From: Nocardioides humi
GTDB lineage: Bacteria > Actinomycetota > Actinomycetes > Propionibacteriales > Nocardioidaceae
NCBI RefSeq assembly: GCF_006494775.1
Contig: NZ_CP041146.1
Span: 3,534,001-3,598,000 of the forward strand
Direction of reading: 5' to 3'
DNA: 64,000 nt
The notes below the pieces were generated by a model that saw nothing but the letters and a program-made list of their open reading frames with translations, was not told the DNA's origin and did no database searches. Positions within the stretch are counted from its first letter, which is position 1. Each line of letters opens with the position of its first letter. This document shows, piece by piece, positions 1-64,000 of the stretch. A program made the translations under genes and the position numbers.

Positions 1-1
1 G

Positions 2-721
2 CCGGTCAATGCCCACAACACCCAGATGATCCTCGAGCTGGACCAGGCGTTCACCGCTGTCCGGTTCGACGACGAGGTCCGGGCCGTGGTGCTGACCAGC
101 GAGACCGAGCGGTTCTTCTCCGCCGGCGCCGACATCGCGGTGATCCGCGACGAGAAGCCGCACCGCACCGGGTTGCTGAGTCAGACCAGCAAGGAGGTCA
201 TCCTCAAGGCCCGGAGCATCCCGAAGGTCTTCATCGCCGCGATCAACGGGCACTGCATGGGGGGTGGCCTCGAGCTCGCCTTCGCCTGCGACCTGCGCTT
301 CGCCTGCGACGGCCCCTACAAGTACGGCATGCCGGAGCTGGTGCTCGGCGTCATGCCGGGCGAGGGCGGCTCGCAGTTGCTCGGTCGGGCCATCGGGCCC
401 AACAAGGCCCTCAAACTGATGCTCGACAACACCGCGCTCTCGGTGGCCGAGGCGCTCGAGCTGGGCCTCGTCGATGTCGTGCTCGAGGCCGAGACGTTCC
501 GGGACGACGTGCACGCCTACGCGAAGAGGATCGCCGACGGTCCGATCCTCGCGATCGGTGCGACCAAGGTCGCGCTCACCGAGGGCATCGAGATGTCGTT
601 GCCCGCCGGCTTCTCCCTCGAGCGCATGCAGCAGAACGACCTCCTGCGCTCGGCCGATGCCGCCGAGGGTGCCGAGGCCTACCTCAGCAAGCGCGACCCG
701 AAGTGGTCCTCGCAGTGGTGA
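2..721 (+). CDS. Enoyl-CoA hydratase/isomerase (crotonase family), 5' end outside the window
   Basis: Reading is open to the left edge (codons from base 2 encode PVNAHNTQM before the first Met at 26), so the true start lies upstream and roughly the first 20 residues are missing. The crotonase fold is clear: FSAGADI (CoA/oxyanion loop) and GGGLELAFACDL about 50 residues later. Both catalytic glutamates of hydratases are present, the E of GGGLE and the E of MPELVLG, so hydration of a trans-2-enoyl-CoA is likely rather than isomerisation only. It is the first visible gene of the Paa-like operon and is followed after 4 bases by an aldehyde dehydrogenase. A second hydratase (4773-5531) lies in the same operon, which suggests two different enoyl-CoA intermediates. 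Family assignment is firm; substrate is unknown. Confidence 0.9.
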   Translation, partial: PVNAHNTQMILELDQAFTAVRFDDEVRAVVLTSETERFFSAGADIAVIRDEKPHRTGLLSQTSKEVILKARSIPKVFIAAINGHCMGGGLELAFACDLRFACDGPYKYGMPELVLGVMPGEGGSQLLGRAIGPNKALKLMLDNTALSVAEALELGLVDVVLEAETFRDDVHAYAKRIADGPILAIGATKVALTEGIEMSLPAGFSLERMQQNDLLRSADAAEGAEAYLSKRDPKWSSQW

Positions 722-725
722 CCCC

Positions 726-2213
726 GTGACCGCGACGGTGCTCCCCGCCGACGGACCGCGCCTGGTCGAGGAGTTGGTCCCGTCCGGGCTGTTCGTCGGC
801 GGCGAATGGCTCCGCGCCGGCGGCGCCGGCGCGGCGATCCCGGTCCACGACCCCGGCACCGGCGAGCTCCTCGGCACGGCGGACGAGGCCACCGCGGGCG
901 ACGTGGACGCGGCGGTCGGTGCCGCACGCGCCGCCTGGCCGGGCTGGCGCGACCGCGGCGGTGCGGAGCGCGCGGTGCTCCTCGCCGCCCTGGCCGACCA
1001 GGTCGAGGCGAGGGCGGCCGACCTGGCCCTCGTAGAGACGCTCGACAACGGCAAGCCGTACGCCGTCGCGTTGGGCCATGACGTCGCGAACGCCGTGGCG
1101 ACGTTGCGGCGCTTCGCGGACCTGGCGGCCCTCGACGCGCCCGACGAGGTCGAGGCGGTGATCCCGCGACGCACCAGCCCGCGGGTGCGCGTCGACCGGG
1201 TGCCGCTCGGCGTGGTCGCCGGGCTGGTCCCGTGGAACGCGCCTCTGATGACAGCCGTCTGGAAGCTCGCGCCCGCACTGGCCTTCGGGAACACCGTCGT
1301 CCTGAAGCCGGCGGAGCAGACCCCGCTCACCACGCTCCTGCTCGCCCGGCTGGTGCAGGAGGTGGGAGTCCCGGCGGGCGTGGTCTCCGTGCTCCCCGGG
1401 CGTGGTCCTACGACGGGCGCCCTGCTGGCCGGCCACCCCGGCGTCGACAAGATCTCGTTCACGGGGTCCACCGAGATCGGCCACGAGATCCTCGCCGGTT
1501 CTGCCCGGGACTTCCGCCGGGTCGGACTGGAGCTGGGCGGCAAGAGTGCCTCGCTGCTCTTCTCCGACGCGGTCCGCGCCAACGCCAAGCGCGCGGTGTC
1601 CACCGCGATGTGGGCGGTCTTCGCCAACAGCGGGCAGGTCTGCAGCGCAGGCTCCCGGCTGCTGGTCGAGCGCTCGGTGTACGACGAGGTGATCGGGCTG
1701 CTGGTGTCGATGGCCGGATCCGTGCGGCTCGACCACGGCCTGGCCGACGGTGTCCAGATGGGTCCTCTCATCTCGGCCGAGCAGCGAGCCCGGGTGCACG
1801 CGTTCGTCACCGATCCCGCTACGCCGAGACCGGTGGTCGGCGGCGTGCCGGTCGAGAGGCCGGGCTGGTTCTACCCGCCCACGATCGTTGAGGTCGCCGA
1901 TCGCGACGCGCCGATCTGGGTCGAGGAGGTGTTCGGCCCGGTCCTGTGCATCGCGCCGTTCGACGACGTCGAAGAGGCGGTCGCGGTCGCGAACGACAGC
2001 CGCTACGGGCTGGCCGCCGGCGTGATCACCGACGACGAACAGCGGGCCGCGCGGGTCGCGGCCGGGCTCCAGGTCGGGACCGTCTGGGTCAACACCCACA
2101 ACCAGTACGACCCTGCCGTCCCCTGGGGCGGCATGAAGGCGTCGGGGCTGGGCCGTGAGCTCGGCTCGGCCCGCGCGGCGTACACCGAGGAGAAGGTCAC
2201 GTGGTTCGCCTGA
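726..2213 (+). CDS. NAD(P)-dependent aldehyde dehydrogenase
   Basis: A 495-residue ALDH-superfamily protein starting at GTG 726, four bases after the preceding stop. The nucleotide-binding segment contains VPWNAPLM and KPAEQTPL, the general-base Glu lies in LELGGKS and the nucleophilic Cys in NSGQVCS; EEVFGPVL and the C-terminal GGMKASGLGREL complete the usual set, and length is normal for the family. It oxidises an aldehyde to a carboxylate with NAD(P)+. In classical phenylacetate operons PaaZ joins ring opening to aldehyde oxidation; here there is no hydratase fusion, so the hydrolase step would have to be separate or this ALDH could act on an upstream aldehyde. Family firm, substrate inferred only. 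Confidence 0.92.
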   Translation: MTATVLPADGPRLVEELVPSGLFVGGEWLRAGGAGAAIPVHDPGTGELLGTADEATAGDVDAAVGAARAAWPGWRDRGGAERAVLLAALADQVEARAADLALVETLDNGKPYAVALGHDVANAVATLRRFADLAALDAPDEVEAVIPRRTSPRVRVDRVPLGVVAGLVPWNAPLMTAVWKLAPALAFGNTVVLKPAEQTPLTTLLLARLVQEVGVPAGVVSVLPGRGPTTGALLAGHPGVDKISFTGSTEIGHEILAGSARDFRRVGLELGGKSASLLFSDAVRANAKRAVSTAMWAVFANSGQVCSAGSRLLVERSVYDEVIGLLVSMAGSVRLDHGLADGVQMGPLISAEQRARVHAFVTDPATPRPVVGGVPVERPGWFYPPTIVEVADRDAPIWVEEVFGPVLCIAPFDDVEEAVAVANDSRYGLAAGVITDDEQRAARVAAGLQVGTVWVNTHNQYDPAVPWGGMKASGLGRELGSARAAYTEEKVTWFA

Positions 2214-2244
2214 GGCGAGGCCACCTGAGGAAGGGAAGCAGTTC

Positions 2245-3185
2245 GTGATCACCGAAGAGGAGATGCTCCGACGGCTGGATGCCGGGGTCATGGTCGAGGA
2301 CATCTCGGAGATGTCTCCGACCTACCTGCGGGAGCTGAAGCGGACGCTGCTGATATCGGCGGACACCGAGTTCCTCGGGCGGTCATGTACTACCCCAACC
2401 TCGTTGAGGGCCGAGTGCCCGAGAAGATGCAGGGCGCGGTCCTCGCGATCATCCAGGACGAGCTGGGCCACGCCCACATCGACTACCGGATGCTCGAGGA
2501 CCTCGGCGAGGACCTCGACCACCTGCTCTACGGGCGTACGGCGGCGGAGTTCAAACACCCCTACGCGATGGACATGCCCTACGAGTCGTTCAACGAGTCG
2601 GTCGTCGTCGGCTCGTTCATGGACCGGGCGGGCTACATCCTGCTCTCCGACGTTTTCGAGAACACCAGCTACGCGCCGTGGCGGCGCGCTCTGGTGAAGG
2701 TGAACAAGGAGGAGCACTTCCACATCAACTTCGGGGTGCGCAACCTCGAGGCGATGTCGAAGGACCCGGAGCAGAAGGCGGTCACGCAGCGCGCGATCGA
2801 CTGGATGTTCCCCATGACCGTCGAGTGGTTCGGGCTGCCGGATGCCCTCAAGACGGGCAACAACCAGTTGCGCTACCGGCTCAAGGGCAAGAGCAACGAC
2901 CAGCTGCGACAGGAGTGGCTGGGGCAGGTCGTGCCGCTGATGGAGCGGCTGGACTTCCAGGTTCCGGCCCACCACGACGCCGAGCGTGACGAGTACGTCC
3001 TGGACTTCCCCCTGCCGTGCCGCTTCGATGCGGAGACCAAGCAGTGGCACTTCGACGAGCCGTGCACGTGGGACGACGTCCTGAAGCGGTGGCGGGCCCG
3101 CGGTCCGTGGAACGAGAAGCTGGTGGGCTTCCTGCAGGCAGGTCGGCACGGCCTGGACGCGATGTCCGGTGCGGGGGCCGCATGA
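2245..3185 (+). CDS. PaaA-like di-iron acyl-CoA epoxidase catalytic subunit (apparent frameshift near 2378)
   Basis: Homologue of the catalytic alpha subunit of phenylacetyl-CoA 1,2-epoxidase. GTG 2245 follows a GAGGAAGGGA ribosome site. The first ~45 residues (VITEEEMLRR...DTEFLG) are in one frame and the rest (MYYPNL onwards) is in the next; adding one G to the GGG at 2377-2379 gives ...FLGAVMYYPNL and a 313-residue protein, normal for PaaA. Ferritin-like iron-ligand motifs are visible as DELGHAH and KEEHFHINFG (two ExxH). The stop overlaps the next start as ATGA. The neighbours encode PaaD-, PaaB- and PaaC-like partners, a ferredoxin and a reductase. It is divergent from the classic enzyme, so the ring acyl-CoA it oxygenates is not known. 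The frameshift looks like a homopolymer error but could be real. Confidence 0.8.
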
Positions 3186-3517
3186 GCACCGCAGTGACGC
3201 CGGAGGTCGTGCGCGACGCGCTGCGACGGGTTCAGGACCCTGAGTTGCCGATCGACGTCGTCGAGCTCGGCCTGGTCTACGACATTCGCGTGGAGGAGCC
3301 CACGGACGGCGGGAGTCGGGTCGAGGTCGAGATGACCCTCACGTCGATGGGCTGCCCGTGCCACGACCTGATCGTGGACGACGTCCGCGCGGCGGCGGCC
3401 TCGGTTCCCGGCGTACGGGAGGTCGAGGTGGACGTCGTGTGGGATCCGCCGTGGGACCGCAGCAGGCTCGGGGAGTCCGGCCGGCGTTCGTTGCCGATCA
3501 TCGGCATCGGGGTGTGA
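3182..3517 (+). CDS. PaaD-like MIP18/DUF59 protein lacking the zinc-ribbon tail
   Basis: A 111-residue protein starting at ATG 3182, overlapping the PaaA-like stop by four bases. The DUF59 signature is present: QDPELPIDVVELGLVYDI near the N terminus and TSMGCPCHDL in the middle, with a CPC segment in the conserved loop. PaaD helps mature or load metal in the epoxidase and is typically about 160 residues, with a C-terminal zinc ribbon after the DUF59 domain. Here the protein ends directly after the domain (…LPIIGIGV) with no CxxC pair. A ribbon of the same type is found instead on the PaaC-like gene downstream, so the missing domain has not been lost from the operon but moved. Confidence 0.85.
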   Translation: MSTAVTPEVVRDALRRVQDPELPIDVVELGLVYDIRVEEPTDGGSRVEVEMTLTSMGCPCHDLIVDDVRAAAASVPGVREVEVDVVWDPPWDRSRLGESGRRSLPIIGIGV

Positions 3518-3524
3518 CTCGGTG

Positions 3525-3725
3525 ATGGACTCGGAGGTCTATCTGGTCTTCGCGCGCCTGCAGCTCGTCGACCCTCTCGCCCATCTGGGCACGGTGCGGG
3601 CGCCGAACGTCGCGCTCGCGCGGCAGTACGCCCGGACGACGTACGACGAGGACAGCTGGATCGAGATGATGGTCGTGCCGCGCTCGGCGACGATCTGGGT
3701 GAAGAAGGTCGAGGAGCGGGCATGA
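3525..3725 (+). CDS. PaaB-like small structural subunit of the epoxidase
   Basis: A 66-residue protein with ATG at 3525 (an in-frame GTG at 3522 would add one residue). It has the PaaB pattern: an N-terminal strand YLVFARLQLVDPLAHLGTV, then NVALARQYARTTYDE (a helix that corresponds to the conserved ALQ-ARD-Y of PaaB), then MVVPRSATIWV. PaaB bridges PaaAC heterodimers in the known enzyme and has no catalytic role. The gene is shorter than typical PaaB (about 95 residues), mainly at the C terminus. Its stop overlaps the next ATG as ATGA, in keeping with tightly coupled expression of complex subunits. Confidence 0.75.
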   Translation: MDSEVYLVFARLQLVDPLAHLGTVRAPNVALARQYARTTYDEDSWIEMMVVPRSATIWVKKVEERA

Positions 3726-4417
3726 CGACGGTGAACACGCCGGACCCGACGAGCCTGCCTGCGCTGCTGGCCGACGTGGCCGCGCTCAAGGTGGAGCTGC
3801 GCGCCTTGTACGTGCGGTGGTGCGTCGCCGGGCCGACGCTGGAGGCCAGCAGTGCGCTGGCCGCCATGGCGCAGGAGGAGACGGGACACGCGCGGGTGCT
3901 CGCCAGGCTCGCCGGAGAGGCCGAGGCCGTCATCGATGCGACCGAGGTGCTCGGCGGCGCGGCGGTCACCGACTGGCCCTCGCTGGTCGGACACGCCGGA
4001 CCGGTCGAAGTCGCGCTCGCCTCGGTGACCGCGGCCCTGCGCGGCGTCGGTGACCCCGAGGTGCAGCGCAACCTGGCGAAGATCGCCGTCGAGGAGCGCA
4101 GCCACGCCGACTTCTTCACCGGGTGCCTGCTCGAGCTGGCTCCGCGGGAGGACGCGGCCGGGGCGCGGTTCCGCAGCACGCGGACCGACACCGAGAAGCG
4201 GCTCGCGCCGTGGCTCGACCACTCGACGGTGGTACTCGGTGACAGCAGGGGCGCTGCCTCCGGCGCACTGGACGGCGGGACGGTGCTCGACGTGCCGTGC
4301 GTGCACTGCGGTTCGCGCGAGACCCGGCTGAGCGCGGCCTTCGGCGGCTCGCTGCTCACGTCCCTGATGCAGTGCGCCGCATGCGGATCGCAGTTCGAAG
4401 CCGTGCGCTGGCGCTGA
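3722..4417 (+). CDS. PaaC-like ferritin-fold subunit fused to a PaaD-type zinc ribbon
   Basis: A 231-residue protein. Residues ~20-150 form a ferritin-like four-helix segment with two ExxH motifs, QEETGHARVL and VEERSHADFF, as in di-iron proteins. The last ~40 residues contain two CxxC pairs (CVHC near 193-196 and CAAC near 218-221) with the pattern PC-x2-CGS…C-x2-CGSQFEA that normally closes PaaD. The classic PaaC is about 250 residues and has no such tail. Together with the ribbon-less PaaD-like protein this indicates a domain swap between two subunits of the same complex. ATG 3722 overlaps the PaaB-like stop. Role as the second ferritin-fold subunit of the epoxidase is inferred from operon position and fold. 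Confidence 0.8.
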   Translation: MTTVNTPDPTSLPALLADVAALKVELRALYVRWCVAGPTLEASSALAAMAQEETGHARVLARLAGEAEAVIDATEVLGGAAVTDWPSLVGHAGPVEVALASVTAALRGVGDPEVQRNLAKIAVEERSHADFFTGCLLELAPREDAAGARFRSTRTDTEKRLAPWLDHSTVVLGDSRGAASGALDGGTVLDVPCVHCGSRETRLSAAFGGSLLTSLMQCAACGSQFEAVRWR

Positions 4418-4443
4418 GCCGACGAGCGAGGAGAGACAAGACC

Positions 4444-4776
4444 GTGGCCTTCATGATCGGTGCTGCCTGTATCGATGTCCTGGATCGCTCGTGCGTGGAC
4501 CAGTGCCCCGTGGACTGCATCTACGAGGGCAGCCGCAAGCTCTACATCCAGCCCGACGAGTGCATCGACTGCGGCGCGTGCGAGATGGTCTGTCCGGTCA
4601 GCGCTGTGACGTCACTGCGGGTGGCCCAGGACGAGGAGCTCGAGTTCGGCCAGGACAACGCCGACTTCTTCGCGACGGTGCTGCCGGGACGCTCCGAGCC
4701 GCTGGGGTCCCCCGGGGGCGCCGCGGAGCTCGGGCCTGTGGGCGCGGACACCGCGCTGGTGGCGGCGCGGCCATGA
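4444..4776 (+). CDS. 7Fe-type ([3Fe-4S]/[4Fe-4S]) ferredoxin
   Basis: A 110-residue ferredoxin starting at GTG 4444 behind a GAGGAGAGA site. Two cysteine clusters are seen: C-x6-C-x3-CP in ACIDVLDRSCVDQCPVDC and CIDCGACEMVCPV. The arrangement and the acidic tail (DNADFF) match actinobacterial FdxA-like proteins. In this operon it is the obvious electron carrier between the FprA-like reductase (6375-7697) and the epoxidase, replacing the plant-type ferredoxin domain that PaaE provides in the standard system. Alternatively it could serve the P450 at 10109-11401, which has no dedicated ferredoxin in this window. Its stop overlaps the next ATG. Confidence 0.9.
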   Translation: MAFMIGAACIDVLDRSCVDQCPVDCIYEGSRKLYIQPDECIDCGACEMVCPVSAVTSLRVAQDEELEFGQDNADFFATVLPGRSEPLGSPGGAAELGPVGADTALVAARP

Positions 4777-5531
4777 CCCTCCCCGACTACACCCGGATCC
4801 TCGTCGAGGAGCTGGGCGACCGCACCATCGTTCGGCTGAACCGGCCCGAGGCGCGCAACGCCATCGACCTCGAACTCGGCCGCGAGCTCCACGACGTCTG
4901 TGCGCGGCTCGAGGAGACGCCCCGGCCGATGCTGCTCACCGGCGCCGACGGGTGCTTCGCGGCCGGTGCCGACATCGGCCAGCTGCTCGGCCGTGGGCGG
5001 CACGAGGCGCTGGCCGGCATCAACAGCTCGCTGTTCGAGCGCGTGCACCGGCTGCCGATGCCGACCGTGGCAGCGGTCGACGGCTACGCCATCGGCGGAG
5101 GTGCGGAGCTGGCGTACGCCTGCGACATCCGGGTGGCGAGCACGCGGGCGTCGTTCGCCAACCCCGAGCCCGGCCTCGGCATCGTGGCGGGTGCCGGAGC
5201 GACCTGGCGACTGCCGGAGCTCGTCGGCATGCCGCTCGCGAAGCTGGTGCTGCTCGCCGGTCACCGGATCGAGGCGGCGGAGGCGCTGTCCTCGCGGCTG
5301 GTGGCCGCGGTGGTCGAGCCGGAGGAGCTCGAGGCAACGGCGATGGCGCTGATCGACCGGATGAGCAGGATGTCCCCGATCGCACTGCGGCTGTCCAAGT
5401 ACGTCCTCGACGCCGACGCGGTGCACCCGTACGCCGACCTGCTGGCGAATGCGCTGCTGTTCGAGGACGAGGAGAAGAAGGAACGGATGCAGGCATTCCT
5501 CGACAAGCGGAGCACGAGGTCGACCTCGTGA
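4773..5531 (+). CDS. Enoyl-CoA hydratase/isomerase (PaaF/PaaG type)
   Basis: A 252-residue crotonase-family protein, ATG 4773 overlapping the ferredoxin stop. Motifs: RLNRPEARNAID at residues ~18-30, FAAGADIGQL for the CoA pocket, GGGAELAYACDI with the first catalytic Glu, and ANPEPGLGIV with the second Glu. Both hydratase acids are therefore present. It would hydrate the enoyl-CoA formed after ring opening and supply the substrate of the dehydrogenase that overlaps its 3' end by four bases. Family certain; whether it behaves as a hydratase or as the ring-opening oxepin-type isomerase (PaaG role) cannot be decided from sequence. Confidence 0.9.
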   Translation: MTLPDYTRILVEELGDRTIVRLNRPEARNAIDLELGRELHDVCARLEETPRPMLLTGADGCFAAGADIGQLLGRGRHEALAGINSSLFERVHRLPMPTVAAVDGYAIGGGAELAYACDIRVASTRASFANPEPGLGIVAGAGATWRLPELVGMPLAKLVLLAGHRIEAAEALSSRLVAAVVEPEELEATAMALIDRMSRMSPIALRLSKYVLDADAVHPYADLLANALLFEDEEKKERMQAFLDKRSTRSTS

Positions 5532-6391
5532 CCGGGAGCTGGGCGCGGACCGTTGCCGTCGTGGGTGGCGGCCAGATGGGCGCGGGCATCGCCCACGCCT
5601 TCGTGGTCCTCGGCGCCACGGTGACCGTGGTGGAGCCGGACTCGGACACGGCGGGGCGGGCCGAGCAGCGCATCGCCACCGACGTCTCGCGCACCTGTGC
5701 CAAGCGCGGCCTCGACGAGGACGAGGCGGCGGCCCAGCTGGCGCGGCTCCGGATCGTCGACCAGCTGGCCCTGATCCCGGCCGACAGCGACCTGGTGGTG
5801 GAGGCGGTGCCCGAGCTCGTCGAGCTCAAGACGGCGGTCCTGGGTGCGATCGAGCAGGCGGTGCCCGCCACGGCCGTGCTCGCCTCCAACACCAGCTCGC
5901 TCTCGGTCACCGAGCTCGCGTCGCGCCTCGCCCGCCCAGGGCGCTTCTTGGGCATGCACTTCTTCAACCCGGTGCCGGCCTCGGCCCTGGTCGAGCTGGT
6001 CACCGGGGCACGGACCGACCCCGGCGTCGTCGACCAGGTCCGGGAGCTGGTCGCCGCGCTGGGCAAGGAGTCCATCGTGGTCGACGACAGCCCCGGCTTT
6101 GCGACCAGCCGGCTCGGTCTCGCCCTGGGCCTGGAGGCGATCCGGATGTACGAGGCCGGCGTGGCCAGCGCACGGGACCTCGACCGCGCCATGGTGCTCG
6201 GCTACCGGCACCCGGTGGGTCCGTTGGAGCTGACCGACCTCGTCGGACTCGACGTGCGGCTCGCCGTCGCGGAGCATCTGCAGGGCGAGCTCGGTGAGCG
6301 GTTCGCGCCGCCCGAGCTGCTGCGCCGCCTGGTCGCCGAGGGCAAGCTCGGCAAGAAGACGGGGGAGGGGTTCCATGTCTGGGACAGCTGA
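5528..6391 (+). CDS. 3-hydroxyacyl-CoA dehydrogenase (PaaH/FadB2-like)
   Basis: A 287-residue NAD-dependent dehydrogenase with GTG 5528 overlapping the preceding stop (GTGA). The N terminus carries a Rossmann GGGQMGAGIAHAF motif; ASNTSSLSVTELA and the catalytic MHFFNPVP His are in place, followed by the C-terminal helical domain with DDSPGFATSR and HPVGPLELTDLVGLD. Length equals that of stand-alone bacterial HADHs. It oxidises the (S)-3-hydroxyacyl-CoA from the adjacent hydratase, feeding the thiolase at 7690. It overlaps the following reductase gene by 17 bases. Confidence 0.93.
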   Translation: MTGSWARTVAVVGGGQMGAGIAHAFVVLGATVTVVEPDSDTAGRAEQRIATDVSRTCAKRGLDEDEAAAQLARLRIVDQLALIPADSDLVVEAVPELVELKTAVLGAIEQAVPATAVLASNTSSLSVTELASRLARPGRFLGMHFFNPVPASALVELVTGARTDPGVVDQVRELVAALGKESIVVDDSPGFATSRLGLALGLEAIRMYEAGVASARDLDRAMVLGYRHPVGPLELTDLVGLDVRLAVAEHLQGELGERFAPPELLRRLVAEGKLGKKTGEGFHVWDS

Positions 6392-7697
6392 GCCCGCGCC
6401 TCGCGTCGCGGTCGTGGGGTCCGGCCCGTCCGGGCTGTACGTCGTCGCGGCTCTGCTCCGTGGCCATGAGGGGGTGCTCATCGACGTGATCGACCGGTTG
6501 CCGGCGCCCTACGGTCTGGTGCGGTACGGCGTCGCCCCCGACCACCCCACCATCAAGAACGTCACGCGCGTGCTCGCCAAGTCGTTCTCCGATCAGCGGG
6601 TGCGCTTCCTCGGCAACGTCGAGGTGGGCCGCCAGGTCGGCCACGAGGAGCTGGTGGCTGGCTACGACGCCGTCGTCTACGCCACCGGCAGTCAGGTGGA
6701 CCGGCCGCTCGGCGTGGCGGGCGAGGAGCTGCGGGGCAGCGTCGGCTCGGCGCAGGTCGTCGGTTGGTACAACGGGCTGCCCGGTGCGCCGCCGGTCGAC
6801 CTCACCGGCCGCGACGTGGTCGTGGTGGGTGGCGGCAATGTCGCCCTCGACGTCGCCCGGGTGCTGACCCGCTCGCCCGGCGAGCTCCGCTCGACCGACG
6901 TGCCCGGGCAGGTGCTCGACGCGTTCGGCGCGAGCGCGGTGACCGATGTGCACGTCCTGGTCCGACGCGGACCGGCGCAGGCCCGCTTCACCCACCTGGA
7001 GCTGCTCACCCTCGACGAGATGTCAGGCGTGACGTGCGTGGTCCACGACGAGCTCCGCGCTCCGGTCCACGAGGACCTGGGCCCCGGACCCGAGGCGGAA
7101 CAGCTCCGCCGCAACGTCGCCCTGTTCGCCCGATGGCAGGACGAGGGCCCCGACGCGAGCCCGCGCCGGGTGCACTTCCACTTCCACCGTCGCGCCGAGC
7201 GGCTGGTCGGCGTGGGCGGACGGGTGGTCGGGGTCGACACCGTCGGCACCCACGGTGCAGCGGCGGCGCCCGAGCGGCTCGCCGCAGGGCTGGTCGTCCG
7301 GGCCATCGGCTACGACACGGTCCCGCTCGCAGGGCTGCCCTTCGACGCCTCCCGCGGGGTGGTGCCCAACGCCGAGGGCCGGGTGCTGGCGGGAGCGGAC
7401 GTCGTCCCCGGGGTGTACGTCGCGGGGTGGTGCAAGCGAGGAGCCACCGGGGTCATCGCCACCAACAAGACGTGTGCGAACCAGACCGCGGCGTCGGTGC
7501 TCGCCGACCTCGCGGTGGCCGTGCCACGCGGCACCGGGCCGGTCGCAAGTCCTGCCGGCGCGGTCGACTGGCCGGGGTGGCTGCTCCTCGACGAGCACGA
7601 GCGGCGGGCCGGTGCTGCTCGCGGTGCCGAGCGCGTGAAGTCGGCCGACCTCGAGCTCATGCTCGCCGTGGCATCGGGGGTGGCCGCCCGTGCGTGA
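6375..7697 (+). CDS. FprA/adrenodoxin-reductase-type NADPH-ferredoxin reductase
   Basis: A 440-residue FAD flavoprotein. GSGPSGLYVV at the N terminus binds FAD, RLPAPYGLVRYGVAPDHP is the hallmark of the adrenodoxin reductase/FprA family, VVVVGGGNVALDVAR is the NADP site, and VYVAGWCKRGATGVIATNK near the C terminus is the second FAD segment. It transfers NADPH electrons to a ferredoxin. Standard epoxidase operons use PaaE, a fused plant-type reductase, which is absent here, so this enzyme plus the 4444-4776 ferredoxin is the likely electron supply. It starts inside the preceding dehydrogenase gene and overlaps the thiolase start. Confidence 0.92.
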   Translation: MSGTAEPAPRVAVVGSGPSGLYVVAALLRGHEGVLIDVIDRLPAPYGLVRYGVAPDHPTIKNVTRVLAKSFSDQRVRFLGNVEVGRQVGHEELVAGYDAVVYATGSQVDRPLGVAGEELRGSVGSAQVVGWYNGLPGAPPVDLTGRDVVVVGGGNVALDVARVLTRSPGELRSTDVPGQVLDAFGASAVTDVHVLVRRGPAQARFTHLELLTLDEMSGVTCVVHDELRAPVHEDLGPGPEAEQLRRNVALFARWQDEGPDASPRRVHFHFHRRAERLVGVGGRVVGVDTVGTHGAAAAPERLAAGLVVRAIGYDTVPLAGLPFDASRGVVPNAEGRVLAGADVVPGVYVAGWCKRGATGVIATNKTCANQTAASVLADLAVAVPRGTGPVASPAGAVDWPGWLLLDEHERRAGAARGAERVKSADLELMLAVASGVAARA

Positions 7698-8904
7698 GGC
7701 CGTGATCTGCGAGCCTCTGCGCACGCCCGTGGGTGCGTTCGGCGGCTCGCTCGCGGACGTCTCGGCACACGAGCTCGCCGCGACCGTGATCCGCGAGCTG
7801 ATCCGGCGTACCGGACTGCCGCCGGAGGTGGTCGACGACGTTCTGCTCGGCAACTGCTACCCGACCATGGAGGCCCCCGCGCTCGGTCGCGTGGCGGCCC
7901 TGGACGCTGGGCTGCCGGTGACCGCCTCGGGGCTCCAGGTCGACCGCCGCTGCGGCTCCGGGCTCCAAGCCGTCCTGATCGCCGCGCTCCAGGTGCAGTC
8001 GGGGATGGTCGACCTCGCGCTCGCCGGCGGCGCCGAGTCGATGTCGAACGCGCCCTTCTACTCCGCCGAGATGCGGCGCGGCGCCGGACGCGGTGGCGGC
8101 GTGTTGCTGCACGACGCCCTCGCTCGCGGCAGGACGACCGCTGGCGGACGGCACCACCCCGTCCCCGACGGGATGCTGGAGACCGCCGAGCATGTCCGCG
8201 AGCGCTACGGGATCTCGCGCGAGGAGCAGGACGAGCTGGCGGTGACCAGCCACCAGCGCGCGGGCGCGGCGGTGGCGGAGGGCCGGTTCGCCGACGAGCT
8301 CGTGCCCGTGGAGGTGCCGGTGCGCGGCGGCATCGCGCTGATCGACGCCGACGAGCACATCCGCCCGGACTCCACCGCCGAGAAGCTCGCCACCCTCCGG
8401 GCGGTCCTGGGTGGGCGCTTCCCCGGCGCCACGGTGACCGCCGGCAACTCCAGCGGCCAGAACGACGGTGCGGCCGTCTGCATCGTCACCCACGCGGAGC
8501 GTGCCGCCGAGCTCGGGCTGCGGCCGCTGGCACGGCTCGTCGGGGCCACCGTGGCCGGCGTCGAGCCCGAGTTGATGGGGCTCGGCCCCGTACCCGCCGT
8601 ACGACGACTGTTGGCCGACCACCGACTGAGCCTGGCTGACGTCGACCTGATCGAGATCAACGAGGCGTTCGCGGTCCAGGTGCTCGCGTGCCTGCGCGAG
8701 CTCGGCCTCGGCCCGGCCGACCTCGACAGGGTCAACGTCAACGGATCAGGCATCTCGCTGGGCCACCCGGTGGGGGCGACCGGTGGTCGCATCCTGGCGA
8801 CCCTCCTGAGGGAGATGGACCGGCGCGGCGCTCGGTACGGTCTCGAGACGATGTGCATCGGGGGCGGGCAGGGGCTCGCTGCCCTCTTCGAGGCGGTCTC
8901 GTGA
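7690..8904 (+). CDS. Acetyl-CoA C-acyltransferase (thiolase, FadA/PaaJ type)
   Basis: A 404-residue thiolase with GTG 7690 overlapping the reductase stop. The acylated nucleophile Cys lies in QVDRRCGSGLQAV, the catalytic His in SLGHPVGATGGR and the second Cys in MCIGGGQGLA, so the enzyme looks fully active. NEAFAVQVLACLRELG is also typical. Because it closes an operon containing hydratases and a hydroxyacyl-CoA dehydrogenase, the degradative direction, 3-oxoacyl-CoA + CoA to acetyl-CoA + shortened acyl-CoA, is expected. Its stop overlaps the GTG of the CoA-transferase-like gene. Confidence 0.93.
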   Translation: MREAVICEPLRTPVGAFGGSLADVSAHELAATVIRELIRRTGLPPEVVDDVLLGNCYPTMEAPALGRVAALDAGLPVTASGLQVDRRCGSGLQAVLIAALQVQSGMVDLALAGGAESMSNAPFYSAEMRRGAGRGGGVLLHDALARGRTTAGGRHHPVPDGMLETAEHVRERYGISREEQDELAVTSHQRAGAAVAEGRFADELVPVEVPVRGGIALIDADEHIRPDSTAEKLATLRAVLGGRFPGATVTAGNSSGQNDGAAVCIVTHAERAAELGLRPLARLVGATVAGVEPELMGLGPVPAVRRLLADHRLSLADVDLIEINEAFAVQVLACLRELGLGPADLDRVNVNGSGISLGHPVGATGGRILATLLREMDRRGARYGLETMCIGGGQGLAALFEAVS

Positions 8905-10066
8905 CCGACCTCGACATCGGGCTCCTGGCGCGGTTGGTCCGGCCCGGGGCCAGGATCGCCCTGGCCGACGGCAGCGGTGCGCCGGTCTGGCTGCTCCCCG
9001 AGCTCGCGGAGGTCGCCGCACGACACGGGTCCGTCGACCTGCTTCTCGGCTGGATCCCGCGGCCCGTGCCGAGCGAGTCGCTCCGCGCCTTCGGCGATGT
9101 CCGGACCTTCATGCCGGGGTGGGGGTTGCGGCAGGCCTCGGACGCCGGAGCCGTTCAGCCGGTCGCGAGCCGGATGTCGGCGGTCGGCGGCCTGCTCGCC
9201 GGCCCGCTGCGCCCCGACCTGCTGGTCGCCACCCTCGTCCGCCGCGGTGGTGGGCTCCGATTCGGGTCGGAGTGCTCGTGGATGCGGCGTCTGGTCGAGG
9301 CCGGCGTGCCGGTCGCGGCGGTGGTCAGTTCCACGGCGCCGTGCGCTGACGCCGGACCGGCGCTGCCCACCGGGACGGTCACGGTGGTCGCCGAAGTCGA
9401 CCAGGCGCCGTGGGAAGTCGCCCCCGAGCCCCCGGCCCGGTGGAGCAGGCGGTCGCGGGCCGGGTCGCCGCGCTGGTGCCGACCGGAGCGCGCGTCCAGG
9501 TCGGGCCCGGCCGTCTCGGCGCCGCCGTGCTGGCCGAGCTCGCGGAGCGCCAGGTGTCGGTCCACGTGGACTCGGGGCTGCTGCCGGACGCCGTGGTCGA
9601 CCTCGCGGCGCGTGGGCTGCTGCTCGGCGTACCGGTTGCCACCTACCTCGCCGGGTCGGCACGCCTCTACGACTGGGCCGACGGGCGGCCGCTCCTCCAT
9701 CCCGTGGAGTGGACCCACTCCGCCGGACGGCTCGGCGACGGCCCTGCGCTGGTGGCCGTCAACACCGCGCTCGAGGTGGATGTGCACGGCCAGGTCAACG
9801 TCGAGGGGACCGCGGCCTCGTCCGTCGGTGGGATCGGCGGGCACCCGGACTACGCGGGAGCGGCGGCCTCCTCGGCGGACGGGCTCAGCGTGATCGCTCT
9901 CGCGTCGTCGTACGCCGGCCGCCCGACGCTGGTCGAACAGCTCTCCCGACCGGCGACGACCGCCGCTCACGATGTCGACGTCGTGGTCACCGAGCGGGGG
10001 AGTGCCGATCTGCGCGGCCTCAGCCGAGCTGAGCGGACGACGGCCCTGCGACGGCTCTGGGACTGA
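8901..10066 (+). CDS. Acetyl-CoA hydrolase/CoA-transferase family protein (apparent frameshift near 9431)
   Basis: Starts at GTG 8901 in a GTGA overlap with the thiolase. The first ~178 residues (LVRPGARIALADGSGAPVWL…) are in one frame and the rest, from GPVEQAVAGRVAALVP, in another; adding one C to the run at 9429-9433 joins them into 388 residues. The C-terminal half has features of the Cat1/4-hydroxybutyrate CoA-transferase family: HVDSGLLPDAVVDLA, GIGGHPDYAGAA and the closing VVTERGSADLRGLSRAER. These enzymes move CoA between acids or hydrolyse acetyl-CoA; here it may recycle CoA from the thiolase products. It is somewhat shorter than the usual ~430 residues. Confidence 0.75.
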
Positions 10067-10070
10067 GTCT

Positions 10071-10085
10071 CACATCACCGATGTG
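10071..10085. terminator. Short hairpin between convergent operons
   Basis: CACATC-ACC-GATGTG forms a six-pair perfect stem in the 42-base gap between the convergent CoA-transferase-like and P450 genes. There is no T-run on either side, so if it terminates transcription it does so weakly or with help. Confidence 0.35.
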
Positions 10086-10108
10086 GGATCGGCCTGGTCC
10101 AGGCGGCC

Positions 10109-11401
10109 TCACCAGGCGACGGGAAGTGCCCGCACACCGTGGATCCTGGCCGAGGTCTTCAGCTCGATCTCATCGACGTCGACCGCGAGTCGGAGCTCCG
10201 GGATCCGGCGGAACAGCGTCTCGAAGATGACCGAGAGCTCCATCCGGGCCAGCGACTGGCCCTGGCACTGGTGCACGCCGAAGCCGAAGGCAAGGTGGTC
10301 GCGGGCACGACGCTCGATGTCGAAGGTCGCGGCCTGGGGGTAGTGCGACTCGTCGCGGTTGGCCGAGGCGTTCAGGGGCATGATGCCCTCGCCGCGCGGG
10401 ATGGTGACCCCAGCGATCTCGATGTCGTCGGTCGCCACCCGGGCGATGATCAGGTGCACGTGGCTGAGCCAGCGCAGCACCTCCTCGATCGCCACGTCGA
10501 GCAGCGACGGGTCGGCCTTGAGCTTGGCCAGCTGGTCGGGGTGGGTGAGGAGGAGCAGCACGCCGAGGGCGGCAGCGTTGGCCGTGGTGTCGAAGCCGGC
10601 GCCGATGATCAGGAACCCGCTGCTGACCGCGTCCTTGTGGGAGATGTCCCCGCGGCGGTGGGCCGCTGCCAGCTGGCCGATGATGTCATCGCTCGGCGTC
10701 TCCCGTGCGAGCTCGCGGTCGATCAGCTCGCCGACGTAGGCGTAGACCTCCTCGGCGATCCGGCGCGACCGTTCCTGCGCCTCGGTGTCGAGAGGATTGC
10801 CGTTGTCGAGCATCGACTGGATCTGTTCCGCGAAGTGGTCGCGGTCCTCGACCGGCACCCCGAGCAGGTTGCCCAGGACGTTCGCCGGGATCCTGAGGGC
10901 CAGCGCCGGCACCAGGTCGACCTGTCGTCCCTCGGTGGCCAGCATCTCATCGATGGCCTGGTCGACCATCGCCTGGACGGCGGGTCGCATGCTCGCTACG
11001 TGCTTGATCCCGAAGTTGCGCGCCACCAGGCCGCGCAGCTCGGCATGTCGCGGGTCGTCCATCTTGGAGTAGGTGCCGGCGCGCGGACCCATCCCCGGGA
11101 ACCCGGGGTCGGTCTCGTCGGCACTCACCCGTGGGTCAGTGAGGACCGCCCGCACGTCGTCGTACCTCGTGACCAGCCAGACCGGACGGCCGTCCGCGAG
11201 CTTCGCCCGGGCGACCGGGCACTTCTCGCGCAGCGCCCCGTACTCCGCCGGCGGGTCGAACCGCCCCCGGGGCCAGGGGAACGGTGTGTCGAGCGCACGG
11301 GCGAGGTCGACGTCCGCCGCGGCTGACGGCCCGGAGACCGGACACCCGGTCGGCGTGGTCGAGGCTTCGTCGTGCGCCGTCTGGTCTGTCTGGACCCCCA
11401 C
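10109..11401 (-). CDS. Cytochrome P450 monooxygenase
   Basis: A 430-residue class I bacterial P450. The I-helix oxygen motif is GAGFDTTANA, the K-helix ExxR is EEVLRW, and the haem loop is FGFGVHQCQGQSLAR with the proximal Cys. The N terminus carries the proline-rich entry PFPWPRGRFDPP. No redox partner is adjacent; the ferredoxin and FprA-like reductase of the operon at 4.4-7.7 kb are the nearest candidates. It is transcribed divergently from the aldehyde/alcohol dehydrogenase operon, and two copies of the shared ACCGGC-N2-GCCGGT box sit between them, so it is probably co-regulated. It likely hydroxylates the growth substrate or a side chain; substrate unknown. Confidence 0.93.
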   Translation of the reverse strand: MGVQTDQTAHDEASTTPTGCPVSGPSAAADVDLARALDTPFPWPRGRFDPPAEYGALREKCPVARAKLADGRPVWLVTRYDDVRAVLTDPRVSADETDPGFPGMGPRAGTYSKMDDPRHAELRGLVARNFGIKHVASMRPAVQAMVDQAIDEMLATEGRQVDLVPALALRIPANVLGNLLGVPVEDRDHFAEQIQSMLDNGNPLDTEAQERSRRIAEEVYAYVGELIDRELARETPSDDIIGQLAAAHRRGDISHKDAVSSGFLIIGAGFDTTANAAALGVLLLLTHPDQLAKLKADPSLLDVAIEEVLRWLSHVHLIIARVATDDIEIAGVTIPRGEGIMPLNASANRDESHYPQAATFDIERRARDHLAFGFGVHQCQGQSLARMELSVIFETLFRRIPELRLAVDVDEIELKTSARIHGVRALPVAW

Positions 11402-11423
11402 GGTCTCTCCTCGCTGATGACTA

Positions 11424-11437
11424 GCCGGCTGGCCGGT
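11424..11437. promoter_or_regulatory. Copy of the window-wide ACCGGC-YR-GCCGGT operator
   Basis: GCCGGCTGGCCGGT matches 13 of 14 positions of the palindrome shared by about twelve intergenic sites in this window. It lies 23 bases upstream of the P450 start on the minus strand, within the divergent promoter region with the 11566 operon. Confidence 0.7.
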
Positions 11438-11497
11438 TGGTTATTGAGTAGACTACCGCCCTCCGCGAGCGCTGCCAACCACGCCTCACTATTGCCG

Positions 11498-11511
11498 ACC
11501 GGCCAACCGAT
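11498..11511. promoter_or_regulatory. Weaker second copy of the operator
   Basis: ACCGGCCAACCGAT, followed by CGGTT, keeps the first half-site of the palindrome perfectly and the second half imperfectly. It sits 55 bases upstream of the GTG at 11566. The pair of sites at 11424 and 11498 could give separate control of the two divergent operons or cooperative binding. Confidence 0.55.
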
Positions 11512-11565
11512 CGGTTAGCGTCCGTGCAAGCCGAGAACGCGGCTGTGCACACAGGTGGGAGACAC

Positions 11566-13020
11566 GTGGACTACGACTTCGACTCCTGGTTCGTCGACGG
11601 CGAGTGGGTCCGCTCCGCCGACGCGGACCCGACGGCCGGCCCGGTCCGGGTCCGCGCGGCGAGCACCCGGGAGCCGGTCGGGAGCTTCCCGCGGCTGGGC
11701 GTGGCCGACGTGGCACGTGCCGTCGGCGCGGCACGCGCCGCCTTCGACGACCCGGGAGGCTGGTCCGCATGGACGCCGGCCGCCCGGGCCGAGGCGATGG
11801 AGGATCTGGCCGACCGGCTGGCCGCGAAGTCCGAGGAGATCGGGCGACTGGTCAGCCTGGAGAACGGCATGCCGATCTCGCTCAGCCAGCGCTCCGAGGC
11901 CCACGCCGGCGCCGGCCTGCTGCGCTTCTTCGCGGCGATGGTTCGTGAGCGCAGCGAGGAGGAGGTGCGGGTCGGGGTCACCGGTCGGCACAATGTCGTC
12001 CGGAGTGAGCCCCTCGGGGTGGTCGCCGCGGTCGTGCCGTGGAACTATCCGCAGGCGCTCGCCTTCACGAAGGTGGCGCCGCTGCTGGCAGCGGGTTGCA
12101 CGGTCGTCCTCAAGCCCGCGGAGGAGACCTCGCTTGACTCCTACCTGATCGCCCAGGCGGTCGCCGAGTCCGGCCTGCCCCGGGGGGTCGTCAACGTGCT
12201 GCCCGGCGGACGCGACGTCGGTGCCGCCCTGGTCGAGCACCCGGGAGTCGACAAGGTGGCGTTCACCGGCTCGACGGCGGCCGGACGGGCGATCGCCGTA
12301 CGATGCGCGGAGCTGCTGCGTCCGGTCTCGCTCGAGCTGGGCGGCAAGTCGGCGGCGATCGTCCTCGAGGACGTCGACCTCACGAGCCGGGTGGCGGAGT
12401 TCCGCGAGGCGACGATGCGCAACAACGGTCAGACCTGCCATCTGAGCACCCGTGTCCTGGTCCCGGCTGCCCGCTACGACCACTACGTCGACCAGGTGAC
12501 CGATCTCATCGGCTCGCAGGTCGTCGGCGACGCGCTGGACGCTGCGACCGACGTCGGCCCCCTCGTCTCCGAGGTGCAACGCGACCGCGTCGAGGGTTAC
12601 CTGGGGAAGGCGCGTGGTGACGGTGCCACGGCCACGACGGGTGGGGGTCGACCGACCGCCGGGCAGGGCTGGTACGTCGAGCCGACGGTGTTGCGCGACG
12701 TCGACAACGACCAGGTCATCGCACGCGAGGAGGTGTTCGGCCCCGTCCTGTGCGTGATCCCGTACGGCGACACGGACGACGCCGTACGCCTGGCAAACGA
12801 CAGCGACTACGGACTGGGCGGAACCGTCTGGAGTGAGGACGAGGAGCGAGCCGGTGCGGTCGCTCGGCGGATCCGGACCGGGACGGTCGGCATCAACGGC
12901 TACCGGAGCGATCCGGTCGCACCGTTCGGAGGGATCAAGGGCAGCGGCACCGGGCGGGAGCTCGGGATCGAGGGGTTGCAGTCCTATCGGAACATCAAGT
13001 CGATCTTCCCGGCGCCGTGA
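11566..13020 (+). CDS. Aldehyde dehydrogenase
   Basis: A 484-residue ALDH starting at GTG 11566, chosen because AGGTGGGAG lies 6 bases upstream; GTGs at 11524 and 11545 are in frame but lack a ribosome site. Motifs: VVPWNYPQ and KPAEETSL for NAD(P) binding, Glu in LELGGKSA, Cys in NNGQTCHL, EEVFGPVLC, and GGIKGSGTGREL at the C terminus. It forms a pair with the zinc alcohol dehydrogenase that overlaps its stop (GTGA), so the two probably oxidise an alcohol through its aldehyde to an acid, the acid then being CoA-activated elsewhere in the cluster. Confidence 0.92.
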   Translation: MDYDFDSWFVDGEWVRSADADPTAGPVRVRAASTREPVGSFPRLGVADVARAVGAARAAFDDPGGWSAWTPAARAEAMEDLADRLAAKSEEIGRLVSLENGMPISLSQRSEAHAGAGLLRFFAAMVRERSEEEVRVGVTGRHNVVRSEPLGVVAAVVPWNYPQALAFTKVAPLLAAGCTVVLKPAEETSLDSYLIAQAVAESGLPRGVVNVLPGGRDVGAALVEHPGVDKVAFTGSTAAGRAIAVRCAELLRPVSLELGGKSAAIVLEDVDLTSRVAEFREATMRNNGQTCHLSTRVLVPAARYDHYVDQVTDLIGSQVVGDALDAATDVGPLVSEVQRDRVEGYLGKARGDGATATTGGGRPTAGQGWYVEPTVLRDVDNDQVIAREEVFGPVLCVIPYGDTDDAVRLANDSDYGLGGTVWSEDEERAGAVARRIRTGTVGINGYRSDPVAPFGGIKGSGTGRELGIEGLQSYRNIKSIFPAP

Positions 13021-14111
13021 GCTGGAGGGCGACCGCGGCGCTCGCGCGCGAACGGACCGGCGAGCTGGTCGTGGAGGAGATCGAGCTGCGCGATCCACGG
13101 CCCGGCGAGCTGCTCGTGCGCATCGCTGGGGTGGGCTTCTGCCACAGCGACCTGATGTTCCGGCGTACCGGCTCGCCGGTCCCGCTGCCGGTGGTGCTCG
13201 GCCACGAGGGCGCCGGTGTGGTCGAGGCCGTCGGTCCGGGCGTGTCCGCGATCGCGCCCGGCGACCACGTGGTGCTCAGCTTCGACTCCTGCGGGGGCTG
13301 TGAGTCCTGCGGCCGTGCGATGCCCGCCTACTGTGCGCGCTTCCGCGAGCTCAACGCCGTCGGCACGCCGCCCGACGGGTCGGCCGCGGCGCGCGATTCC
13401 GCCGGCGGCGCGGTCGGCACGCGCTGGTTCGGCCAGTCGTCGTTCGCGTCGTACGCCGTAGCGACGGCGCGCAACGCCGTGCGGGTCGACCGCGACCTAC
13501 CCCTGGAGCTGCTCGGCCCTCTCGGCTGCGGGCTTCTGACCGGGGCCGGCACCGTGCTCAACCATCTCCGGGTGCCGGTCGGTTCGTCGGTTGCGGTGGT
13601 GGGCACGGGCGCCGTGGGCATGGCGGCGGTGATGGCCGCCGCGGCGGCGGGAGCCGAGCGCATCGTGGCCGTCGACCTGCACCCGGGCCGACTCGAGCTC
13701 GCCGCCGAGCTCGGCGCCACCCACTGCGTGCTGGGGGACCAGCTGACCCCGGCCACCGGCCGGGAGCTCCTCGGGCGGGTCGACCATGCGGTCGACACCA
13801 GCGGTGCCCCACAGGCGATCCTGGCCGCGCTGGCAGCTCTGGGGCCGGGTGGTCGGCTGGCACTGGTCGGCACCGGGACCGGACCGGTGCCCATCGACCC
13901 GTCCACGCTCGCCGGCCGCCAGGTCGGCTTCGTCGTGGAGGGCGAGGCGGTTCCGCAGACCTTCATCCCCGAGCTCCTCGCGCTGTGGCGCGAGGGCAGT
14001 TTCCCCTTCGAGCGGCTCGTGACGACGTACGCACTCGACGACGTCGCCCGGGCAGAGGTCGACCTGACCAGCGGGCGCACCGTCAAGCCGGTGCTCGTGC
14101 CCGCGAGTTGA
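13017..14111 (+). CDS. Zinc-dependent alcohol dehydrogenase (aryl/benzyl alcohol type)
   Basis: A 364-residue medium-chain dehydrogenase. Catalytic zinc ligands are readable as GFCHSD, GHEGAGVVE and the Cys in LLGPLGCGLLTG. The structural zinc lobe is CGGCESCGRAMPAYC. The nucleotide fold is VAVVGTGAVGMAAVMAA, followed by an acidic AVDLHPGRL that favours NAD. The closing FPFERLVTTYALDDV is typical of XylB-like aryl alcohol dehydrogenases. It overlaps the aldehyde dehydrogenase by four bases and is followed by the PhyH dioxygenase. Alcohol to aldehyde oxidation is secure; the aryl preference is an inference from overall resemblance. Confidence 0.9.
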   Translation: MSWRATAALARERTGELVVEEIELRDPRPGELLVRIAGVGFCHSDLMFRRTGSPVPLPVVLGHEGAGVVEAVGPGVSAIAPGDHVVLSFDSCGGCESCGRAMPAYCARFRELNAVGTPPDGSAAARDSAGGAVGTRWFGQSSFASYAVATARNAVRVDRDLPLELLGPLGCGLLTGAGTVLNHLRVPVGSSVAVVGTGAVGMAAVMAAAAAGAERIVAVDLHPGRLELAAELGATHCVLGDQLTPATGRELLGRVDHAVDTSGAPQAILAALAALGPGGRLALVGTGTGPVPIDPSTLAGRQVGFVVEGEAVPQTFIPELLALWREGSFPFERLVTTYALDDVARAEVDLTSGRTVKPVLVPAS

Positions 14112-14124
14112 CGAGGAGGACACC

Positions 14125-14922
14125 GTGGCCGTCGAGATGAGCGAGGAGTGGGGGCTCGATGAGGACTACCCGCTGTCCGGAGCCCAGGTCGAGGCGCTGC
14201 AGGAGGTCGGCTGGGTGCTGCTGCCCGGGCTGCTCGACACCACGACCTGTGGCGTGCTCCTCGACGAGCTGCGCGGCCAGGAGCACACCGACTCGATCTT
14301 CAAGCACGCCGAGCAGACAGCGGTCCGCAAGCGCGAGAGCCTGGGCTGGAAGAGCTCGCTGTTCCGGCGGCTCGCCACGTCGCGTCGGGTGGCTGGCGTG
14401 GCGGCCCGGCTGATGCGGCTGCCCGAGGTCGTGTTCACCCAGGACATGACCTTCGCCAAGGGACCGGGCGGCGAGCCGACCCAGTACCACCAGGACTTCC
14501 CATTCTCTCCGTACGACCGGTCCGGCGCGATCAACCTGTGGGTCGCCCTGGTCGACGTGACCGAGGCCATGGGGCCACTGTCCTACCTGGAGGGATCCCA
14601 TCGACTGGGATCGCTCGGGAGGTTCGCCGACGAGGACGTGACGGACACCTACCCGGAGCTCCTCGAGCTACCGGTCGGCGGCGGTCGTGCCGTGCGTGCC
14701 GGCGACGCGCTCGTGCACCTCGACCTCACCGTTCACGGCGCCGCCGCGAACACCTCGGACCGGGTGCGCGAGGCCTACGCCTGCCGGTACGCCCGTCCCG
14801 ACACCATCTACACCGGCACCCGCAACCACCACTTCGACTCCCTCGGGATCACGCCGTACGACCCGCTCGGCGCAAGCCCACACTTCCCCCACGTCGGACG
14901 GGAGGGACTGATCAGTGGCTGA
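14125..14922 (+). CDS. PhyH-family Fe(II)/2-oxoglutarate-dependent dioxygenase
   Basis: A 265-residue protein with GTG 14125 behind GAGGAGG. The iron-binding triad can be read as the HxD of QYHQDFPF and the distal His of VHGAAANTSDR, with the following Arg positioned to bind 2-oxoglutarate. YLEGSHRLGS is a further family signature. Such enzymes hydroxylate alkyl or acyl-CoA substrates at an unactivated carbon using O2 and 2-oxoglutarate. In this operon it may hydroxylate a branched or quaternary position that blocks beta-oxidation, in parallel with the P450. It overlaps the following reductase by 8 bases. Confidence 0.88.
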   Translation: MAVEMSEEWGLDEDYPLSGAQVEALQEVGWVLLPGLLDTTTCGVLLDELRGQEHTDSIFKHAEQTAVRKRESLGWKSSLFRRLATSRRVAGVAARLMRLPEVVFTQDMTFAKGPGGEPTQYHQDFPFSPYDRSGAINLWVALVDVTEAMGPLSYLEGSHRLGSLGRFADEDVTDTYPELLELPVGGGRAVRAGDALVHLDLTVHGAAANTSDRVREAYACRYARPDTIYTGTRNHHFDSLGITPYDPLGASPHFPHVGREGLISG

Positions 14923-16852
14923 CCTGCTGCTCCTGCAACCCTTCGAGATCGGAGGGGTCAGCCTGCGCAACCGCGTGGTGATGCCTCCGATGGGGAGCCG
15001 GCACACCCCCGGTGGCCTGGTCTCGGCCACCGACCTGGAGTGGCACGCCGAGCGCGCCCACGGCGGGGTGGGGCTGGTCATCACCGGCGGCACCTCGGTC
15101 CACCCGACCTCGGTCTTCCGGGGTAACCGGGGCCTGGACGGGTGGCGGGCCGAGGGCGTCCCGGGGCTGAGCGAGCGGGTCGACGCCGTCCACGCAGGTG
15201 GCGCGAAGATCTTCGGGCAACTGCTCCATCTCGGTCGCGAGACCATCGAGGGGCAGCCCGAGCTCGCCCAGGTCGCGCCGAGTGCCGTGCGCTCACCCCG
15301 GGACCCGTTCGTCCCGCACGAGATGTCACGCGGCGAGGTGCGTGAGATCGTCGACGCGTTCGCGGTGAGCGCCGCCCACCACCTGCGTGCCGGGTACGAC
15401 GGCCTGGAGGTGCACGCCGCCCACGGGTATCTCGTCGCACAGTTCCTCAGCCCGGACACCAACCGCCGCACCGACGAGTACGGCGGGGACACCCCGGTCG
15501 AGCGGACGGCGTTCCTGCGCGAGATCCTCGAGCGGGTTCGCGCCGAGGCCGGGTCCGGCGTGCCGGTCGGCGTACGGCTCAGCGCACACGAGGAGTCGGC
15601 CGACGGCATCCAGCTCGGGGATACGCTGGCCATGGTCCGTGCGCTGACCGCCGCAGGGCTGGTCGACTATGTGTCGATCACCCGCGGGGTGCGCAACGGC
15701 TACATCAAGGACAACACCTGGCCCTACGCCGTGGCGGCGGACGAGGCCCGCGCCATCAAGCAGGTCTGCGACGTCCCGGTGCTGGTGTCGGGCCGGATCG
15801 TGCTCCCCGAGCATGCCGAGTCGGTGCTGTCCAGCGGCGCCGCTGACCTGGTGGGGGTCGGGCGGGGGCTCATCGCCGACCCCGACTGGGTGGCCAAGGC
15901 CAGCGGGCGCAAGCACGGTGCGATCCGGCCATGCATCGGCTTCGTGCAGGACTGCCGGATCGCGCAGGGCGGCGCGGCGTGCGCGGTCAACGCCGGAGCC
16001 GGCCGTGAGGCCGAATTCGGCACTCGCGTGGTGTGGCCCCCGGTGACGGCGCGCGTGGTGGTCGTCGGTGGCGGTCCCGGCGGGCTCGAGGCCGCCCGCC
16101 TGGCGGCCGAGCGCGGCTGCCGCGTCACCCTCTTCGAGGGCGACCGCGAGCTCGGCGGCCAGCTCCGGCGGGCTGCGCGCGGCCCCGGCCGCGGGCAACT
16201 GCTGGGCTTCGTCGACTTCCTCGGCGCCGAACTCGACCGGCTGGGGGTCGAGGTGGTCACCGGGAGGACCGCCACCGCCGACGACGTCGCCGCGCTGGCG
16301 CCCGACCAGGTGGTCGTCGCCACCGGTGCGGTCCACGCACCGGTGACGCTGCCGGGGGCGGACCGGGGCTCCGTGCTCTCGGTCTGGGAGCTCCTGGACG
16401 GCACGCCGCGCCCGTTCGCCGGACACGTGGTCGTGGCGGACGATGGCACCGGCTTCTGGCCCGCGGTGAGCGCCGCGGAGCTGCTGCTCGCCCAGGGAGC
16501 CCAGGTCACGTTCGTGACGCCGGCGCCGGCGGTCGCCGGCGCCGTGCCGCGGGAGAGCCTCGGGCTCCTCCACCGCCGGCTCCGCAGGGGCGGTACGACG
16601 TACCGGCCGTTCACCGTCGTGGACCGTGTCGGAGTCGGCACGGTCGACCTGCGCGACGTGGTCACCGGACAGGTCGAACGAGCGTCGGCCGACCACGTCG
16701 TGGCGCTGACCACGCCCGTCGCTCAGGACGGTCTCGTGGCCGAGCTCGCCGCGCTCGGTGTCCCGGCCGCCGCGATCGGGGACGCGATCGCGCCCCGGCG
16801 GATCACTGCGGCCGTGCTGGATGCGAACCGTCTCGTCGGTCAGCTGGCCTGA
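14915..16852 (+). CDS. Old Yellow Enzyme/2,4-dienoyl-CoA reductase-type flavoprotein with an incomplete Fe-S motif
   Basis: A 645-residue two-domain protein: residues 1-~370 form an OYE-type TIM barrel (LRNRVVMPPMGSRHT, HAAHGYLVAQFLSPDTNRR) and ~375-645 an FAD/NAD disulphide-reductase-like domain (ARVVVVGGGPGGLEAARLA). Length and layout equal FadH-type 2,4-dienoyl-CoA reductases. Those bind [4Fe-4S] through C-x2-C-x3-C-x11-C; here the region reads PCIGFVQDCRIAQGGAACAVN, with Phe in place of the second Cys and a shorter spacing to the last, so only three of four ligands remain. The GG pair of the NAD site is also degenerate (VVADDGTGFW). It probably reduces an enone or dienoyl intermediate. 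Confidence 0.88.
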   Translation: MADLLLLQPFEIGGVSLRNRVVMPPMGSRHTPGGLVSATDLEWHAERAHGGVGLVITGGTSVHPTSVFRGNRGLDGWRAEGVPGLSERVDAVHAGGAKIFGQLLHLGRETIEGQPELAQVAPSAVRSPRDPFVPHEMSRGEVREIVDAFAVSAAHHLRAGYDGLEVHAAHGYLVAQFLSPDTNRRTDEYGGDTPVERTAFLREILERVRAEAGSGVPVGVRLSAHEESADGIQLGDTLAMVRALTAAGLVDYVSITRGVRNGYIKDNTWPYAVAADEARAIKQVCDVPVLVSGRIVLPEHAESVLSSGAADLVGVGRGLIADPDWVAKASGRKHGAIRPCIGFVQDCRIAQGGAACAVNAGAGREAEFGTRVVWPPVTARVVVVGGGPGGLEAARLAAERGCRVTLFEGDRELGGQLRRAARGPGRGQLLGFVDFLGAELDRLGVEVVTGRTATADDVAALAPDQVVVATGAVHAPVTLPGADRGSVLSVWELLDGTPRPFAGHVVVADDGTGFWPAVSAAELLLAQGAQVTFVTPAPAVAGAVPRESLGLLHRRLRRGGTTYRPFTVVDRVGVGTVDLRDVVTGQVERASADHVVALTTPVAQDGLVAELAALGVPAAAIGDAIAPRRITAAVLDANRLVGQLA

Positions 16853-16856
16853 CGAG

Positions 16857-18277
16857 GTGACCGGAAGCCGCAACCACCGCATCACCTTCGCCGTCCTAGC
16901 TCTCGGCGTCGCGTCGTACTCGTTCCTCCAGTCGCTCACCGTGCCCACCATCGTGCTGATCCAGCACGAGCTGGACACCTCGCAGTCGGGGGCGAGCTGG
17001 ATCCTCACCGCCTTCCTCCTCTCGGCGTCGGTGTCGACGCCGATCGTCGGCCGGCTCGGTGACTCCTACGGCAAGAAGCGGATGCTGGTGCTCAGCCTCG
17101 CGCTGCTCTCCGCGGGTTGCCTCCTGGCGGTCGTGGCGCCCGACATCGGCGTGATGATCGCGGCCCGGGTGGTCCAGGGGCGGGCGGGGGCAGCCTGCCG
17201 CTGGCGTACGCGATCGTGCGCGACGAGCTGCCGCCGCGGCTGGTCCCCACCGCGATCAGCCTCATCTCCTCGCTGCTCGCCGTCGGCTTCGGCGCCGGCA
17301 TCGTGGTGGCCGGCCCGATCGTCGAGGTGCTCGGCTACCACTGGCTGGCCCTGCTCCCGATGCTGGTCTCGGTCGCGGCCGCGCTCGGTGCGCTGCTGCT
17401 CATCCCCGAGTCGCCGGTCCGTACCCGCGAGCACATCCCGGTGCTGCCCGCGGCGCTCCTCGCGGGTTGGCTCTCCGCGCTGCTGCTCGGGGTCTCGCGT
17501 GCGCCACACTGGGGATGGGGCTCATGGCAGGTGCTGCTGGCCCTGGCGCTCGCCGTCCTGCTGCTCGTGCTGTGGGTGGTCGTCGAGTGGCGCCAGCGCG
17601 TGCCGCTGATCGACCTGCGGCTGATGGCACGTCGCGGGGTCTGGACCGCCAACCTCGTCGGGCTGCTGATCGGCGCGGCGATGTACGGCGCGCTGGGCTT
17701 CTACCCGCAGTTCAACCAGACGCCGTCCGCGGCCGGCTACGGCTTCGGCGCGTCCGTGACCGAGGCCGGCCACATGCTGTTGCCCGCCGCGGTGATGACG
17801 TTCCTGTGCGGGGTGTTCGCGGCGCCCCTGGCCGAGCGGGTCGGCGCCCGGCTCCTGATCGGTGCCGGGTGCCTCACCTCGGCGCTGGGGATCTCCTTCG
17901 CGGCGTGCGTGCACGACGCCCGTTGGGAGATGTACGTCGCGGGTGGGATCACCGGTCTCGGCTCCGGGCTGGTCTTCGCGTGCCTGCCCAACGCCGTGGT
18001 GGCCGCCGTCGCGCCACACGAGACAGGGGTCGCGACAGGAGTGAACTCCAACATCCGCACGCTGGGGGGCGCGCTCGGGAGTGCCCTGATGACCTCACTG
18101 CTCACCAGCCACCTGCAGCCCTCGGGCTACTCCGCCGAGCTGGGCTACGAGCTCGGGTTCCTGCTGCTGGCCTGCTGCGCGGGACTCGCGGTGCTCGCCA
18201 CCCTCCTGGTCCCGAGAGCGGCCCAGGCCCGACAACAGGCGTGGCGCGCAGTTGAGGACGCGCCGCTGGTGCGCTAG
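16857..18277 (+). CDS. MFS transporter, DHA2/EmrB type (apparent frameshift near 17179)
   Basis: Starts at GTG 16857 four bases after the reductase stop. The first ~108 residues, including helices 1-4 and the loop RLGDSYGKKRM (motif A), are in one frame; reading continues in another from GGGSLPLAYAIV. Adding one G to GGGG at 17177-17180 gives VVQGAGGGSLPLAYAIV, the expected motif C region (GxGGG), and a 473-residue protein with the 12-14 hydrophobic segments of drug:H+ antiporters. It is likely an exporter protecting against an aromatic substrate or intermediate, or possibly an importer. It ends convergent with, and overlapping by 4 bases, the cysteine hydrolase gene. Confidence 0.8.
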
Positions 18278-18855
18278 GAATGCCCTAGGAGAAGGCTCGG
18301 ACTGTCGGCCACCACCGCGAAGGCGTCGGCCATCGCGGCCAGGCTCCGCGCGTGCGCCTGTGGCGGCGCACTGGTGCAGTCGGCGGCGACCGTCACGTCC
18401 AGGTCCCGCTGGACGGCGGAGCGCACCGTCGTCTCGACACACAGGTTCGTCACCACGCCGGCCACGACGAGCCGCCGTACGCCCAGCTCGCGCAGCCGCG
18501 CGGCCAGGTCGGTCCCGAAGAAGCCGTCGTGCCGGTTCTTCTCGACCACGGCCTCCTCCTCGCTCGGCGCGAGCTCCGCGACGATCTCTGCGGTGGGGCG
18601 CCCCCGCTCGAGCGCGCGGGCGCGTAGGGCGTCCCGCGCGGCGAGCGGTGCGTCGACCAGGCCGGGCCGGAACACGTGTCGGGTGTAGAGCACCGGCACA
18701 CCCCGGTCCCGGGCCCGCTCGCGCAGCCTCACGGTCCGCTCGAGGACGGCATGGATCCCGGGCAGCTCCCCGGCCGCCTCGACCACCGCCGGCGGCGGTC
18801 GCACGAAGATCTCCTGCAGGTCGATGAGCAGCAGGGCCAGGTGTCGACGGGTCAT
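18274..18855 (-). CDS. Isochorismatase-family cysteine hydrolase
   Basis: A 193-residue protein with the Asp-Lys-Cys triad of the family: D in LLIDLQE, K in VVEKNRHDGFFGT and C in GVVTNLCVETTVRSA. LYTRHVFRPG and AADCTSAP are further conserved parts. Members hydrolyse amides (nicotinamidase, N-carbamoylsarcosine amidase) or isochorismate; the substrate cannot be told here. Its start faces the SDR at 19002, and perfect and near-perfect operator boxes lie in the gap, which makes it part of the same regulon. Confidence 0.85.
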   Translation of the reverse strand: MTRRHLALLLIDLQEIFVRPPPAVVEAAGELPGIHAVLERTVRLRERARDRGVPVLYTRHVFRPGLVDAPLAARDALRARALERGRPTAEIVAELAPSEEEAVVEKNRHDGFFGTDLAARLRELGVRRLVVAGVVTNLCVETTVRSAVQRDLDVTVAADCTSAPPQAHARSLAAMADAFAVVADSPSLLLGHS

Positions 18856-18874
18856 GGAGCGATCCTAGGTTGAG

Positions 18875-18888
18875 ACCGGCCAGCCGGT
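18875..18888. promoter_or_regulatory. Perfect copy of the ACCGGC-CA-GCCGGT operator
   Basis: ACCGGCCAGCCGGT is a full 14-base match and lies 19 bases upstream of the minus-strand cysteine hydrolase start. It is one of the two sites that best define the consensus (the other is 52390-52403). Confidence 0.75.
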
Positions 18889-18921
18889 CGATGCGAGCCC
18901 TCGGCCGCGCCACCCCGGCCG

Positions 18922-18974
18922 TTGACAGGTGATGGCGCTCACAAGTAACGTCCCTGATCGTCCGGCTGGCCGGT
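18922..18974 (+). promoter_or_regulatory. Promoter with operator for the SDR/amidohydrolase genes
   Basis: TTGACA at 18922-18927 is an ideal -35 hexamer; TAACGT at 18946-18951, 18 bases on, is a fair -10. TCCGGCTGGCCGGT at 18961-18974 (13 of 14 consensus positions) then covers the expected start point, so a bound repressor would block initiation. The SDR ATG follows at 19002. Confidence 0.65.
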
Positions 18975-19001
18975 CGGTCAAGGCTCTTGAAAGTGTGGCC
19001 T

Positions 19002-19832
19002 ATGGAGCTCTGCGAAGGCAAGGTCGCCGTTGTCACCGGTGCGGCGAGCGGACTCGGTCTGGCCCTTTCGGAGGCGCTGCTCGCGCGCGGCATGACGGTC
19101 GCGCTCGCGGACCTGGACGCCGAGCGACTACGGGCCGAGGCCGGACGCCTCGGCCGGCTCTTCGATCCGGCTCGTCTCCTTGCTCTGCAGGCCGACGTGG
19201 GTGAGGCGGACTCTGTCGAGAGGCTGGCTCGCGACGTGCGCGCCAGCCTGGGGTCGGTTCACCTGCTGTGCAACAACGCCGGCGTGCTGGACTCCGCACG
19301 CACCTGGGAGCGACCGGTGGAGGCGTGGCACCGGGTACTGCGCACCAATGTCGAGGGCGTCGTCCACGGCCTCACCGCGTTCGTCCCGGCCATGATCGAG
19401 GCAGGAGTGCCGGCGTACGTCGTCAACATCTCCTCGACCACCGCCTTCGAGCCGCGCCCGGGCATGGCGCCGTACAGCGCCAGCAAGGCGGCGGTGCTCT
19501 CGATCTCGGAGACCCTCGCGATGGAGCTCGACGCCCTGGGTGCGCCCATCGGTGTCGGTGTGGTCCTGCCGGGGGGTGTGGCCACCCGGCTCGCTCGCGA
19601 CCTCGACCGCTCCGGGGAGGGGTCCGACGGTCCTCGGCGCGCGGACGCCGGGCTCCGTCGGCCGGACGACGTCGCTGCCCAGGTGGTGCGTGCGGTCGAG
19701 CAGGACCGCTTCTACATCTTCACCCACCCCGAGCGCTTCCCAGGTCTACGGGCGCGGGTGGAGCAGACGCTGCTCGCCCTCGGCAGCGCCGACGAGCATT
19801 CCGGGCTGCGACCCACGCCCCCCGCTGCTTGA
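19002..19832 (+). CDS. Short-chain dehydrogenase/reductase
   Basis: A 276-residue classical SDR. VVTGAASGLGLAL is the glycine-rich cofactor site, CNNAGVLD the NNAG motif, SSTTAFEP and YSASKAA the catalytic Ser and Tyr/Lys. ATG 19002 is preferred to an in-frame TTG at 18987 that would fall closer to the operator. It oxidises or reduces a hydroxyl/ketone on an unknown substrate. It is followed by the amidohydrolase after 47 bases, probably on one transcript. Confidence 0.88.
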   Translation: MELCEGKVAVVTGAASGLGLALSEALLARGMTVALADLDAERLRAEAGRLGRLFDPARLLALQADVGEADSVERLARDVRASLGSVHLLCNNAGVLDSARTWERPVEAWHRVLRTNVEGVVHGLTAFVPAMIEAGVPAYVVNISSTTAFEPRPGMAPYSASKAAVLSISETLAMELDALGAPIGVGVVLPGGVATRLARDLDRSGEGSDGPRRADAGLRRPDDVAAQVVRAVEQDRFYIFTHPERFPGLRARVEQTLLALGSADEHSGLRPTPPAA

Positions 19833-19879
19833 CCTCCGGCGGGGCACTCGCCCCGCCGTACCGACGACTGGACGGACCC

Positions 19880-21196
19880 ATGACTCCTCTGACACTGATC
19901 TCCTCCGACGGACACGCCACCGCCCTGATGCGTGACTACCGGCCCTACCTCGAGGCGGAGTTCCGCGAGGACTTCGACGCCTTCCTCGACGAGTGGGAGG
20001 ACCGCGGCTCGCGCAGCTTCGACCTCCGGGCGCTGCGGCACCGGCTCGATCCTGAGTTGGTGGACCAGTGGGAGGAGGTGATGGTCGCCACCGGCCGGCT
20101 CGAGGGCAACTGGAATCCGACGGCCCGGCTGGAGGAGATGGAGCGGGAGGGCGTGTGTGCTGAGGTGGTCTTCCCCGATTTCGGGCTGCCGTTCGAGCTG
20201 TACTCGCCGCTCATGTCGACCGTGCTCAAGCATCCGCCCGCTCCGACCCCACAGATGGAGGCGGGCTTCCGTGCCTACAACAGCTGGTTGGCCGACTTCT
20301 GCAGCGAGACTCCCGAGCGGTTCGCTGGGATGGGGCTGGCCAGCTGGCGTGAGCCCGATGAGGCAGTCGCCGAGATCAGGCGGTGTAAGAAGCTCGGGCT
20401 GACCGGCGTGGTGCTGCCGAAGTTCTCCCGCGAGGCGCCGCTCTACGACAGCCGGTTCGATGTCGTCTGGCAGACGCTGGTCGACCTCGACATGGTCGTG
20501 AATCTGCACATCGCGATCTCCTCGACCGCCGACATGCCGATGTTCGTCGGTGATCCTCCCCACCCTGGCTGCGTGTCCCGAGTGATGGCTCCCGAGCTGT
20601 TCTTCTATGCCCAGAACATTCTGACCCACCTGATCTGGGGCGGGGTGCTCGAGAAGTTCCCGCGGCTCAAGATCGTCGTCACCGAACTGGGCTCCGGCTG
20701 GATCGCCGGTGCCCTGCAGGACATGGACTACACCTACCAGGGGAGCTACGCGCGCTCCGACATCCGCTCGTTCCTCAAGCTCCGGCCGAGCGAGTACTTC
20801 GCCCGCCAGTGCTACATCGGCGCGTCGACGTTCTCGAAGGCGGAGATCGACATGCGTGAGCTCCTCGGCGTGGACAAGATCATGTTCGGTATGGACTATC
20901 CGCACCATGAGGGCACCATGATCGAAGGGACCAGGAACTACCTCCGGGCAACGTACGGCGCGGTGGGTGTGCCGGAGAGCGAGGCGCGGGCGATGCTGGG
21001 GCTCACGGCCGCCGAGGTCTTCGGCTTCGACCTGGCCAAGCTGGCGCCGGTGGTGGAGCGGATCGACCTGCGGGTCGCCGAGGTGCTGACGCCGCCCGAG
21101 ACCGATCTCTACCCCCGCGGTGACGTGCACAAGCCGGCGCCGGTCTTCATCCGACCCGGCGGCGACAACCCGGGCCGTGCGCTCAGCGTCCGGTAG
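19880..21196 (+). CDS. Amidohydrolase-2 family metal-dependent hydrolase/decarboxylase
   Basis: A 438-residue TIM-barrel protein (PF04909 type). Typical pieces are SSDGHATALM at the N terminus in place of the usual DxHxH, VVNLHIAIS with the second-shell His, KIVVTELGSGWI, and MFGMDYPHHEGT with the Asp. Family members are decarboxylases of aromatic acids or hydrolases of cyclic diketones/lactones; several act in ring cleavage. The N-terminal metal motif here has DGH rather than DxHxH, which leaves metal binding uncertain. It probably shares the operator-controlled promoter at 18922. Confidence 0.82.
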   Translation: MTPLTLISSDGHATALMRDYRPYLEAEFREDFDAFLDEWEDRGSRSFDLRALRHRLDPELVDQWEEVMVATGRLEGNWNPTARLEEMEREGVCAEVVFPDFGLPFELYSPLMSTVLKHPPAPTPQMEAGFRAYNSWLADFCSETPERFAGMGLASWREPDEAVAEIRRCKKLGLTGVVLPKFSREAPLYDSRFDVVWQTLVDLDMVVNLHIAISSTADMPMFVGDPPHPGCVSRVMAPELFFYAQNILTHLIWGGVLEKFPRLKIVVTELGSGWIAGALQDMDYTYQGSYARSDIRSFLKLRPSEYFARQCYIGASTFSKAEIDMRELLGVDKIMFGMDYPHHEGTMIEGTRNYLRATYGAVGVPESEARAMLGLTAAEVFGFDLAKLAPVVERIDLRVAEVLTPPETDLYPRGDVHKPAPVFIRPGGDNPGRALSVR

Positions 21197-21213
21197 CGGC
21201 TCTTGTCGGGCCG

Positions 21214-21260
21214 TTGACCCGGGGGTAGCCTCGATCCGAATAACCAACCGGCTGGCCGGC
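21214..21260 (+). promoter_or_regulatory. Promoter with operator upstream of the first acyl-CoA ligase
   Basis: TTGACC at 21214-21219 and GAATAA at 21238-21243 (18-base spacing) form a plausible sigma-70-type promoter. ACCGGCTGGCCGGC at 21247-21260 (13 of 14 consensus positions) sits over the expected start point. GTG 21278 follows with TAAGGAG as ribosome site. Confidence 0.65.
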
Positions 21261-21277
21261 CTATTAAGGAGTCGACA

Positions 21278-22888
21278 GTGAGCTCTGCCCAGTTCGAGCG
21301 TGAGCTGACCGCCCTGCCCTCGCTGCTGCGGCGCAACGCCAGTCTCGCCCCGGACCGCGTATCGGTCATCTATGAGGATGGGACGACCTGGACCGCGAAG
21401 GAGTCACTGGAGTGGGCGCACGGCGCCGCAGCGAGCCTCCGGCAGCTCGGAGTGCGCCACGGGGACCGGGTGGCACTGGCCCTGCCGAGCGGCCCGTCCT
21501 TCCTGCGAGCGTGGTGGGGGCCGCCCTGCTCGGGGCGGTCGTGGTCCCGGTGAACCTGACCTACCGAGGTGAGCTGCTCTGGCAACTGCTTGAGCCTGCC
21601 GCTCCCAAGGTCCTGGTGACCGACGCGAGTTTCGTCGACCGTCTGCTGGATCGGCCACCCGCATTGGCGGATCTACGGGTGGTCTTCGATGACGAGCTGG
21701 GCGGGCCGATCTCCGAGGACCCGGCCGCCGAGGTGGAGGTGCACCCGTGGCACTCGGCCGTCTACATGCTGACCTCGGGTACGACAGGGCCGTCCAAGCT
21801 CGTGGACACCAGCCAGTTCGGCTGCTTCCTGGGCGGAGACGTCTTCTTCTCTCCCGTGGGGTCTCGGCCCCGACGACCGCTTCCTGGTCGACCTGCCGCT
21901 CTTCCACGCGGCGGCGTTCCGGTTCGTGCACGCGAGCCTGGGCGTCGGGACCTCGATCGTGGTGCGTGGCCGACCGAGTCTCGACCGCTACTGGGAGGTT
22001 GCCCGCGACGCCGGGGTGACCGCGACCCTGCTGGTCAGCTCGATGTTCTCGCGGCTGACCGCGATGCCGGTCCGCGCCGCCGAGCGTGAGCACCGGATCC
22101 GCCTCGTCGGCGGGGTCCCGCTGCCGATGGACTCCGAGGGCTTCCGGTCGCGCTTCGGCATCGCTGAGCTGCATACCGCGTGGGGCATGACCGAGGTGCC
22201 AGCGGCCATCCACGTCCACCCCGGGATCCCCTTCCGGGCCGGCTCGATCGGGGTCGTGCGCGAGGGATTCGAGGTCCGGCTGGTCGACGAGCACGATCGT
22301 GAGGTGCCGCGCGGCACCCCGGGGCAGGCAGTGGTCCGCGCCGACGCGCCGTGGACCATCGCCACGGAGTACGTCGGCCAGCCCGTGGCCACCGCACAGG
22401 CCTGGCGCAACGGCTGGTTCCACACCGGCGACCTCCTGCGACAGGATGAGGACGGCTACTACTTCTTCGTCGACCGCGACAAGGACGTGGTGCGGCGCCG
22501 CGGCGAGAACATCTCCAGCTTCGAGGTCGAAGCGGTTCTCCTGGGCCACCCGCAGATCGCCCAGGTCGCCTGTGTGCCGGTGCGTCGGCCGGACGTCGAG
22601 GACGAGGTCAAGGTCTGGGTGGTGCCGAGGGCCGGGGAGCGGGTCGCGTTCCCCGAGCTGCTCGAGTTCTGTGTCGACCGGCTGCCCCATTTCATGGTGC
22701 CGCGCTTCTTCGAGCTCGCCGAGGAGTTGCCGCTCACCCCGACCGGAAAGGTCGAGAAGGGCACGCTGCGCGCCACCGGCAACGGGGTCCGAACGTGGGA
22801 CCGCGCCGCTCATGGATATGCCGTCACCCGACGCGGTCTGGCGCGTGACGCGGGCGCTCCGGAGGCTCCCTCCGCGGCGGTGACCTAA
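21278..22888 (+). CDS. AMP-forming acyl-CoA ligase (two apparent frameshifts)
   Basis: An ANL-superfamily ligase, 536 residues when repaired. GTG 21278 follows TAAGGAG. The first part (…FLRAW) shifts near 21511-21520, in a G-rich stretch, to VGAALLGAVVVPVNLTY; the second part contains the phosphate loop YMLTSGTTGPSK and shifts back near 21860 to DRFLVDLPLFHAAAF, where an extra base is the simplest explanation. The last part has AWGMTE, YFFVDRDKDVVRRRGENIS and the catalytic Lys in TPTGKVEKG. It activates a carboxylic acid to its CoA thioester. Two shifts in one gene make a genuine pseudogene somewhat more likely here than elsewhere, but all catalytic motifs are conserved. Confidence 0.75.
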
Positions 22889-22893
22889 AACAA

Positions 22894-22912
22894 ACCGGCC
22901 AGACGGTTGACA
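22894..22912 (+). promoter_or_regulatory. Operator overlapping a -35 element, acyl-CoA dehydrogenase promoter
   Basis: ACCGGCCAGACGGT at 22894-22907 matches the shared palindrome at 13 of 14 positions and runs directly into TTGACA (22907-22912). CATTGT at 22930-22935 with 17-base spacing is a possible -10. Downstream, ATTGT…ACAAT (22930-22947) forms a further short inverted repeat. Confidence 0.6.
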
Positions 22913-22970
22913 AAAGCAAAGTGGCCTAGCATTGTGCTGTCTGACAATGAACAGTCAGAAGGATGGCCCG

Positions 22971-24134
22971 ATGCTCACCGCCGACCCGCTCCTCACCACG
23001 GAGCAGCGCGACATCGCCGCTGCGTTGGACGAGCTGTGCGACCGGATGCTGACGGCGGACTACCTCACCCGTGCCGACCGCGAGGCTCGCTATCCGAGCG
23101 AGGTGATGGCCGCCTTGGCCGAGGCCGGCTGGGCCGGCGCCTGCGTCCCGGTCGACTGCGGCGGCTCAGGAGCCTCCCCCGCCGAGCTGGTGGTGGTGCT
23201 GGAGACCCTCGCCCGTCGCAGTCTCACAGTCGGACAGGCCTTCTTCTCGATGTGGCTCCTCGGCAGCGAGGCGATCGACCGGCTCGGTACGGCCGAGCAG
23301 CGCGCCGACTGGCTGCCGCGGATCGCGCGGAGCGGGGCGAACGTCGCCTTCGCCCTCACCGAGCCGGGCTCGGGTTCGGACGCGGCCGCTCTGATCACGC
23401 GGGCCACCCGCGACCGGGACGACTTCGTGCTCGAGGGCCAGAAGGTGTTCATCACGGGTGCGGCGATCGCCGACACGATCATCACGGCGGTGCGCACCTC
23501 GTCCGGTGAGGGCGGCAAGCAGTCCGGCATCACCACGGTCATGGTCGACCCGACCGCACCGGGCGTCGAGATCCGCAAGCTCGACAAGATGGGGATCCGC
23601 GGGCTCGACCTTTGTGAGGTCTTCCTGCAGGGAGCTCGGGTGCCCGCGAGCGCCGTACTCGGTGAGGCTGACCGTGGCTGGCAGGGGCTGACCCCCGGCC
23701 TCGCGCTCGAGCGCATGTACCTCGCCGCGTTGTGCGTTGGTGCGCTCCGGGGCCTGGTCGAGGAGTGCAGCGCGCATGCGCTGACCCGCACCTCCTTCGG
23801 TCGCCCCCTGGCGAGCCACCAGTTGGTGGCGGACAAGCTGGTCGAGATGCGTGTGGCGCTCGACACCGCGCGTGCGACCGTGAAGCAGGTCGTCGCCCTG
23901 GTCGAGGCGGACCACCCGACCGCTGTCGCGGCCGCGTCGGTCGCCAAGTTGCACGCCTCACGGGCCTACGTCTCGGCCTGCCGTGAGGCGGTACAGGTCT
24001 TCGGGGGCTACGGGTTCACCGACGAGTACCCCGTCTCTCGCCACTACCGGGACTGCAAGTACCTCGAGATCGGTGGCGGCTCTTCGGAGATCCAGAAGAT
24101 CGTGATCGGCCGCTCGATGGGATTCCGGTTGTGA
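22971..24134 (+). CDS. Acyl-CoA dehydrogenase (isovaleryl-CoA-dehydrogenase-like active site)
   Basis: A 387-residue FAD enzyme. ATG 22971 is chosen because AAGGA lies 9 bases upstream; an ATG at 22947 is in frame but poorly placed. FALTEPGSGSDAA and VFITGA bind FAD/substrate, and AVQVFGGYGFTDEYPVSRHYRD is the conserved C-terminal stretch. Most family members place the catalytic Glu in a YEGT motif; here that stretch reads IGGGSSEIQK without it, while ALERMYLAA supplies a Glu at the position used by isovaleryl-CoA dehydrogenase. It introduces an alpha-beta double bond into an acyl-CoA. It heads a run of overlapping genes (24.1-31.7 kb). Confidence 0.9.
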   Translation: MLTADPLLTTEQRDIAAALDELCDRMLTADYLTRADREARYPSEVMAALAEAGWAGACVPVDCGGSGASPAELVVVLETLARRSLTVGQAFFSMWLLGSEAIDRLGTAEQRADWLPRIARSGANVAFALTEPGSGSDAAALITRATRDRDDFVLEGQKVFITGAAIADTIITAVRTSSGEGGKQSGITTVMVDPTAPGVEIRKLDKMGIRGLDLCEVFLQGARVPASAVLGEADRGWQGLTPGLALERMYLAALCVGALRGLVEECSAHALTRTSFGRPLASHQLVADKLVEMRVALDTARATVKQVVALVEADHPTAVAAASVAKLHASRAYVSACREAVQVFGGYGFTDEYPVSRHYRDCKYLEIGGGSSEIQKIVIGRSMGFRL

Positions 24135-24895
24135 TCGCCGCCGACCCGTGGCGGCTGGACGGCCGGGTGGCGCTCGTCACCGGCGGGGGCACAGGACTGG
24201 GCGCCGCTGCCGCAACCGCTCTGGCGGGAGCCGGCGCCCACGTGGTGGTGGTGGGTCGCCGCCCGGAGCCGCTCGAGACCGAGGTGGCGGCGATCGTCGC
24301 ATCCGGTGGCTCGGCGGAGTGGCGTCAGCTCGACGTGGCCGACACGGCCGCGGTCGAGCAGGTCTTCGCCGAGGTCACCGACCTTCGGGGTCGGCTGGAC
24401 GTCCTGGTCAACAACGCGGCGTTCGCGCTCGACCACGCCGTCGTCGATGTGACCGAGCACGAGTGGGACTCGGTCCTCGACGCCAACGCCCGGGGTTCGT
24501 TCATGTGCGTGCGCGAGTTCCTCAAGGCGCCGGCGCGACCGGGACGCAGCATCGTCAACCTCGCCTCCCTCGTCTCGGTGGCCGGCGTCCGGAGCCAGGC
24601 GGCGTACGTCGCGAGCAAGGGTGCGGTCGCGAGCCTGACCCGCGCGCTCGCGGTCGAGTTGGCCCGCGACGACATCCGCGTCAACGCGATCGCGCCGGGC
24701 TACTTCGGCACCGACATGCCGGCCAGTGTGCTCGCTGACGAGCGGTCCACCACCGCGCTGCTGCGGCGCATCCCGATGCGCCGGGTCGGGGCGCCGGACG
24801 AGATCGGCGGGGCGGTGCTGTTCCTGGCCTCGCCTGCGTCGAGCTACGTGACCGGCGCCATCATCCACGTCGACGGAGGGTATACAGCGCAATGA
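24131..24895 (+). CDS. Short-chain dehydrogenase/reductase
   Basis: A 254-residue classical SDR, GTG 24131 overlapping the dehydrogenase stop (GTGA). VTGGGTGLGAAAA is the cofactor site, VNNAAFALD the NNAG variant, LASLVSVAG and YVASKGA supply Ser, Tyr and Lys; IRVNAIAPGYF and HVDGGYTAQ close the fold in the manner of 3-oxoacyl reductases. Probably a 3-hydroxyacyl-CoA or ring-hydroxyl dehydrogenase acting after the acyl-CoA dehydrogenase. The next SDR starts in its stop codon. Confidence 0.88.
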   Translation: MIAADPWRLDGRVALVTGGGTGLGAAAATALAGAGAHVVVVGRRPEPLETEVAAIVASGGSAEWRQLDVADTAAVEQVFAEVTDLRGRLDVLVNNAAFALDHAVVDVTEHEWDSVLDANARGSFMCVREFLKAPARPGRSIVNLASLVSVAGVRSQAAYVASKGAVASLTRALAVELARDDIRVNAIAPGYFGTDMPASVLADERSTTALLRRIPMRRVGAPDEIGGAVLFLASPASSYVTGAIIHVDGGYTAQ

Positions 24896-25733
24896 GTCGC
24901 TTCGCAGGTCGCACCGTGCTGGTCACGGGTGCTGCCGGAGACATCGGTCAGGAGCTCGCGGTGATGGTCGCGCGCGAGGGAGCCGAGGTGGCCGTCTTCG
25001 ACCGGCTGCCCGAGCTCCTCGATGAGACGGTCGCCCGGTGCCGTGAGGTCAACGGCGGCCGCGGCGTGCTCGCGCTCGGCGTCGACCAGACCCGGCGTGA
25101 GGCGGTCGACGAGGGGGTCTCCGCGGTGGCCGAGCGGTTCGGCCGCATCGACGGGCTCTTCGCCAACGCGGGCTACGGGAAGTTCGCGCCGTTCCTCGAG
25201 CAACCTCAACGGGAGTGGGAGCGCCACGTCGCGGTCAACCTCACCGGCACCTTCAACATCTGCCAGGCGGTGGCCCAGAGCATGGTCGCGGCGCGCGCCG
25301 GAGGCGCGATCGTCGTCAACACCTCGTCGGGCGCGCGCCAGCACACTGACCTGCTCTCGGCCTACTGCACGACCAAGGCGGGCCTGCGGATGCTCGCGAC
25401 CGGTATGGCGTCGGAGCTGGGGAGCCATCGGATCCGGGTCAACTGCGTGATGCCGGGGGTGATCGAGACGGGTATGACGGCGCCGATGCTGCAGGGCCCC
25501 GACGGCGCCGCTCATCGTGGGTTCTTGCTTTCCGACACACCGGTCGGCCGCCTGGGGGAGGCCGGCGACGTGGCCGCCCTGGTCGCATTCCTGCTCAGTG
25601 GCGACGCGGCGTTCATCACCGGCGCCAGCGTCCCCGTCGACGGCGGCCAGACGATCCTCGGCCACCCGCGCTGGTTCCGCACCGACCACCGGGACGCCCA
25701 CGGCTCCGAGTGGCTCGCTGGGGCTGGCGGTGA
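24892..25733 (+). CDS. Short-chain dehydrogenase/reductase (apparent frameshift at the 3' end)
   Basis: Classical SDR starting at ATG 24892 (ATGA overlap). VTGAAGDIGQEL, FANAGYGKF, NTSSGARQ and YCTTKAG (catalytic Tyr/Lys) are present; PVDGGQTILG ends the conserved core at about residue 250. Read as is, the frame runs on past 25750 into the next gene without a stop. Adding one G to GGGG at 25720-25723 brings a TGA at 25731-25733 into frame, and this TGA overlaps GTG 25730 of the following gene as GTGA, the junction used throughout this operon. The repaired protein is 280 residues. Confidence 0.8.
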
Positions 25734-26629
25734 CGGCGCCGGTCCGCCGGTCGCGGGTGACCGACGCGGCCTCGGTCTCCGCCGCCGTCGCGGACGGCAT
25801 GACCGTGGGCATCGGCGGTTTCATCAACTCAGGCCATCCGATGACACTGGTTCGCCAGCTGATCACCGACGGCAAGCGCGACCTGGTGGTCGTCGGTGCC
25901 GCGTCGTCCGGCCTCGAGGTGGATCTACTGATCGCCGCCGGCTGTGTGGCGAAGGTGGTCTCGCCGTACGTCGGCGCCGAGGGGTTCGCGGGGATCGGCC
26001 CGGCCTTCCGCAAGGCCGCCCAGGACGGCTCCATCGAGACCTTCGAGCTCGATGAGGCTCACTTCTACGCCGGACTCCGGGCCTCGGCGCAGCGGTTGCC
26101 GTTCAACCCGTGGCGTGCGGGGGTCGGGACCTCGATCCCGGTGGTGAACCCGGCCATCAAGGAGTTCCGCGACCCGATCAACGACGAGCTGCTGCTCGCG
26201 GTGCCTGCCATCGACATCGACGTCTGCCTGCTCCACGCGGCGACCAGCGACGAGTTCGGCAACGTGCAGCACAACGGCACGCGGTACGGCGACACGGCGA
26301 TGTCGGCGGCCTCGGACAAGACGTTCGTCTCGGTGGAGCGGATCTGCTCGACCGAGCAGGTCCGCGCCAACCCGCTGGCCACCTCGATCGCCGGCGCCGA
26401 CGGCGTCGTCCGCGCGCCGTTCGGTGCGCACCCCTTCTCGGCGGACGGCTTCTACGTCCCCGACGCCGACCACATCAAGACCTATCTGGTCGCTGCCGAC
26501 ACGTGGCTGCGCACCGACGACCGAGAGCCGCTCGAGGAGTACCTCGACCGCTACGTGCGGGGCGTCGTGCACGCGGACTACCTCGACCGGATCGGCCACC
26601 CGGCGCTGCTCGGCCTGAATGAGTTCTGA
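25730..26629 (+). CDS. CoA-transferase alpha-type subunit, IpdA-like
   Basis: A ~299-residue protein; GTG 25730 overlaps the repaired SDR stop, and GTG 25757 (VTDAASVSAAVADGMTVGI) is an alternative that fits family N termini better. DGMTVGIGGFINSGHPM is the family's N-terminal glycine loop, followed by VVSPYVGAEG and DEFGNVQHNGTRYGDTAM. It belongs to the glutaconate CoA-transferase/IpdA group. In steroid catabolism IpdAB is not a transferase but hydrolytically opens a ring of a beta-diketone-like CoA thioester. With the SDRs and dehydrogenase upstream, a similar ring-opening role is an attractive inference. Confidence 0.85.
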   Translation: MTAPVRRSRVTDAASVSAAVADGMTVGIGGFINSGHPMTLVRQLITDGKRDLVVVGAASSGLEVDLLIAAGCVAKVVSPYVGAEGFAGIGPAFRKAAQDGSIETFELDEAHFYAGLRASAQRLPFNPWRAGVGTSIPVVNPAIKEFRDPINDELLLAVPAIDIDVCLLHAATSDEFGNVQHNGTRYGDTAMSAASDKTFVSVERICSTEQVRANPLATSIAGADGVVRAPFGAHPFSADGFYVPDADHIKTYLVAADTWLRTDDREPLEEYLDRYVRGVVHADYLDRIGHPALLGLNEF

Positions 26630-26638
26630 GGAGGATCC

Positions 26639-27439
26639 ATGAACACCACGGCACTGGACGCTCCGGCCTCGCGGCTGGAGGTCATGGCCACCGTGATCGC
26701 CCACGACCTCGAGGACGGCGAGTGGGTCGAGGTCGGCGCCAACCTCCCGGTGCCGCGGGCCGGCGCGCTGCTCGCCCACCTCACGCGGGGTCCCAACATG
26801 ACCGTGATGCTGGCCATGACCAAGGCCTACCTGGTCGACGAGCCGGTGATCGAGGACTTCGCCTTCATCACCGACGTCGGGGCGATGAGGTGGGCCGAGG
26901 CCTACTATCAGCACGACCAGCTGCTCAATCAACAGCGCCACCGCGCGCACGGCGTCTTCTACTGCGGTGGGATCCAGATCGACGCCTACGGCAACTCGAA
27001 CCTGATCGGCATCGGTGACGACTACCGTCGGCTGAGGTTCCGCGGGCCGGGGCCGATCGGCACCTGCAACGCGACAGTCCAGAGTGGTCGGTGGCACCTG
27101 GTCACGACCTCGCACACCCCACGGGTGCTCGTCGAGCAGGTCGACTTCATCTCCGCCGTCGGCTACGGCCGGGGCGAGCCCGACCTGCGCGCGTCCCTCG
27201 GCCTGCAGAACCCGGGGCCGTCGTCGATCATCACGCCGTTGTGCGTCTTCGACTTCGGCCCGGAGGACCGGCGGGCGCGGCTCAAGTCGCTCCACCCGGG
27301 TGTCTCACTGCAGGAGGTCGTCGACAGCACGGGCTTCGCGTTCGAGCACGACGAGGCGGTAGCGACGACCCCGGCACCCAGCGCCGAGGAACTGCACACC
27401 CTGCGGACGCGGATCGACGCACACGGCGACCTGCGATGA
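26639..27439 (+). CDS. CoA-transferase beta-type subunit, IpdB-like
   Basis: A 266-residue partner of the preceding subunit, ATG 26639 behind GAGGAGG. Residues ~27-45 read DGEWVEVGANLPVPRAGALL, the family's N-terminal segment; FYCGGIQIDAYGNSNLIGIG, IGTCNATVQSG and VEQVDFISAVGYG follow. I cannot identify a nucleophilic Glu in the EXG context used by true class I transferases, which favours an IpdB-like hydrolase, but this needs alignment. Its stop overlaps the next ligase. Confidence 0.83.
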   Translation: MNTTALDAPASRLEVMATVIAHDLEDGEWVEVGANLPVPRAGALLAHLTRGPNMTVMLAMTKAYLVDEPVIEDFAFITDVGAMRWAEAYYQHDQLLNQQRHRAHGVFYCGGIQIDAYGNSNLIGIGDDYRRLRFRGPGPIGTCNATVQSGRWHLVTTSHTPRVLVEQVDFISAVGYGRGEPDLRASLGLQNPGPSSIITPLCVFDFGPEDRRARLKSLHPGVSLQEVVDSTGFAFEHDEAVATTPAPSAEELHTLRTRIDAHGDLR

Positions 27440-29019
27440 CCACGCTCGCCCCGGTCGAGGAGCGCTCGCTGCCGGCACTGCTCGACCGGCGGGCGGCGGG
27501 TGTCTCGGGGGACCGGCCGTTCTTGCGCGACCGGTCCGGCACGCTCACCTTCGCCGAGACCCGACGGACCGTGCGCGCGGTCGCCGGCGGGTTGCGTCAG
27601 GTCGGGGTGAGGCCGGGGGAGCGGGTCGCCGTACTCCTCGAGCGCCCACGCGAAGCGGTGTTGGCCTGGTTGGCGACCGGCGTGGTCGGCGCCGTCGAGG
27701 TGCCGGTCAACCCCGAGCTGTTCGGGGACCGGCTGCGCTACGTGCTGGCCCACTCCGGCTCCGTCGTGGCGGTGGTCGAAGAGCACCTCCTATCTCGGCT
27801 CGACGAGCTGGCGGAGGGGTTGAGCGAGCTGCGGGCAGTCGTGGTGGTGGGGGAGGGCGCCTCGCGTCACCTGCCCACGACGTCGTTCGACGACCTGCTG
27901 CTGGCCGAGCCGTGGGAGGGTGAGGATCCCGTCGACCCGGGCCGGCTCGCGGCGCTCCTCTACACCTCCGGGTCGACCGGCCCGCCCAAGGCTGCGATGG
28001 TCCCGCACGGCCAGCACTACATGAACGCCTTCCAGGCGGCGCGGGCCGCCGGGATCAGCTCGGCCGACACGGTGTTCCTCTGCCTGCCACTCCATCACAA
28101 CATGGCCCAGGGGTACGGCGTCGCACCGGCTCTGCTCGCCGGGGCGCAGGTCCACCTGGCCGGCAGGTTCGACCGGCGGGCCTTCTGGCGCGAGATCGCC
28201 GAATCCGGCGCCACGACCTTCCCGTTCGTGGGCGCGATGCTCGCGCTGCTGGCCGGCCAGGATCTCGCGCCGCCGCCGCACCGGCTCCGCGTCGGCTACG
28301 GCATCCCCGTCTCGAAGGCGATGCACGATCAGTTCGCCGACCGGTTCGGCGTGCGCCTGGTGCACTGCTACGGATCGACCGAGGCGACCATCGTGACCTG
28401 GTCCGACGACGGCACCGACCGCGTCGCGACCCCGGGCTCGTGCGGGTGGACGGTGCCGGAGTTCGAGGTCGAGCTGCAAGACGAGTGCGGCCGTGCGGTG
28501 CCGACCGGCGCCACCGGCGAGATCTGCGTTCGTCCGCGCGAGCCCGCGAGCATGTTCCTGGGCTACCACGACGACCCGGCGCGGACTGTCGAGGTCCTCC
28601 GGGGGCTGTGGTTCCACACCGGGGACCGTGGTCGGTTCGACGACGACGGCGAGCTCTGGTTCGAGGGCCGCACGGAGGACGTGATCCGCCGGTTCGGTGA
28701 GTTCATCGCGGCCTCCGAGGTCGAGGACGTCTTCGAGGCCCACGAGGCGGTCCAGCAGGCCGTCGCGGTGGGGGTGCCGTCGGAGGTGGTCGGCGAGGAG
28801 GTGCTGGTGGCGGTGACGCTGCGGGAGCCGAGCTCGGTCTCGGCCGCAGAGCTGTGGGCCTGGGCGCGCGAGCGGATGCCGCGCTACGCCGTCCCGCGCT
28901 ACGTCGACATCGTCGCCGACCTGCCGATGACGACCACCGGCAAGGTCCAGAAGCACGTCCTCCGGTCGGCCGGGCCGTCCGGCTCGACGTACGACGCACG
29001 TCAGACAGAAGGGAAGTAG
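27436..29019 (+). CDS. AMP-forming acyl-CoA ligase
   Basis: A 527-residue intact ANL ligase, ATG 27436 in an ATGA overlap with the IpdB-like gene. The phosphate loop is LLYTSGSTGPPKAAM, then HCYGSTEAT, WFHTGDRG, GRTEDVIRRFGEFIAASEVE (hinge and C-terminal signature) and the catalytic Lys in TTTGKVQKH. It is the second ligase of this region and differs clearly from the first (21278-22888), so the pathway probably activates two different acids, for instance the growth substrate and an acid released by ring hydrolysis. Confidence 0.92.
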   Translation: MTTLAPVEERSLPALLDRRAAGVSGDRPFLRDRSGTLTFAETRRTVRAVAGGLRQVGVRPGERVAVLLERPREAVLAWLATGVVGAVEVPVNPELFGDRLRYVLAHSGSVVAVVEEHLLSRLDELAEGLSELRAVVVVGEGASRHLPTTSFDDLLLAEPWEGEDPVDPGRLAALLYTSGSTGPPKAAMVPHGQHYMNAFQAARAAGISSADTVFLCLPLHHNMAQGYGVAPALLAGAQVHLAGRFDRRAFWREIAESGATTFPFVGAMLALLAGQDLAPPPHRLRVGYGIPVSKAMHDQFADRFGVRLVHCYGSTEATIVTWSDDGTDRVATPGSCGWTVPEFEVELQDECGRAVPTGATGEICVRPREPASMFLGYHDDPARTVEVLRGLWFHTGDRGRFDDDGELWFEGRTEDVIRRFGEFIAASEVEDVFEAHEAVQQAVAVGVPSEVVGEEVLVAVTLREPSSVSAAELWAWARERMPRYAVPRYVDIVADLPMTTTGKVQKHVLRSAGPSGSTYDARQTEGK

Positions 29020-29020
29020 T

Positions 29021-29821
29021 GTGCCGACGTTCCACACGCGGGTCAGTGAGGTCGGGCCGGGCTCGGTCAACCTCCGGGGCTATCCGCTTGCCGAGGTCAT
29101 GCGCGAGCTGACCTACGCCGAAGGCGCGTTCCTCAGCATCATCGGTCGGCTGCCGACCGACGCGGAGCGACGCCTGGTCGACGTGACCCTCAACAGCCTG
29201 CTCGACCACGGCTACGTCGCCTCGACGATCACCGCGTCGCGGTACATCGCGTCGGGCAACCCGCAGTTCGTGCCGGCGGTCGCCGGCGGCTTGCTCGCCG
29301 CCGGCAGCAACACGCTCTCGCCGGAGCACTCCTACGGACTCCTGCGGGCCGCGGCGGACCTGCGCGCCGCGGAGGGACTCGACTTCATCGGTGCCGCGCA
29401 CCGCGTGGTCGAGGGCTACGTCCAGGAGAGGCGCCGGCTCCCTGGCTTCGGGCACCCGGTGCACAAGTCCAGCGACTTCCGAGCCGACATCGTCTTCGAG
29501 GTGGCGCACGAGCTCGGCCTGGCTGGCGACGGGGTCCGCCAGTTCGAGGCGCTGCACCAGGCGTTCGTCGCGCTGACCGGCAAGCAGAACATCCCCATCA
29601 ACATCGACGGAGCGCTCGCCGCTGTCGGCTCCGACCTGGGGTGGAGCTCCGACCAGACGGTGGCCTTCGCGCTGCTGTCGGTGCTCCCCGGCCTGATGGC
29701 CCACGTGATCGAGGAGATCAACGAGGGAGTCCCGCTCCGCTACATCGAGGACGGCGACTACGCCGGCCCTCCCGAATCCCCCCTTCCCGCCCGCGACACC
29801 ACGAACAGAGGAGCACAGTGA
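29021..29821 (+). CDS. Citrate-synthase-fold protein, citryl-CoA-lyase-like
   Basis: A 266-residue protein with GTG 29021, one base after the ligase stop. It is much shorter than citrate synthase (about 370-430) and similar in size to the lyase domain of ATP-citrate lyase. Fold markers include LRGYPLAEVMRELTYAEGAFL, RLPGFGHPVHK with the active-site His, and NIPINIDGALAAVGSDLG. Members cleave or form a citryl-type CoA thioester, i.e. a retro-Claisen/aldol C-C step. In this operon it may split a branched hydroxyacyl-CoA produced after ring opening. Exact substrate unknown. Confidence 0.8.
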   Translation: MPTFHTRVSEVGPGSVNLRGYPLAEVMRELTYAEGAFLSIIGRLPTDAERRLVDVTLNSLLDHGYVASTITASRYIASGNPQFVPAVAGGLLAAGSNTLSPEHSYGLLRAAADLRAAEGLDFIGAAHRVVEGYVQERRRLPGFGHPVHKSSDFRADIVFEVAHELGLAGDGVRQFEALHQAFVALTGKQNIPINIDGALAAVGSDLGWSSDQTVAFALLSVLPGLMAHVIEEINEGVPLRYIEDGDYAGPPESPLPARDTTNRGAQ

Positions 29822-30849
29822 TGGGTCAGGACCGCGTCTACTGGGACCGCGTCAGCGAGGGCGTCGCGCGCGCCGAGGGTCGGATGATCTGGAAGCCATA
29901 CGGCCTTCCCGAGATCATCGACCCGGAACGCTCGGCCTTCTTCGAGGGCGACGTGCAGCCGCCGTGGGACGTGCCGGACAAGATCGTGATCCAGCCCGCG
30001 ATCACCGGTGCCTTCTTCACGCGTACGGCGAACCCGAACCAGCCGATCACGCCCGAGGAGATCTTCGCCGAGGCCAAGGCCTGCGCGGATGAGGGCGCGA
30101 GCGCGGTCCACCTTCACGTGCGCGGTGACAACGGATACAACGTGCTCGACCAGAGCCGGTTCGAGCAGGTCGTTCACCCGCTCCGTGAGGCGCACCCCGA
30201 CCTGTCCGTCGACGGGTGCCTGGTCACCGCGCTGCCCGGGGAGTGGGACGAGATGAAGCGGTGCCTCGACGCCGGTGTGCTGGACGCGGTGCCGGTCAAC
30301 ACGACGGCGGTCTACAACGGTGACTCGTTGTTCGCGAAGCCGGTGCCTCTTCTGCTCGAGAAGACCCGGCTGATCCTCGAGGCGGGCTCCAAGCCGATCA
30401 TCGCTACCTACACCGATGCCGACGTCAACAACGCCGAGCGGTACCTGTTCCGCAGCGGACTGCTCGGCAGCGGCCAACTGTGGTGCGTGCTGCCGGGCCT
30501 GCCGGGCTGCAGCCCGATGGAGAACCCGCGGCAGATGGTCGACGGGCTGACCCGCTTCGCCTCCCTCATCTACGACGTCGATCCCGAGGCGACGATCCTG
30601 GTGTGCGCCGCCGGCCGCGCCTCGATCTATCTGGTGACGGTCGCTGCCGCGCTGGGCCTGCACATCCGGGTCGGCATGGAGGACACCGTGTGGCGCTATC
30701 CGCACCGGCAGGAGAAGCTGGCGAGCAATCTGCAGGCGTTCCGGGTCGCCAAGCAGCTCGCCGAGGTGCTGGGGCGCGACGTGGCGACGCCGCGGGAGTA
30801 CCGCGACCTGGTGGGGCTGCCGCAGCGATCTGCGGCACCGTCGGCATGA
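29821..30849 (+). CDS. BKACE (DUF849) beta-keto acid cleavage enzyme
   Basis: A 342-residue TIM-barrel protein. ATG 29821 shares its A with the preceding stop; GTG 29818 is an in-frame alternative. KIVIQPAITGAFFTRTANPN followed by QPITPEEI is the family's N-terminal signature, and VHLHVRGDNG contains the HxH zinc ligands. BKACEs condense a beta-keto acid with acetyl-CoA and split it to acetoacetate plus a new acyl-CoA (the Kce reaction is the type case). That makes it a C-C cleavage step in addition to, or in place of, thiolysis in this operon. Family firm; which keto acid is unknown. Confidence 0.87.
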   Translation: MGQDRVYWDRVSEGVARAEGRMIWKPYGLPEIIDPERSAFFEGDVQPPWDVPDKIVIQPAITGAFFTRTANPNQPITPEEIFAEAKACADEGASAVHLHVRGDNGYNVLDQSRFEQVVHPLREAHPDLSVDGCLVTALPGEWDEMKRCLDAGVLDAVPVNTTAVYNGDSLFAKPVPLLLEKTRLILEAGSKPIIATYTDADVNNAERYLFRSGLLGSGQLWCVLPGLPGCSPMENPRQMVDGLTRFASLIYDVDPEATILVCAAGRASIYLVTVAAALGLHIRVGMEDTVWRYPHRQEKLASNLQAFRVAKQLAEVLGRDVATPREYRDLVGLPQRSAAPSA

Positions 30850-31727
30850 AGGTCGGTGTTCACGTCCCGCAGTGGGGCAGCGAGGCCTCCCGGGACGGGG
30901 TGCTCGAGATCGCGCGTCGGGTCGAGTCCGTCGGGTTGGACTCGGTGTGGGTGGCCGACCACGTCGTCTTCCCCACCGAGACCTCGAGCCGTTACCCCTA
31001 TCGGGCCGACGGGGTGCCGTTCACCGCCGAGGACGGCTTCCTCGAGGCGTTCACGACGCTCGCGTGCCTCGCCGGGGCGACGGAGCGGGTGCTGCTCGGC
31101 ACCAGCGTGCTGGTGCTGCCGATGCGCGAGCCGTTGCTGACCGCGAAGGTGATCGCGACTCTCGACGTCCTCTCGGCGGGGCGTGTCGTCCTGGCTGTCG
31201 GCGCCGGATGGTGGCGCGAGGAGTTCGAGGCCCTCGGGCAGCGGTTCGAGGGACGTGGTCGCCGGATGGACGAGCAGCTCGAGGTGATGCGTGGCTGCTG
31301 GACCTCGCCGGTCCTGGCCCACGACGGCCCGGACTACCGGTTCGCCGAGCTCGCGTGCACCCCCTTGCCGGTGCAGTCGGGTGGCCCGCCGGTTCTGGTG
31401 GGCGGAATGAGCGAAGCCGCCCTGAGGCGGGCGGCCCGCTCGGGCGACGGGTGGCACGCGGTGGGTGGTGACGTGGAGGCGCTGGCCGCCGGTCGTGCCC
31501 GCCTCGACGAGTTGGCCGCCGAGTACGGGAAGGCCCCAGGGGCCGTACAACTCAGCTCGTCGGTCGGCCTCTCGCCCGACCCGGAGCGTGCGGTCGCGAA
31601 GCTCGTCGCGCTCCGAGACGCCGGCGTCGACCACGCGATCGTCAATCTACCCGGCTCGGTCGAGGAGCAGCTGGCTCGCATCGAGCAGCTCGGCGGCGAG
31701 GTCGTGCCGGCGGCCGTCGCGCCCTAG
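30846..31727 (+). CDS. LLM-class (F420-dependent type) flavin oxidoreductase
   Basis: A 293-residue luciferase-like TIM-barrel enzyme, ATG 30846 overlapping the BKACE stop. LGTSVLVLPMREPLLTAKV and VLAVGAGWWREEFEALG are hallmark segments of the bacterial luciferase/F420 group; VLVGGMSEAALRRAAR completes the cofactor pocket. Such proteins are either F420-dependent reductases or FMNH2-dependent monooxygenases; the GVGWxxxEF-like GAGWWREEF signature fits the F420 branch. It ends the operon and overlaps the convergent tetR gene by 4 bases. Confidence 0.87.
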   Translation: MKVGVHVPQWGSEASRDGVLEIARRVESVGLDSVWVADHVVFPTETSSRYPYRADGVPFTAEDGFLEAFTTLACLAGATERVLLGTSVLVLPMREPLLTAKVIATLDVLSAGRVVLAVGAGWWREEFEALGQRFEGRGRRMDEQLEVMRGCWTSPVLAHDGPDYRFAELACTPLPVQSGGPPVLVGGMSEAALRRAARSGDGWHAVGGDVEALAAGRARLDELAAEYGKAPGAVQLSSSVGLSPDPERAVAKLVALRDAGVDHAIVNLPGSVEEQLARIEQLGGEVVPAAVAP

Positions 31728-32380
31728 TCGAAGAGTCCGTCCAGCATCACGTCCGCGACGGTGGAGGCGATCTCCTCCGAGGACAGGTCAGCGTCGCGGC
31801 GCGAGGCGCCGGGCTCGACCCACCGGTAGGTCCAGCTGCCGGCGCCCAAGCAGATCTGGACAGCCAGGCGCGGATGCACCGACCGCTTGATCTTGCCGGA
31901 GTCGATGAGTTGAGAGACCCGCGCGGCGATGATGTTGATGTAGTCGGCCTGCTGGGTGCGGACCGCCGCCGCGTGTGGCTCGGTCAGCTCGCTCTCCTCG
32001 CTGAAGAAGATGGTGAACAGCGTGCGGTTGTCCAAGATGAGCAGGGTGTGCTCCCGGAACATCCCTCGCAGCACCACGCTCGGCTCGTCGTCGCTCTGGT
32101 CCACGGCTCGGATCCGGGCCGTGGCGAGCTCCATCGCCTGGGTGTAGAGCTCGAAGAGGATCTCCTCCTTGGTGCGGAAGTGGTGGAAGAGCGTGGCCTT
32201 GGCGATACCGATCCGGTCGGCGAGGTCGCTCAGGCTCGTGACGCGGTAGCCGCGCTCAGCGAAGAGCTCCGCGGCCTGGGTCAGCATCTCTTCGCGGGTG
32301 TGCCGGCTCTTGCGGCGGCGCGGCGCCGGCCGCTTCGGGTCGGAGGATGCCTGGGTCTCAGTCGTCACGGATGTGAGCAT
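31724..32380 (-). CDS. TetR-family regulator, candidate master repressor of the ACCGGC/GCCGGT regulon
   Basis: A 218-residue TetR protein. Residues ~28-75 hold the helix-turn-helix: TREEMLTQAAELFAERGY, then TSLSDLADRIGIAKATLFHH. The C-terminal domain is helical and divergent, as usual for ligand binding. ATG 32380 is used; a downstream GTG is possible. A degenerate copy of the shared palindrome begins 9 bases upstream of the start, suggesting autoregulation. It is the only regulator inside the 10-58 kb block of operons that carry the box, which is why I propose it as their repressor, probably released by an acyl-CoA of the pathway. That assignment is inference. Confidence 0.85.
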   Translation of the reverse strand: MLTSVTTETQASSDPKRPAPRRRKSRHTREEMLTQAAELFAERGYRVTSLSDLADRIGIAKATLFHHFRTKEEILFELYTQAMELATARIRAVDQSDDEPSVVLRGMFREHTLLILDNRTLFTIFFSEESELTEPHAAAVRTQQADYINIIAARVSQLIDSGKIKRSVHPRLAVQICLGAGSWTYRWVEPGASRRDADLSSEEIASTVADVMLDGLFD

Positions 32381-32389
32381 AGATGACCG

Positions 32390-32407
32390 ACCGGCTCACC
32401 GGGCGGT
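32390..32407. promoter_or_regulatory. Degenerate operator upstream of the tetR gene
   Basis: ACCGGCTCACCGGGCGGT retains a perfect first half-site and a displaced second half (CGGT). The preceding GACCG adds a further half-site-like repeat. A weak site in front of the repressor gene would be normal for autoregulation. Confidence 0.5.
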
Positions 32408-32413
32408 TAGGCC

Positions 32414-32570
32414 GTGTCGCGAAACCTCTCGGCGGATGCCAGCGTCGTCCAGCGCGTGCGATGGCCAGGCGCCGTCACGACGACGGACCGGACGTCTTTC
32501 GAGCGTCGGCGCAACGCCGCCAGCGTGCGTGACGGGGTGTCGCTGGCGCCTCCATGGAGTTTCGCAACAC
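32414..32570. repeat. 157-bp MITE-like element or insertion-sequence remnant
   Basis: The ends are GTGTCGCGAAAC (32414-32425) and, inverted, GTGTTGCGAAAC (32559-32570 as GTTTCGCAACAC): 11 of 12 bases match. At equal distances inside (24 and 23 bases from the tips) GCCAGCG recurs in inverted orientation (32438 and 32541-32547). No credible reading frame is inside and I see no clear target duplication. Most of the otherwise gene-free stretch 32408-32751 is this element; the remainder holds the palindrome at 32663 and the ribosome site of the next gene. Confidence 0.5.
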
Positions 32571-32662
32571 ACGGCCCAGGTGGCGGGCGGGTGCCCTTGT
32601 CGCCTGCGCGGGCCACTGGCGGGGAGCGGAGCACGAAGAGTGTGAGCCCCTGGCCGGAGCCT

Positions 32663-32678
32663 CTTGCTAGTCAGCAAG
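32663..32678. promoter_or_regulatory. Palindrome CTTGCT-N4-AGCAAG upstream of the AhpD-like gene
   Basis: CTTGCTAGTCAGCAAG is a perfect inverted repeat with a 4-base spacer, 74 bases before the start at 32752. It is unrelated to the ACCGGC/GCCGGT box and has the size and symmetry of a TetR-type operator. Confidence 0.5.
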
Positions 32679-32751
32679 CAAGCGAGTACTTTCGTGAGTC
32701 TGTCACGGCGGGCGATGGCCCGAGGGACCATGAGAGAGATGGAGGTGGCTC

Positions 32752-33234
32752 ATGCCGCGAGTCGATATCCCAGCCTCGGCGTCCGAGGCGCATATCACCG
32801 CCCGGGTCTACGCCCTGCAGCCGGCCTATGCCGAGCCGGCGGCCCAACTGGCCCGCGCCGTCCGCGAGGACAGCATCCTTCCGGCGCGCACCAAGGAGGC
32901 GGTGCGCTACCGGATCGCCCAGATCAACGGCTGCCTGCTCTGCCAGGCCTACCGGGCCAGCGACGCCCGGGAGGACGGCTTCACCGAGGAGGACTACGCC
33001 AGTATCGGCACGCCAGCGTTCGCGGGTCGGTTCGGCGAGCGGGAGCGGCTGGCGGTGGAGTACGCCGAGCTGTTCACCTGCGACCACCACCGTCTCGACG
33101 ACGCGTTCTTCGAACGGCTCAAGGAGCAGTTCTCCGACTCCGAGATCGTGGACCTGACCGTGTTCACCGGGCGCTACCTCGCCTTCGGCCGGCTCACCCA
33201 CGTGCTGGGTCTCGATGACTCGTGTGAGCTGTGA
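32752..33234 (+). CDS. AhpD-like/carboxymuconolactone decarboxylase family protein
   Basis: A 160-residue helical protein, ATG 32752 behind GGAGG. The family's redox CxxC is in INGCLLCQAYRASDA, preceded by the conserved Glu of RTKEAVRYRIAQ. AhpD-like proteins with CxxC act as thiol peroxidase partners; others in the superfamily are decarboxylases without the pair. The CxxC here favours the redox type. It is co-transcribed with the SnoaL-like protein that starts at its stop. Its role in the pathway is unclear; oxidative stress from oxygenases is one possibility. Confidence 0.82.
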   Translation: MPRVDIPASASEAHITARVYALQPAYAEPAAQLARAVREDSILPARTKEAVRYRIAQINGCLLCQAYRASDAREDGFTEEDYASIGTPAFAGRFGERERLAVEYAELFTCDHHRLDDAFFERLKEQFSDSEIVDLTVFTGRYLAFGRLTHVLGLDDSCEL

Positions 33235-33235
33235 G

Positions 33236-33757
33236 ATGGAAGGGGGGACGACCGACGAGCCGGCCGCGCTGGTGCGCTCGGTCCTCGAGCGCTACCTGTA
33301 CTGCCTCGACGCCGGCGACTACGCGGGGCTGGCGGCGTGTTTCACCGACGACGCCGAGCTCGCCTACGACGTGCTCCCGCACCGGTTCGTGGGCGGCCGC
33401 GCGCTGGCGGACTGGATCGCCGAGGTCCACGACCGCACCGGGAGCCGTTCCACCCACGTGCTGGCCAATGCGCGCGTCGACAGCACGGGCCCGGGTGTGG
33501 CCGCCGCGAGCTCCCACGTGGTCGCCACGCTCGCCCGCCCGGTCAACACCGGATACGCCGTGCGGGTGCGCGGCATCCGCTATGAGGACGAGCTGGTCGA
33601 GACGGCCGAGGGGTGGCGGATCGGCAAGCGCACCCATCTGCCCCAGTGGACCTATGACGCCGAGGGCGGGGGCTTGCCGATGTTGCCGCCGCGGAACGTT
33701 GACGGTCGTTCCCGTGTGACGTACCTTACCAACATGACCGGTCGGCTGGTTGGGTAA
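33236..33757 (+). CDS. SnoaL/NTF2-like fold protein
   Basis: A protein of 173 residues from ATG 33236, just after the AhpD-like stop; ATG 33215 and GTG 33224 are in-frame alternatives overlapping that gene. RSVLERYLYCLDAGDYAGLAACF is the first helix pair of the fold, FTDDAELAYDVLPHRFVGG the first strands, and GWRIGKRTHLPQW the last strand. Such proteins are dehydratases, isomerases, hydroxylase small subunits or simple binding proteins; no catalytic residues can be assigned. Its last codons lie inside a copy of the operator (33737-33750) that serves the transporter downstream. Confidence 0.75.
   Translation: MEGGTTDEPAALVRSVLERYLYCLDAGDYAGLAACFTDDAELAYDVLPHRFVGGRALADWIAEVHDRTGSRSTHVLANARVDSTGPGVAAASSHVVATLARPVNTGYAVRVRGIRYEDELVETAEGWRIGKRTHLPQWTYDAEGGGLPMLPPRNVDGRSRVTYLTNMTGRLVG
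33737..33750 (+). promoter_or_regulatory. Operator copy before the ABC importer, embedded in the end of the SnoaL-like gene
   Basis: ACCGGTCGGCTGGT matches the shared palindrome at 11 of 14 positions and remains symmetric in its arms. It overlaps the last codons of the upstream gene and precedes the permease start by about 130 bases, so the importer probably has its own regulated promoter in the 33751-33883 gap. Confidence 0.5.
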
Positions 33758-33883
33758 GGAGGGGGCGGCAGGTCAAACGCTCGTCGTACGAGCTGTTCTC
33801 GGGCCTTCCGGCACTGACTCGGATCCGCAGCCCGGCCCCGGCCGGTTCCCGGTCCCCGACATGAGATGAAGACGAGAGGTATC

Positions 33884-34842
33884 GTGCGCTTCTTCGCCCT
33901 GCCGTTCCTCGGACGGCTGCTTCACACGCTGGCGGTGCTGTTCCTGGTCAGCGTCGGCACCGTGCTGCTGCTCGATCTGATGCCTGGCGACCCGGCTGCG
34001 GTCATGCTCGGCGAGTCCGCGACCCCGGATCGGGTGGCCGCACTGCGCGAGCAGCTCGGCTTGGAGGACTCGTTCTTCGAGCGCTACACGCACTGGGTGA
34101 ACGGCCTTCTCCACGGTGACATGGGCAGCTCGATCGTTACCGGGAGGCCGGTCTTCGACGACATCATCGGCAGGCTCCAGGTCACCCTCGAACTCGCCGT
34201 CCTGGCCACCCTTCTGGCGATCGTGGTGAGCGTCCCGGCCGCCGTCTACTGCGCGTTCCGCACCGACCGCCTCTTCGACCGGGCCTGGACCACCGCGACC
34301 TCACTGTTCGTGTCGGTCCCCGGGTTCGTCGCCGGTGTCGTGCTCGCCTACGTCCTGGCCGTCCAGCTCCACGCGCTGCCGCTCCTGGGCTGGGTCCCAC
34401 TCGGCGACAGCCTGAGCGGCAACCTGCGCACGGCGGCACTCCCGGTGCTGGCGCTCTCCCTGGCCGAGATCGCCGTCTTCTCACGGGTGCTCCGCGCCGA
34501 CCTCATCAGCACCCTGCAGGAGGACTTCGTGGTGACCGCGAAGGCCAAGGGGCTGCACCCCGCCTACATCCTCTTCCGGCACGCGCTCCGGCCCTCGACT
34601 CTGCCGCTGATGACCCTGTCCGGTCTCAGCCTGGCCCGCATCATCGGCGGGACGGTGGTGATCGAGTCGATCTTCTCGCTGCCCGGCCTCGGCCAGCTCG
34701 TGATCACCTCGGTCACCACCAGCGACGTCCCGGTCGTCCAGGGGTCGTGATCACCGCCGCCGCCGCCTACGTCCTGGTGAACGCGCTGACGGACGCGGCG
34801 TACACCATCGTGGACCCGCGGACCCGGGTGCGTGTGTCGTGA
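33884..34842 (+). CDS. Dpp/Opp-type ABC transporter permease, DppB-like (apparent frameshift near 34743)
   Basis: First permease of a peptide/nickel-class importer. GTG 33884 is preferred because GAGAGG lies 5 bases upstream; ATG 33866 is an in-frame alternative without a site. FLVSVGTVLLLDLMPGDPA and REQLGLEDSFFERY are the DppB N-terminal signature, and VVTAKAKGL is the EAA loop. As read, a TGA occurs at 34748 directly after VVQG; adding one G to GGGG at 34741-34744 continues VVITAAAAYVLVN…DPRTRVRVS, the expected last helix, to a TGA at 34840-34842 that overlaps the next GTG. Repaired length 319 residues. Confidence 0.85.
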
Positions 34843-35753
34843 CCACGTCCAACGTGGGCGGCGGGACGCCCTCACCCCTGCTGTCGGTCTCCGTCGTGGA
34901 CGACGCCTCCCCGACCGGACGGAGTCGTCGGGGAGGCCGGCGCCCGGTCATGGTCTGGCTCTCCCTGGGCTGGCTGGGGCTCGTGCTCTTCGCCGTGCTG
35001 TTCGCCTTCCTCCTCCCGCTCCACGGGGCGGGCGCAATCGTGGGGGACCCACGGATGGGGCCGTTCCAGGACTGGAGCGACCCGCTCGGTCGGGACTGGC
35101 TGGGACGCAGCCAGCTGTCCAGGCTCGTGAACGGCGCGCGGACCTCCATCACCGTCGCGGGCAGTGCTGCTGTCGTCGGCCTCGTCGTGGGCGGCGTCCT
35201 CGGCGCGCTCTCCGGCTACGTCCGCGGCAAGACCGAGGGTCTCCTCAACATCCTGGCCGACGCGCTCGTCTCGCTGCCGCCGCTGTTCGTCCTGTTGGCG
35301 ATCACCGCGGTCCTCGAGCAGGATCAGAAGACCCTCGTTCTCGGGCTGGCGATCATCTCCGTCCCGGCCTTCTACCGCCTGTCCCGCGCCAGCACCATGT
35401 CGTTGGCCTCGCGTGACTTCGTCACTGCCGCTCAGGCGATGGGTGCCTCCCCCGCGCGCATCATGTTCAAGGAGCTGATCCCGAACGTGGTGATCCCCCT
35501 CCTGTCCTACTCGTTCCTGATCTTCGCGATCCTCGTGGTGGCGGAGGGCTCCCTCAGCTTTCTGGGGTTGGGCATCAAGCCGCCGGCGCCGAGTTGGGGA
35601 GGTCAGCTCGCGGGTGGTCGCCAGTTCCTCTCGACCGACCCGCACCTGGTCCTCGTGCCCGGAGCGCTGTTCGTGCTCACCGTCCTCTCGCTCAACATCG
35701 TCGGCGACGCAGTACGCCGGCGGTTCGACGTCAAGGAGTCGGCGCTTCGATGA
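34839..35753 (+). CDS. Dpp/Opp-type ABC transporter permease, DppC-like
   Basis: A 304-residue permease, GTG 34839 in a GTGA overlap with the repaired dppB-like gene. DPLGRDWLGRSQLSRLVNGARTS is the DppC-type segment after helix 1 (given here only as its key start, DPLGRDWLGR), FVTAAQAMGASPARIMFKE is the EAA loop that contacts the ATPases, and GLGIKPPAPSWGGQLA is the conserved C-terminal stretch. It pairs with the DppB-like subunit. Import of a carboxylate or peptide-like substrate is likely given operator control with the catabolic genes. Confidence 0.9.
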   Translation: MTTSNVGGGTPSPLLSVSVVDDASPTGRSRRGGRRPVMVWLSLGWLGLVLFAVLFAFLLPLHGAGAIVGDPRMGPFQDWSDPLGRDWLGRSQLSRLVNGARTSITVAGSAAVVGLVVGGVLGALSGYVRGKTEGLLNILADALVSLPPLFVLLAITAVLEQDQKTLVLGLAIISVPAFYRLSRASTMSLASRDFVTAAQAMGASPARIMFKELIPNVVIPLLSYSFLIFAILVVAEGSLSFLGLGIKPPAPSWGGQLAGGRQFLSTDPHLVLVPGALFVLTVLSLNIVGDAVRRRFDVKESALR

Positions 35754-36805
35754 ACGACCGCAGCAACGACCTGGTCCTGCAGGGCGTGTCCCTGGAGGTC
35801 TCGCAGGCCGGTCGCACGACCCACATCCTCCGCGACGTGGACCTCGACATCCCGGCAGGCAGCACTCTCGGCGTCGTCGGCGAGTCGGGGTCCGGCAAGT
35901 CCATGCTCGCCAAGACGATCATGCAGCTTCTCCCGTCGTCGATGTCGGTCTCGGGATCGGTGTCGATGGGCGGCGAGGACGTGCTGGCCAAGTCGCCCAA
36001 GGAGCTCCGAGCGATGTGGGGGTCGAGTCTCGCGCTCGTGTCCCAGGACCCGATGCGCTCGCTCAACCCCGTCGTCCGCATCGGCCGGCAGGTCACCGAG
36101 GCGATGCGTCCGAAGATGGGACTGTCCAAGAAGGAGGCGTTCGAGCGCGGGGTCCAGCTGTTGCGCGAGGTCGGCATCCCGAGCCCGGAGCAGCGGATGC
36201 GGGCCTATCCGCACGAGCTGTCCGGTGGGATGCGGCAGCGGGTCTGCATCGCCATGGCGCTCGCGTGCGAGCCTGACATCCTCATCGCCGACGAGCCGAC
36301 CACCGCGCTGGACGTCACCGTTCAGCGACAGATCCTCGACCTGCTCGAGACCCAGCAGCAGCTGCGAGGCATGTCATTGATCCTGATCAGCCACGACCTC
36401 GGTGTGGTCGCAGGGCGTACCTCGCAGCTCGCCGTGATGTACGCCGGCCGAGTGGTCGAGGCGGGCGCGACCAAGGACGTCTTCCGCGACATGCGGCACC
36501 GCTACACCGACGCCCTGCTGCGCGCCGTACCTCGCCTCGACGTGCCGAGCAATACCGAGCTGGCGAGCATCCCGGCCGCGCCGGCGAAGCTCCAGACCCG
36601 CACCGGCTGCAGCTTCGCTCCGCGCTGCGTGGCCGCGACGGACGCCTGCCGCGCCGAGGTGCCGCCATTCTCCGCGGGCGCCGGTACCGGACACCGCTAC
36701 GCGTGCTTCCACCCGATGTCGGTACCGGCGCCGCCGCCTGAACCAGGGCCGGACGTGACCGAGTTCGAACCAGTGCGGGTGGGAGGCAACACCGATGGCC
36801 GGTAG
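35750..36805 (+). CDS. Dpp/Opp-type ABC transporter ATPase, DppD-like
   Basis: A 351-residue ATPase, ATG 35750 overlapping the permease stop. Walker A is GESGSGKS, the Q-loop lies in [11 protein letters not shown], the signature is ELSGGMRQR, Walker B is [12 protein letters not shown] and the switch His is in ISHDLGVV. The C-terminal oligopeptide-transporter domain has the [14 protein letters not shown] cysteine motif, which in relatives binds an Fe-S cluster. It works with the second ATPase, whose gene overlaps its 3' end by 11 bases. Confidence 0.93.
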
Positions 36806-37855
36806 CGGGTCCAGCCACCTCAGGGAGGCAGGCGCCGGGGTCGCGCAGATCGTGCTGCGCGTCTCCGACCTGGTCGTGGAGTACGGCCGCCGCCTCCAGC
36901 GAGTCCGGGCGGTCAGCGGGCTCAGCCTCGACATCGCCGAGGGCGAGACCCTCGGCCTGGTGGGCGAGTCCGGGTGCGGCAAGTCCACGACCGCGCGCGC
37001 GATCATGATGCTCACCCGACCCACGGCGGGTGCTATCGACTACCGGGGCCAGGACCTCGCGACGCTGAGCAAGCGCGAGGTGCGTCGCGCTCGGAAGGGG
37101 CTGCAGTTGATCCTGCAGGACCCGGTCTCCTCCCTGAACCCGCGCAGACGGGTGCATCGACTGGTCGCCGAGGCCGCGGTGATCCAGGGAGCCGGTCCCA
37201 CCGACGAGGAGATCGCGGCCACCATTCGCGCGGTCGGTCTCGATCCCGACGTGGTCTGGGACCGCCGACCGCACGAGCTCTCCGGCGGACAGTGCCAGCG
37301 CGTCGCGATCGCGCGTGCCCTGATGGCCGAGCCGGATCTGCTCATCCTCGACGAGCCGGTCTCGGCGCTGGACGTGTCGGTCCAGGCCCAGATCCTCAAC
37401 CTGCTGAGGGAGATCAAACGGCAGCGTTCCATCGCGCTGCTCTTCGTTGCACACGACCTTGCGGTCGTCAAGAACATCAGCGACCGGGTCGCGGTCATGT
37501 ACCTCGGCAAGCTGTGTGAGATCGCGCCCGTAGAGCGCCTCTTCGCCGAGCCCCGGCACCCCTACACGACCGCGTTGCTCGAGGCGGTCCCGGTGCCGGA
37601 CCCGACGGTGGAGCTCGCTCGGATGGAGCTCGCCGGTGACTTGCCGTCCCCCTGAACCCGCCCTCCGGCTGCCGGTTCCGCACCCGATGCCCGCGCGCCG
37701 AGGAGCGGTGCGCCGAGGAGGAGCCGGCGGTCCGTGAGGTGGGCGCGGGCCACTTCGTCGCCTGCCACTTCCCAGTCGGGCGGGTCGAGGTGACGGAGGA
37801 GGCTCGGACAGCTCCGGCCGGCGCCGGAGGTCGCGGCCGGTCGACTCCTTCGTGA
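36795..37855 (+). CDS. Dpp/Opp-type ABC transporter ATPase, DppF-like (apparent frameshift near 37650)
   Basis: Second ATPase: Walker [10 protein letters not shown]-loop [12 protein letters not shown], signature ELSGGQCQR (Cys where Arg/Gln is usual), Walker [13 protein letters not shown], switch VAHDLAVV. As read it stops at 37655 just before the C-terminal domain. Adding one C to the run at 37648-37652 continues with [20 protein letters not shown], exactly the cysteine motif of this family, to a TGA at 37853-37855, giving 353 residues. So the stretch 37656-37855 is coding, not intergenic. Confidence 0.85.
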
Positions 37856-37883
37856 GCTCGCGGGAGTCGGCGGGGAGCCTGGG

Positions 37884-39101
37884 CTACGCGCGCTCCGCCG
37901 GCGTCGCGGCCTCGGTGAGGTCGAGGAGTCGGTCGAGGTAGCGCCGTGCGTGCCGGGTGGGCAGGTCGGTAGGCAGGTTGTGGAGAGCCAGCATGAGGAC
38001 CAGGCGTCCATCGGCGTCGAGGACCGGAGCGCAGAGGTTGCGCACCGAGCCCGTCGGGAGGTTGTCGAAGGCAGCGGGGTCGCCATGTCGACCGCGCGTG
38101 CTGATGAGGTCGACCAGATCCCGCTCTATTGCGGGCGTGTAGCCGTAGCGCACCAGGTCCTCGAGGGCGCGGTCATCGTCGGCTGCCGCGCTCCGCAGCG
38201 TGAAGGCCCATCCGTGCCTGCGGATCTCACTGACGTGCGCCGCGACGTCGTCGACGTCGTACCGTCCCTGCCGGTCGGCACGCAGACGGCCCAGCCAGTC
38301 CTCGAGCTCCTCCTGCGGCGCCCAGGTCATGAACGGCTCGCCCCACGGTGGGACCAAGGGCAGGTGGGAGCCGACACGGGTGAAGGTGCGGCTGCGCCGC
38401 GGGGCGTACGCCGCGGCCACGGCGACCGAGTTGCCGCCGTGCGCGGCGTGGGCCAGGCAGTCGACCTCGAGCTCGCTCGCGAGCGCCTCCATGCCGGCGC
38501 GTACCCGGTCCACGCACCGCAGCGTGCCGTACAGCTCACTGCGTGCCTCGACGGCGAGGGACATCGGCGCCCAGCCGCCGAAGCCGCCCTGGAAAAAGAG
38601 GAGGGGAATGGTGGGGGTGCTCACCCCGAGGTCGCGCACTCGGCCGATGACGATGAGGTGATCACCGGCCGACGTGATCGACTCGATGTCGCAGTCGACC
38701 CAAGCCACTGCCCCGTCCAGCATCGGTGCGCCCGAGTCGGCTGGTCGCCACTCCACACCGGCGAACTTGTCCCCGCCGCGCGCGGCCAGCGCGCGGCACA
38801 GCGGCTCCTGCCGAGCCGAGAGGACATTGGCGCAGAAGACCCCGGCCTCGCGGATGCGGGGAAAGGAGGTCGACCTCTGGTCGACGAAGAAGGCGACGAG
38901 TGCCGGCTCGAGGGAGACCGACGCGAAGGTGCCCACCACCATTCCGACGGGGTTGCCGTCGTCGGCGAGACCGGTGACGGCCACGACGCCGGACGGCAGA
39001 TGACCGAGCACGTCGCGGAACTTGCGTTGGTCGAACTGCACCGCGTCGGTCCCGTCGACGGGTGTGCTCGCCTCGGTGATTCGGGGTTGGGGCGCGGACA
39101 T
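37884..39101 (-). CDS. Flavin reductase (RutF/HpaC fold) fused to an IclR-type effector-binding domain
   Basis: A 405-residue protein; ATG 39101 is chosen because AAGGAG lies 5 bases upstream. Residues ~25-180 are a flavin-reductase split barrel: FRDVLGHLPSGVVAVTGL, FASVSLEPALVAFFVD, FCANVLSARQEPL, KFAGVEW. Residues ~200-400 resemble the IclR C-terminal ligand domain (RVGSHLPLVPPWGEP, then RRHGWAFTLRSA and LCAPVLDADGRLVLMLAL) without any helix-turn-helix. It probably supplies FMNH2/FADH2 to a monooxygenase such as an LLM-type enzyme, with reductase activity gated by an aromatic ligand, by analogy to the MarR-like domain of Acinetobacter HPA reductase C1. No hydroxylase partner is adjacent. 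Confidence 0.78.
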   Translation of the reverse strand: MSAPQPRITEASTPVDGTDAVQFDQRKFRDVLGHLPSGVVAVTGLADDGNPVGMVVGTFASVSLEPALVAFFVDQRSTSFPRIREAGVFCANVLSARQEPLCRALAARGGDKFAGVEWRPADSGAPMLDGAVAWVDCDIESITSAGDHLIVIGRVRDLGVSTPTIPLLFFQGGFGGWAPMSLAVEARSELYGTLRCVDRVRAGMEALASELEVDCLAHAAHGGNSVAVAAAYAPRRSRTFTRVGSHLPLVPPWGEPFMTWAPQEELEDWLGRLRADRQGRYDVDDVAAHVSEIRRHGWAFTLRSAAADDDRALEDLVRYGYTPAIERDLVDLISTRGRHGDPAAFDNLPTGSVRNLCAPVLDADGRLVLMLALHNLPTDLPTRHARRYLDRLLDLTEAATPAERA

Positions 39102-39126
39102 GGAGGCTCCTTGCTGCGAAATGACC

Positions 39127-39170
39127 GATCGCGGCGCCCGGACCGGGATGAGGTCCGGGGCACCGCGATC
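39127..39170 (-). terminator. Strong hairpin after the substrate-binding protein gene
   Basis: 39127-39144 pairs with 39152-39170 (GATCGCGG and CCGCGATC at the base; GCCCGGACC and GGTCCGGG at the tip, one bulge, 7-base loop). It lies between the binding-protein stop and the flavin reductase start on the minus strand, and probably ends or attenuates transcription of the binding-protein gene. No T-run is evident. Confidence 0.6.
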
Positions 39171-39204
39171 AGCGCCCGTCATGGGATGGACTGGTGGGTG
39201 GCTA

Positions 39205-40734
39205 CTACTTGAGATACGCGCCGGAGAAGTCGGGCGCGCCCTGACCGACGACTTTCAGCCCGCCGACCTTGGTGCTGTCGTAAACCGTGCTGTAGGCCTT
39301 GCGGCCGTAGAAATTGCCAAGGAAGGCGTCGGCGAGCGTCTGGGAGATGGTGTCGTACGCCGCCTTCCGCTCGTCGAGGTCTGCGGATGAGCGCGCGACG
39401 TCCAGGGCCTGCTGGAACGCAGGGTCGTCGTAGCGAGTCATGTTCCCGGCCTTGGTGCTGAAGGCCGTGTATGCATCGGGGTCGGGACTGTTGACCGAGT
39501 ACATGAACGCCTGGAACTTTCCGGCCATGATGTCGGCGATGTAGGTCGACCGGTCCGGCACCGTGATCTCGATCTCGAGGTCCTCGATATCGGTCATCAC
39601 CTGGGATTGGAAGTACTCGGCGATCGCCTGCGTCGGCCCGGGGGTGGCGGCCAGCGTCACCTTCACCGGCTCACCGGTCTCGGCCACGACCTCGTCGATC
39701 AGTTCCTGGGCCCGTTCCTTGTCGTACTCGGGCAGCGCGATGTCCGGGTTGTAGTAGGGCGAGTCCTCGGTGAACAGCGTCGTGGGAACGACGGCCAGCC
39801 CCTGCTCGATGGTGTCGGACTCACCCTGCGCGTTCAACGCCAGAACGAGGGCCTCACGCACGCGGATATCGTCCAGCGGTGCGGCCGAGGTGTTGAAGAG
39901 CAGGCACGATCCGATCGTCGGCTGCCAGGTCTCGATCGTGTAGTTGGCCTGCTTCGCCTTGTCGAGGGTCGCGAAGTCGAGAGCGAACATCGCCTGCGCG
40001 TCGTTGGTCGCGAGCGCCGTCAGCGCCTGGCTGGAGTCGGCAACGGGCTTGAAGACCAGCCGGTCGAGGTACGGCTTCGGTGCGTCCCAGTAGTTGTCGT
40101 TGCGGACCAGACTCAGCTCCCCGTCGGGAACCCACTTGTCGATCTTGAAGGGGCCTGCGCCGACGGGGAGTCCGTCGGGGTCCTGCTCGAACGCCGTGGG
40201 CGAACCGACGGCGTTGAGATTGTTGGCGATCAGCCGCGGGAACTCCGCGACGGGGGACTTGAGCGCGATCTCGAGCGTGAGGTCGTCGGTGGCGGTGAGG
40301 CTCGCGACGTTCTGCATGACCGTATAGCCCGTGGTCCCTGGCTTGTCGTTGCGCTCCCAGGTCTTCTTCACCGCTTCAGCATTGAACGGTGTGCCGTCGC
40401 TGAACTCGATGTCCGGCCGGAGCTTCAGCGTCCAGTTGATCGCGTCCCCGGACTCGGCCGAGAGCGCCAGGCCGGGCTGGATCCCGTCATTCGTGGGGTT
40501 CAGCAGTACGTCGTAGATGGCCTGGAAGATGTAGCCGGACTGGTTCGCGGCGTTGAGTTGGATCGCGCCCACCGGGTCGACCGATGGACCGAGGTTGGTG
40601 GCGAGGTAGGTGAGTGTGCCGCCCGTCTTGGGCTTGTCACCCCCGTCGCTCCCGTCGTTGCCCCCCGAGCCGCACGCAGCCAAGAACGCGGTCGCGGCAA
40701 CGGCGGCGACCACACCCATTCTGATCGATTTCAT
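39205..40734 (-). CDS. Solute-binding lipoprotein of a Dpp/Opp-type ABC importer (SBP family 5)
   Basis: A 509-residue extracytoplasmic binding protein. ATG 40734 follows GGAGAAATC. Residues 1-21 form a lipoprotein signal with lipobox LAAC, then a Gly/Ser/Asp linker. The SBP_bac_5 domain starts with GGTLTYLATNLGPSVDP and has LRPDIEFSDGTPFNAEAV and VGAGPFKI. It almost certainly serves the permease/ATPase set at 33.9-37.9 kb although it is separated from it by the flavin reductase and transcribed oppositely; both have an operator copy upstream. Family members bind peptides, nickel, opines or aromatic acids, so the ligand is open. Confidence 0.9.
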   Translation of the reverse strand: MKSIRMGVVAAVAATAFLAACGSGGNDGSDGGDKPKTGGTLTYLATNLGPSVDPVGAIQLNAANQSGYIFQAIYDVLLNPTNDGIQPGLALSAESGDAINWTLKLRPDIEFSDGTPFNAEAVKKTWERNDKPGTTGYTVMQNVASLTATDDLTLEIALKSPVAEFPRLIANNLNAVGSPTAFEQDPDGLPVGAGPFKIDKWVPDGELSLVRNDNYWDAPKPYLDRLVFKPVADSSQALTALATNDAQAMFALDFATLDKAKQANYTIETWQPTIGSCLLFNTSAAPLDDIRVREALVLALNAQGESDTIEQGLAVVPTTLFTEDSPYYNPDIALPEYDKERAQELIDEVVAETGEPVKVTLAATPGPTQAIAEYFQSQVMTDIEDLEIEITVPDRSTYIADIMAGKFQAFMYSVNSPDPDAYTAFSTKAGNMTRYDDPAFQQALDVARSSADLDERKAAYDTISQTLADAFLGNFYGRKAYSTVYDSTKVGGLKVVGQGAPDFSGAYLK

Positions 40735-40789
40735 GATTTCTCCGCTCAAACGAAAGACGGGACGATAGGGCTTCAGTCCGCATGACCTG

Positions 40790-40841
40790 ACCAGCCGGCC
40801 GGTCGAGATGTAACGTAGGTCACTGCCCCCGGCTGCGTCAA
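40790..40841 (-). promoter_or_regulatory. Promoter with operator for the binding-protein gene
   Basis: On the minus strand TTGACG (40836-40841) and a CTACGTTACAT block (about 40809-40819) form -35/-10 elements with 17-base spacing. ACCAGCCGGCCGGT (40790-40803) follows at the expected start point and matches the shared palindrome at 12 of 14 positions. Confidence 0.6.
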
Positions 40842-40911
40842 CCAAGACGATCTCGACAGCCCGACGAAGCATCTGGCTTTGGAATTTTGTTGGTGCGCAT
40901 GACGCGCGCTG

Positions 40912-41385
40912 TCACGCCGGCAGGCGGCGTGCGATGAGGACGGTTCGACGACCCTTGAAGACCAACGTGTCATCTTGGTTGAGCCCCCAGTGGGCGAACT
41001 CGACCACCCCGGCGTCGCTCCGGTCGGTCGCGGCGTGCACGGCGAGCACCTCGGTCAGTGCGTACAGGGTGTCGCCCTGATAGACGGGTGTCAGGAACCG
41101 AAAGTCGTCGTAGCCCAGTTCGGCGACCACGTGCTCGGTCGCGTCCTGGCTGGCCAGCCCCAGCACGGTCGACGCCGTGATCAGGCCGAAGACCACGAAG
41201 CCAGAACCCAGGGCCTCGTCCCGATCGGCCCGGTCGTTCCAGTGGACCTGGGCGGTGTTCACCACGCTGCGCGCCAGGAAGCTGCCGGTCACGGCGTCGA
41301 CGGTCATGCCTCGGGCGTGCCGCATCCGCTGGCCCCGGCGGAAGTCCTCGAACCAGGTCCCCGGGCTGCGGATCGCGCCGCTCAC
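40912..41385 (-). CDS. MaoC-like (hot-dog fold) hydratase/dehydratase
   Basis: A 157-residue protein, GTG 41385 overlapping the stop of the upstream MaoC gene (GTGA). TWFEDFRRGQRMRHARGMTV is the N-terminal MaoC segment and FGLITASTVLGLASQDA the central helix; YDDFRFLTPVYQGDTLYALTE is conserved in the family. It forms a two-gene unit with 41382-41882 and the two are probably a heteromeric (R)-specific enoyl-CoA hydratase or mesaconyl/methylmalyl-CoA-type dehydratase. A CitE-like lyase in the same module fits that idea. Confidence 0.82.
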   Translation of the reverse strand: MSGAIRSPGTWFEDFRRGQRMRHARGMTVDAVTGSFLARSVVNTAQVHWNDRADRDEALGSGFVVFGLITASTVLGLASQDATEHVVAELGYDDFRFLTPVYQGDTLYALTEVLAVHAATDRSDAGVVEFAHWGLNQDDTLVFKGRRTVLIARRLPA

Positions 41386-41882
41386 GAGGTCACCCCTGCG
41401 CGCATCGCGACCAGGTTCGACCGGACCAGGTCGACCACCTTCTCGCCGTGCTGGTTGTGGCCCTCGGTGTGCCACGTGATGATGCCGGCCCCGGGTCGTG
41501 ATGCCGAGGTGCGGCACTCGAGCACGACCGAGTGGGCGCTCAGCGTGTCGCCCGGGTAGACCCCGTGGTGGAAGACGCAGTCGCGCATTCCCAGGAAGGG
41601 TCCCGCCGTCTCGCTGAGGTCCTCGACGCTCAGCCCGACGACCACCGAGAGCACCAAGGCGGGGTGGATCGGGGTGTCGGGGTGACCATGCGCGACGGCG
41701 TACTCGCGGTTGAGGTATAGCGGGTTCCAGGTGCAGGTGGCTGCACAGAACGTCGTGGAGTCCGACCGGTCGAGCGTGCGCCCCCAGTGGTGGTCGAACC
41801 GCTGGCCCACGGAGAAGTCCTCGTACTTGTGACCCCGTTCGATGGTCGGGAAGGCACCGGGGGCGACGTCGGCAAGAGGCAC
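41382..41882 (-). CDS. MaoC-like (hot-dog fold) hydratase/dehydratase
   Basis: A 166-residue MaoC protein. ERGHKYEDFSVGQRFDHHWG opens the fold; ATCTWNPLYLNREYAVAHGH holds the Asn/Asp-x4-His-like motif (NPLYLNREYA…HG) used by hydratases; VYPGDTLSAHSVVLE and WHTEGHNQHGEKVVDL are conserved later strands. This subunit appears to carry the catalytic motif more clearly than its partner at 40912-41385. The start faces the SDR at 41936 with a 53-base divergent promoter region between. Confidence 0.85.
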   Translation of the reverse strand: MPLADVAPGAFPTIERGHKYEDFSVGQRFDHHWGRTLDRSDSTTFCAATCTWNPLYLNREYAVAHGHPDTPIHPALVLSVVVGLSVEDLSETAGPFLGMRDCVFHHGVYPGDTLSAHSVVLECRTSASRPGAGIITWHTEGHNQHGEKVVDLVRSNLVAMRAGVTS

Positions 41883-41904
41883 GACAGAAGCCTAGACGAT
41901 TGAT

Positions 41905-41923
41905 TGCTTGTTGTCTAACAACT
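41905..41923. promoter_or_regulatory. TGCTTGTT-type operator between the MaoC pair and the SDR
   Basis: The sequence contains TTGTT-GTCT-AACAA (and GTTGT-CTA-ACAAC) inverted repeats directly behind TTGC. The octamer TGCTTGTT recurs at 43702 and about 45788 upstream of other genes of this module. It ends about 13 bases before the SDR start. Confidence 0.55.
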
Positions 41924-41935
41924 ATCGTTGAGCAC

Positions 41936-42730
41936 ATGGAGAGCCAGACGCTTGCCGGTCGTGCCGCGATCGTCACCGGCGCCGGCGGTGCCATCGGCAG
42001 CGCGATCGCGTCCCGGCTGGCCAAGGCCGGCGCCGATGTCGCGATCGTCGACCGGGACTTCACGTTCACGGCCCAGTGGGGCGGCCACGCGTCGGCCTCC
42101 GAGATCGCCGCGCTGGTGACGGCTGCCGGGCAGCGGGTGGTCGTGGCCGAGGGTGATGCTGCCGATCGCTCGTTCGTGGAGTCGGTCGTGGCGCGGGCCG
42201 AGCGTGCGTTCGATCGCGTCGACGTCCTGGTCAACTGCGCCGGGGGCGCCCTCACGCCCGCCGAGGACAGTTTCGCCTCGACGATCTCCGACGCCGACCT
42301 CGAGCTGCTCTTCGCAGCGAACTACCGCTCGACGGTCAATTTCTGCCAGTCGGCCGTGCCGAGAATGCGCGCACAGGGCTCCGGCTCGGTCGTCAACATC
42401 ACCTCGGGGGTGGGTCACCTCGTGCCCCGCGACGGCTCGCTGGCGCACTATCTTGCCGCCAAGGCGGCGGTCACCTCCTACACCGTCTCCCTCGCCAACG
42501 AGATCGGGCAGTACGGCATCAGGGTGAACGCCGTTTCGCCCGGGTTGGTCATGGGGCCGCGCACCGCCGCTCAGGCGGCTGATCGGGGCGCGGGCCGAGA
42601 GGAGGCCCGTGAGCGTGTGGCGCTGCGCCGTTTCGGTGATCCCGACGACATCGCGAAGGTGGTGGAGTTCTTCGCCGGTGACCTCTCGTCGTACGTGACC
42701 GGCCAGTTGCTGGCCGTCACCGGCGGCTGA
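41936..42730 (+). CDS. Short-chain dehydrogenase/reductase
   Basis: A 264-residue classical SDR from ATG 41936. VTGAGGAIGSAIASRLAKAG binds the cofactor, VNCAGGALT is the NNAG equivalent, NITSGVGHL and YLAAKAA give Ser and Tyr/Lys. An insertion (FTAQWGGHAS) after the second strand replaces the usual short loop. It lacks an obvious ribosome site and its leader must be very short because the operator ends about 13 bases upstream. Likely dehydrogenates the hydroxyacyl-CoA made by the divergent MaoC pair. Confidence 0.85.
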   Translation: MESQTLAGRAAIVTGAGGAIGSAIASRLAKAGADVAIVDRDFTFTAQWGGHASASEIAALVTAAGQRVVVAEGDAADRSFVESVVARAERAFDRVDVLVNCAGGALTPAEDSFASTISDADLELLFAANYRSTVNFCQSAVPRMRAQGSGSVVNITSGVGHLVPRDGSLAHYLAAKAAVTSYTVSLANEIGQYGIRVNAVSPGLVMGPRTAAQAADRGAGREEARERVALRRFGDPDDIAKVVEFFAGDLSSYVTGQLLAVTGG

Positions 42731-42741
42731 GTCGACCCGGC

Positions 42742-43680
42742 TCAGGCCAGTCCCTCGAGCTCGGCCAGCCCCAGTCGGTCGACGACCGCGGCGAGTCGGC
42801 TCTGCTGCTCGTCGGACAGGGGTCGGTACGGCGCGCGCGTGGCCCAGGTCCCCGGTCGGCCCAGTGCCCGGAGCACGCCCTTGTAGACCGGCATGCGGTT
42901 GAGCCCTTCCTCCTGCCCGAACCGCGTCGTGGCTGCCTGCGCCTCGACGATCCGTGCATACGCCGTGCTCGCGCGCGCGAGATCTCCGGTGTGCAGCGCG
43001 TCGTGCAGCGCGCGAGCCGTCCGCGGCATCAGGTTCTGCACGTGGTCGAGCTCGCCAGTCGCGCCGAGGAGAAACGCCATCGGCAGCCTGACGAAGCCGG
43101 TGAGAACGGTCGTCCGAGGTGCCATCCGGGCGTAGGCGCTGGCACAGTTCATCAGGTCGGAGTGGTTCTTGTAGAAGGCGAAGATGTGCTCGTGGCGGGC
43201 GAGCAGTCGCTCGTGCACGGCGAGCGGCACCTCGAAGCCGGTCGCTTGGTTGCTCGAGACGAGCACGGGCAGCCGCACGTGCGGCAGTACGTCCTCGTAG
43301 AAGGCTTCGAGTACGTCGGTCGTCGGTGCGATGACGTGGCCGAGCGTCGGCGGGTAGAGCTGGATCCCGTCGAGGCCGCGACTCTCCGCCTCCCGGGCGA
43401 ACCGGATGTTCTCCGCCGCGGTCGGGAACTCGCGGTTGGCGACCACCACGGGAAACCGTCCGGCGGCCTCCTCGACGACGATCTCCCAGACCCGGAAGAC
43501 CTCCTCGTCGGACAGCAGCGGCCCCTCTCCCGACGAGGCACTGGCGGGCAGGACGCTGATCCCCTCCGACGAGAGCCATTGCACGTGGGCGCGCAACGCG
43601 TCCTCGTCGAGGCGTCCCTGGTCGTCGAAGGGCGTCGCGCCCATGCAGAATGAGTGTGATCGGAACTGTGCCGGATCCAC
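42742..43680 (-). CDS. DapA/N-acetylneuraminate lyase-family aldolase
   Basis: A 312-residue class I aldolase, GTG 43680. GATPFDDQGRLDEDALRAH is the N-terminal family segment, LPASASSGEGPLLSDEE matches the GTTGE-type loop (here SSGEG), and the Schiff-base Lys is in FAFYKNHSD. The Tyr of the proton relay is in IQLYPPTLG. Relatives include pyruvate aldolases/hydratase-aldolases that act on aromatic side chains. In this module it may release pyruvate or glyoxylate from a ring-cleavage product. Convergent with the SDR gene, divergent from tetR. Confidence 0.85.
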   Translation of the reverse strand: MDPAQFRSHSFCMGATPFDDQGRLDEDALRAHVQWLSSEGISVLPASASSGEGPLLSDEEVFRVWEIVVEEAAGRFPVVVANREFPTAAENIRFAREAESRGLDGIQLYPPTLGHVIAPTTDVLEAFYEDVLPHVRLPVLVSSNQATGFEVPLAVHERLLARHEHIFAFYKNHSDLMNCASAYARMAPRTTVLTGFVRLPMAFLLGATGELDHVQNLMPRTARALHDALHTGDLARASTAYARIVEAQAATTRFGQEEGLNRMPVYKGVLRALGRPGTWATRAPYRPLSDEQQSRLAAVVDRLGLAELEGLA

Positions 43681-43700
43681 GGGCCACCCTTCACTGAGCT

Positions 43701-43722
43701 ATGCTTGTTTGACGGCAATCAT
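43701..43722. promoter_or_regulatory. TGCTTGTT-type operator between the aldolase and tetR genes
   Basis: ATGCTTGTTTGACGGCAATC and the following AT form a 22-base imperfect palindrome (6 of 8 outer pairs match) that shares TGCTTGTT with the sites at 41905 and 45786. It lies between the two divergent genes, the natural position for an autoregulated TetR operator. Confidence 0.55.
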
Positions 43723-43832
43723 CTACATCTGGGCCGAGAGCCTGTCAAGGCGAGTGGGCTGACGCACGAGTCGCCGGTGTCGGTCGGCGTGTGTCTTCCG
43801 CGGACGCCAGATATCACAGCAAGGAGTCGCTC

Positions 43833-44474
43833 TTGTCCGAGCAGAGTGTGTCGCGCAACCGGCAGCAGGAGCGATCCGACACCTCCACCCGCCTGCTCCT
43901 GGAGGCGGCGGGCGACCTCATCTCCGAGGTCGGATACGCCGGGATGACGCTGGCGGCCGTCGGCGAGCGAGCGGGCTACAGTCGGGGGATCGTCACGATC
44001 AAGTTCGGCTCCAAGGCCAATCTGCTCGCCGCCGTGGTCGATCGGATCACCTCGGGCTGGAGCCACAAGCGCTGGCTGCCTGAGATCAAGGACAAGAACG
44101 GTCTTGACGGCTTCCTTGCGCTGATCAAGGCGATCAGCGACGAGTTCGAACGGGACACGCGCGGGGTGAGGCTGCTCTACGCGCTGATGTTCGAGGCGGT
44201 CCAGTCGCGAGAGGAGGGGCTCCGCGAGCAGTTCGTGGAATGGCACCGTGCCTACCGGGCCGACCTCGCCGACATCCTGCGCCGCGGCATCAAGGACGGT
44301 TCCGTGCGCTCGGGCATCGTCGTCGAGGACGAAGCGGCCGCCGTGATCTCCGGGCTGCGCGGCATCGGCTACCAGTGGATCATCGACCCGCTCGGCTTCG
44401 CCGCCGTCCCTGCCCTGCGCCACCTCTACGAGTCCACCGAGGCTCGGCTGCGTCCCCTCGACGATCGGTCCTGA
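43833..44474 (+). CDS. TetR-family regulator of the 41-50 kb module
   Basis: TTG 43833 is chosen as start because AAGGAG lies 6 bases upstream; GTG 43791 is in frame but has no site. The 213-residue product has the HTH segment ERSDTSTRLLLEAAGDLI followed by MTLAAVGERAGYSRGIVTIK and FGSKANLLAAVV, where GIVTIKFGSK replaces the usual YYHFxSK. The rest is helical. It sits beside a TGCTTGTT box and within the genes that carry that box. The decayed insertion element begins directly after its stop codon. Confidence 0.85.
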   Translation: MSEQSVSRNRQQERSDTSTRLLLEAAGDLISEVGYAGMTLAAVGERAGYSRGIVTIKFGSKANLLAAVVDRITSGWSHKRWLPEIKDKNGLDGFLALIKAISDEFERDTRGVRLLYALMFEAVQSREEGLREQFVEWHRAYRADLADILRRGIKDGSVRSGIVVEDEAAAVISGLRGIGYQWIIDPLGFAAVPALRHLYESTEARLRPLDDRS

Positions 44475-44520
44475 GCCTCAAATCACCGATTGGTCCGGCG
44501 CTGGGCGGCGCGGCTGAGTC

Positions 44521-44594
44521 AAGAGGGTGCTCCTGACCTGCACGATCACGGTTGCCACACCAAAGATCAGCAGGATCCAAAGGAGCACCCTCTT
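44521..44594. repeat. 14-bp perfect inverted repeat near the left end of the element
   Basis: AAGAGGGTGCTCCT (44521-44534) is repeated inverted at 44581-44594 with 46 bases between. A hairpin at this place, before the transposase reading frame, may block translation from transcripts entering from outside, as seen near the ends of other insertion elements, or may be the footprint of a second nested element. Confidence 0.65.
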
Positions 44595-44595
44595 G

Positions 44596-45576
44596 GTGAC
44601 GAAGTCTTGCACGCTTGAGCGCACCTCACCGTCCCGGGCAGCGCCGGGGCGAACCCGGACCGCAAGTGCCTGACGGTGATCCACTCGCTGCTGGCCGGCG
44701 GGGACTGCATCGAGGACGTCAACGCTCTGCGCGCGGGCTCGACCGGCGCGGTGCTCGGCCACCGGGTCGCTGCCTCCTCCACGGTCGGGACGTTCCTACG
44801 AGCGTTCGGCTACGGCCACGCCCGCCAACTCGACGCCGTGACCAGGCGACTCCTCACCCGTGCGGTCGCGGCCGGCGCGCATCACGGCTTCTCCGATCCG
44901 AGCGGGTCGGTGACCGTGGACATCGACTCCACGCTGTGTGAGACCTACGGTTTGAAGAAGGATCTGCCGCAACAAGAATGTCAGGTTCTCCATCACCGCA
45001 CGGATGATCGGCACCGCGGTCAAGGACAAGATCGCCGCGATCACCGATGACGGCTGGACCGCGATCGACTACTTCCTGCCCGGCGCCGGCCTCGCGGAGT
45101 TCGAGTTCACCCCGTTCGCGACCGGTCCCCGCGGGAAACTCCTGGCCGAACGCGGCGAGATCCACCCCGTACGGACGATCGTGCGCCGCACCCCGCTCAC
45201 CGACGCCCAAGCAAGGACAGGGGCCAGGACCGGCCAGGACCCTGAGCAACCGGCACTGTTCCCGATCTACGACTACCACCCCATGATCACCGACCGGGAC
45301 GGTGACCTGGTCGATGTCGAGGCCGACCACCGACGTCACGCCGAGGTCGAGCTCACCATCCGCGACCTCAAACACGACATGGGGATCAACCACTTCTCGA
45401 CCAAGAGCTTCGGCGTGAACGCGGCCTGGCTGATCCTCAACACCATCGCGCACAACCTGACCATGATCCGCACCGGCCGGCGCCTCGTCCTACGACTCCC
45501 ACGCCGATGGCCCTGGGCGCAGCAGATCACCGCCGCCCTGCAGCGGCTCCGGGCACTGCCCGCCGCCAGCGGCTGA
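44596..45576 (+). pseudogene. IS1380-family transposase, internally deleted
   Basis: Fragments in different frames. 44643-44955 encodes the N-terminal part (GANPDRKCLTVIHSLLAG, then STVGTFLRAFGYGHARQLDA and VTVDIDSTLCETYGLKK, including the first catalytic Asp). It is joined directly to CRNKNVRFSITARM and the C-terminal part in another frame (45004-45576: AVKDKIAAITDDGWTAIDYF, VEADHRRHAEVELTIRDLKH, AAWLILNTIAHNLTMI). The segment that should hold the second catalytic Asp (the RADSGF-type motif) is absent, so the enzyme cannot be active. Confidence 0.8.
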
Positions 45577-45785
45577 GCCGCTCCACCCGCCCACCACGAC
45601 CCGAGGACCAGGAGAAGCCGGCCAGACCGGCAGGACGCACCTGCCCACCCACCAGCGACCGTTCCTCAACCACTCCCATGGGCCGGAATCAATGCATCGC
45701 TCACCAGATCGGTGATCCCAGGCTGAGCCGGGCTCAGGACCGCGCGCGGGATCTCGGGGGACGGGGTGGAGATGGCACTCCAGTT

Positions 45786-45807
45786 ACTTGCTTGTTGACA
45801 AACTAAC
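45786..45807 (+). promoter_or_regulatory. TGCTTGTT-type operator upstream of the CitE-like gene
   Basis: ACTTGCTTGTTGACAAACTA contains the TTGCTTGTT block of the 41905 and 43701 sites, a TTGT-TG-ACAA palindrome and a TTGACA that could serve as a -35 element. It lies about 80 bases before ATG 45884, beyond the right end of the insertion element. Confidence 0.5.
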
Positions 45808-45883
45808 GTGTACGGTCACGACAACGCCTGGCCCCTCGTCCCATGACGACCACCGCGGTGCCCAGGGATCGCTGGGGAGTGTG

Positions 45884-46848
45884 ATGGTCGAGAAGTCCGA
45901 GAGGCTGCGACGTTCCGAGCTGGCCGTTCCGGCCACGAGTACCAAGATGATCGCAAAGGCCGCCGCGAGTGAGACGGACCTGGTCTTCCTCGACCTCGAG
46001 GACTCCGTCGCCGTGTCGGCGAAGGCCGCGGCCCGAGCCAACGTCGTCGCCGGGCTCGGCGAGCTCGACTGGGGAGGCAAGATCCGCGCCTGCCGCGTCA
46101 ACGCGATCGGCTCGGACTGGTTCTACGACGACCTCCACGAGGTGGTCGGCGGCGCTGGTCGGCACCTGGACCTGATCGTCCTGCCCAAGGTGATGACCGC
46201 CCGCGACGTGTGGTTCGTCGACGATCTGCTGACCCACCTGGAGCGCCGAGCGGGGATCGAGGTCGGTGCGATCGGCATCGAGGTGCTGATCGAGGAGGCG
46301 CAGGCCCTCCTCAATGTGCACTCGATCGCCGCGGCCTCGCCGCGGCTCGAGGCGCTCATCCTCGGGGTCGGGGACCTCGCCGCCAGCCAGGGCGTCCCGG
46401 GTGCGCACATCGGAGCGGCACCGAGCGACACGGACAGCCGCGGCGGCGACATCTGGGAGTACGCCCGGCAGCGTGTGGTCGTCGCCGCTCGGGCTCACGG
46501 GCTCGCACCGGTCGACGGTCCGTATGCCGACTATGGGGACACCGCGGGCTACGCGCGGTCGGCGTCGTCGTTCGCGAGCATCGGGGGCGTCGGCAAGTGG
46601 TGCATTCACCCGGCCCAGGTCCCCCTGGCCAACAAGGCATTCTCGCCGTCGGCCGACGAGGTCGCCCAGGCCGAGGAGGTCGTGTCCATGGTGCGCCGGG
46701 CCGAGGCCGACGGTCTCGGCGCCGTCGGCGTCGGCGGTGTGATGCTCGACGCCGCCACCGCTCGGATCTTCGAGCAGACCCTCGACCGTGCACGGCTGTG
46801 TCAGGAGGCCGGGAGCAGGCGTCGCAACACGCTCGCCCCGCGCAGTGA
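45884..46848 (+). CDS. CitE/HpcH-type CoA lyase (apparent frameshift near 46812)
   Basis: ATG 45884 follows GGGGAG. RRSELAVPATSTKMIAKAAA and VFLDLEDSVAVSAK (Asp/Glu metal and substrate loop) open the TIM barrel; VLPKVMTARD, IGIEVLIEEAQALL, LILGVGDLAAS and GKWCIHPAQVPLAN are the remaining signatures of malyl/citramalyl/beta-methylmalyl-CoA lyases. As read the frame passes the expected end and runs into the next gene; adding one G to GGG at 46811-46813 gives a TGA at 46846-46848 and a 321-residue protein. It would cleave a malyl-type CoA thioester, consistent with the MaoC pair and CaiB-type transferase of this module. Confidence 0.82.
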
Positions 46849-46898
46849 CCACCGGCCAGGCGGTGCCTGGCCGACATCAACGACGATAGGAGACAGGC

Positions 46899-47962
46899 AT
46901 GAAGTTCGGCTACGCAGCGACGTTCCAGAATTGCTTCAAGGCCCGCAGCGACTACGACGTTTGGCGCGACGAGCTGCGGCTCACCGACTTCGTGATCGAC
47001 AACGGCTTCGACTCCGTCTGGGCGACGGAGCACCACTTCACCGACTACGAGATGAGCCCCAATCCGCTGCAGTACCTCTCCTGGGTGGTCGGCCGCTCGT
47101 CCTCGATCGAGATCGGCACCATGGTGCTGGTCATCCCGTGGCACGACCCGATGCGCATCGCCGAGGAGGTCGCCGTCCTCGACCACCTCGCCGACGGCAG
47201 GTTCACCTTCGGCATCGGCCGTGGGGTCTGCGACTTCGAGTACCAGGGGATGCGGATCCCGATGGAGGAGTCGCGCGAGAGGTTCGACGAGATCGCCGAC
47301 ATCGTGCTCGAGGCGCTGGAGACCGGTCGGATCGAGGAGAAGCCACGCAAGTTCTACCCGATGGCGCCCCGGGACATCCGGCCCGAGCCTTTCAAGTCGT
47401 TCAAGGGCCGGCTGGTGGCCGCGGCCGGCTCGACCCCGTCCCTGCCGATCATGGCGCGGCTCGGTGCCGGCCTGCTGCTGGTGCCCAGCAAGTCGTGGGA
47501 CCAGATCGAGGAGGAGACCGGGATCTACCGCGGCCACTGGGCCGAGATGCACCCGGACACGCCGGCGCCGCGGCCGTTGCTCGACCAGTTCATCTTCGTC
47601 CATGAGGACGCGGAGGTGGCCAAGCAGAAGGCTCACCAGTACCTCGGCACCTACTACCGTGAGGTGCTCAAGCACTACAAGTTCGGTGCCTCGGGGCTGG
47701 AGAAGGTCAAGGGCTATGAGGGGTACACCCAGTGGGAGACGAAGATCGCCGCGGACCCCGACGGTCACGTCAACGACTTCATCGAGCGCAACGCCTGGGG
47801 AACCCCGGACCAGGTGATCGAGAAGCTCACCCATGCCCACCAGCGGACCAACTGCAGCCAGATCCTCGCCCACGCCTTCATGGGGGCATGCCGACCGACG
47901 AGGCCGAGCACAGCCTGAGCCTCTTCGCCAAGCACGTCATCCCGGCGCTGAAGGATCTGTGA
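46899..47962 (+). CDS. LLM-class flavin-dependent oxidoreductase (apparent frameshift near 47884)
   Basis: A bacterial-luciferase-fold enzyme, ATG 46899 behind AGGAGACAGG. DSVWATEHHFTDYEMSPNP, IGTMVLVIPWHDPMRIAEEV and GRFTFGIGRGVCDFEYQG are typical of FMNH2-dependent class C monooxygenases (alkanal/limonene monooxygenase-like) rather than the F420 group. As read it stops at 47918; adding one G to GGGGG at 47882-47886 gives GGMPTDEAEHSLSLFAKHVI and a stop at 47962, 354 residues. The flavin reductase at 37884-39101 could supply its reduced flavin. Confidence 0.85.
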
Positions 47963-47999
47963 GTGGTTTGTCCGCCTGTGGTGAGAGGATGTCCGAACG

Positions 48000-48902
48000 A
48001 TGACGAGTCAAGGGTTCCAGGACCTCCTGGACTTCTTGAGGCGACGCGGTCGGTCGACCGACGGTGACCCGACCATGGCCGACTTGCGCGCCAAGGTGGT
48101 CGCCCTCAACGACCGATTCTACGACCCGCCGGAGCACTCGTTCGACGAGGTCGATGCAGGCGGCGTCCCGTCCGCGTGGGTGCGCAGTCCCGACGCCGGC
48201 GAGGGCCGGGTGGTCCTCTACTTCCACGGCGGTGGCTACGGCACGGGGTCGATCCACACTCACCGCGACCTGGCGGCCCGGATCTCCCGGGCCGCCCGTG
48301 CGGCGGTGCTGTCGGTCGACTACCGGCTGGCGCCCGAGCACCGGTTCCCCGCGGCCGTCGATGACGGACTGGCAGCCTACGACTGGCTCCTCGACGTGGA
48401 GGGGTACGTCGGTGCGCAGGTCTCCTTCAGCGGGGACTCCGCCGGCGCGGGCCTGGCGCTCGGGCTCGGCCTGGCCTGTCGCGACCTGGGTCGTCCGCTG
48501 CCGTCCAGCATCGCGGTGATCTCTCCGCTCGGGGACCTTGCCCACTCCGGAGCCTCCGTACAGGAGCGGGCTGCCCGGGATCCGCTGGTCTCCGTCAAGG
48601 GCAGCCACGCCTACGCGACTCGCTACGTCCGTAGCTGGCACGACCTGCGCAACCCGTACGCATCGCCCGTCTTCGGGGACTTTGCGGGCATGCCGCCGGT
48701 ACTGCTCCTGGTCGGCACCGAGGAGGCGCTCCATGACGACTCGACACGGATCGCCGCGACGATCGAGAGAAACGGCGGCGAGGTCGACCTGTCGGTGTGG
48801 GAGGGGATGGTCCACGACTGGCCGCTGTTCTCGAGCCAGGTGTCCGAGGGCCAGCAAGCCGTCGACGAGCTCGGTGCCTTCGTGGACAAGCGGTTCGGAT
48901 GA
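48000..48902 (+). CDS. Alpha/beta hydrolase, HSL-type esterase
   Basis: A 300-residue hydrolase. The oxyanion motif is YFHGGGYGTGS, the nucleophile is in FSGDSAGAGLALG, and MVHDWPLF carries the His of the triad; EALHDDS provides the acid region. SVDYRLAPEHRFPAAVDDGL is the usual HSL stretch. It hydrolyses a short acyl ester or lactone; placed after a Baeyer-Villiger-capable LLM oxygenase, hydrolysis of the resulting ester or lactone is a natural reading. Its stop overlaps the CaiB-type gene. Confidence 0.9.
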   Translation: MTSQGFQDLLDFLRRRGRSTDGDPTMADLRAKVVALNDRFYDPPEHSFDEVDAGGVPSAWVRSPDAGEGRVVLYFHGGGYGTGSIHTHRDLAARISRAARAAVLSVDYRLAPEHRFPAAVDDGLAAYDWLLDVEGYVGAQVSFSGDSAGAGLALGLGLACRDLGRPLPSSIAVISPLGDLAHSGASVQERAARDPLVSVKGSHAYATRYVRSWHDLRNPYASPVFGDFAGMPPVLLLVGTEEALHDDSTRIAATIERNGGEVDLSVWEGMVHDWPLFSSQVSEGQQAVDELGAFVDKRFG

Positions 48903-50128
48903 CCCCGAGGACGGGGGCGCTGTCCGACGTCCGAGTCGTCGACCTCACCCAGATGCTGGCGGGACCCTTCTGCACCATGGTGCTCGCCGACCTCGGGGCC
49001 GATGTGGTCAAGGTCGAGCCGCTCAGTGGGGACATGGTCCGCGAGCTCGGCCCTTTCGCCTCCGACGACACGATGTGGGCGTTCGGCGGCTACTTCCAGA
49101 GCGTCAACCGCAACAAGCGGAGCATCGCCCTGGATCTGAAGAGCCCCGCAGGTCGCGAGGCGTTCCTCAGCCTGATCGACTCGGCGCACGTGGTGGTGGA
49201 GAACTACCGCAGTGGAGTGATGGACCGCCTCGGGCTCGGCTACGAGATGCTGGCCGAGCGAAATCCGGCCCTGGTCTACGCCGCGATCCGTGGCTTCGGC
49301 GACGAGCGTACCGGTGCGAGCCCCTACCGCGAGTGGCCGGCCTTCGACGTGGTCGCCCAGGCGGTCGGCGGACTGGTCGGGATCAACGGCCGGCCCGGCC
49401 AGCCGACCAAGGCCGGGCCTGGGGTCGGCGATCTGTTCCCCGCGGTGCTGGCTGCCGTCGGCATCCTGGCGGCCCTGAGGGACGCCGAGCGCACCGGGCG
49501 GGGCCAGTTCCTCGACGTTGCCATGGCCGACGCCGTGTTGGCGCTGTGTGAGCGGATCGTCTACCAGCACTCCTACACGGGCGCGGTTCCAGCTCCGGAG
49601 GGCAACGGGCACCCGATGCTGAGCCCGTTCGACATCTTCCCGTGTGTCGACGGGTGGGTGGCGATCGCGGCGCACCGGGACCACTTCTGGGCTCGGCTCT
49701 GCGGGCTCGTCGGACGTCCGGAGCTCGCCTCGCACCCTGACTACGCCACCAACGCCGCGCGGGTCCAGCACCGCGACGCCGTGGCGACACTGATCACCGA
49801 CTGGGCCTCGGCACGCACCCGCGACGAGGTGGTCGAGGTGCTCGGTGGACAGGTGCCGTGCGGACCCGTCCACGACGCGGAGTCGCTCACTCACGACGCG
49901 CACTTCGCGGCGCGCGACATGTTGGTGCGGCTCGCACAGCCGGGGAGCTCCCAGGAGCTCGCTGTGGTGGGCAGCCCGATCAAGCTCGCCGGCACTCCGG
50001 TCGACACCTTCCGACGAGCCCCTCTGCTGGGGGAGGACGCCGACGACCTGCTCCTCGAGGCGGGCTACGACGAGGCACGGATCGCCGCGTTGCGGAGCGG
50101 CGGCGCTCTCGCGCCGCGTCCGGTCTGA
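48899..50128 (+). CDS. CaiB/BaiF-type class III CoA-transferase
   Basis: A 409-residue family III CoA-transferase, ATG 48899 overlapping the esterase stop. VVDLTQMLAGPFCTMVLADLG, ADVVKVEP and NRNKRSIALDLKSPAGREA are the conserved N-terminal segments; the catalytic Asp is the D of GVGDLFPAV. It exchanges CoA between a thioester and a free acid, so the acid released by the preceding hydrolase could be activated without ATP. It closes the module at a convergent junction (13 bases) with the next minus-strand gene. Confidence 0.92.
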   Translation: MTPRTGALSDVRVVDLTQMLAGPFCTMVLADLGADVVKVEPLSGDMVRELGPFASDDTMWAFGGYFQSVNRNKRSIALDLKSPAGREAFLSLIDSAHVVVENYRSGVMDRLGLGYEMLAERNPALVYAAIRGFGDERTGASPYREWPAFDVVAQAVGGLVGINGRPGQPTKAGPGVGDLFPAVLAAVGILAALRDAERTGRGQFLDVAMADAVLALCERIVYQHSYTGAVPAPEGNGHPMLSPFDIFPCVDGWVAIAAHRDHFWARLCGLVGRPELASHPDYATNAARVQHRDAVATLITDWASARTRDEVVEVLGGQVPCGPVHDAESLTHDAHFAARDMLVRLAQPGSSQELAVVGSPIKLAGTPVDTFRRAPLLGEDADDLLLEAGYDEARIAALRSGGALAPRPV

Positions 50129-50140
50129 CGCTCGCGCTGC

Positions 50141-51234
50141 TCAGAAGCCCGACGGCCGGTGCGGTCCGACGCAGGCGTGCTCGAACATGCCCCAGCCGAC
50201 CTGGTCGCCGAGCCGGGCACGGACGGCGTGGTCGGTGACCCCGATCGCGCCCAGTGCGGCGATCTCCGGGTCACGCAGGTCGAAGCTGCGCCGTCTCGAC
50301 CAGTTGGGCCCCATCGGCATGCCGTGCACCCACTCCCAGTCGGTGACGTAGCCCGAGCCCATCCCCAGCGGCACGGCCGTGGCCACCTCGATGTCGATGA
50401 CGAGCGGCTCGCCGCGCGCGTCAGTCAGCTCGATCCGTGCGGCCACCGGCAAGCGGGTACCGGCGAGGTAGGCGATGTCGAACCGCGGCCAGCCGAGATT
50501 CTCGACGGAGCCGTCCGTGCGGACTCGCACCGCCTCGTTCATCCGTCGCTCCCCGTCCGGTGACTCGCTGGCCACGACCATGACGAAGAAGTCCTCGAAC
50601 TGCAGCGGCACGTAGGTCCACCAGAAGCCATGCGCCCACCGCTCCGGCACCTCCCGCGTGGTGTCGGCGTACCCATCGGACGCACGCCCCAGGACCGGTC
50701 CCGGAAGCCGGTCCAGGTCTCGCGCCCGACCACGATCTGCTCGCCGTCCACCTGGAGCTCACCGCTCCACCTGCCGACCTGGGCGAAGCGCGTCGTGTCG
50801 TAGGCGGCGTGGTGGGCGGCCGCCTCGTCACCCAGCACCAGCTGCGGTGGTTCGAAGACGGCCGGGAAGGAGCTGTGCCAGGTGAGGTCGGCGGCCAGGC
50901 CGTCGGGACCGTCGTCGCAGACCAGCCTCAGTCTGCGCAGGGGGTCCACGACCTCGACCCGGAACGGTCCGACGGCTTGTTCCAGCCGTCGGGTCGCGAC
51001 CTGGTCCGAGAAGCACAGAGTCCGGAGTCGGTCGTCGCGGCGGACCATGAGGAAGGCGTCGCTCAGCCCCAGGTTCGGGTAGACGCCGAGGCCGGCCACG
51101 AAGAACGTGTCCGACTCGTGGTCGTGGCCGTTGAAGTATCCGCGGTCGTAGAAGCGGGTATCGCTCGTCCCGACCCGGCCGAGTGACAGCGTGCTCTGGT
51201 GGATCGGGTACTCGTCGAGGGGTGAGGGGCGCAC
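50141..51234 (-). CDS. AttH/CrtC-like lipocalin-fold protein (apparent frameshift near 50673)
   Basis: Unnamed family. The N-terminal part (LSLGRVGTSDTRFYDRGYFN, FFVAGLGVYPNLGL, then the signature FRDRSWGVRP) and the C-terminal part (PERWAHGFWWTYVPLQFEDFF…) are in different frames. Adding one C to CCC at 50672-50674 (plus strand) joins them as RPMGYADTTREVPERW into 364 residues. The R/HDxSWG motif and the beta-rich composition match AttH/hydroxyneurosporene-synthase-like (lipocalin-like) proteins. The gene at 52461-53459 has the same MDHSWGPR motif and the same kind of neighbour, so the two are paralogous. Function not established; a carrier or hydratase for a hydrophobic substrate is possible. 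Confidence 0.65.
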
Positions 51235-51246
51235 GGTCGCTCCGAT

Positions 51247-52374
51247 CTAGGAGAGCTGCTCAAGCAGCGTCGCGAGGATCGATGGGTGACCTGCGTAGTC
51301 GTCGCCGGACTCCGGCGGCTCGAGCCCCTGGTGGATGAGCCGGCGCGTGACCTGGGCCCGGATGGTGCTCAGCCGCAGGGCGGCGTAGACGCGATAGAAG
51401 TCGAGGTCGCGCACCTGGTGTCCGGTCCGTGCCTCGTAGCTCGCCACGACGTCCTCGGTCGCGCAGAACCCCGGTAGCCCAGGCAGGCCCATGGCCTCGG
51501 CCGTGCCCTGGTTGACCTCGTGCGAGAGAAGGAACCACGCGAGATCGAGCTCACGCGGCCCGAGGGCGGCCATGTCCCAGTCGAGGACCGCGACCGGCTC
51601 GAACTCGCGGAAAACCACGTTGCCCAGTCTGGCGTCACCCCAGCTCAGGACCGGCTCCCCCGGATCGCTCGGCCAGTGCGACTCGATCCACTCGAAGGCT
51701 CGCTCGATGACCGGCACCCGCACTCCATCCAGGCTGACGGTCCATGCGTAGTGGTCCTGCTGCGCCGCGACGTGCGCACGGAGGGCGTCGACGTTGCCGT
51801 TCGTCGCCAGGTGCGGGAGCCGGGCCGCCGGATCGGGGGTGGCGTGGACGGCGGCCAGACACCCGATGGTTCCGTCCTGTACCCGGCGGCGCTCGTGGGG
51901 TGCCGCGTCCAGCAGCCACCCCTCGATCGCGTAGGACGGGTTGCCGGTTGGAATCTCGCCGTGGACCCGCTCCATCACGAGGAACGGCGAGCCCAGCGCC
52001 TCCGGAGACTCCTCGAACGCGTAGACCGCGGGGACCGGCACCCGGTCGAGCCCGCCCAGGACTTCGAGCACCGCGGCCTGGGTGGCGAGGGGGTACGTGG
52101 GGAAGAGCGGGACGGCCTCGGCGCGTGGGGGAAGGCGGAGCACCAGCTCCAGCGTCGACGATCCCGCGTCCGACTCCCAGGTCGCGCTGACCAGGACCGA
52201 AACGGCCGAGCTGCCACTGCCCCGCGGCGGTGCGAACTCCTCGAGCGACACCGGTGCGCCGACCCGGCGGCCGAGCCAGGCTGCGAAACGCTCGCGCAGC
52301 TCGTCGAGCCCGTGGACGGGTGTGGTGATCTGGCGGGAGCCGTCCAGCGCGAAGCTGCGGGGAGAGGTATTCAT
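51247..52374 (-). CDS. APH-like phosphotransferase-family protein
   Basis: A 375-residue kinase-fold protein of the ACAD10/aminoglycoside-phosphotransferase group. The catalytic loop reads LSWGDARLGNVVF: Asp and Asn are kept but Trp replaces the usual His; AVLDWDMAALG is the metal-binding DxD-like motif. Members near lipid or steroid catabolic genes may phosphorylate hydroxylated acyl chains before elimination. It is followed 12 bases later by the lipocalin-like gene, and a paralogous pair lies on the other side of a double-operator promoter region. ATP-binding is plausible; substrate unknown. Confidence 0.83.
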   Translation of the reverse strand: MNTSPRSFALDGSRQITTPVHGLDELRERFAAWLGRRVGAPVSLEEFAPPRGSGSSAVSVLVSATWESDAGSSTLELVLRLPPRAEAVPLFPTYPLATQAAVLEVLGGLDRVPVPAVYAFEESPEALGSPFLVMERVHGEIPTGNPSYAIEGWLLDAAPHERRRVQDGTIGCLAAVHATPDPAARLPHLATNGNVDALRAHVAAQQDHYAWTVSLDGVRVPVIERAFEWIESHWPSDPGEPVLSWGDARLGNVVFREFEPVAVLDWDMAALGPRELDLAWFLLSHEVNQGTAEAMGLPGLPGFCATEDVVASYEARTGHQVRDLDFYRVYAALRLSTIRAQVTRRLIHQGLEPPESGDDYAGHPSILATLLEQLS

Positions 52375-52389
52375 CGCATGCCACTCTAG

Positions 52390-52443
52390 ACCGGCTGGCC
52401 GGTTGACGCTATGGTGAACGATATGTCCGACCGGGTGGCTGGT
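52390..52443. promoter_or_regulatory. Two operators between divergent kinase/lipocalin-like units
   Basis: ACCGGCTGGCCGGT (52390-52403) is a perfect match to the shared palindrome and ACCGGGTGGCTGGT (52430-52443) matches 12 of 14 positions. They are 40 bases apart centre to centre, close to four helical turns, in the 86-base gap between the divergent genes, so one dimer per promoter or cooperative binding is likely. Confidence 0.7.
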
Positions 52444-52460
52444 CAGTTTGGAGCAAGCAG

Positions 52461-53459
52461 TTGATCACCGCGACCGACGTGGCCTACCACCCGCCGCCTC
52501 CGGGTGAACCCGACTGGGCAGAGACCAACTTCTTCGGCTTCCACGTGCCTGCGCGCAACCTGTGCGGGGCGACGTATCTCGTGGCACGCCAGGGGCTCGG
52601 TGTCGCGATGTCGGACGTCACGCTCTTCGATCGGCTCAGCCTGGACCGCAAGGACTCGTTGCACAGCCACACGCGACAGCACCTGATCGCACCGGACGAC
52701 CTCGCGTCGTACGCGTTACCGACAGGGCTGAGGGTCCGCAGCACTCGACCGCCGTATGACTATGAACTGAGCTACCACGGTTCCGAGGGGGTCGAATTCG
52801 ACCTCGCGTTCGCCGCACTGATGGAGCCGCACGACATCCAGGCCGGCGGGTCGCCGGAGGGTGCGGCACCGGCCGACATCCTGGACACGCACTTCCGGGG
52901 TCACTTCGATCTCACCGGGCGGGTCACCGGCACACTCCGCCTCGGGGAACAGGTCGTGGCCGTCGACTGCGTGGACACGATGGATCACAGCTGGGGTCCA
53001 AGACCCGAGCGGCGCACCGGGCCCGGTGGCTGCTGGCTCAGTGCCCATTTCTCGCCCGAGCGCGCGATGCACTGCCTGTTCACCTACGAGTGGTCGCGCC
53101 CCCCGCACGAGCAGTACACGTTCGTCCGCGGTTACGTCCTCGACGACGGCGAGGTGCACGAGGTCACCGAGGCGTCGATGCGCTCGACGCGTGTGGGCCA
53201 CGTCCCTGTGGCGCGTGAGCTCATCGTGCACGACTGCCGCGGTCGGCTGCACCGCCTGTTCGGCACGGCGGTCTCGGGGACCTCGGTCGGGTGGTTCGCT
53301 GCGATGGAGATCTACTACCTCCTCTATCGCTGGGAGTCCGACGGCGCCATTGGCCATGGCGCCGCGCAGGAGAACCTCGTCACCAGCGGCTTCACCGAGC
53401 AGAACGTGAGGCTCCAGGCCCCGGGCACCGGATCGAGGTGCACGCCGTGTCCATCCTGA
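52461..53459 (+). CDS. AttH/CrtC-like lipocalin-fold protein
   Basis: A 332-residue protein. TTG 52461 is the probable start (GGAG 7 bases upstream). NFFGFHVPARNLCGATYLVA, LHSHTRQHLIAP, then RPPYDYELSYHG and the signature DTMDHSWGPRPE are readable. It is paralogous to 50141-51234 and likewise sits beside an APH-like gene. The HSWG motif recurs in AttH and hydroxyneurosporene synthase (CrtC), which hydrates a C=C bond; that makes hydration or binding of a terpenoid-like molecule conceivable, but there is no direct support. Its end overlaps the next gene by 13 bases. Confidence 0.7.
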   Translation: MITATDVAYHPPPPGEPDWAETNFFGFHVPARNLCGATYLVARQGLGVAMSDVTLFDRLSLDRKDSLHSHTRQHLIAPDDLASYALPTGLRVRSTRPPYDYELSYHGSEGVEFDLAFAALMEPHDIQAGGSPEGAAPADILDTHFRGHFDLTGRVTGTLRLGEQVVAVDCVDTMDHSWGPRPERRTGPGGCWLSAHFSPERAMHCLFTYEWSRPPHEQYTFVRGYVLDDGEVHEVTEASMRSTRVGHVPVARELIVHDCRGRLHRLFGTAVSGTSVGWFAAMEIYYLLYRWESDGAIGHGAAQENLVTSGFTEQNVRLQAPGTGSRCTPCPS

Positions 53460-54556
53460 ACCCCCACGCGCGCGACCTCGCTGTGGTGCGAGAGCCGCTC
53501 CGGCGCTGGATCGAGCGACAGGATCCGGCGTTGGGTCGGGTCGAGATCCTGTCGCTGACCGCGAACACAGGAGGCTCTGGGCAGTCCAACGACACCTTCT
53601 TCGCGACCGTGGCGCACGACGGAGGGCAACTGGACCTGGTGGTCAGGTGCGGACCGGCGGATGTGTCCCGGGCGTTGTTCTTGGACTATGACATTCCCAA
53701 GCAGTTCCGCCTCATGCGCGCGCTGGCCGAGCACTCCGACGTCCCCGTCGCCCCGGTGCGCTGGTTCAGCGAGGACCCGACCCTGTTCGGCGGGCCGTTC
53801 TACGTCATGGACTTCGTGGCCGGCGACATCCCCTCGGATTTTCCACCCTGCCTGACCACACCGCTCATCGCCGACGCGACGGAGGAGCAGCAGGGCCGTA
53901 TGTGGTGGTCGACCGTCGAGACGATCGCGAAGATCGGGTGTACGGACTGGCGGCGCGCAGGGTTGCAGTGGTTGGCGCCGACCGGCGGTCGGAGCCCGCT
54001 CGAGCATGACATCGACAGCTACGAGCGGCTGCTGTGGTCGGGTCGTGTCGGTTCACCGGCGTGGCCGGAGGCGGAGGAGGCGGCCGCTTGGCTGCGTGCA
54101 CACCGCCCCGCCGACGAACCGGTAGGGCTGCTGTGGGGGGACGTCCGGATGCCCAACCTCGTCTTCCGCGACCACTGGGTCGCCGCAGTCCTGGACTGGG
54201 AGATGGCTGGCCTCGGCAACCCGGAGGCCGACCTCGTCACGTTCCTCGTCTACCAGTACAACGTCGAACGCCAGATCGACCCGGTGCACTCTCGGCCGCG
54301 ACCGCCGGGGTTCGGCAGCGACGACGAGACGGTGGCGACCTACGAGGAGTTGGTTGGTCGGTCGGTACGGCACTTCGACTTCTACTGGGTCTTCGCGACC
54401 TATCGCTACCTCGCGATCGCGCAGCGCTACTACATGTGGGCGATCGACTCCGGTGCCATGTCCCGGGACGAGGCCGAGCACCGCAAGGTGACCGGCGGCG
54501 AGCGCGTGCGCTCGATGATGCAGGTCGTCCACAAGGAGGGAGGTCGGAGACGATGA
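53447..54556 (+). CDS. APH-like phosphotransferase-family protein
   Basis: A 369-residue kinase-fold protein from GTG 53447. LSLTANTGGSGQSNDTFFAT corresponds to the N-lobe glycine loop, FYVMDFVAGDIP to the hinge, LLWGDVRMPNLVF to the catalytic loop (again Trp for His) and AVLDWEMAGLGNPEADL to the metal loop. It is the counterpart of 51247-52374 across the divergent promoter. Its stop overlaps the cupin start (ATGA). Confidence 0.83.
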   Translation: MSILNPHARDLAVVREPLRRWIERQDPALGRVEILSLTANTGGSGQSNDTFFATVAHDGGQLDLVVRCGPADVSRALFLDYDIPKQFRLMRALAEHSDVPVAPVRWFSEDPTLFGGPFYVMDFVAGDIPSDFPPCLTTPLIADATEEQQGRMWWSTVETIAKIGCTDWRRAGLQWLAPTGGRSPLEHDIDSYERLLWSGRVGSPAWPEAEEAAAWLRAHRPADEPVGLLWGDVRMPNLVFRDHWVAAVLDWEMAGLGNPEADLVTFLVYQYNVERQIDPVHSRPRPPGFGSDDETVATYEELVGRSVRHFDFYWVFATYRYLAIAQRYYMWAIDSGAMSRDEAEHRKVTGGERVRSMMQVVHKEGGRRR

Positions 54557-54912
54557 GTGACGAGATGGTGGTCCTGGATGCCGCGGACTTCGGGTGGGAC
54601 GAGCCCGAGATGCACGTCCGGGCCTACTCCAAGTGCCTGGTGACGCGCGAGACTGTGCCGGGTGCGAGCTTCGACTTCCGGATCTCCCGCTACCCCGTGA
54701 GCGGGCGCAACGAGTCGCACTCGCACGAGTCGGCCGAGCAGCTCTTCTACATCATCTCCGGCACCGGGACCGCGAGGAGCGGCGGTGTACGGCACCGGCT
54801 CTCGCCGGGGATCACGCTGTACGTGCCTCCCAGGGTGGACCACGCGATTGAGAACACCGGCGACGAGGACCTCGTCTTCGCGATCGTGACGACCGAGCCG
54901 CTCGTCGGCTGA
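54553..54912 (+). CDS. Small cupin-fold protein
   Basis: A 119-residue single-domain cupin. RNESHSHESAEQLFYIISGTG is cupin motif 1 with two His and a Glu for metal, and ITLYVPPRVDHAIENTGDEDL is motif 2 with the last His. Such proteins are metal-dependent dioxygenases, isomerases or sensors; with only a conserved metal site, the reaction cannot be named. It overlaps both neighbours and so belongs to the same transcript as the kinase and the aldo-keto reductase. Confidence 0.82.
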   Translation: MSDEMVVLDAADFGWDEPEMHVRAYSKCLVTRETVPGASFDFRISRYPVSGRNESHSHESAEQLFYIISGTGTARSGGVRHRLSPGITLYVPPRVDHAIENTGDEDLVFAIVTTEPLVG

Positions 54913-55853
54913 TGGAGGCGCGACGCCTCGGGGCCGACGGACCGAGGGTCTCGGCCCTCGGGCTCGGCTGCAACAACTTCGGGATGAAACTCGATGAACC
55001 GGCCTCGGCTCGGGTCGTGCGGGCCGCGCTCGACGCAGGGACCACCCACTTCGACACGGCGGAGAGGTACGGCGACGGGGTATCGGAGACCGTGCTCGGC
55101 CGGGCGCTGGGCGCCGATCGGAGCCGGGTCAGCGTCGCCACCAAGTTCTCGGCTCGGGTCGGGGGTGAAGGTCGGCCAGGGGACCTCGCGAGCCGGGTGG
55201 TCGACGCGTGCGATGGGAGCCTCCGGCGTCTGGGGACCGACCGGATCGACCTCTACTACCAGCACTTCCCAGATCACACCGCGCCGGCCGAGGAGTTGCT
55301 GGAGGCGCTCGGCCGACTCGTGGAGACCGGAAAGATCGTCCGGGCGGGGGTGTCGAATGCCGACGCGCCCTACCTTGATCGCATTCTCCCGGCCGAGCGG
55401 CCGAGCTGGTTTTGCGCGCTGCAGGTCGAGTGGAGCCTGCTCGTCCGCGACGTCGAGCGGACCGTCGTGCCGACAGCGTGCGCGAGAGGGGTCGGGGTGG
55501 TGCCGTACTTCCCACTGGCGTCAGGGCTCCTGACGGGGAAGTATCGGAGTCGGCCCTACGCCGCCGGGTCGCGGCTGGCGACCCTTCCGTGGGCAAGGCG
55601 GTTCGCGACGGAGGAGAACCTCGCACGGGTGGACTGGTTGGCGATGTACGCCGTGGAGCACGGTCGTAGCCTGCTCGAGTTGGCGCTCGGTTGGCTCCTC
55701 TCCCATGGTGCGGTCAGCACGGTGATCGCGGGTGCGACGAGCGCGGAGCAGGTCCGCAGCAACGCCGCCGCGGCGACCTGGCGGCTCTCCGCGCTCGAGT
55801 TGGCCGAGGTGGATGAAATGCTCACTGCTGGTCCGGCAGCGGTCGATGGGTGA
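54912..55853 (+). CDS. Aldo-keto reductase
   Basis: A 313-residue AKR. The tetrad is visible: Asp and Tyr in HFDTAERYGDG, Lys in VATKFSARVG and His in YYQHFPDHT. GKIVRAGVSNADAPYL and VIAGATSAEQVRSNAAA are the usual later segments (the latter contacts NADP). It reduces a ketone or aldehyde or oxidises the alcohol. ATG 54912 shares its A with the cupin stop. It ends the operon controlled from 52390-52443. Confidence 0.9.
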   Translation: MEARRLGADGPRVSALGLGCNNFGMKLDEPASARVVRAALDAGTTHFDTAERYGDGVSETVLGRALGADRSRVSVATKFSARVGGEGRPGDLASRVVDACDGSLRRLGTDRIDLYYQHFPDHTAPAEELLEALGRLVETGKIVRAGVSNADAPYLDRILPAERPSWFCALQVEWSLLVRDVERTVVPTACARGVGVVPYFPLASGLLTGKYRSRPYAAGSRLATLPWARRFATEENLARVDWLAMYAVEHGRSLLELALGWLLSHGAVSTVIAGATSAEQVRSNAAAATWRLSALELAEVDEMLTAGPAAVDG

Positions 55854-55889
55854 CTTTCGCCGAGCGTCGGCTCCTGTAGGGAAGAGTTG

Positions 55890-55918
55890 TTGACCGGCCA
55901 ACCGGTTGGAACTAGATT
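55890..55918 (+). promoter_or_regulatory. Promoter with an operator between -35 and -10, molybdoenzyme gene
   Basis: TTGACC (55890-55895) and TAGATT (55913-55918) are spaced by 17 bases. ACCGGCCAACCGGT (55893-55906, 13 of 14 consensus positions) lies between them, the clearest case in the window of an operator that would exclude RNA polymerase. Confidence 0.7.
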
Positions 55919-55987
55919 TCGGCACGTGTCATGTCTGGCTGGTCTCACCGTCGCGGACGGCTTCCTCGCCCACGCGGGGCTGATGTC

Positions 55988-58233
55988 GTGATCGAGCAGC
56001 ACTCGTTCTGCCGAGTCTGCGTCAACGGCTGCTCGATCCTGGTCCGGATCGAGGACGGTCGTGCCACCAAGGTGCGGGCCGACCCGACTAACCCGGTCTA
56101 CCGGGGCTATACCTGCTTCCGAGGGCGGGCGCTGCCCGAGCTGATGGCCGATCCCCGGCGCCAGCTCCACTCGACGGCGCTGCAACCCGATGGCACGCGC
56201 CGACGGGTGGGCGCGGACCAGGCGATGGACGAGATCGCGGAGCGGCTCCAGGGCGTCATCGAAACCCACGGTCCTGACTCGGTTGCGCTGTACACCGGTA
56301 TGGCGGTGAGCAAGTGCCAGCCGCTGCTGACCCTGGCCCATTCCTTCGCCGATCGGATCGGGGTGACCCGACGCTGGAGTGCCAACACGCTCGACCAGCC
56401 GGGCAAGCAGATCGCGCACGGGTTGCACGGGTACTGGCTGGCGCCACCCCAGGCCTTCGACGAGCCCGAGGTCGTGCTGTGGGTCGGCATCAACCCGCTG
56501 ATGTCCTACATGGGGCTACCGATGGGCTCGCCCCGCCGCTTCTTCAAGGAGTGCGAGAAGCGCGGTACGACGCTGATCATGGTGGACCCGCGGCGCACCG
56601 AGGCAGCACGCCGGTCGACCAGACACCTGCAGCCCCGGCCCGGCCAGGACGTCGCGATCCTGGCGTGCCTGGTGCGCACGATCCTGATCGAAGGGCTGTA
56701 CGACCGTGAGTTCGTCGAATCGAACGTCGACGGGCTGGACGCGCTCAACGCCGCCGTCGCGCCGTTCACGCCCGAGGTGGTGTCCCTGCGGGCCGACCTA
56801 CCGGCCGAGGACCTGCTGTGGACGGCGCGCACGTTCGCCGCTGCCAAGCGGGGGTATGTCGTCGCCGGCACCGGACCCAACATGGGCACCGCTCGTGGCA
56901 CCGTTCTCGAATATCTCGTCCTGGCGCTCGACACCCTGTGTGGCCACTACCTACGTGCCGGCGAGGTGGTGCGCACGCCCGGGACCCTGACCCCGGGCCC
57001 GTGTTCCGGGCCCAGGCACATCCACCGGTGGCGGCGTTCGGGTTCGAGCCCCAGCTCCGGTTCCGTGGGTTCACCGACACCCTCGCGGGGCTTCCGGTCT
57101 CTGCGATGGCCGAGGAGATGTTGACCCCGGGGCCTGGCCAGGTGCGGGCGCTGTTCGTCCTCAACGGCAACCCGGCGGCGACGGTGACCGACCAACTGCA
57201 GGTCGTCGAGGCGCTGGAGTCGCTCGAGCTCTTGGTGACCACCGACATCCACCTCACGGCCACGGCCCGGCGGGCGCACTACAACCTGGCACCCCGGATG
57301 CAGCTGGAGGTGCCCTCGACCAAGGGCGACTTCCCACCGAGCTACTACGCCAATTCCTACCTGGGCTACAGCGACGCCTACGCCCACTACACCCCGGCGC
57401 TGGTCGAGCCACCCGACGGCGCGGACCTCATCGAGGAATGGGAGCTCTACTACGGGCTTGCCCAGCGTCTCGGGCTCCAATTGGACCTGACCCCGGCGCG
57501 CTTCTTCGTGAGCGGCCCGCCGGCGCCGCCGGTGGCGAACCCGACGCAGGTCGACATGACGACCAAGCCCTCCACCGACGACCTCCTCGATCTGATGTCT
57601 CGCGGCTCGCGGGTGCCGCTGAGCGAGGTGAAGCGCCACCCCGGAGGCGCGCTGTTCCCTCCCGAGGAGCCGTTCGTGGTCCAGCCGAAGCAGGAGGGGT
57701 GGGCCGGTCGGCTGGACGTCGGCAACTCTCTCATGATGCGAGATCTCGCCGAGGTCCTCGCCGACGGCGACACCGCCCAGCAGCTTGCCGGCGGCTACGA
57801 CTTCCGGCTGCTGTGCCGGCGCATGCACCAGCTCAACTCCGCGCTGCACCATCCCGCCATCGACAAGGGCCGCCCGTACAACCCGGCGTTCATGAACCCC
57901 GCTGACATGGCTGCTCTCGGCCTCTCGGATGGCGACCTCGTCGAGATCAGCTCGTCACGTGCCACGACGCCCGCGGTGGTCGTCGGCGATGACGAGCTGA
58001 GGGAGGGCACCGTGTCGATGTCGCACGGCTTCGGCGACACCCCGGACCGCGACCACCTGGTCCGCGAGGTCGGCACCTCGGCCAACAGGCTGTTGTCGAA
58101 CGATCGGGTCTACGACCCGTACTCAGGGCAGCCTCTGATGTCGAACGTGCCCATCAATGTGCGCAAGCTCGGCCCCGTCGATCCGAGGGCTGCAGCTCGA
58201 GAACGAGATGGGCGCACTGCTGGCGAGCCGTGA
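55988..58233 (+). CDS. Molybdopterin oxidoreductase with N-terminal [4Fe-4S] motif (apparent frameshift near 56999)
   Basis: A DMSO-reductase-family catalytic subunit, 748 residues when repaired. GTG 55988 is preferred; ATG 55931 in frame would leave almost no leader after the -10. The iron-sulphur motif is CRVCVNGCSILVRI followed by YTCFRG; VVLWVGINPL, MVDPRRTEAARRS and VVAGTGPNMGTARG are cofactor segments, and SMSHGFGDTP lies in the C-terminal domain. The frame shifts near CCC at 56998-57000; one more C gives GTLTPGPVFRAQAHPP. No electron-transfer subunit or Tat signal is visible, so it is likely cytoplasmic with a separate partner. It may hydroxylate without O2 or oxidise an intermediate; substrate unknown. 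Confidence 0.8.
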
Positions 58234-58416
58234 ACGCGCTCCTCGCCCGCCGGCTCGACATCCTCGCCTACGGCGCCCCGGTGCGACGAGATCTTCCGCG
58301 GCACAGCGCTCCCACGTCGCGTCCACCTCGGTTTGGCCGGATGGGCGCGGCCGGGGTGGGAACTCGATCCGAGGATCTTCCACCGTCCGAGGATGCAGGC
58401 CGGGTGGTGGAGACGG
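58234..58416. other. Gap between the catabolic block and the AraC gene
   Basis: 183 bases between the molybdoenzyme stop and the convergent AraC gene. A reading frame starts in a GTGA overlap at 58230 (VNALLARRLDILAYGAPVRR) as if another operon gene began here, but its continuation is low-complexity Pro/Arg/Gly sequence with no recognisable domain. I regard it as a truncated remnant at the border of the regulon. No operator copy or terminator is visible. Confidence 0.4.
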
Positions 58417-59364
58417 CTACCCCGCCTGCCGCTGCAGCTGGCGGTGGGACGACGGAGTGACACCGCGGATCCGCTTGAAGGCCGTGCTGAACGCGCTCTC
58501 GGAGGCGTAGCCCAGGCGCCGGCCGACCCGGGCGACGCTGTCGTCCCCCAGCGCGAGCTGGCGGGAGGCGAGCTCCATCCGCCAGTCGACGAGGTACTCG
58601 ATCGGGCCCATGCCGACCGTGTCGCTGAACCGCTGCGCGAGCGTGGAGCGGGAGACGCGGCCGACGCGGGCGAGCTCCGCGACGGTCCAGCCGTGATCGG
58701 GTGCACCGTGGATGGCGGAGAGCGCGGCGGTCACGACCGGGTCGGCGAGGCCGCGCAGCCAGCCCTGGGGCAGCACGGAGTCGTGCGCGAGGTGCCAGCG
58801 CACCATCCGTACCAGCATCACGATCGCCAGGTGCTGGGCCACCACGGGCGCGCCGGGCAGGTCCTGGCGCAGCTCGCGGTCGATGGACGCCAGGGTCTCG
58901 GCCAGGCCGTCGGACGCCGCGGCGCCGCTCGGCACGAGCAGCACCGGAGGCAGGACGTCGAGCAGCCGCGCGGCCGGGCCGGAGAAGGCGAAGCTCCCGC
59001 CCAGCGCGGTGAACGCGGGCTCCTCGCCGGGTGTGCAGCCGACGACCGCGGTGTCGTCGGCCGGTCCGGCGAAGACGTCCGCGGCCGGGACCGCCGGCGC
59101 CGACAGGTCGCTGGCGAGGGCGAAGGGCAGGGGGCGGGTGAGGAGGTAGCAGTCGCCCGCGCCGACCGTCATCGGCTCCAGTCCGTCGACGGCGAGCAGG
59201 CAGGTGCCGGTCAGCACCGCGTTGAACTTCAGGCCGTCGGGTTGTTCGAAGTCGACCCGCCAGGGCTCGGCGCCCGCGGCGAACCGGCTCGAGAGGCGGC
59301 TGCGGGCGTCGAGCAGGGTGAGCACGTCCACCAAGGGATCCATTCCTCCATTCTGGACGATCAC
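58417..59364 (-). CDS. AraC-family regulator with N-terminal cupin domain
   Basis: A 315-residue protein from GTG 59364 (ATG 59343 is an in-frame alternative). Residues ~10-190 form a cupin-type sensor (FNAVLTGTCLLAVDGLEPM, CYLLTRPLPFAL). The C-terminal ~100 residues hold two helix-turn-helices: WTVAELARVGRVSRSTLAQR and DSVARVGRRLGYASESAFST, then FKRIRGVTPSSHR. It matches the group of AraC regulators found next to a short-chain dehydrogenase they control, and indeed diverges from the SDR at 59424, with an inverted repeat between. Confidence 0.9.
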   Translation of the reverse strand: MIVQNGGMDPLVDVLTLLDARSRLSSRFAAGAEPWRVDFEQPDGLKFNAVLTGTCLLAVDGLEPMTVGAGDCYLLTRPLPFALASDLSAPAVPAADVFAGPADDTAVVGCTPGEEPAFTALGGSFAFSGPAARLLDVLPPVLLVPSGAAASDGLAETLASIDRELRQDLPGAPVVAQHLAIVMLVRMVRWHLAHDSVLPQGWLRGLADPVVTAALSAIHGAPDHGWTVAELARVGRVSRSTLAQRFSDTVGMGPIEYLVDWRMELASRQLALGDDSVARVGRRLGYASESAFSTAFKRIRGVTPSSHRQLQRQAG

Positions 59365-59398
59365 GCAAGAATTGTGGACGCCACGTCATGGATCGTCC
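59355..59398. promoter_or_regulatory. Inverted repeat between the AraC and SDR genes
   Basis: GGACGATC (59355-59362) recurs inverted as GATCGTCC (59391-59398), 36 bases apart start to start. The outer arm overlaps the AraC start, so it may be the AraC operator controlling both genes. No ACCGGC/GCCGGT box is present here. Confidence 0.45.
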
Positions 59399-59423
59399 GG
59401 CTCTCGCTGCCTATCGTCGAAGC

Positions 59424-60334
59424 ATGAGCAACTCCTCGATTCCGTTCGGTGCCCGCGCGACGGCGACCGATGTCCTGGCCGGTGCCGACCTCCGCGGCAA
59501 GCGGGTGGTGGTGACGGGCGGCGCCTCGGGGCTCGGCCTCGAGACGTCCCGCGCCCTGCTCGCCGCCGGCGCCGAGGTGACGGCGGCCGTGCGCCGTCCG
59601 CTGGACATCGCGCTGCCCGGCCTCGCCCAACTGCCCCTCGACCTCACCGATCTCGCCTCCGTGCGCCGGTTCGCCGAGACGTGGGAGGGCCCGCTCGACG
59701 TCCTGGTCGCCAATGCGGGGATCATGGCCGTCCCGACCCGCGAGCTCTCCGCCGAGGGATGGGAGCTGCAGCTGGCCACCAACTTCCTCGGCCACTTCGC
59801 GCTGGCGCGGGGCCTGCGCCGCTCCCTCGCCACCGCGCAGGACGCGCGCATCGTCGTCGTGAGCTCGGGAGCCCACCGGTCCGCGCCGGTCGACCTCGAC
59901 GACCTGCACTTCGACCGCCGGCCCTACGACCGCTGGACCGCCTACGGCCAGTCCAAGTCGGCGGACATCCTGCTGGCGGTGGCGGCCGGGACCCGCTGGG
60001 CGGACGACGGCATCGTCGCCAACGCCCTGAACCCCGGCTACATCCTCACCGGCCTCCAGCGCCACGTCGACGACGACACCATGCGCGCCATGGGGGCGAT
60101 GGACGAGGCCGGCAACCTCGTCGAGCCCGACTACTTCAAGACCCCGCGCAGGGCGCCTCCACCGCGGCCCTGCTCGCCGGATCCCCGCACGTACGCGGGA
60201 TCACGGGCCGCTACTTCGAGGACAACCAGCCGGCGGACGTCGTCGCGGACGGCGACCACGGCGTCGCCCCGCACGCCCTGGACCCGGCGACCGCGGACCG
60301 GCTGTGGGAGCTCGCGGAGGAGGTCGTCGGCTGA
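59424..60334 (+). CDS. Short-chain dehydrogenase/reductase, retinol-dehydrogenase-like (apparent frameshift near 60143)
   Basis: ATG 59424. VVVTGGASGLGLETSRALLA binds the cofactor, VANAGIMAVPTRE is the NNAG equivalent, VVVSSGAHRSAPVD and AYGQSKSADILL give Ser and Tyr/Lys; DLDDLHFDRRPYDRW is the insertion typical of WWOX/retinol-dehydrogenase-like SDRs. The frame shifts at CCCC 60142-60145; one more C gives YFKTPAQGASTAALLAGSP and a stop at 60334, 303 residues. Without repair the frame reads through into the binding protein downstream, which is an artefact. Likely controlled by the divergent AraC protein. Confidence 0.83.
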
Positions 60335-60488
60335 TCACGGCGGCGGGCGGGTGCCGGTTCCGGCCGACGGAACTCCGGTGGTCGGCCGGAACGGTGCGGA
60401 CGAACAATCGACCCACCGACTGCGACGACCGTCACACTCTCGGGCGGCACTCCAGGCCGTGAGCCTGGGAAGGAAAGGAACTCTTCTC

Positions 60489-61802
60489 ATGCGTATCACC
60501 TCACGTCGCCGGAGTGGCGCGGTGCCGCACCGCCAGCAGGTCGCCCGGATCGGCGCGCTCGCCGCGCTCCTGTGTGTCACGACCGTTCTGGCGGCCTGTG
60601 GCGACGACAGGGCGGGCGACGGCCCCCGTGCCAACCGTCCCGCCGCTCCCGCCTCGCTGGGGCCTGGCCAGGAGGCTGACACCAGCCTTCCGCCGGTGAA
60701 GGTCGGCTACCAGAACCTCGAGTCGACCGCGGTCGCCCTGCCGGCGTTCCGGGTCGGCTTCGAGGCCGGGGTGAAGTACGTCAACGAGCACCTCGGTGGC
60801 GTCAAGGGCCACCCGCTCGAGGCCGACGGCTGCAAGACGGACCTGACCCCGGAGACCACGATCAACTGCGACAACCGGTTCGTCGACGACGGTGTCGCGG
60901 CGGTCCTCGTCAACATCGACATCGCGCTCGACGCCGGCCTTCCCGCGCTGCAGAAGGCGGGCATCCCGGTCATCGTCAGTCTCGCGGACTCGCCGGCGGT
61001 GGAGCGGGCCCAGGGGACCGTGTTCAGCTACGGCGCCAGCCGGCGCGCGACCGATGCGGCGGCCCTCAAGGGCATGATCGAGACGGGCTCCAAGAACGTC
61101 ATCATCGCGCTCCCCGACACCTCCGGATACCACGAGCAGTGGGAGGACGTGTACGAGCCGGTGGCCGACCAGAACGACGTGAAGGCCGACGTCGTCTACT
61201 ACCAGCTGGGGAGTGCCGACTACGGGACCCTGGCGTCCATCATCGTCGCGAAGAATCCCGACACCGTGCTCCTGCCGGCGGCCAACGACACCGACTGCGA
61301 CGGCACCCTGCCCGCCCTGGCCGCCGCCGGCTTCGCCGGCAAGATCATGGCCGGATCCTGCTCCGACTTCATCGAGAAGTTCCCGTCGAGCCAGACCGCG
61401 GGCATCTACGTCTACGGCCTGCTGCCCGCGCCGCAGTGGGTGGGCAACCTCCCCGAGAGCGTGGAGGAGGACCTCGCGGTCTTCAACGCCTACATGGAGC
61501 AGGAGGGCCAGGGCGAGTTCGCCAACGCGTTCGGCATGCAGGGCTTCGCGCTCGCGCTCAACGCCGCCAGCATGCTGGCCCAGGCCGACGACCCGACCAC
61601 GTCGGTGTCCACGATGGCGGCGCTGAAGTCGGCTCAGGGGGCGCTGTTCGCGCAGGACGCGAGCTACGACTGCGCGACCGCCGGCGCGCCGGGCTCCTCC
61701 GCCTGCGGCAACCTGACCTGGTACGGACAGGTCCAGGACGACGGAACCATCCTGAACTCCGACTTCAGTCCCATCGACGCGAACGCGGCCCTGCCCGAGT
61801 GA
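60489..61802 (+). CDS. LivK-type branched-chain/aromatic-acid binding lipoprotein
   Basis: A 437-residue periplasmic-type binding protein (type I fold). ATG 60489 follows AAGGAAAGGA. The signal ends in lipobox LAACGDD, then a Pro/Ala-rich linker; VKVGYQNLESTAVALPAFRV is the first strand of the binding domain, and NIDIALDAGLPALQKAGIPV, FSYGASRRATDAAALKGM and NPDTVLLPAANDTD follow. It delivers a ligand to the LivHM-type permease downstream. HAAT-family importers in catabolic clusters commonly take up aromatic or steroid-like acids. A strong hairpin separates it from the permease. Confidence 0.9.
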   Translation: MRITSRRRSGAVPHRQQVARIGALAALLCVTTVLAACGDDRAGDGPRANRPAAPASLGPGQEADTSLPPVKVGYQNLESTAVALPAFRVGFEAGVKYVNEHLGGVKGHPLEADGCKTDLTPETTINCDNRFVDDGVAAVLVNIDIALDAGLPALQKAGIPVIVSLADSPAVERAQGTVFSYGASRRATDAAALKGMIETGSKNVIIALPDTSGYHEQWEDVYEPVADQNDVKADVVYYQLGSADYGTLASIIVAKNPDTVLLPAANDTDCDGTLPALAAAGFAGKIMAGSCSDFIEKFPSSQTAGIYVYGLLPAPQWVGNLPESVEEDLAVFNAYMEQEGQGEFANAFGMQGFALALNAASMLAQADDPTTSVSTMAALKSAQGALFAQDASYDCATAGAPGSSACGNLTWYGQVQDDGTILNSDFSPIDANAALPE

Positions 61803-61806
61803 CCTG

Positions 61807-61838
61807 TTCCGTGCCCCGCCCGTCCGCGGGGCACGGAA
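61807..61838 (+). terminator. 13-bp perfect hairpin between binding protein and permease genes
   Basis: TTCCGTGCCCCGC (61807-61819) pairs with GCGGGGCACGGAA (61826-61838) around a 6-base loop, immediately after the binding-protein stop. It has no T-run. In transporter operons such hairpins raise the ratio of binding protein to permease by partial termination or 3'-end protection. Confidence 0.65.
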
Positions 61839-61890
61839 CGGCTCGCCGGCCGTCACGCGGCCGCCACATCTTCAACTGGGATCGAGAGAG

Positions 61891-64000
61891 ATGTCGAACT
61901 TCTTGGTGTTCCTGGCCCTGGGACTGGGTCTGGGTGCCGTCTACAGCAGCCTGGCCGTGTCCATCGTGGTCACCTACCGCGGGACCGGGGTGGTCAATTT
62001 CGCGTGCGCGGCCATGGCCACGCTGCCGGTCTACGTCTTCAACGACCTGACCGCGAACGGACAGCTCTCCCTGCCCTTCCTGCCCAGCCTGGCGCTGGAT
62101 CCGCCACTACCGGTCGCCGTGCTCATCAGTCTCACCGAGGGCGCGCTCATCGCCCTCCTGGTGCACCTCGTGATCTTCTACCCGCTGCGCAACGCACCCG
62201 AGCTGGCGCGGGTGGTCGCCTCGATCGGCCTGTTCCTGGCCATCACGCAGGGGATCTCCCTGCGGTACGGCGCGGAGCAGCGACCGTTGCTCCCGGTGCT
62301 GCCCGAGTCCCCGGAGCTCACGGTCGGGGGCGCCATCCTCAACACGCCGCGCCTCTGGCTGGCAGGCCTCGTCGTGGTGCTGTCCCTGGCGACCAGCCTC
62401 TGGCTCGCCCGCACCCGCTGGGGTCTCGCCGTCCGGGCCTCGGCGGAGAACGAGCGCGCCGCCGCACTGGCCGGCATCTCGCCGGCCAAGGTCGCGTTCG
62501 TCAGCCTCCTGCTGGCGACGGTCTCCACCACGCTGGTGTTCGTGCTGGCCGGTCCGACGATCGGCCTGCTCACGCCGACGGCGCCGCCGATGCTGATCGT
62601 CCCGGCCCTGGCCGCCGCCCTGCTCGGCCGTCTCCGCTCGATCGGCTGGACCCTCCTCGCCGGCCTCGCCATCGGCGTCGCCTCCGCACAGATCACCTAC
62701 TTCTCCAGCGTGGAGCCGTGGTGGCCGACCTGGGCGCGGCAGGGTCTCGGCGACGCCCTGCCGTTCGCGATCATCGTCGTGGCGCTCTTCCTCATGGGCC
62801 GACGGATCCCGGGCCGCGCAGCGGAGGTCACGGTCTCGCTGCCCAGCGTGGTCGTGCCCCGCAACCGGCTGCTCGTCGTCGTGCTCACCGCAGGCCTCGG
62901 TCTCGTCGCGGTGCTCGGCACCGAGGGGGTCTACCGGTACGGCGTGGTCACGACGCTCGCCTCGCTGCTCATCATGCTCTCGTTCGTCGTGCTGACGGGG
63001 GCCGTGGGGCAGATCTCCCTCGCCCAGGCGGCGTTCGCCGGCGCTGCGGGGTTCGCGCTCTCGAAGATCGGCGACGCCCTGCCGTTCCCGATCTCGATGA
63101 TCGTCGCGGCGCTCGCCGCGTCGGCACTCGGCGTGCTGCTGGGCCTCCCCGCGCTGCGGATCCGCGGCGTGCAGCTGGCCATCGTCAGCCTCGCCGCGGC
63201 GCTCGCCATCCAGAAGTTCGTCTTCTCCAACTCGGCGTTCACCGACCCGGGCGGGAACTTCGTCCCGAGCCCGTCCCTGTTCGGATGGGAGATCGCACCG
63301 CAGAGCGGGAGCGTGATCGCCACGCGCGAGTTCTGTCTCCTCGTGTTCGCCGTCGTGCTGGTGGTCACGCTCCTCGTCGGCAACGTGCTGCGCGGGGAGA
63401 CCGGACGTCACTTCCTCGCGGTCCGGTCCAACGAGAGCGCGGCGGCCTTCGCCGGCATCGACGTGGCGCGCACCAAGATCGTGGCGTTCGCCGTCTCCTC
63501 CTTCCTGGCCGGACTGGGCGGTTCGCTCCTCAGCTACACCCGAGGACAGCTCGACGGCGGCTCCTACGGAGTGGTGGTCGGCCTCACCTTCCTCGCCGTC
63601 GCCTACGTCGGCGGCATCACGAGCATCGGGGGAGCGGTGGTGGCCTCCGTGCTCGCTCCGCTCGGCGTCCTGTACGTGTTCATCGACCGTGACCTCAACG
63701 GCGCCAGCTGGTACCCACTTGCCGGCGGCCTCCTCCTCATCGTCACCGTGCTGCAGAACCCGAGCGGCATCGCCGGTCAGTTCCGCAGGGACCTGGGACG
63801 ACTCTCCGCGCGACTCCGCGGAGGGCGTCGCGTCGGGCCGGCGACCGCGACCCCTCCGGCGTCCGCGCCCGCCGCACCGGATCCCGAACCGATGCTGCGC
63901 CGGGAGATCGGCGGCACCTGCTTCGAGGCCCGCGGGGTCACCGTCCGGTACTCCGGCCTGGTGGCGGTCGACGCCGTCGACCTGGAGGTGCGGGCCGGGG
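61891..64000 (+). CDS. LivH-LivM fusion permease, apparently continuing into a LivG ATPase domain (3' end outside the window)
   Basis: ATG 61891 behind GAGAGAG; reading stays open to the window end (703 residues so far). Residues 1-~310 are a LivH permease (LGLGLGAVYSSLAVSIVVTY, LAVRASAENERAAALAGISP as the EAA-type loop). Residues ~320-640 are a LivM permease (VVLTGAVGQISLAQAAFAGA, FLAVRSNESAAAFAGIDVAR, VAYVGGITSIGGAV). After a Pro/Ala linker (~641-665), FEARGVTVRYSGLVAVDAVD at ~675-695 is the N terminus of a LivG-type ATPase, without an intervening stop. So two permeases and the beginning of an ATPase lie in one polypeptide. The Walker A motif would fall just outside the window. Confidence 0.87.
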   Translation, partial: MSNFLVFLALGLGLGAVYSSLAVSIVVTYRGTGVVNFACAAMATLPVYVFNDLTANGQLSLPFLPSLALDPPLPVAVLISLTEGALIALLVHLVIFYPLRNAPELARVVASIGLFLAITQGISLRYGAEQRPLLPVLPESPELTVGGAILNTPRLWLAGLVVVLSLATSLWLARTRWGLAVRASAENERAAALAGISPAKVAFVSLLLATVSTTLVFVLAGPTIGLLTPTAPPMLIVPALAAALLGRLRSIGWTLLAGLAIGVASAQITYFSSVEPWWPTWARQGLGDALPFAIIVVALFLMGRRIPGRAAEVTVSLPSVVVPRNRLLVVVLTAGLGLVAVLGTEGVYRYGVVTTLASLLIMLSFVVLTGAVGQISLAQAAFAGAAGFALSKIGDALPFPISMIVAALAASALGVLLGLPALRIRGVQLAIVSLAAALAIQKFVFSNSAFTDPGGNFVPSPSLFGWEIAPQSGSVIATREFCLLVFAVVLVVTLLVGNVLRGETGRHFLAVRSNESAAAFAGIDVARTKIVAFAVSSFLAGLGGSLLSYTRGQLDGGSYGVVVGLTFLAVAYVGGITSIGGAVVASVLAPLGVLYVFIDRDLNGASWYPLAGGLLLIVTVLQNPSGIAGQFRRDLGRLSARLRGGRRVGPATATPPASAPAAPDPEPMLRREIGGTCFEARGVTVRYSGLVAVDAVDLEVRAG

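Follow-up and report, generated by a model that had tools for sequence, protein, structure and literature searches.

A PaaE-less operon for a putative Paa-type epoxidase in Nocardioides humi, with FdxA and FprA as candidate electron donors

Known relatives of the locus reported here include the canonical PaaABCDE systems of E. coli, Pseudomonas and others, in which a lysine bridge of PaaA (Lys68, Glu49) is proposed to relay electrons from PaaE (PMC4498308, in its section 3.2). In the available text of PMC13186573, ‘partial multicomponent’ Paa configurations are noted in Halobacteria among others, and archaeal Paa sets are called incomplete, with functional divergence or fragmentation suggested. 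A deep PaaE-less PaaA type occurs in Thermus, Rubrobacter, Pyrinomonas, Ktedonobacteria and haloarchaea, where its members are annotated as phenylacetic acid catabolic proteins; our literature search found no paper naming an electron donor for PaaE-less Paa epoxidases. The benzoyl-CoA 2,3-epoxidase BoxA/BoxB is likewise a diiron aryl-CoA epoxidase, and its BoxA has a two-cluster ferredoxin part.

We analyzed a stretch of 64,000 nucleotides from Nocardioides humi (NZ_CP041146.1), referred to here as the window. It holds a single run of plus-strand genes for PaaA-, PaaD-, PaaB- and PaaC-like proteins, FdxA, a hydratase, a dehydrogenase, FprA and a thiolase. The run extends further left than an earlier note on this DNA had placed it, with the hydratase ECH1 and an aldehyde dehydrogenase encoded 5' of the PaaA-like gene:

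1..721, + strand: ECH1, a crotonase-family protein (its start, genome position 3533891, lies outside the window, 110 bases to the left)
726..2213, + strand: aldehyde dehydrogenase (PF00171, 489 bits)
2245..2384, + strand: 5' part of the PaaA-like gene, in its own reading frame, with a GTG start
2385..3185, + strand: 3' part of the PaaA-like diiron epoxidase subunit, 266 aa (PF05138, 146.9 bits)
3182..3517, + strand: PaaD-like protein, 111 aa, FeS_assembly_P domain only (PF01883, 79.1 bits)
3525..3725, + strand: PaaB-like protein, 66 aa (alignment to relatives' PaaB)
3722..4417, + strand: PaaC-like protein, 231 aa, with a fused C-terminal PaaD zinc ribbon at about 4280-4405 (PF05138, PF23451; structure model)
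4444..4776, + strand: FdxA-type 7Fe ferredoxin (NF045480, above cut-off)
4773..5531, + strand: ECH2, enoyl-CoA hydratase/isomerase (PF00378, 165.7 bits)
5528..6391, + strand: 3-hydroxyacyl-CoA dehydrogenase, PaaH-like role (PF02737, PF00725)
6375..7697, + strand: FprA-type ferredoxin-NADP+ reductase (PF07992)
7690..8904, + strand: thiolase, PaaJ-like role (PF00108, PF02803; NF004853 above cut-off)
9410..10066, + strand: C-terminal part of an acetyl-CoA hydrolase/CoA-transferase (PF13336)
10109-11401, - strand: cytochrome P450 (PF00067), 2.4 kb from FprA

The four epoxidase genes had been described as contiguous and overlapping. Their order is indeed A-D-B-C, and the A/D and B/C junctions overlap by 4 bases each, but D and B lie 7 bases apart and the PaaA gene has a frame break near 2380; FdxA starts 26 bases downstream of PaaC. 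Pfam matches bear out the presence of a hydratase, a hydroxyacyl-CoA dehydrogenase and a thiolase in the same operon, and canonical epoxidase genes also stand beside genes of these three kinds. The aldehyde dehydrogenase is a candidate oxidizer of a ring-opened semialdehyde, in a PaaZ-N-like role, and its presence in one run with the hydroxyacyl-CoA dehydrogenase and thiolase fits a route in which the ring opens to an aldehyde and beta-oxidation follows. ECH1 has linked homologues in loci L023 (65%), L025 (52%) and L094 (37-38%), and an ECH1-like hydratase lies nearby in many loci of the Thermus/haloarchaeal type. The stretch preceding 9410, which has no Pfam match, may be the 5' part of the CoA-transferase in another frame.

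The PaaA-like protein matches PaaA in the PDB (3pvr, E 3.4e-17). The predicted model of an intact homologue, P0002 (87% identical, pLDDT 92.5), fits solved PaaA with TM 0.82-0.87 and BoxB with only 0.47-0.56 (by model length); this poor fit, together with the lack of a BoxB family match for the PaaA-like protein, rules out a BoxB identity. On the PaaA family model TIGR02156 (cut-off 280 bits), the window's 3' part reached 98.3 bits and P0002 104.5, both far below the 509.4 bits of a canonical control (L113). A PaaA tree was built from 79 rows, hand-picked from 191 usable loci and listed proteins; these 191 were kept from 195, four being dropped for a stop or an unread base. Although the program warned of long branches, a 100/100 branch parts 53 rows, the window included, from 26 rows that include all eight canonical PaaA. 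The phylogeny, suggested earlier as a check, therefore places the window outside ordinary PaaA and rules out its nesting there. The group names CAN, ACT3, NOC3, T2, CLOSE and VIR are our own labels; L023, labeled T2, falls within CLOSE, and L215, labeled ACT3, falls among the CAN rows and possesses a PaaE. All six diiron ligands of E. coli PaaA are kept in the aligned T2 and close-clade rows (46/46), with Glu42 present in 45/45 rows that have a letter there; the window's row covers the 3' frame alone and is gapped at this position, and its first ligand falls in the separate-frame 5' part.

The claim that PaaE is missing held across the genome, in which no gene passed the family cut-off (best PaaE-model score 185.5 bits vs 420.8), whereas positive controls from G032, G038, G049 and G303 scored 456-511 bits. 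This best-scoring gene adjoins a KshA-like Rieske gene. A paaE just upstream of the window is ruled out, as none lies in the 18 kb to its left. Of 17 further genomes with the PaaE-less type, some of them incomplete MAGs, 16 likewise lack a PaaE over cut-off; in the remaining one, G365, the PaaE gene lies 2.2 kb from an additional paaA that is canonical-like. Lys68 is present in 8/8 canonical rows and in 0/14 close-clade rows, the window among them. Both bridge residues are replaced in the window, and the bridge is lost across the whole PaaE-less type. This loss does not track the loss of PaaE, however: Lys68 is retained in 16/16 rows of ACT3, the third actinobacterial group, yet in the 15 ACT3 loci other than L215 no full PaaE was found close to paaA, and none passes the cut-off in the ACT3 genomes tested (0/7). 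A docking site for PaaE is therefore too simple a reading of the bridge.

The PaaB-like protein (3525-3725) has no Pfam match and aligns at 52% identity with L023, 49% with Thermus and 26% with the canonical L114. The PaaD-like protein scores 95.7 bits on the haloarchaeal PaaD model NF041868, below its cut-off of 180, and has no zinc ribbon of its own; the PaaD zinc ribbon is found instead at the C-terminus of PaaC (PF23451, 37.6 bits, cut-off 27). This fusion occurs in eight of ten PaaC matches, the two without it being shorter (202 and 158 residues). Seven other database proteins (P0122-P0128) have the same fusion, ruling it out as a by-product of frame errors. It is absent from the broader PaaE-less type (0/87 PaaC, from the 87 of 112 loci that yielded one).

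Set against PaaABCDE, then, the locus shares the PaaA fold, the six iron ligands and homologues of PaaA, B, C and D, and differs in its lack of PaaE, its gene order, a ribbon on PaaC and not on PaaD, the replaced Lys68 and Glu49, a Met in place of Phe108 and a PaaA far below the family cut-off. The A-D-B-C order does differ from paaABCDE, as had been pointed out, but it is not special to this locus, since all 73 comparable PaaE-less loci have it, with the PaaD zinc ribbon encoded separately from PaaD. The window fits this Thermus/haloarchaeal type by its place on the same 100/100 branch, its A-D-B-C-ribbon set, its lost bridge and the absence of a PaaE over cut-off. The proposal of an undescribed system thus could not be upheld, the PaaE-less A-D-B-C set being the rule in a type that is widespread and that carries Paa annotations in Thermus and haloarchaea (cf. 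the available text of PMC13186573). What is special to the window's close kin is the FdxA and FprA genes in the operon and the fusion of the ribbon to PaaC. In the wider type the ribbon is unfused and Phe108 mostly kept, and a search for PaaA homologues beside FprA and a 7Fe ferredoxin without PaaE, as the earlier note had envisaged, found neither gene in 90 distinct relatives' loci (0/90; 71 extend at least 5 kb right of paaA). Close-clade members at E 1e-60 or better were limited to the window's own among 294 sampled genomes of its family; L023's own was the only one among 58 genomes of its order, and 66 genomes of the class of G283 yielded none, with eight members of the wider type. Plasmid records held no kin closer than 52%.

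The 7Fe ferredoxin reported earlier is confirmed by its score on NF045480 (FdxA_Actino; 133.5 bits, cut-off 125); its match to BoxA (TIGR03224) is weak at 22 bits, and the genome has four further homologues at 52-58% identity and a fifth, partial match at 35%. The reductase claim stands in part: a ferredoxin reductase is present, and among the matches listed many of the source-named relatives are called ferredoxin--NADP+ reductase, but 6375-7697 matches general Pfam domains only. We take this protein to be an ‘FprA’. Its nearest homologue by far among the matches listed is P0132 (68%). P0132, the PaaA homologue P0002 and the PaaC-ribbon protein P0122 (61%) each have a longest contig of 7602 bases. 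This matching figure suggests that PaaA, PaaC-ribbon and FprA probably sit together on one metagenomic contig of a second organism, though P0008, a PaaA of the close clade, and P0218, one of the FprA matches listed, likewise have a 1953-base figure in common, and that contig is too small for both genes, so such coincidences do happen. M. tuberculosis FprA reduces FdxA in vitro with cytochrome c as readout, FdxA not being its preferred partner (available text of PMC6208970).

As FdxA and FprA are absent from the 90 relatives' loci, other members of the type would use other donors. All 22 haloarchaeal loci of the type that were compared (L188 and 21 taken by title) have, in place of FdxA and FprA, a short opposite-strand stretch about 1 kb left of paaA that resembles part of PaaE and is annotated in L188 as a 2Fe-2S protein. 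This hints independently that a free ferredoxin may accompany Paa complexes that lack PaaE. In the window's genus, the L115 cluster (G014) also has PaaE-less Paa-like genes followed, after PaaD, by a 64% identical FdxA; it differs in its PaaA class (35% identical), its A-B-C-D order, an Asn for Asp126 and a retained Lys68. About 7 kb away lies a flavin-type ferredoxin reductase from a different family.

With modest confidence, we favor reading the operon as encoding a Paa-type diiron aryl-CoA epoxidase of the PaaE-less A-D-B-C-ribbon type, reduced by NADPH through FprA and FdxA and perhaps acting on a substrate other than phenylacetyl-CoA. In such a complex, presumably made and active, PaaA would hold the diiron site, PaaB and PaaC would build the complex, and the PaaD-like protein and zinc ribbon, the latter tethered here to PaaC, would mature or support the metal site. 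Electrons would pass from NADPH to the FAD of FprA, on to the Fe-S clusters of the free FdxA and then to the diiron center of PaaA, a path that would replace the fused reductase-ferredoxin PaaE. The enzyme would epoxidize the ring of an aryl-CoA thioester, and the epoxide would enter a Paa-like lower route through ECH1 and ECH2 (isomerase, ring hydrolase, hydratase), aldehyde dehydrogenase, 3-hydroxyacyl-CoA dehydrogenase and thiolase.

In E. coli PaaA the phenyl ring is oriented by Phe108; this residue is Met in all 20 rows of the window's wider subclade and is kept as Phe in Thermus and in 26/32 T2 rows. No phenylacetate-CoA ligase (PaaK) passed the cut-off in the genome, the best TIGR02155 score being 28 bits vs 646. 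Because of these two observations a different substrate is plausible. A creatininase-like protein, a PaaK-like ligase and an AMP-ligase are common to L025 and L094, and only the AMP-ligase has a match in the window, a distant one. Both the Met and the missing ligase weigh against an ordinary Thermus/haloarchaeal-type phenylacetate pathway in which phenylacetyl-CoA is the substrate and FdxA and FprA only boost the general ferredoxin supply. We regard that pathway as rather unlikely, even though its lower gene classes agree with the Paa route and Thermus, which has the same A-D-B-C set, is a genus reported to degrade phenylacetate by the hybrid route (available text of PMC13186573 and PMC9493321).

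It is somewhat less likely still that FdxA and FprA serve the P450 at 10109-11401 and not the PaaA complex. In M. tuberculosis, P450s have FprA and ferredoxins as redox partners (available text of PMC6208970), and the P450 gene is close to FprA; yet it lies on the opposite strand, while FdxA is co-directional and directly behind PaaC, the inferred 7602-base contig groups FprA with PaaA and PaaC, and the FdxA of L115 also follows PaaD in a PaaE-less cluster. That the locus is decaying or assembly-damaged, with a dead PaaA gene and no complex made, is improbable: the match to P0002 is divided between two frames, one covering its residues 1-61 and the other 46-309, but an alcohol dehydrogenase, a TPP enzyme and an AMP-ligase within about 40 kb are frame-split too, so the break is likely an assembly error, splits in unrelated regional genes fitting uncorrected indels, and the eight genes from paaD to thiolase are open in a genome estimated to be 99.97% complete.

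A broader and more tentative proposal can also be made: a separate aryl-CoA epoxidase class without PaaE, in which the bridge has been lost, lineage-specific free ferredoxins would supply electrons (7Fe FdxA with FprA here, 2Fe-2S in haloarchaea), the PaaD ribbon would be a structural or maturation part of PaaABC, to which its fusion with PaaC points, and the Met108 subclade would open the ring of some CoA thioester that is not phenylacetyl-CoA. The PaaC-ribbon fusion gives a hint to what the PaaD zinc ribbon touches. Caution is advised in using PaaA and PaaC as markers of phenylacetate degradation, since homologues of both occur here in a genome where no PaaK passes the cut-off. Foremost, the operon offers a concrete candidate donor pair, FdxA and FprA, for PaaE-less Paa epoxidases, with the haloarchaeal ferredoxin-like gene as a second candidate, and so suggests how a widespread group of PaaE-less ring-opening oxygenases may be powered.

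The PaaA-like gene in the Nocardioides window belongs to a single co-directional run of genes on the + strand, which extends from a hydratase gene to a thiolase, is followed by a CoA-transferase-like gene, and lies on a contig that is a single 6.22 Mb piece:

Start 110 bases left of the window, + strand: ECH1, crotonase-family/enoyl-CoA hydratase gene
726-2213, + strand: aldehyde dehydrogenase
2245-3185, + strand: PaaA-like
3182-3517, + strand: PaaD-like
3525-3725, + strand: PaaB-like
3722-4417, + strand: PaaC-like
4444-4776, + strand: FdxA, 7Fe ferredoxin
4773-5531, + strand: ECH2, second hydratase gene
5528-6391, + strand: 3-hydroxyacyl-CoA dehydrogenase
6375-7697, + strand: FprA, ferredoxin-NADP+ reductase-type gene
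7690-8904, + strand: thiolase
After the thiolase, + strand: CoA-transferase-like gene

Across the genome, PF05138 matches the PaaA-like and PaaC-like subunits and nothing else. The PaaA-like frame is broken near 2380, with residues 1-61 of the intact homologue P0002 matching one frame and residues 46-309 another. Unbroken homologues of about 311 residues exist, and the 27 other rows of an alignment of such proteins (A2, n=28) are 66-86% identical to P0002. Two genes left of the window, for an alcohol dehydrogenase and a TPP enzyme (L111, 4202-5358 and 9200-11118), and an AMP-ligase gene inside it at 21.4-22.9 kb (21412-22888) are likewise divided between two frames, likely through indel errors of assembly. 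Because these genes are divided in the same way, the PaaA-like break is probably an assembly error too; decay of the gene is the less probable reading.

The earlier note had claimed that PaaE is missing, and this was borne out: nothing in the window's genome passes the TIGR02160 cut-off (best score 185.5 bits vs 420.8; canonical genomes, as positive controls, reach 456-511), and no PaaE was found in the 18 kb left of the window. Full PaaE is found in none of 90 distinct loci (3.1-20.9 kb, counted apart from the window, L115 and viral contigs) of a deep PaaE-less PaaA branch, hereafter the type. Nor was PaaE over the cut-off found in 16 of 17 whole genomes of the type, some of them incomplete MAGs; the exception (G365) encodes it next to a second paaA, which is canonical-like. 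In a tree of 79 PaaA, a 100/100 branch, at which the tree program warns that long branches meet, parts the window and 52 others from 26 canonical or other actinobacterial PaaA. The window's side includes Thermus, Rubrobacter, Pyrinomonas, Ktedonobacteria, haloarchaea, an Agrobacterium plasmid and viral contigs. Seven tested members of the type score 94-120 bits against TIGR02156 (cut-off 280), and a canonical control 509.

The order A-D-B-C with a zinc ribbon match is present in 73/73 loci with more than 3.2 kb after paaA, a count unchanged by requiring coverage of half the query. In a Thermus plasmid record, PaaA is followed by a 'metal-sulfur cluster assembly factor', a small hypothetical protein where PaaB would stand, PaaC and hydratase. 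Since these loci and the Thermus record agree, this order, previously taken as distinctive, is the norm of the type. By its tree position and gene order, the proposed undescribed system belongs to a known, wide PaaE-less type. The operon is real and conserved; it is a variant of the Paa epoxidase kind, not categorically new.

The type is present at more than 455 bits in 25 of 396 sampled actinobacterial genomes, the window's not counted. Among 294 sampled genomes of the window's family, a match at 1e-60 or better occurs in the window's own genome only (members of the wider type match the same query at 1e-117 or better), which suggests horizontal gain. On two IMG/VR contigs (L167, 9179-10407; L168, 7794-8714), a PaaA-like gene with 38-42% identity to the window's close clade stands among neighbors that look phage-like by eye; in L167 a PaaD-like gene adjoins it. 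Six viral contigs have room for further subunits, with a PaaD match in three and a PaaB or PaaC match in none. These PaaA-like genes may encode a phage-borne diiron enzyme.

The window's PaaC is the only one of 88 in the loci to which the PaaD zinc ribbon is fused, and the same fusion is found in 8 of 10 protein-database matches to it, the window counted. TIGR02159, the PaaD model, places the ribbon after the FeS_assembly part: positions 1-88 are matched by the window's PaaD and 104-144 by its PaaC ribbon. In the model of the fused protein, a helical core resembling PaaC is joined by a loose linker to a ribbon of three strands. In L023, which falls inside the close clade, a small gene of its own encodes the ribbon. 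If fused domains point to interacting partners, the fusion suggests that the ribbon touches PaaC. Most of the 88 PaaC rows have Q-x-E-x-G-H and E-E-x-x-H-like motifs (His56 in 66, His128 in 70), and PaaC may hold a partial second metal site.

Neither FdxA nor FprA occurs in any of the 90 loci, 71 of which run on for 5 kb or more to the right of paaA. P0002 (PaaA), P0122 (PaaC-ribbon) and P0132 (FprA, 68% identical to the window's; the next FprA is 53%) are each reported with a contig of 7602 bases, which we take to be a single contig carrying the same operon. A size of 1953 bases, too short for both genes, is also common to P0008 (PaaA) and P0218 (FprA) by chance; no other size recurs in both the close-clade PaaA set (P0002-P0029) and the 120 FprA matches listed. 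Outside the window, linkage to FprA is indicated, through this presumed contig, for P0002 and P0122 only among close-clade genes.

The window's FdxA is a distinct copy, 52-58% identical to four others in the genome. A nearby P450 that could take electrons from the same FdxA is a real competitor. Gene order, the presumed second contig, the M. tuberculosis proteins and two parallels point to a chain in which electrons would pass from NADPH through FprA and FdxA to PaaA. M. tuberculosis FprA is described as reducing FdxA in a cytochrome c assay, raising kcat/Km 2- to 4.3-fold over FprA alone, and Fdx as a better FprA partner than FdxA (PMC6208970). One parallel is L115 (8659-11930), from the same genus, with the order PaaA-like, PaaB, PaaC, PaaD, FdxA; its PaaA-like protein is 35% and its FdxA 64% identical to the window's, and a flavin ferredoxin reductase lies about 7 kb to the left. 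Among PaaE-less Paa clusters, L115 represents a third kind, of another class than the window's but with FdxA in common. The other is haloarchaeal: 22/22 loci (21 of L023-L102 by title, plus L188) have a stretch like part of PaaE on the opposite strand, about 1 kb left of paaA, annotated in L188 (5916-6197) as a 2Fe-2S protein.

With E. coli PaaA numbering (PMC4498308, section 3.2), the iron ligands Glu42, Glu72, His75, Asp126, Glu155 and His158 are kept in every group, except that Asp126 is Asn in both L115-type (NOC3) rows; the window row, entered with its 3' frame only, is gapped at Glu42. Lys68, proposed as a 'lysine bridge' relaying electrons from PaaE (PMC4498308; PMC7497051), is kept in 8/8 canonical, 16/16 third actinobacterial group (ACT3) and 2/2 NOC3 rows, and is found in 0/32 T2, 0/14 close-clade, 0/1 Thermus, 0/1 Agrobacterium and 0/5 viral rows. 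ACT3 keeps Lys68 without detectable PaaE, which counts against a simple co-loss of the two. An Agrobacterium conjugative plasmid (L189, 7938-10257) has a PaaE-less A-D-B-C set, 39-40% identical, with Ala in place of Lys68 and Leu in place of Phe108 in PaaA.

Phe108, which orients the phenyl ring in E. coli PaaA (PMC4498308), is replaced by Met in 20 rows, the window's among them, which form exactly one subclade (branch 98/94) comprising the close clade, L025 (Thermogemmatispora), L094 (Bacillus) and three database proteins. Together with Met108, the lack of any phenylacetate-CoA ligase over the cut-off in the window's genome (best 28 bits of 646) makes phenylacetyl-CoA a less likely substrate; in its favor, AMP-binding ligases of other families are present in the window. 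The Paa route opens the ring to an aldehyde (compare PMC4498308), and the aldehyde dehydrogenase and beta-oxidation set fit such a step. L025 (13476-18543) and L094 (15118-19202), from two phyla, have in common a PaaK-like ligase (37%), an AMP-ligase (43%) and a creatininase-family-like protein (37%) by their Met108-type epoxidase, probably one conserved pathway. Within the same 20 kb of L025 (Thermogemmatispora tikiterensis) lies a further PaaA/PaaC/PaaD-like set (2234-4841), its PaaA 27-31% identical to that of the Met108 set, and this organism also has a separate locus, L044.

The close kin of the window stand out by FdxA and FprA in the operon and by the zinc ribbon fused to PaaC. For a large PaaE-less group, the window operon puts forward candidate electron donors that can be tested.
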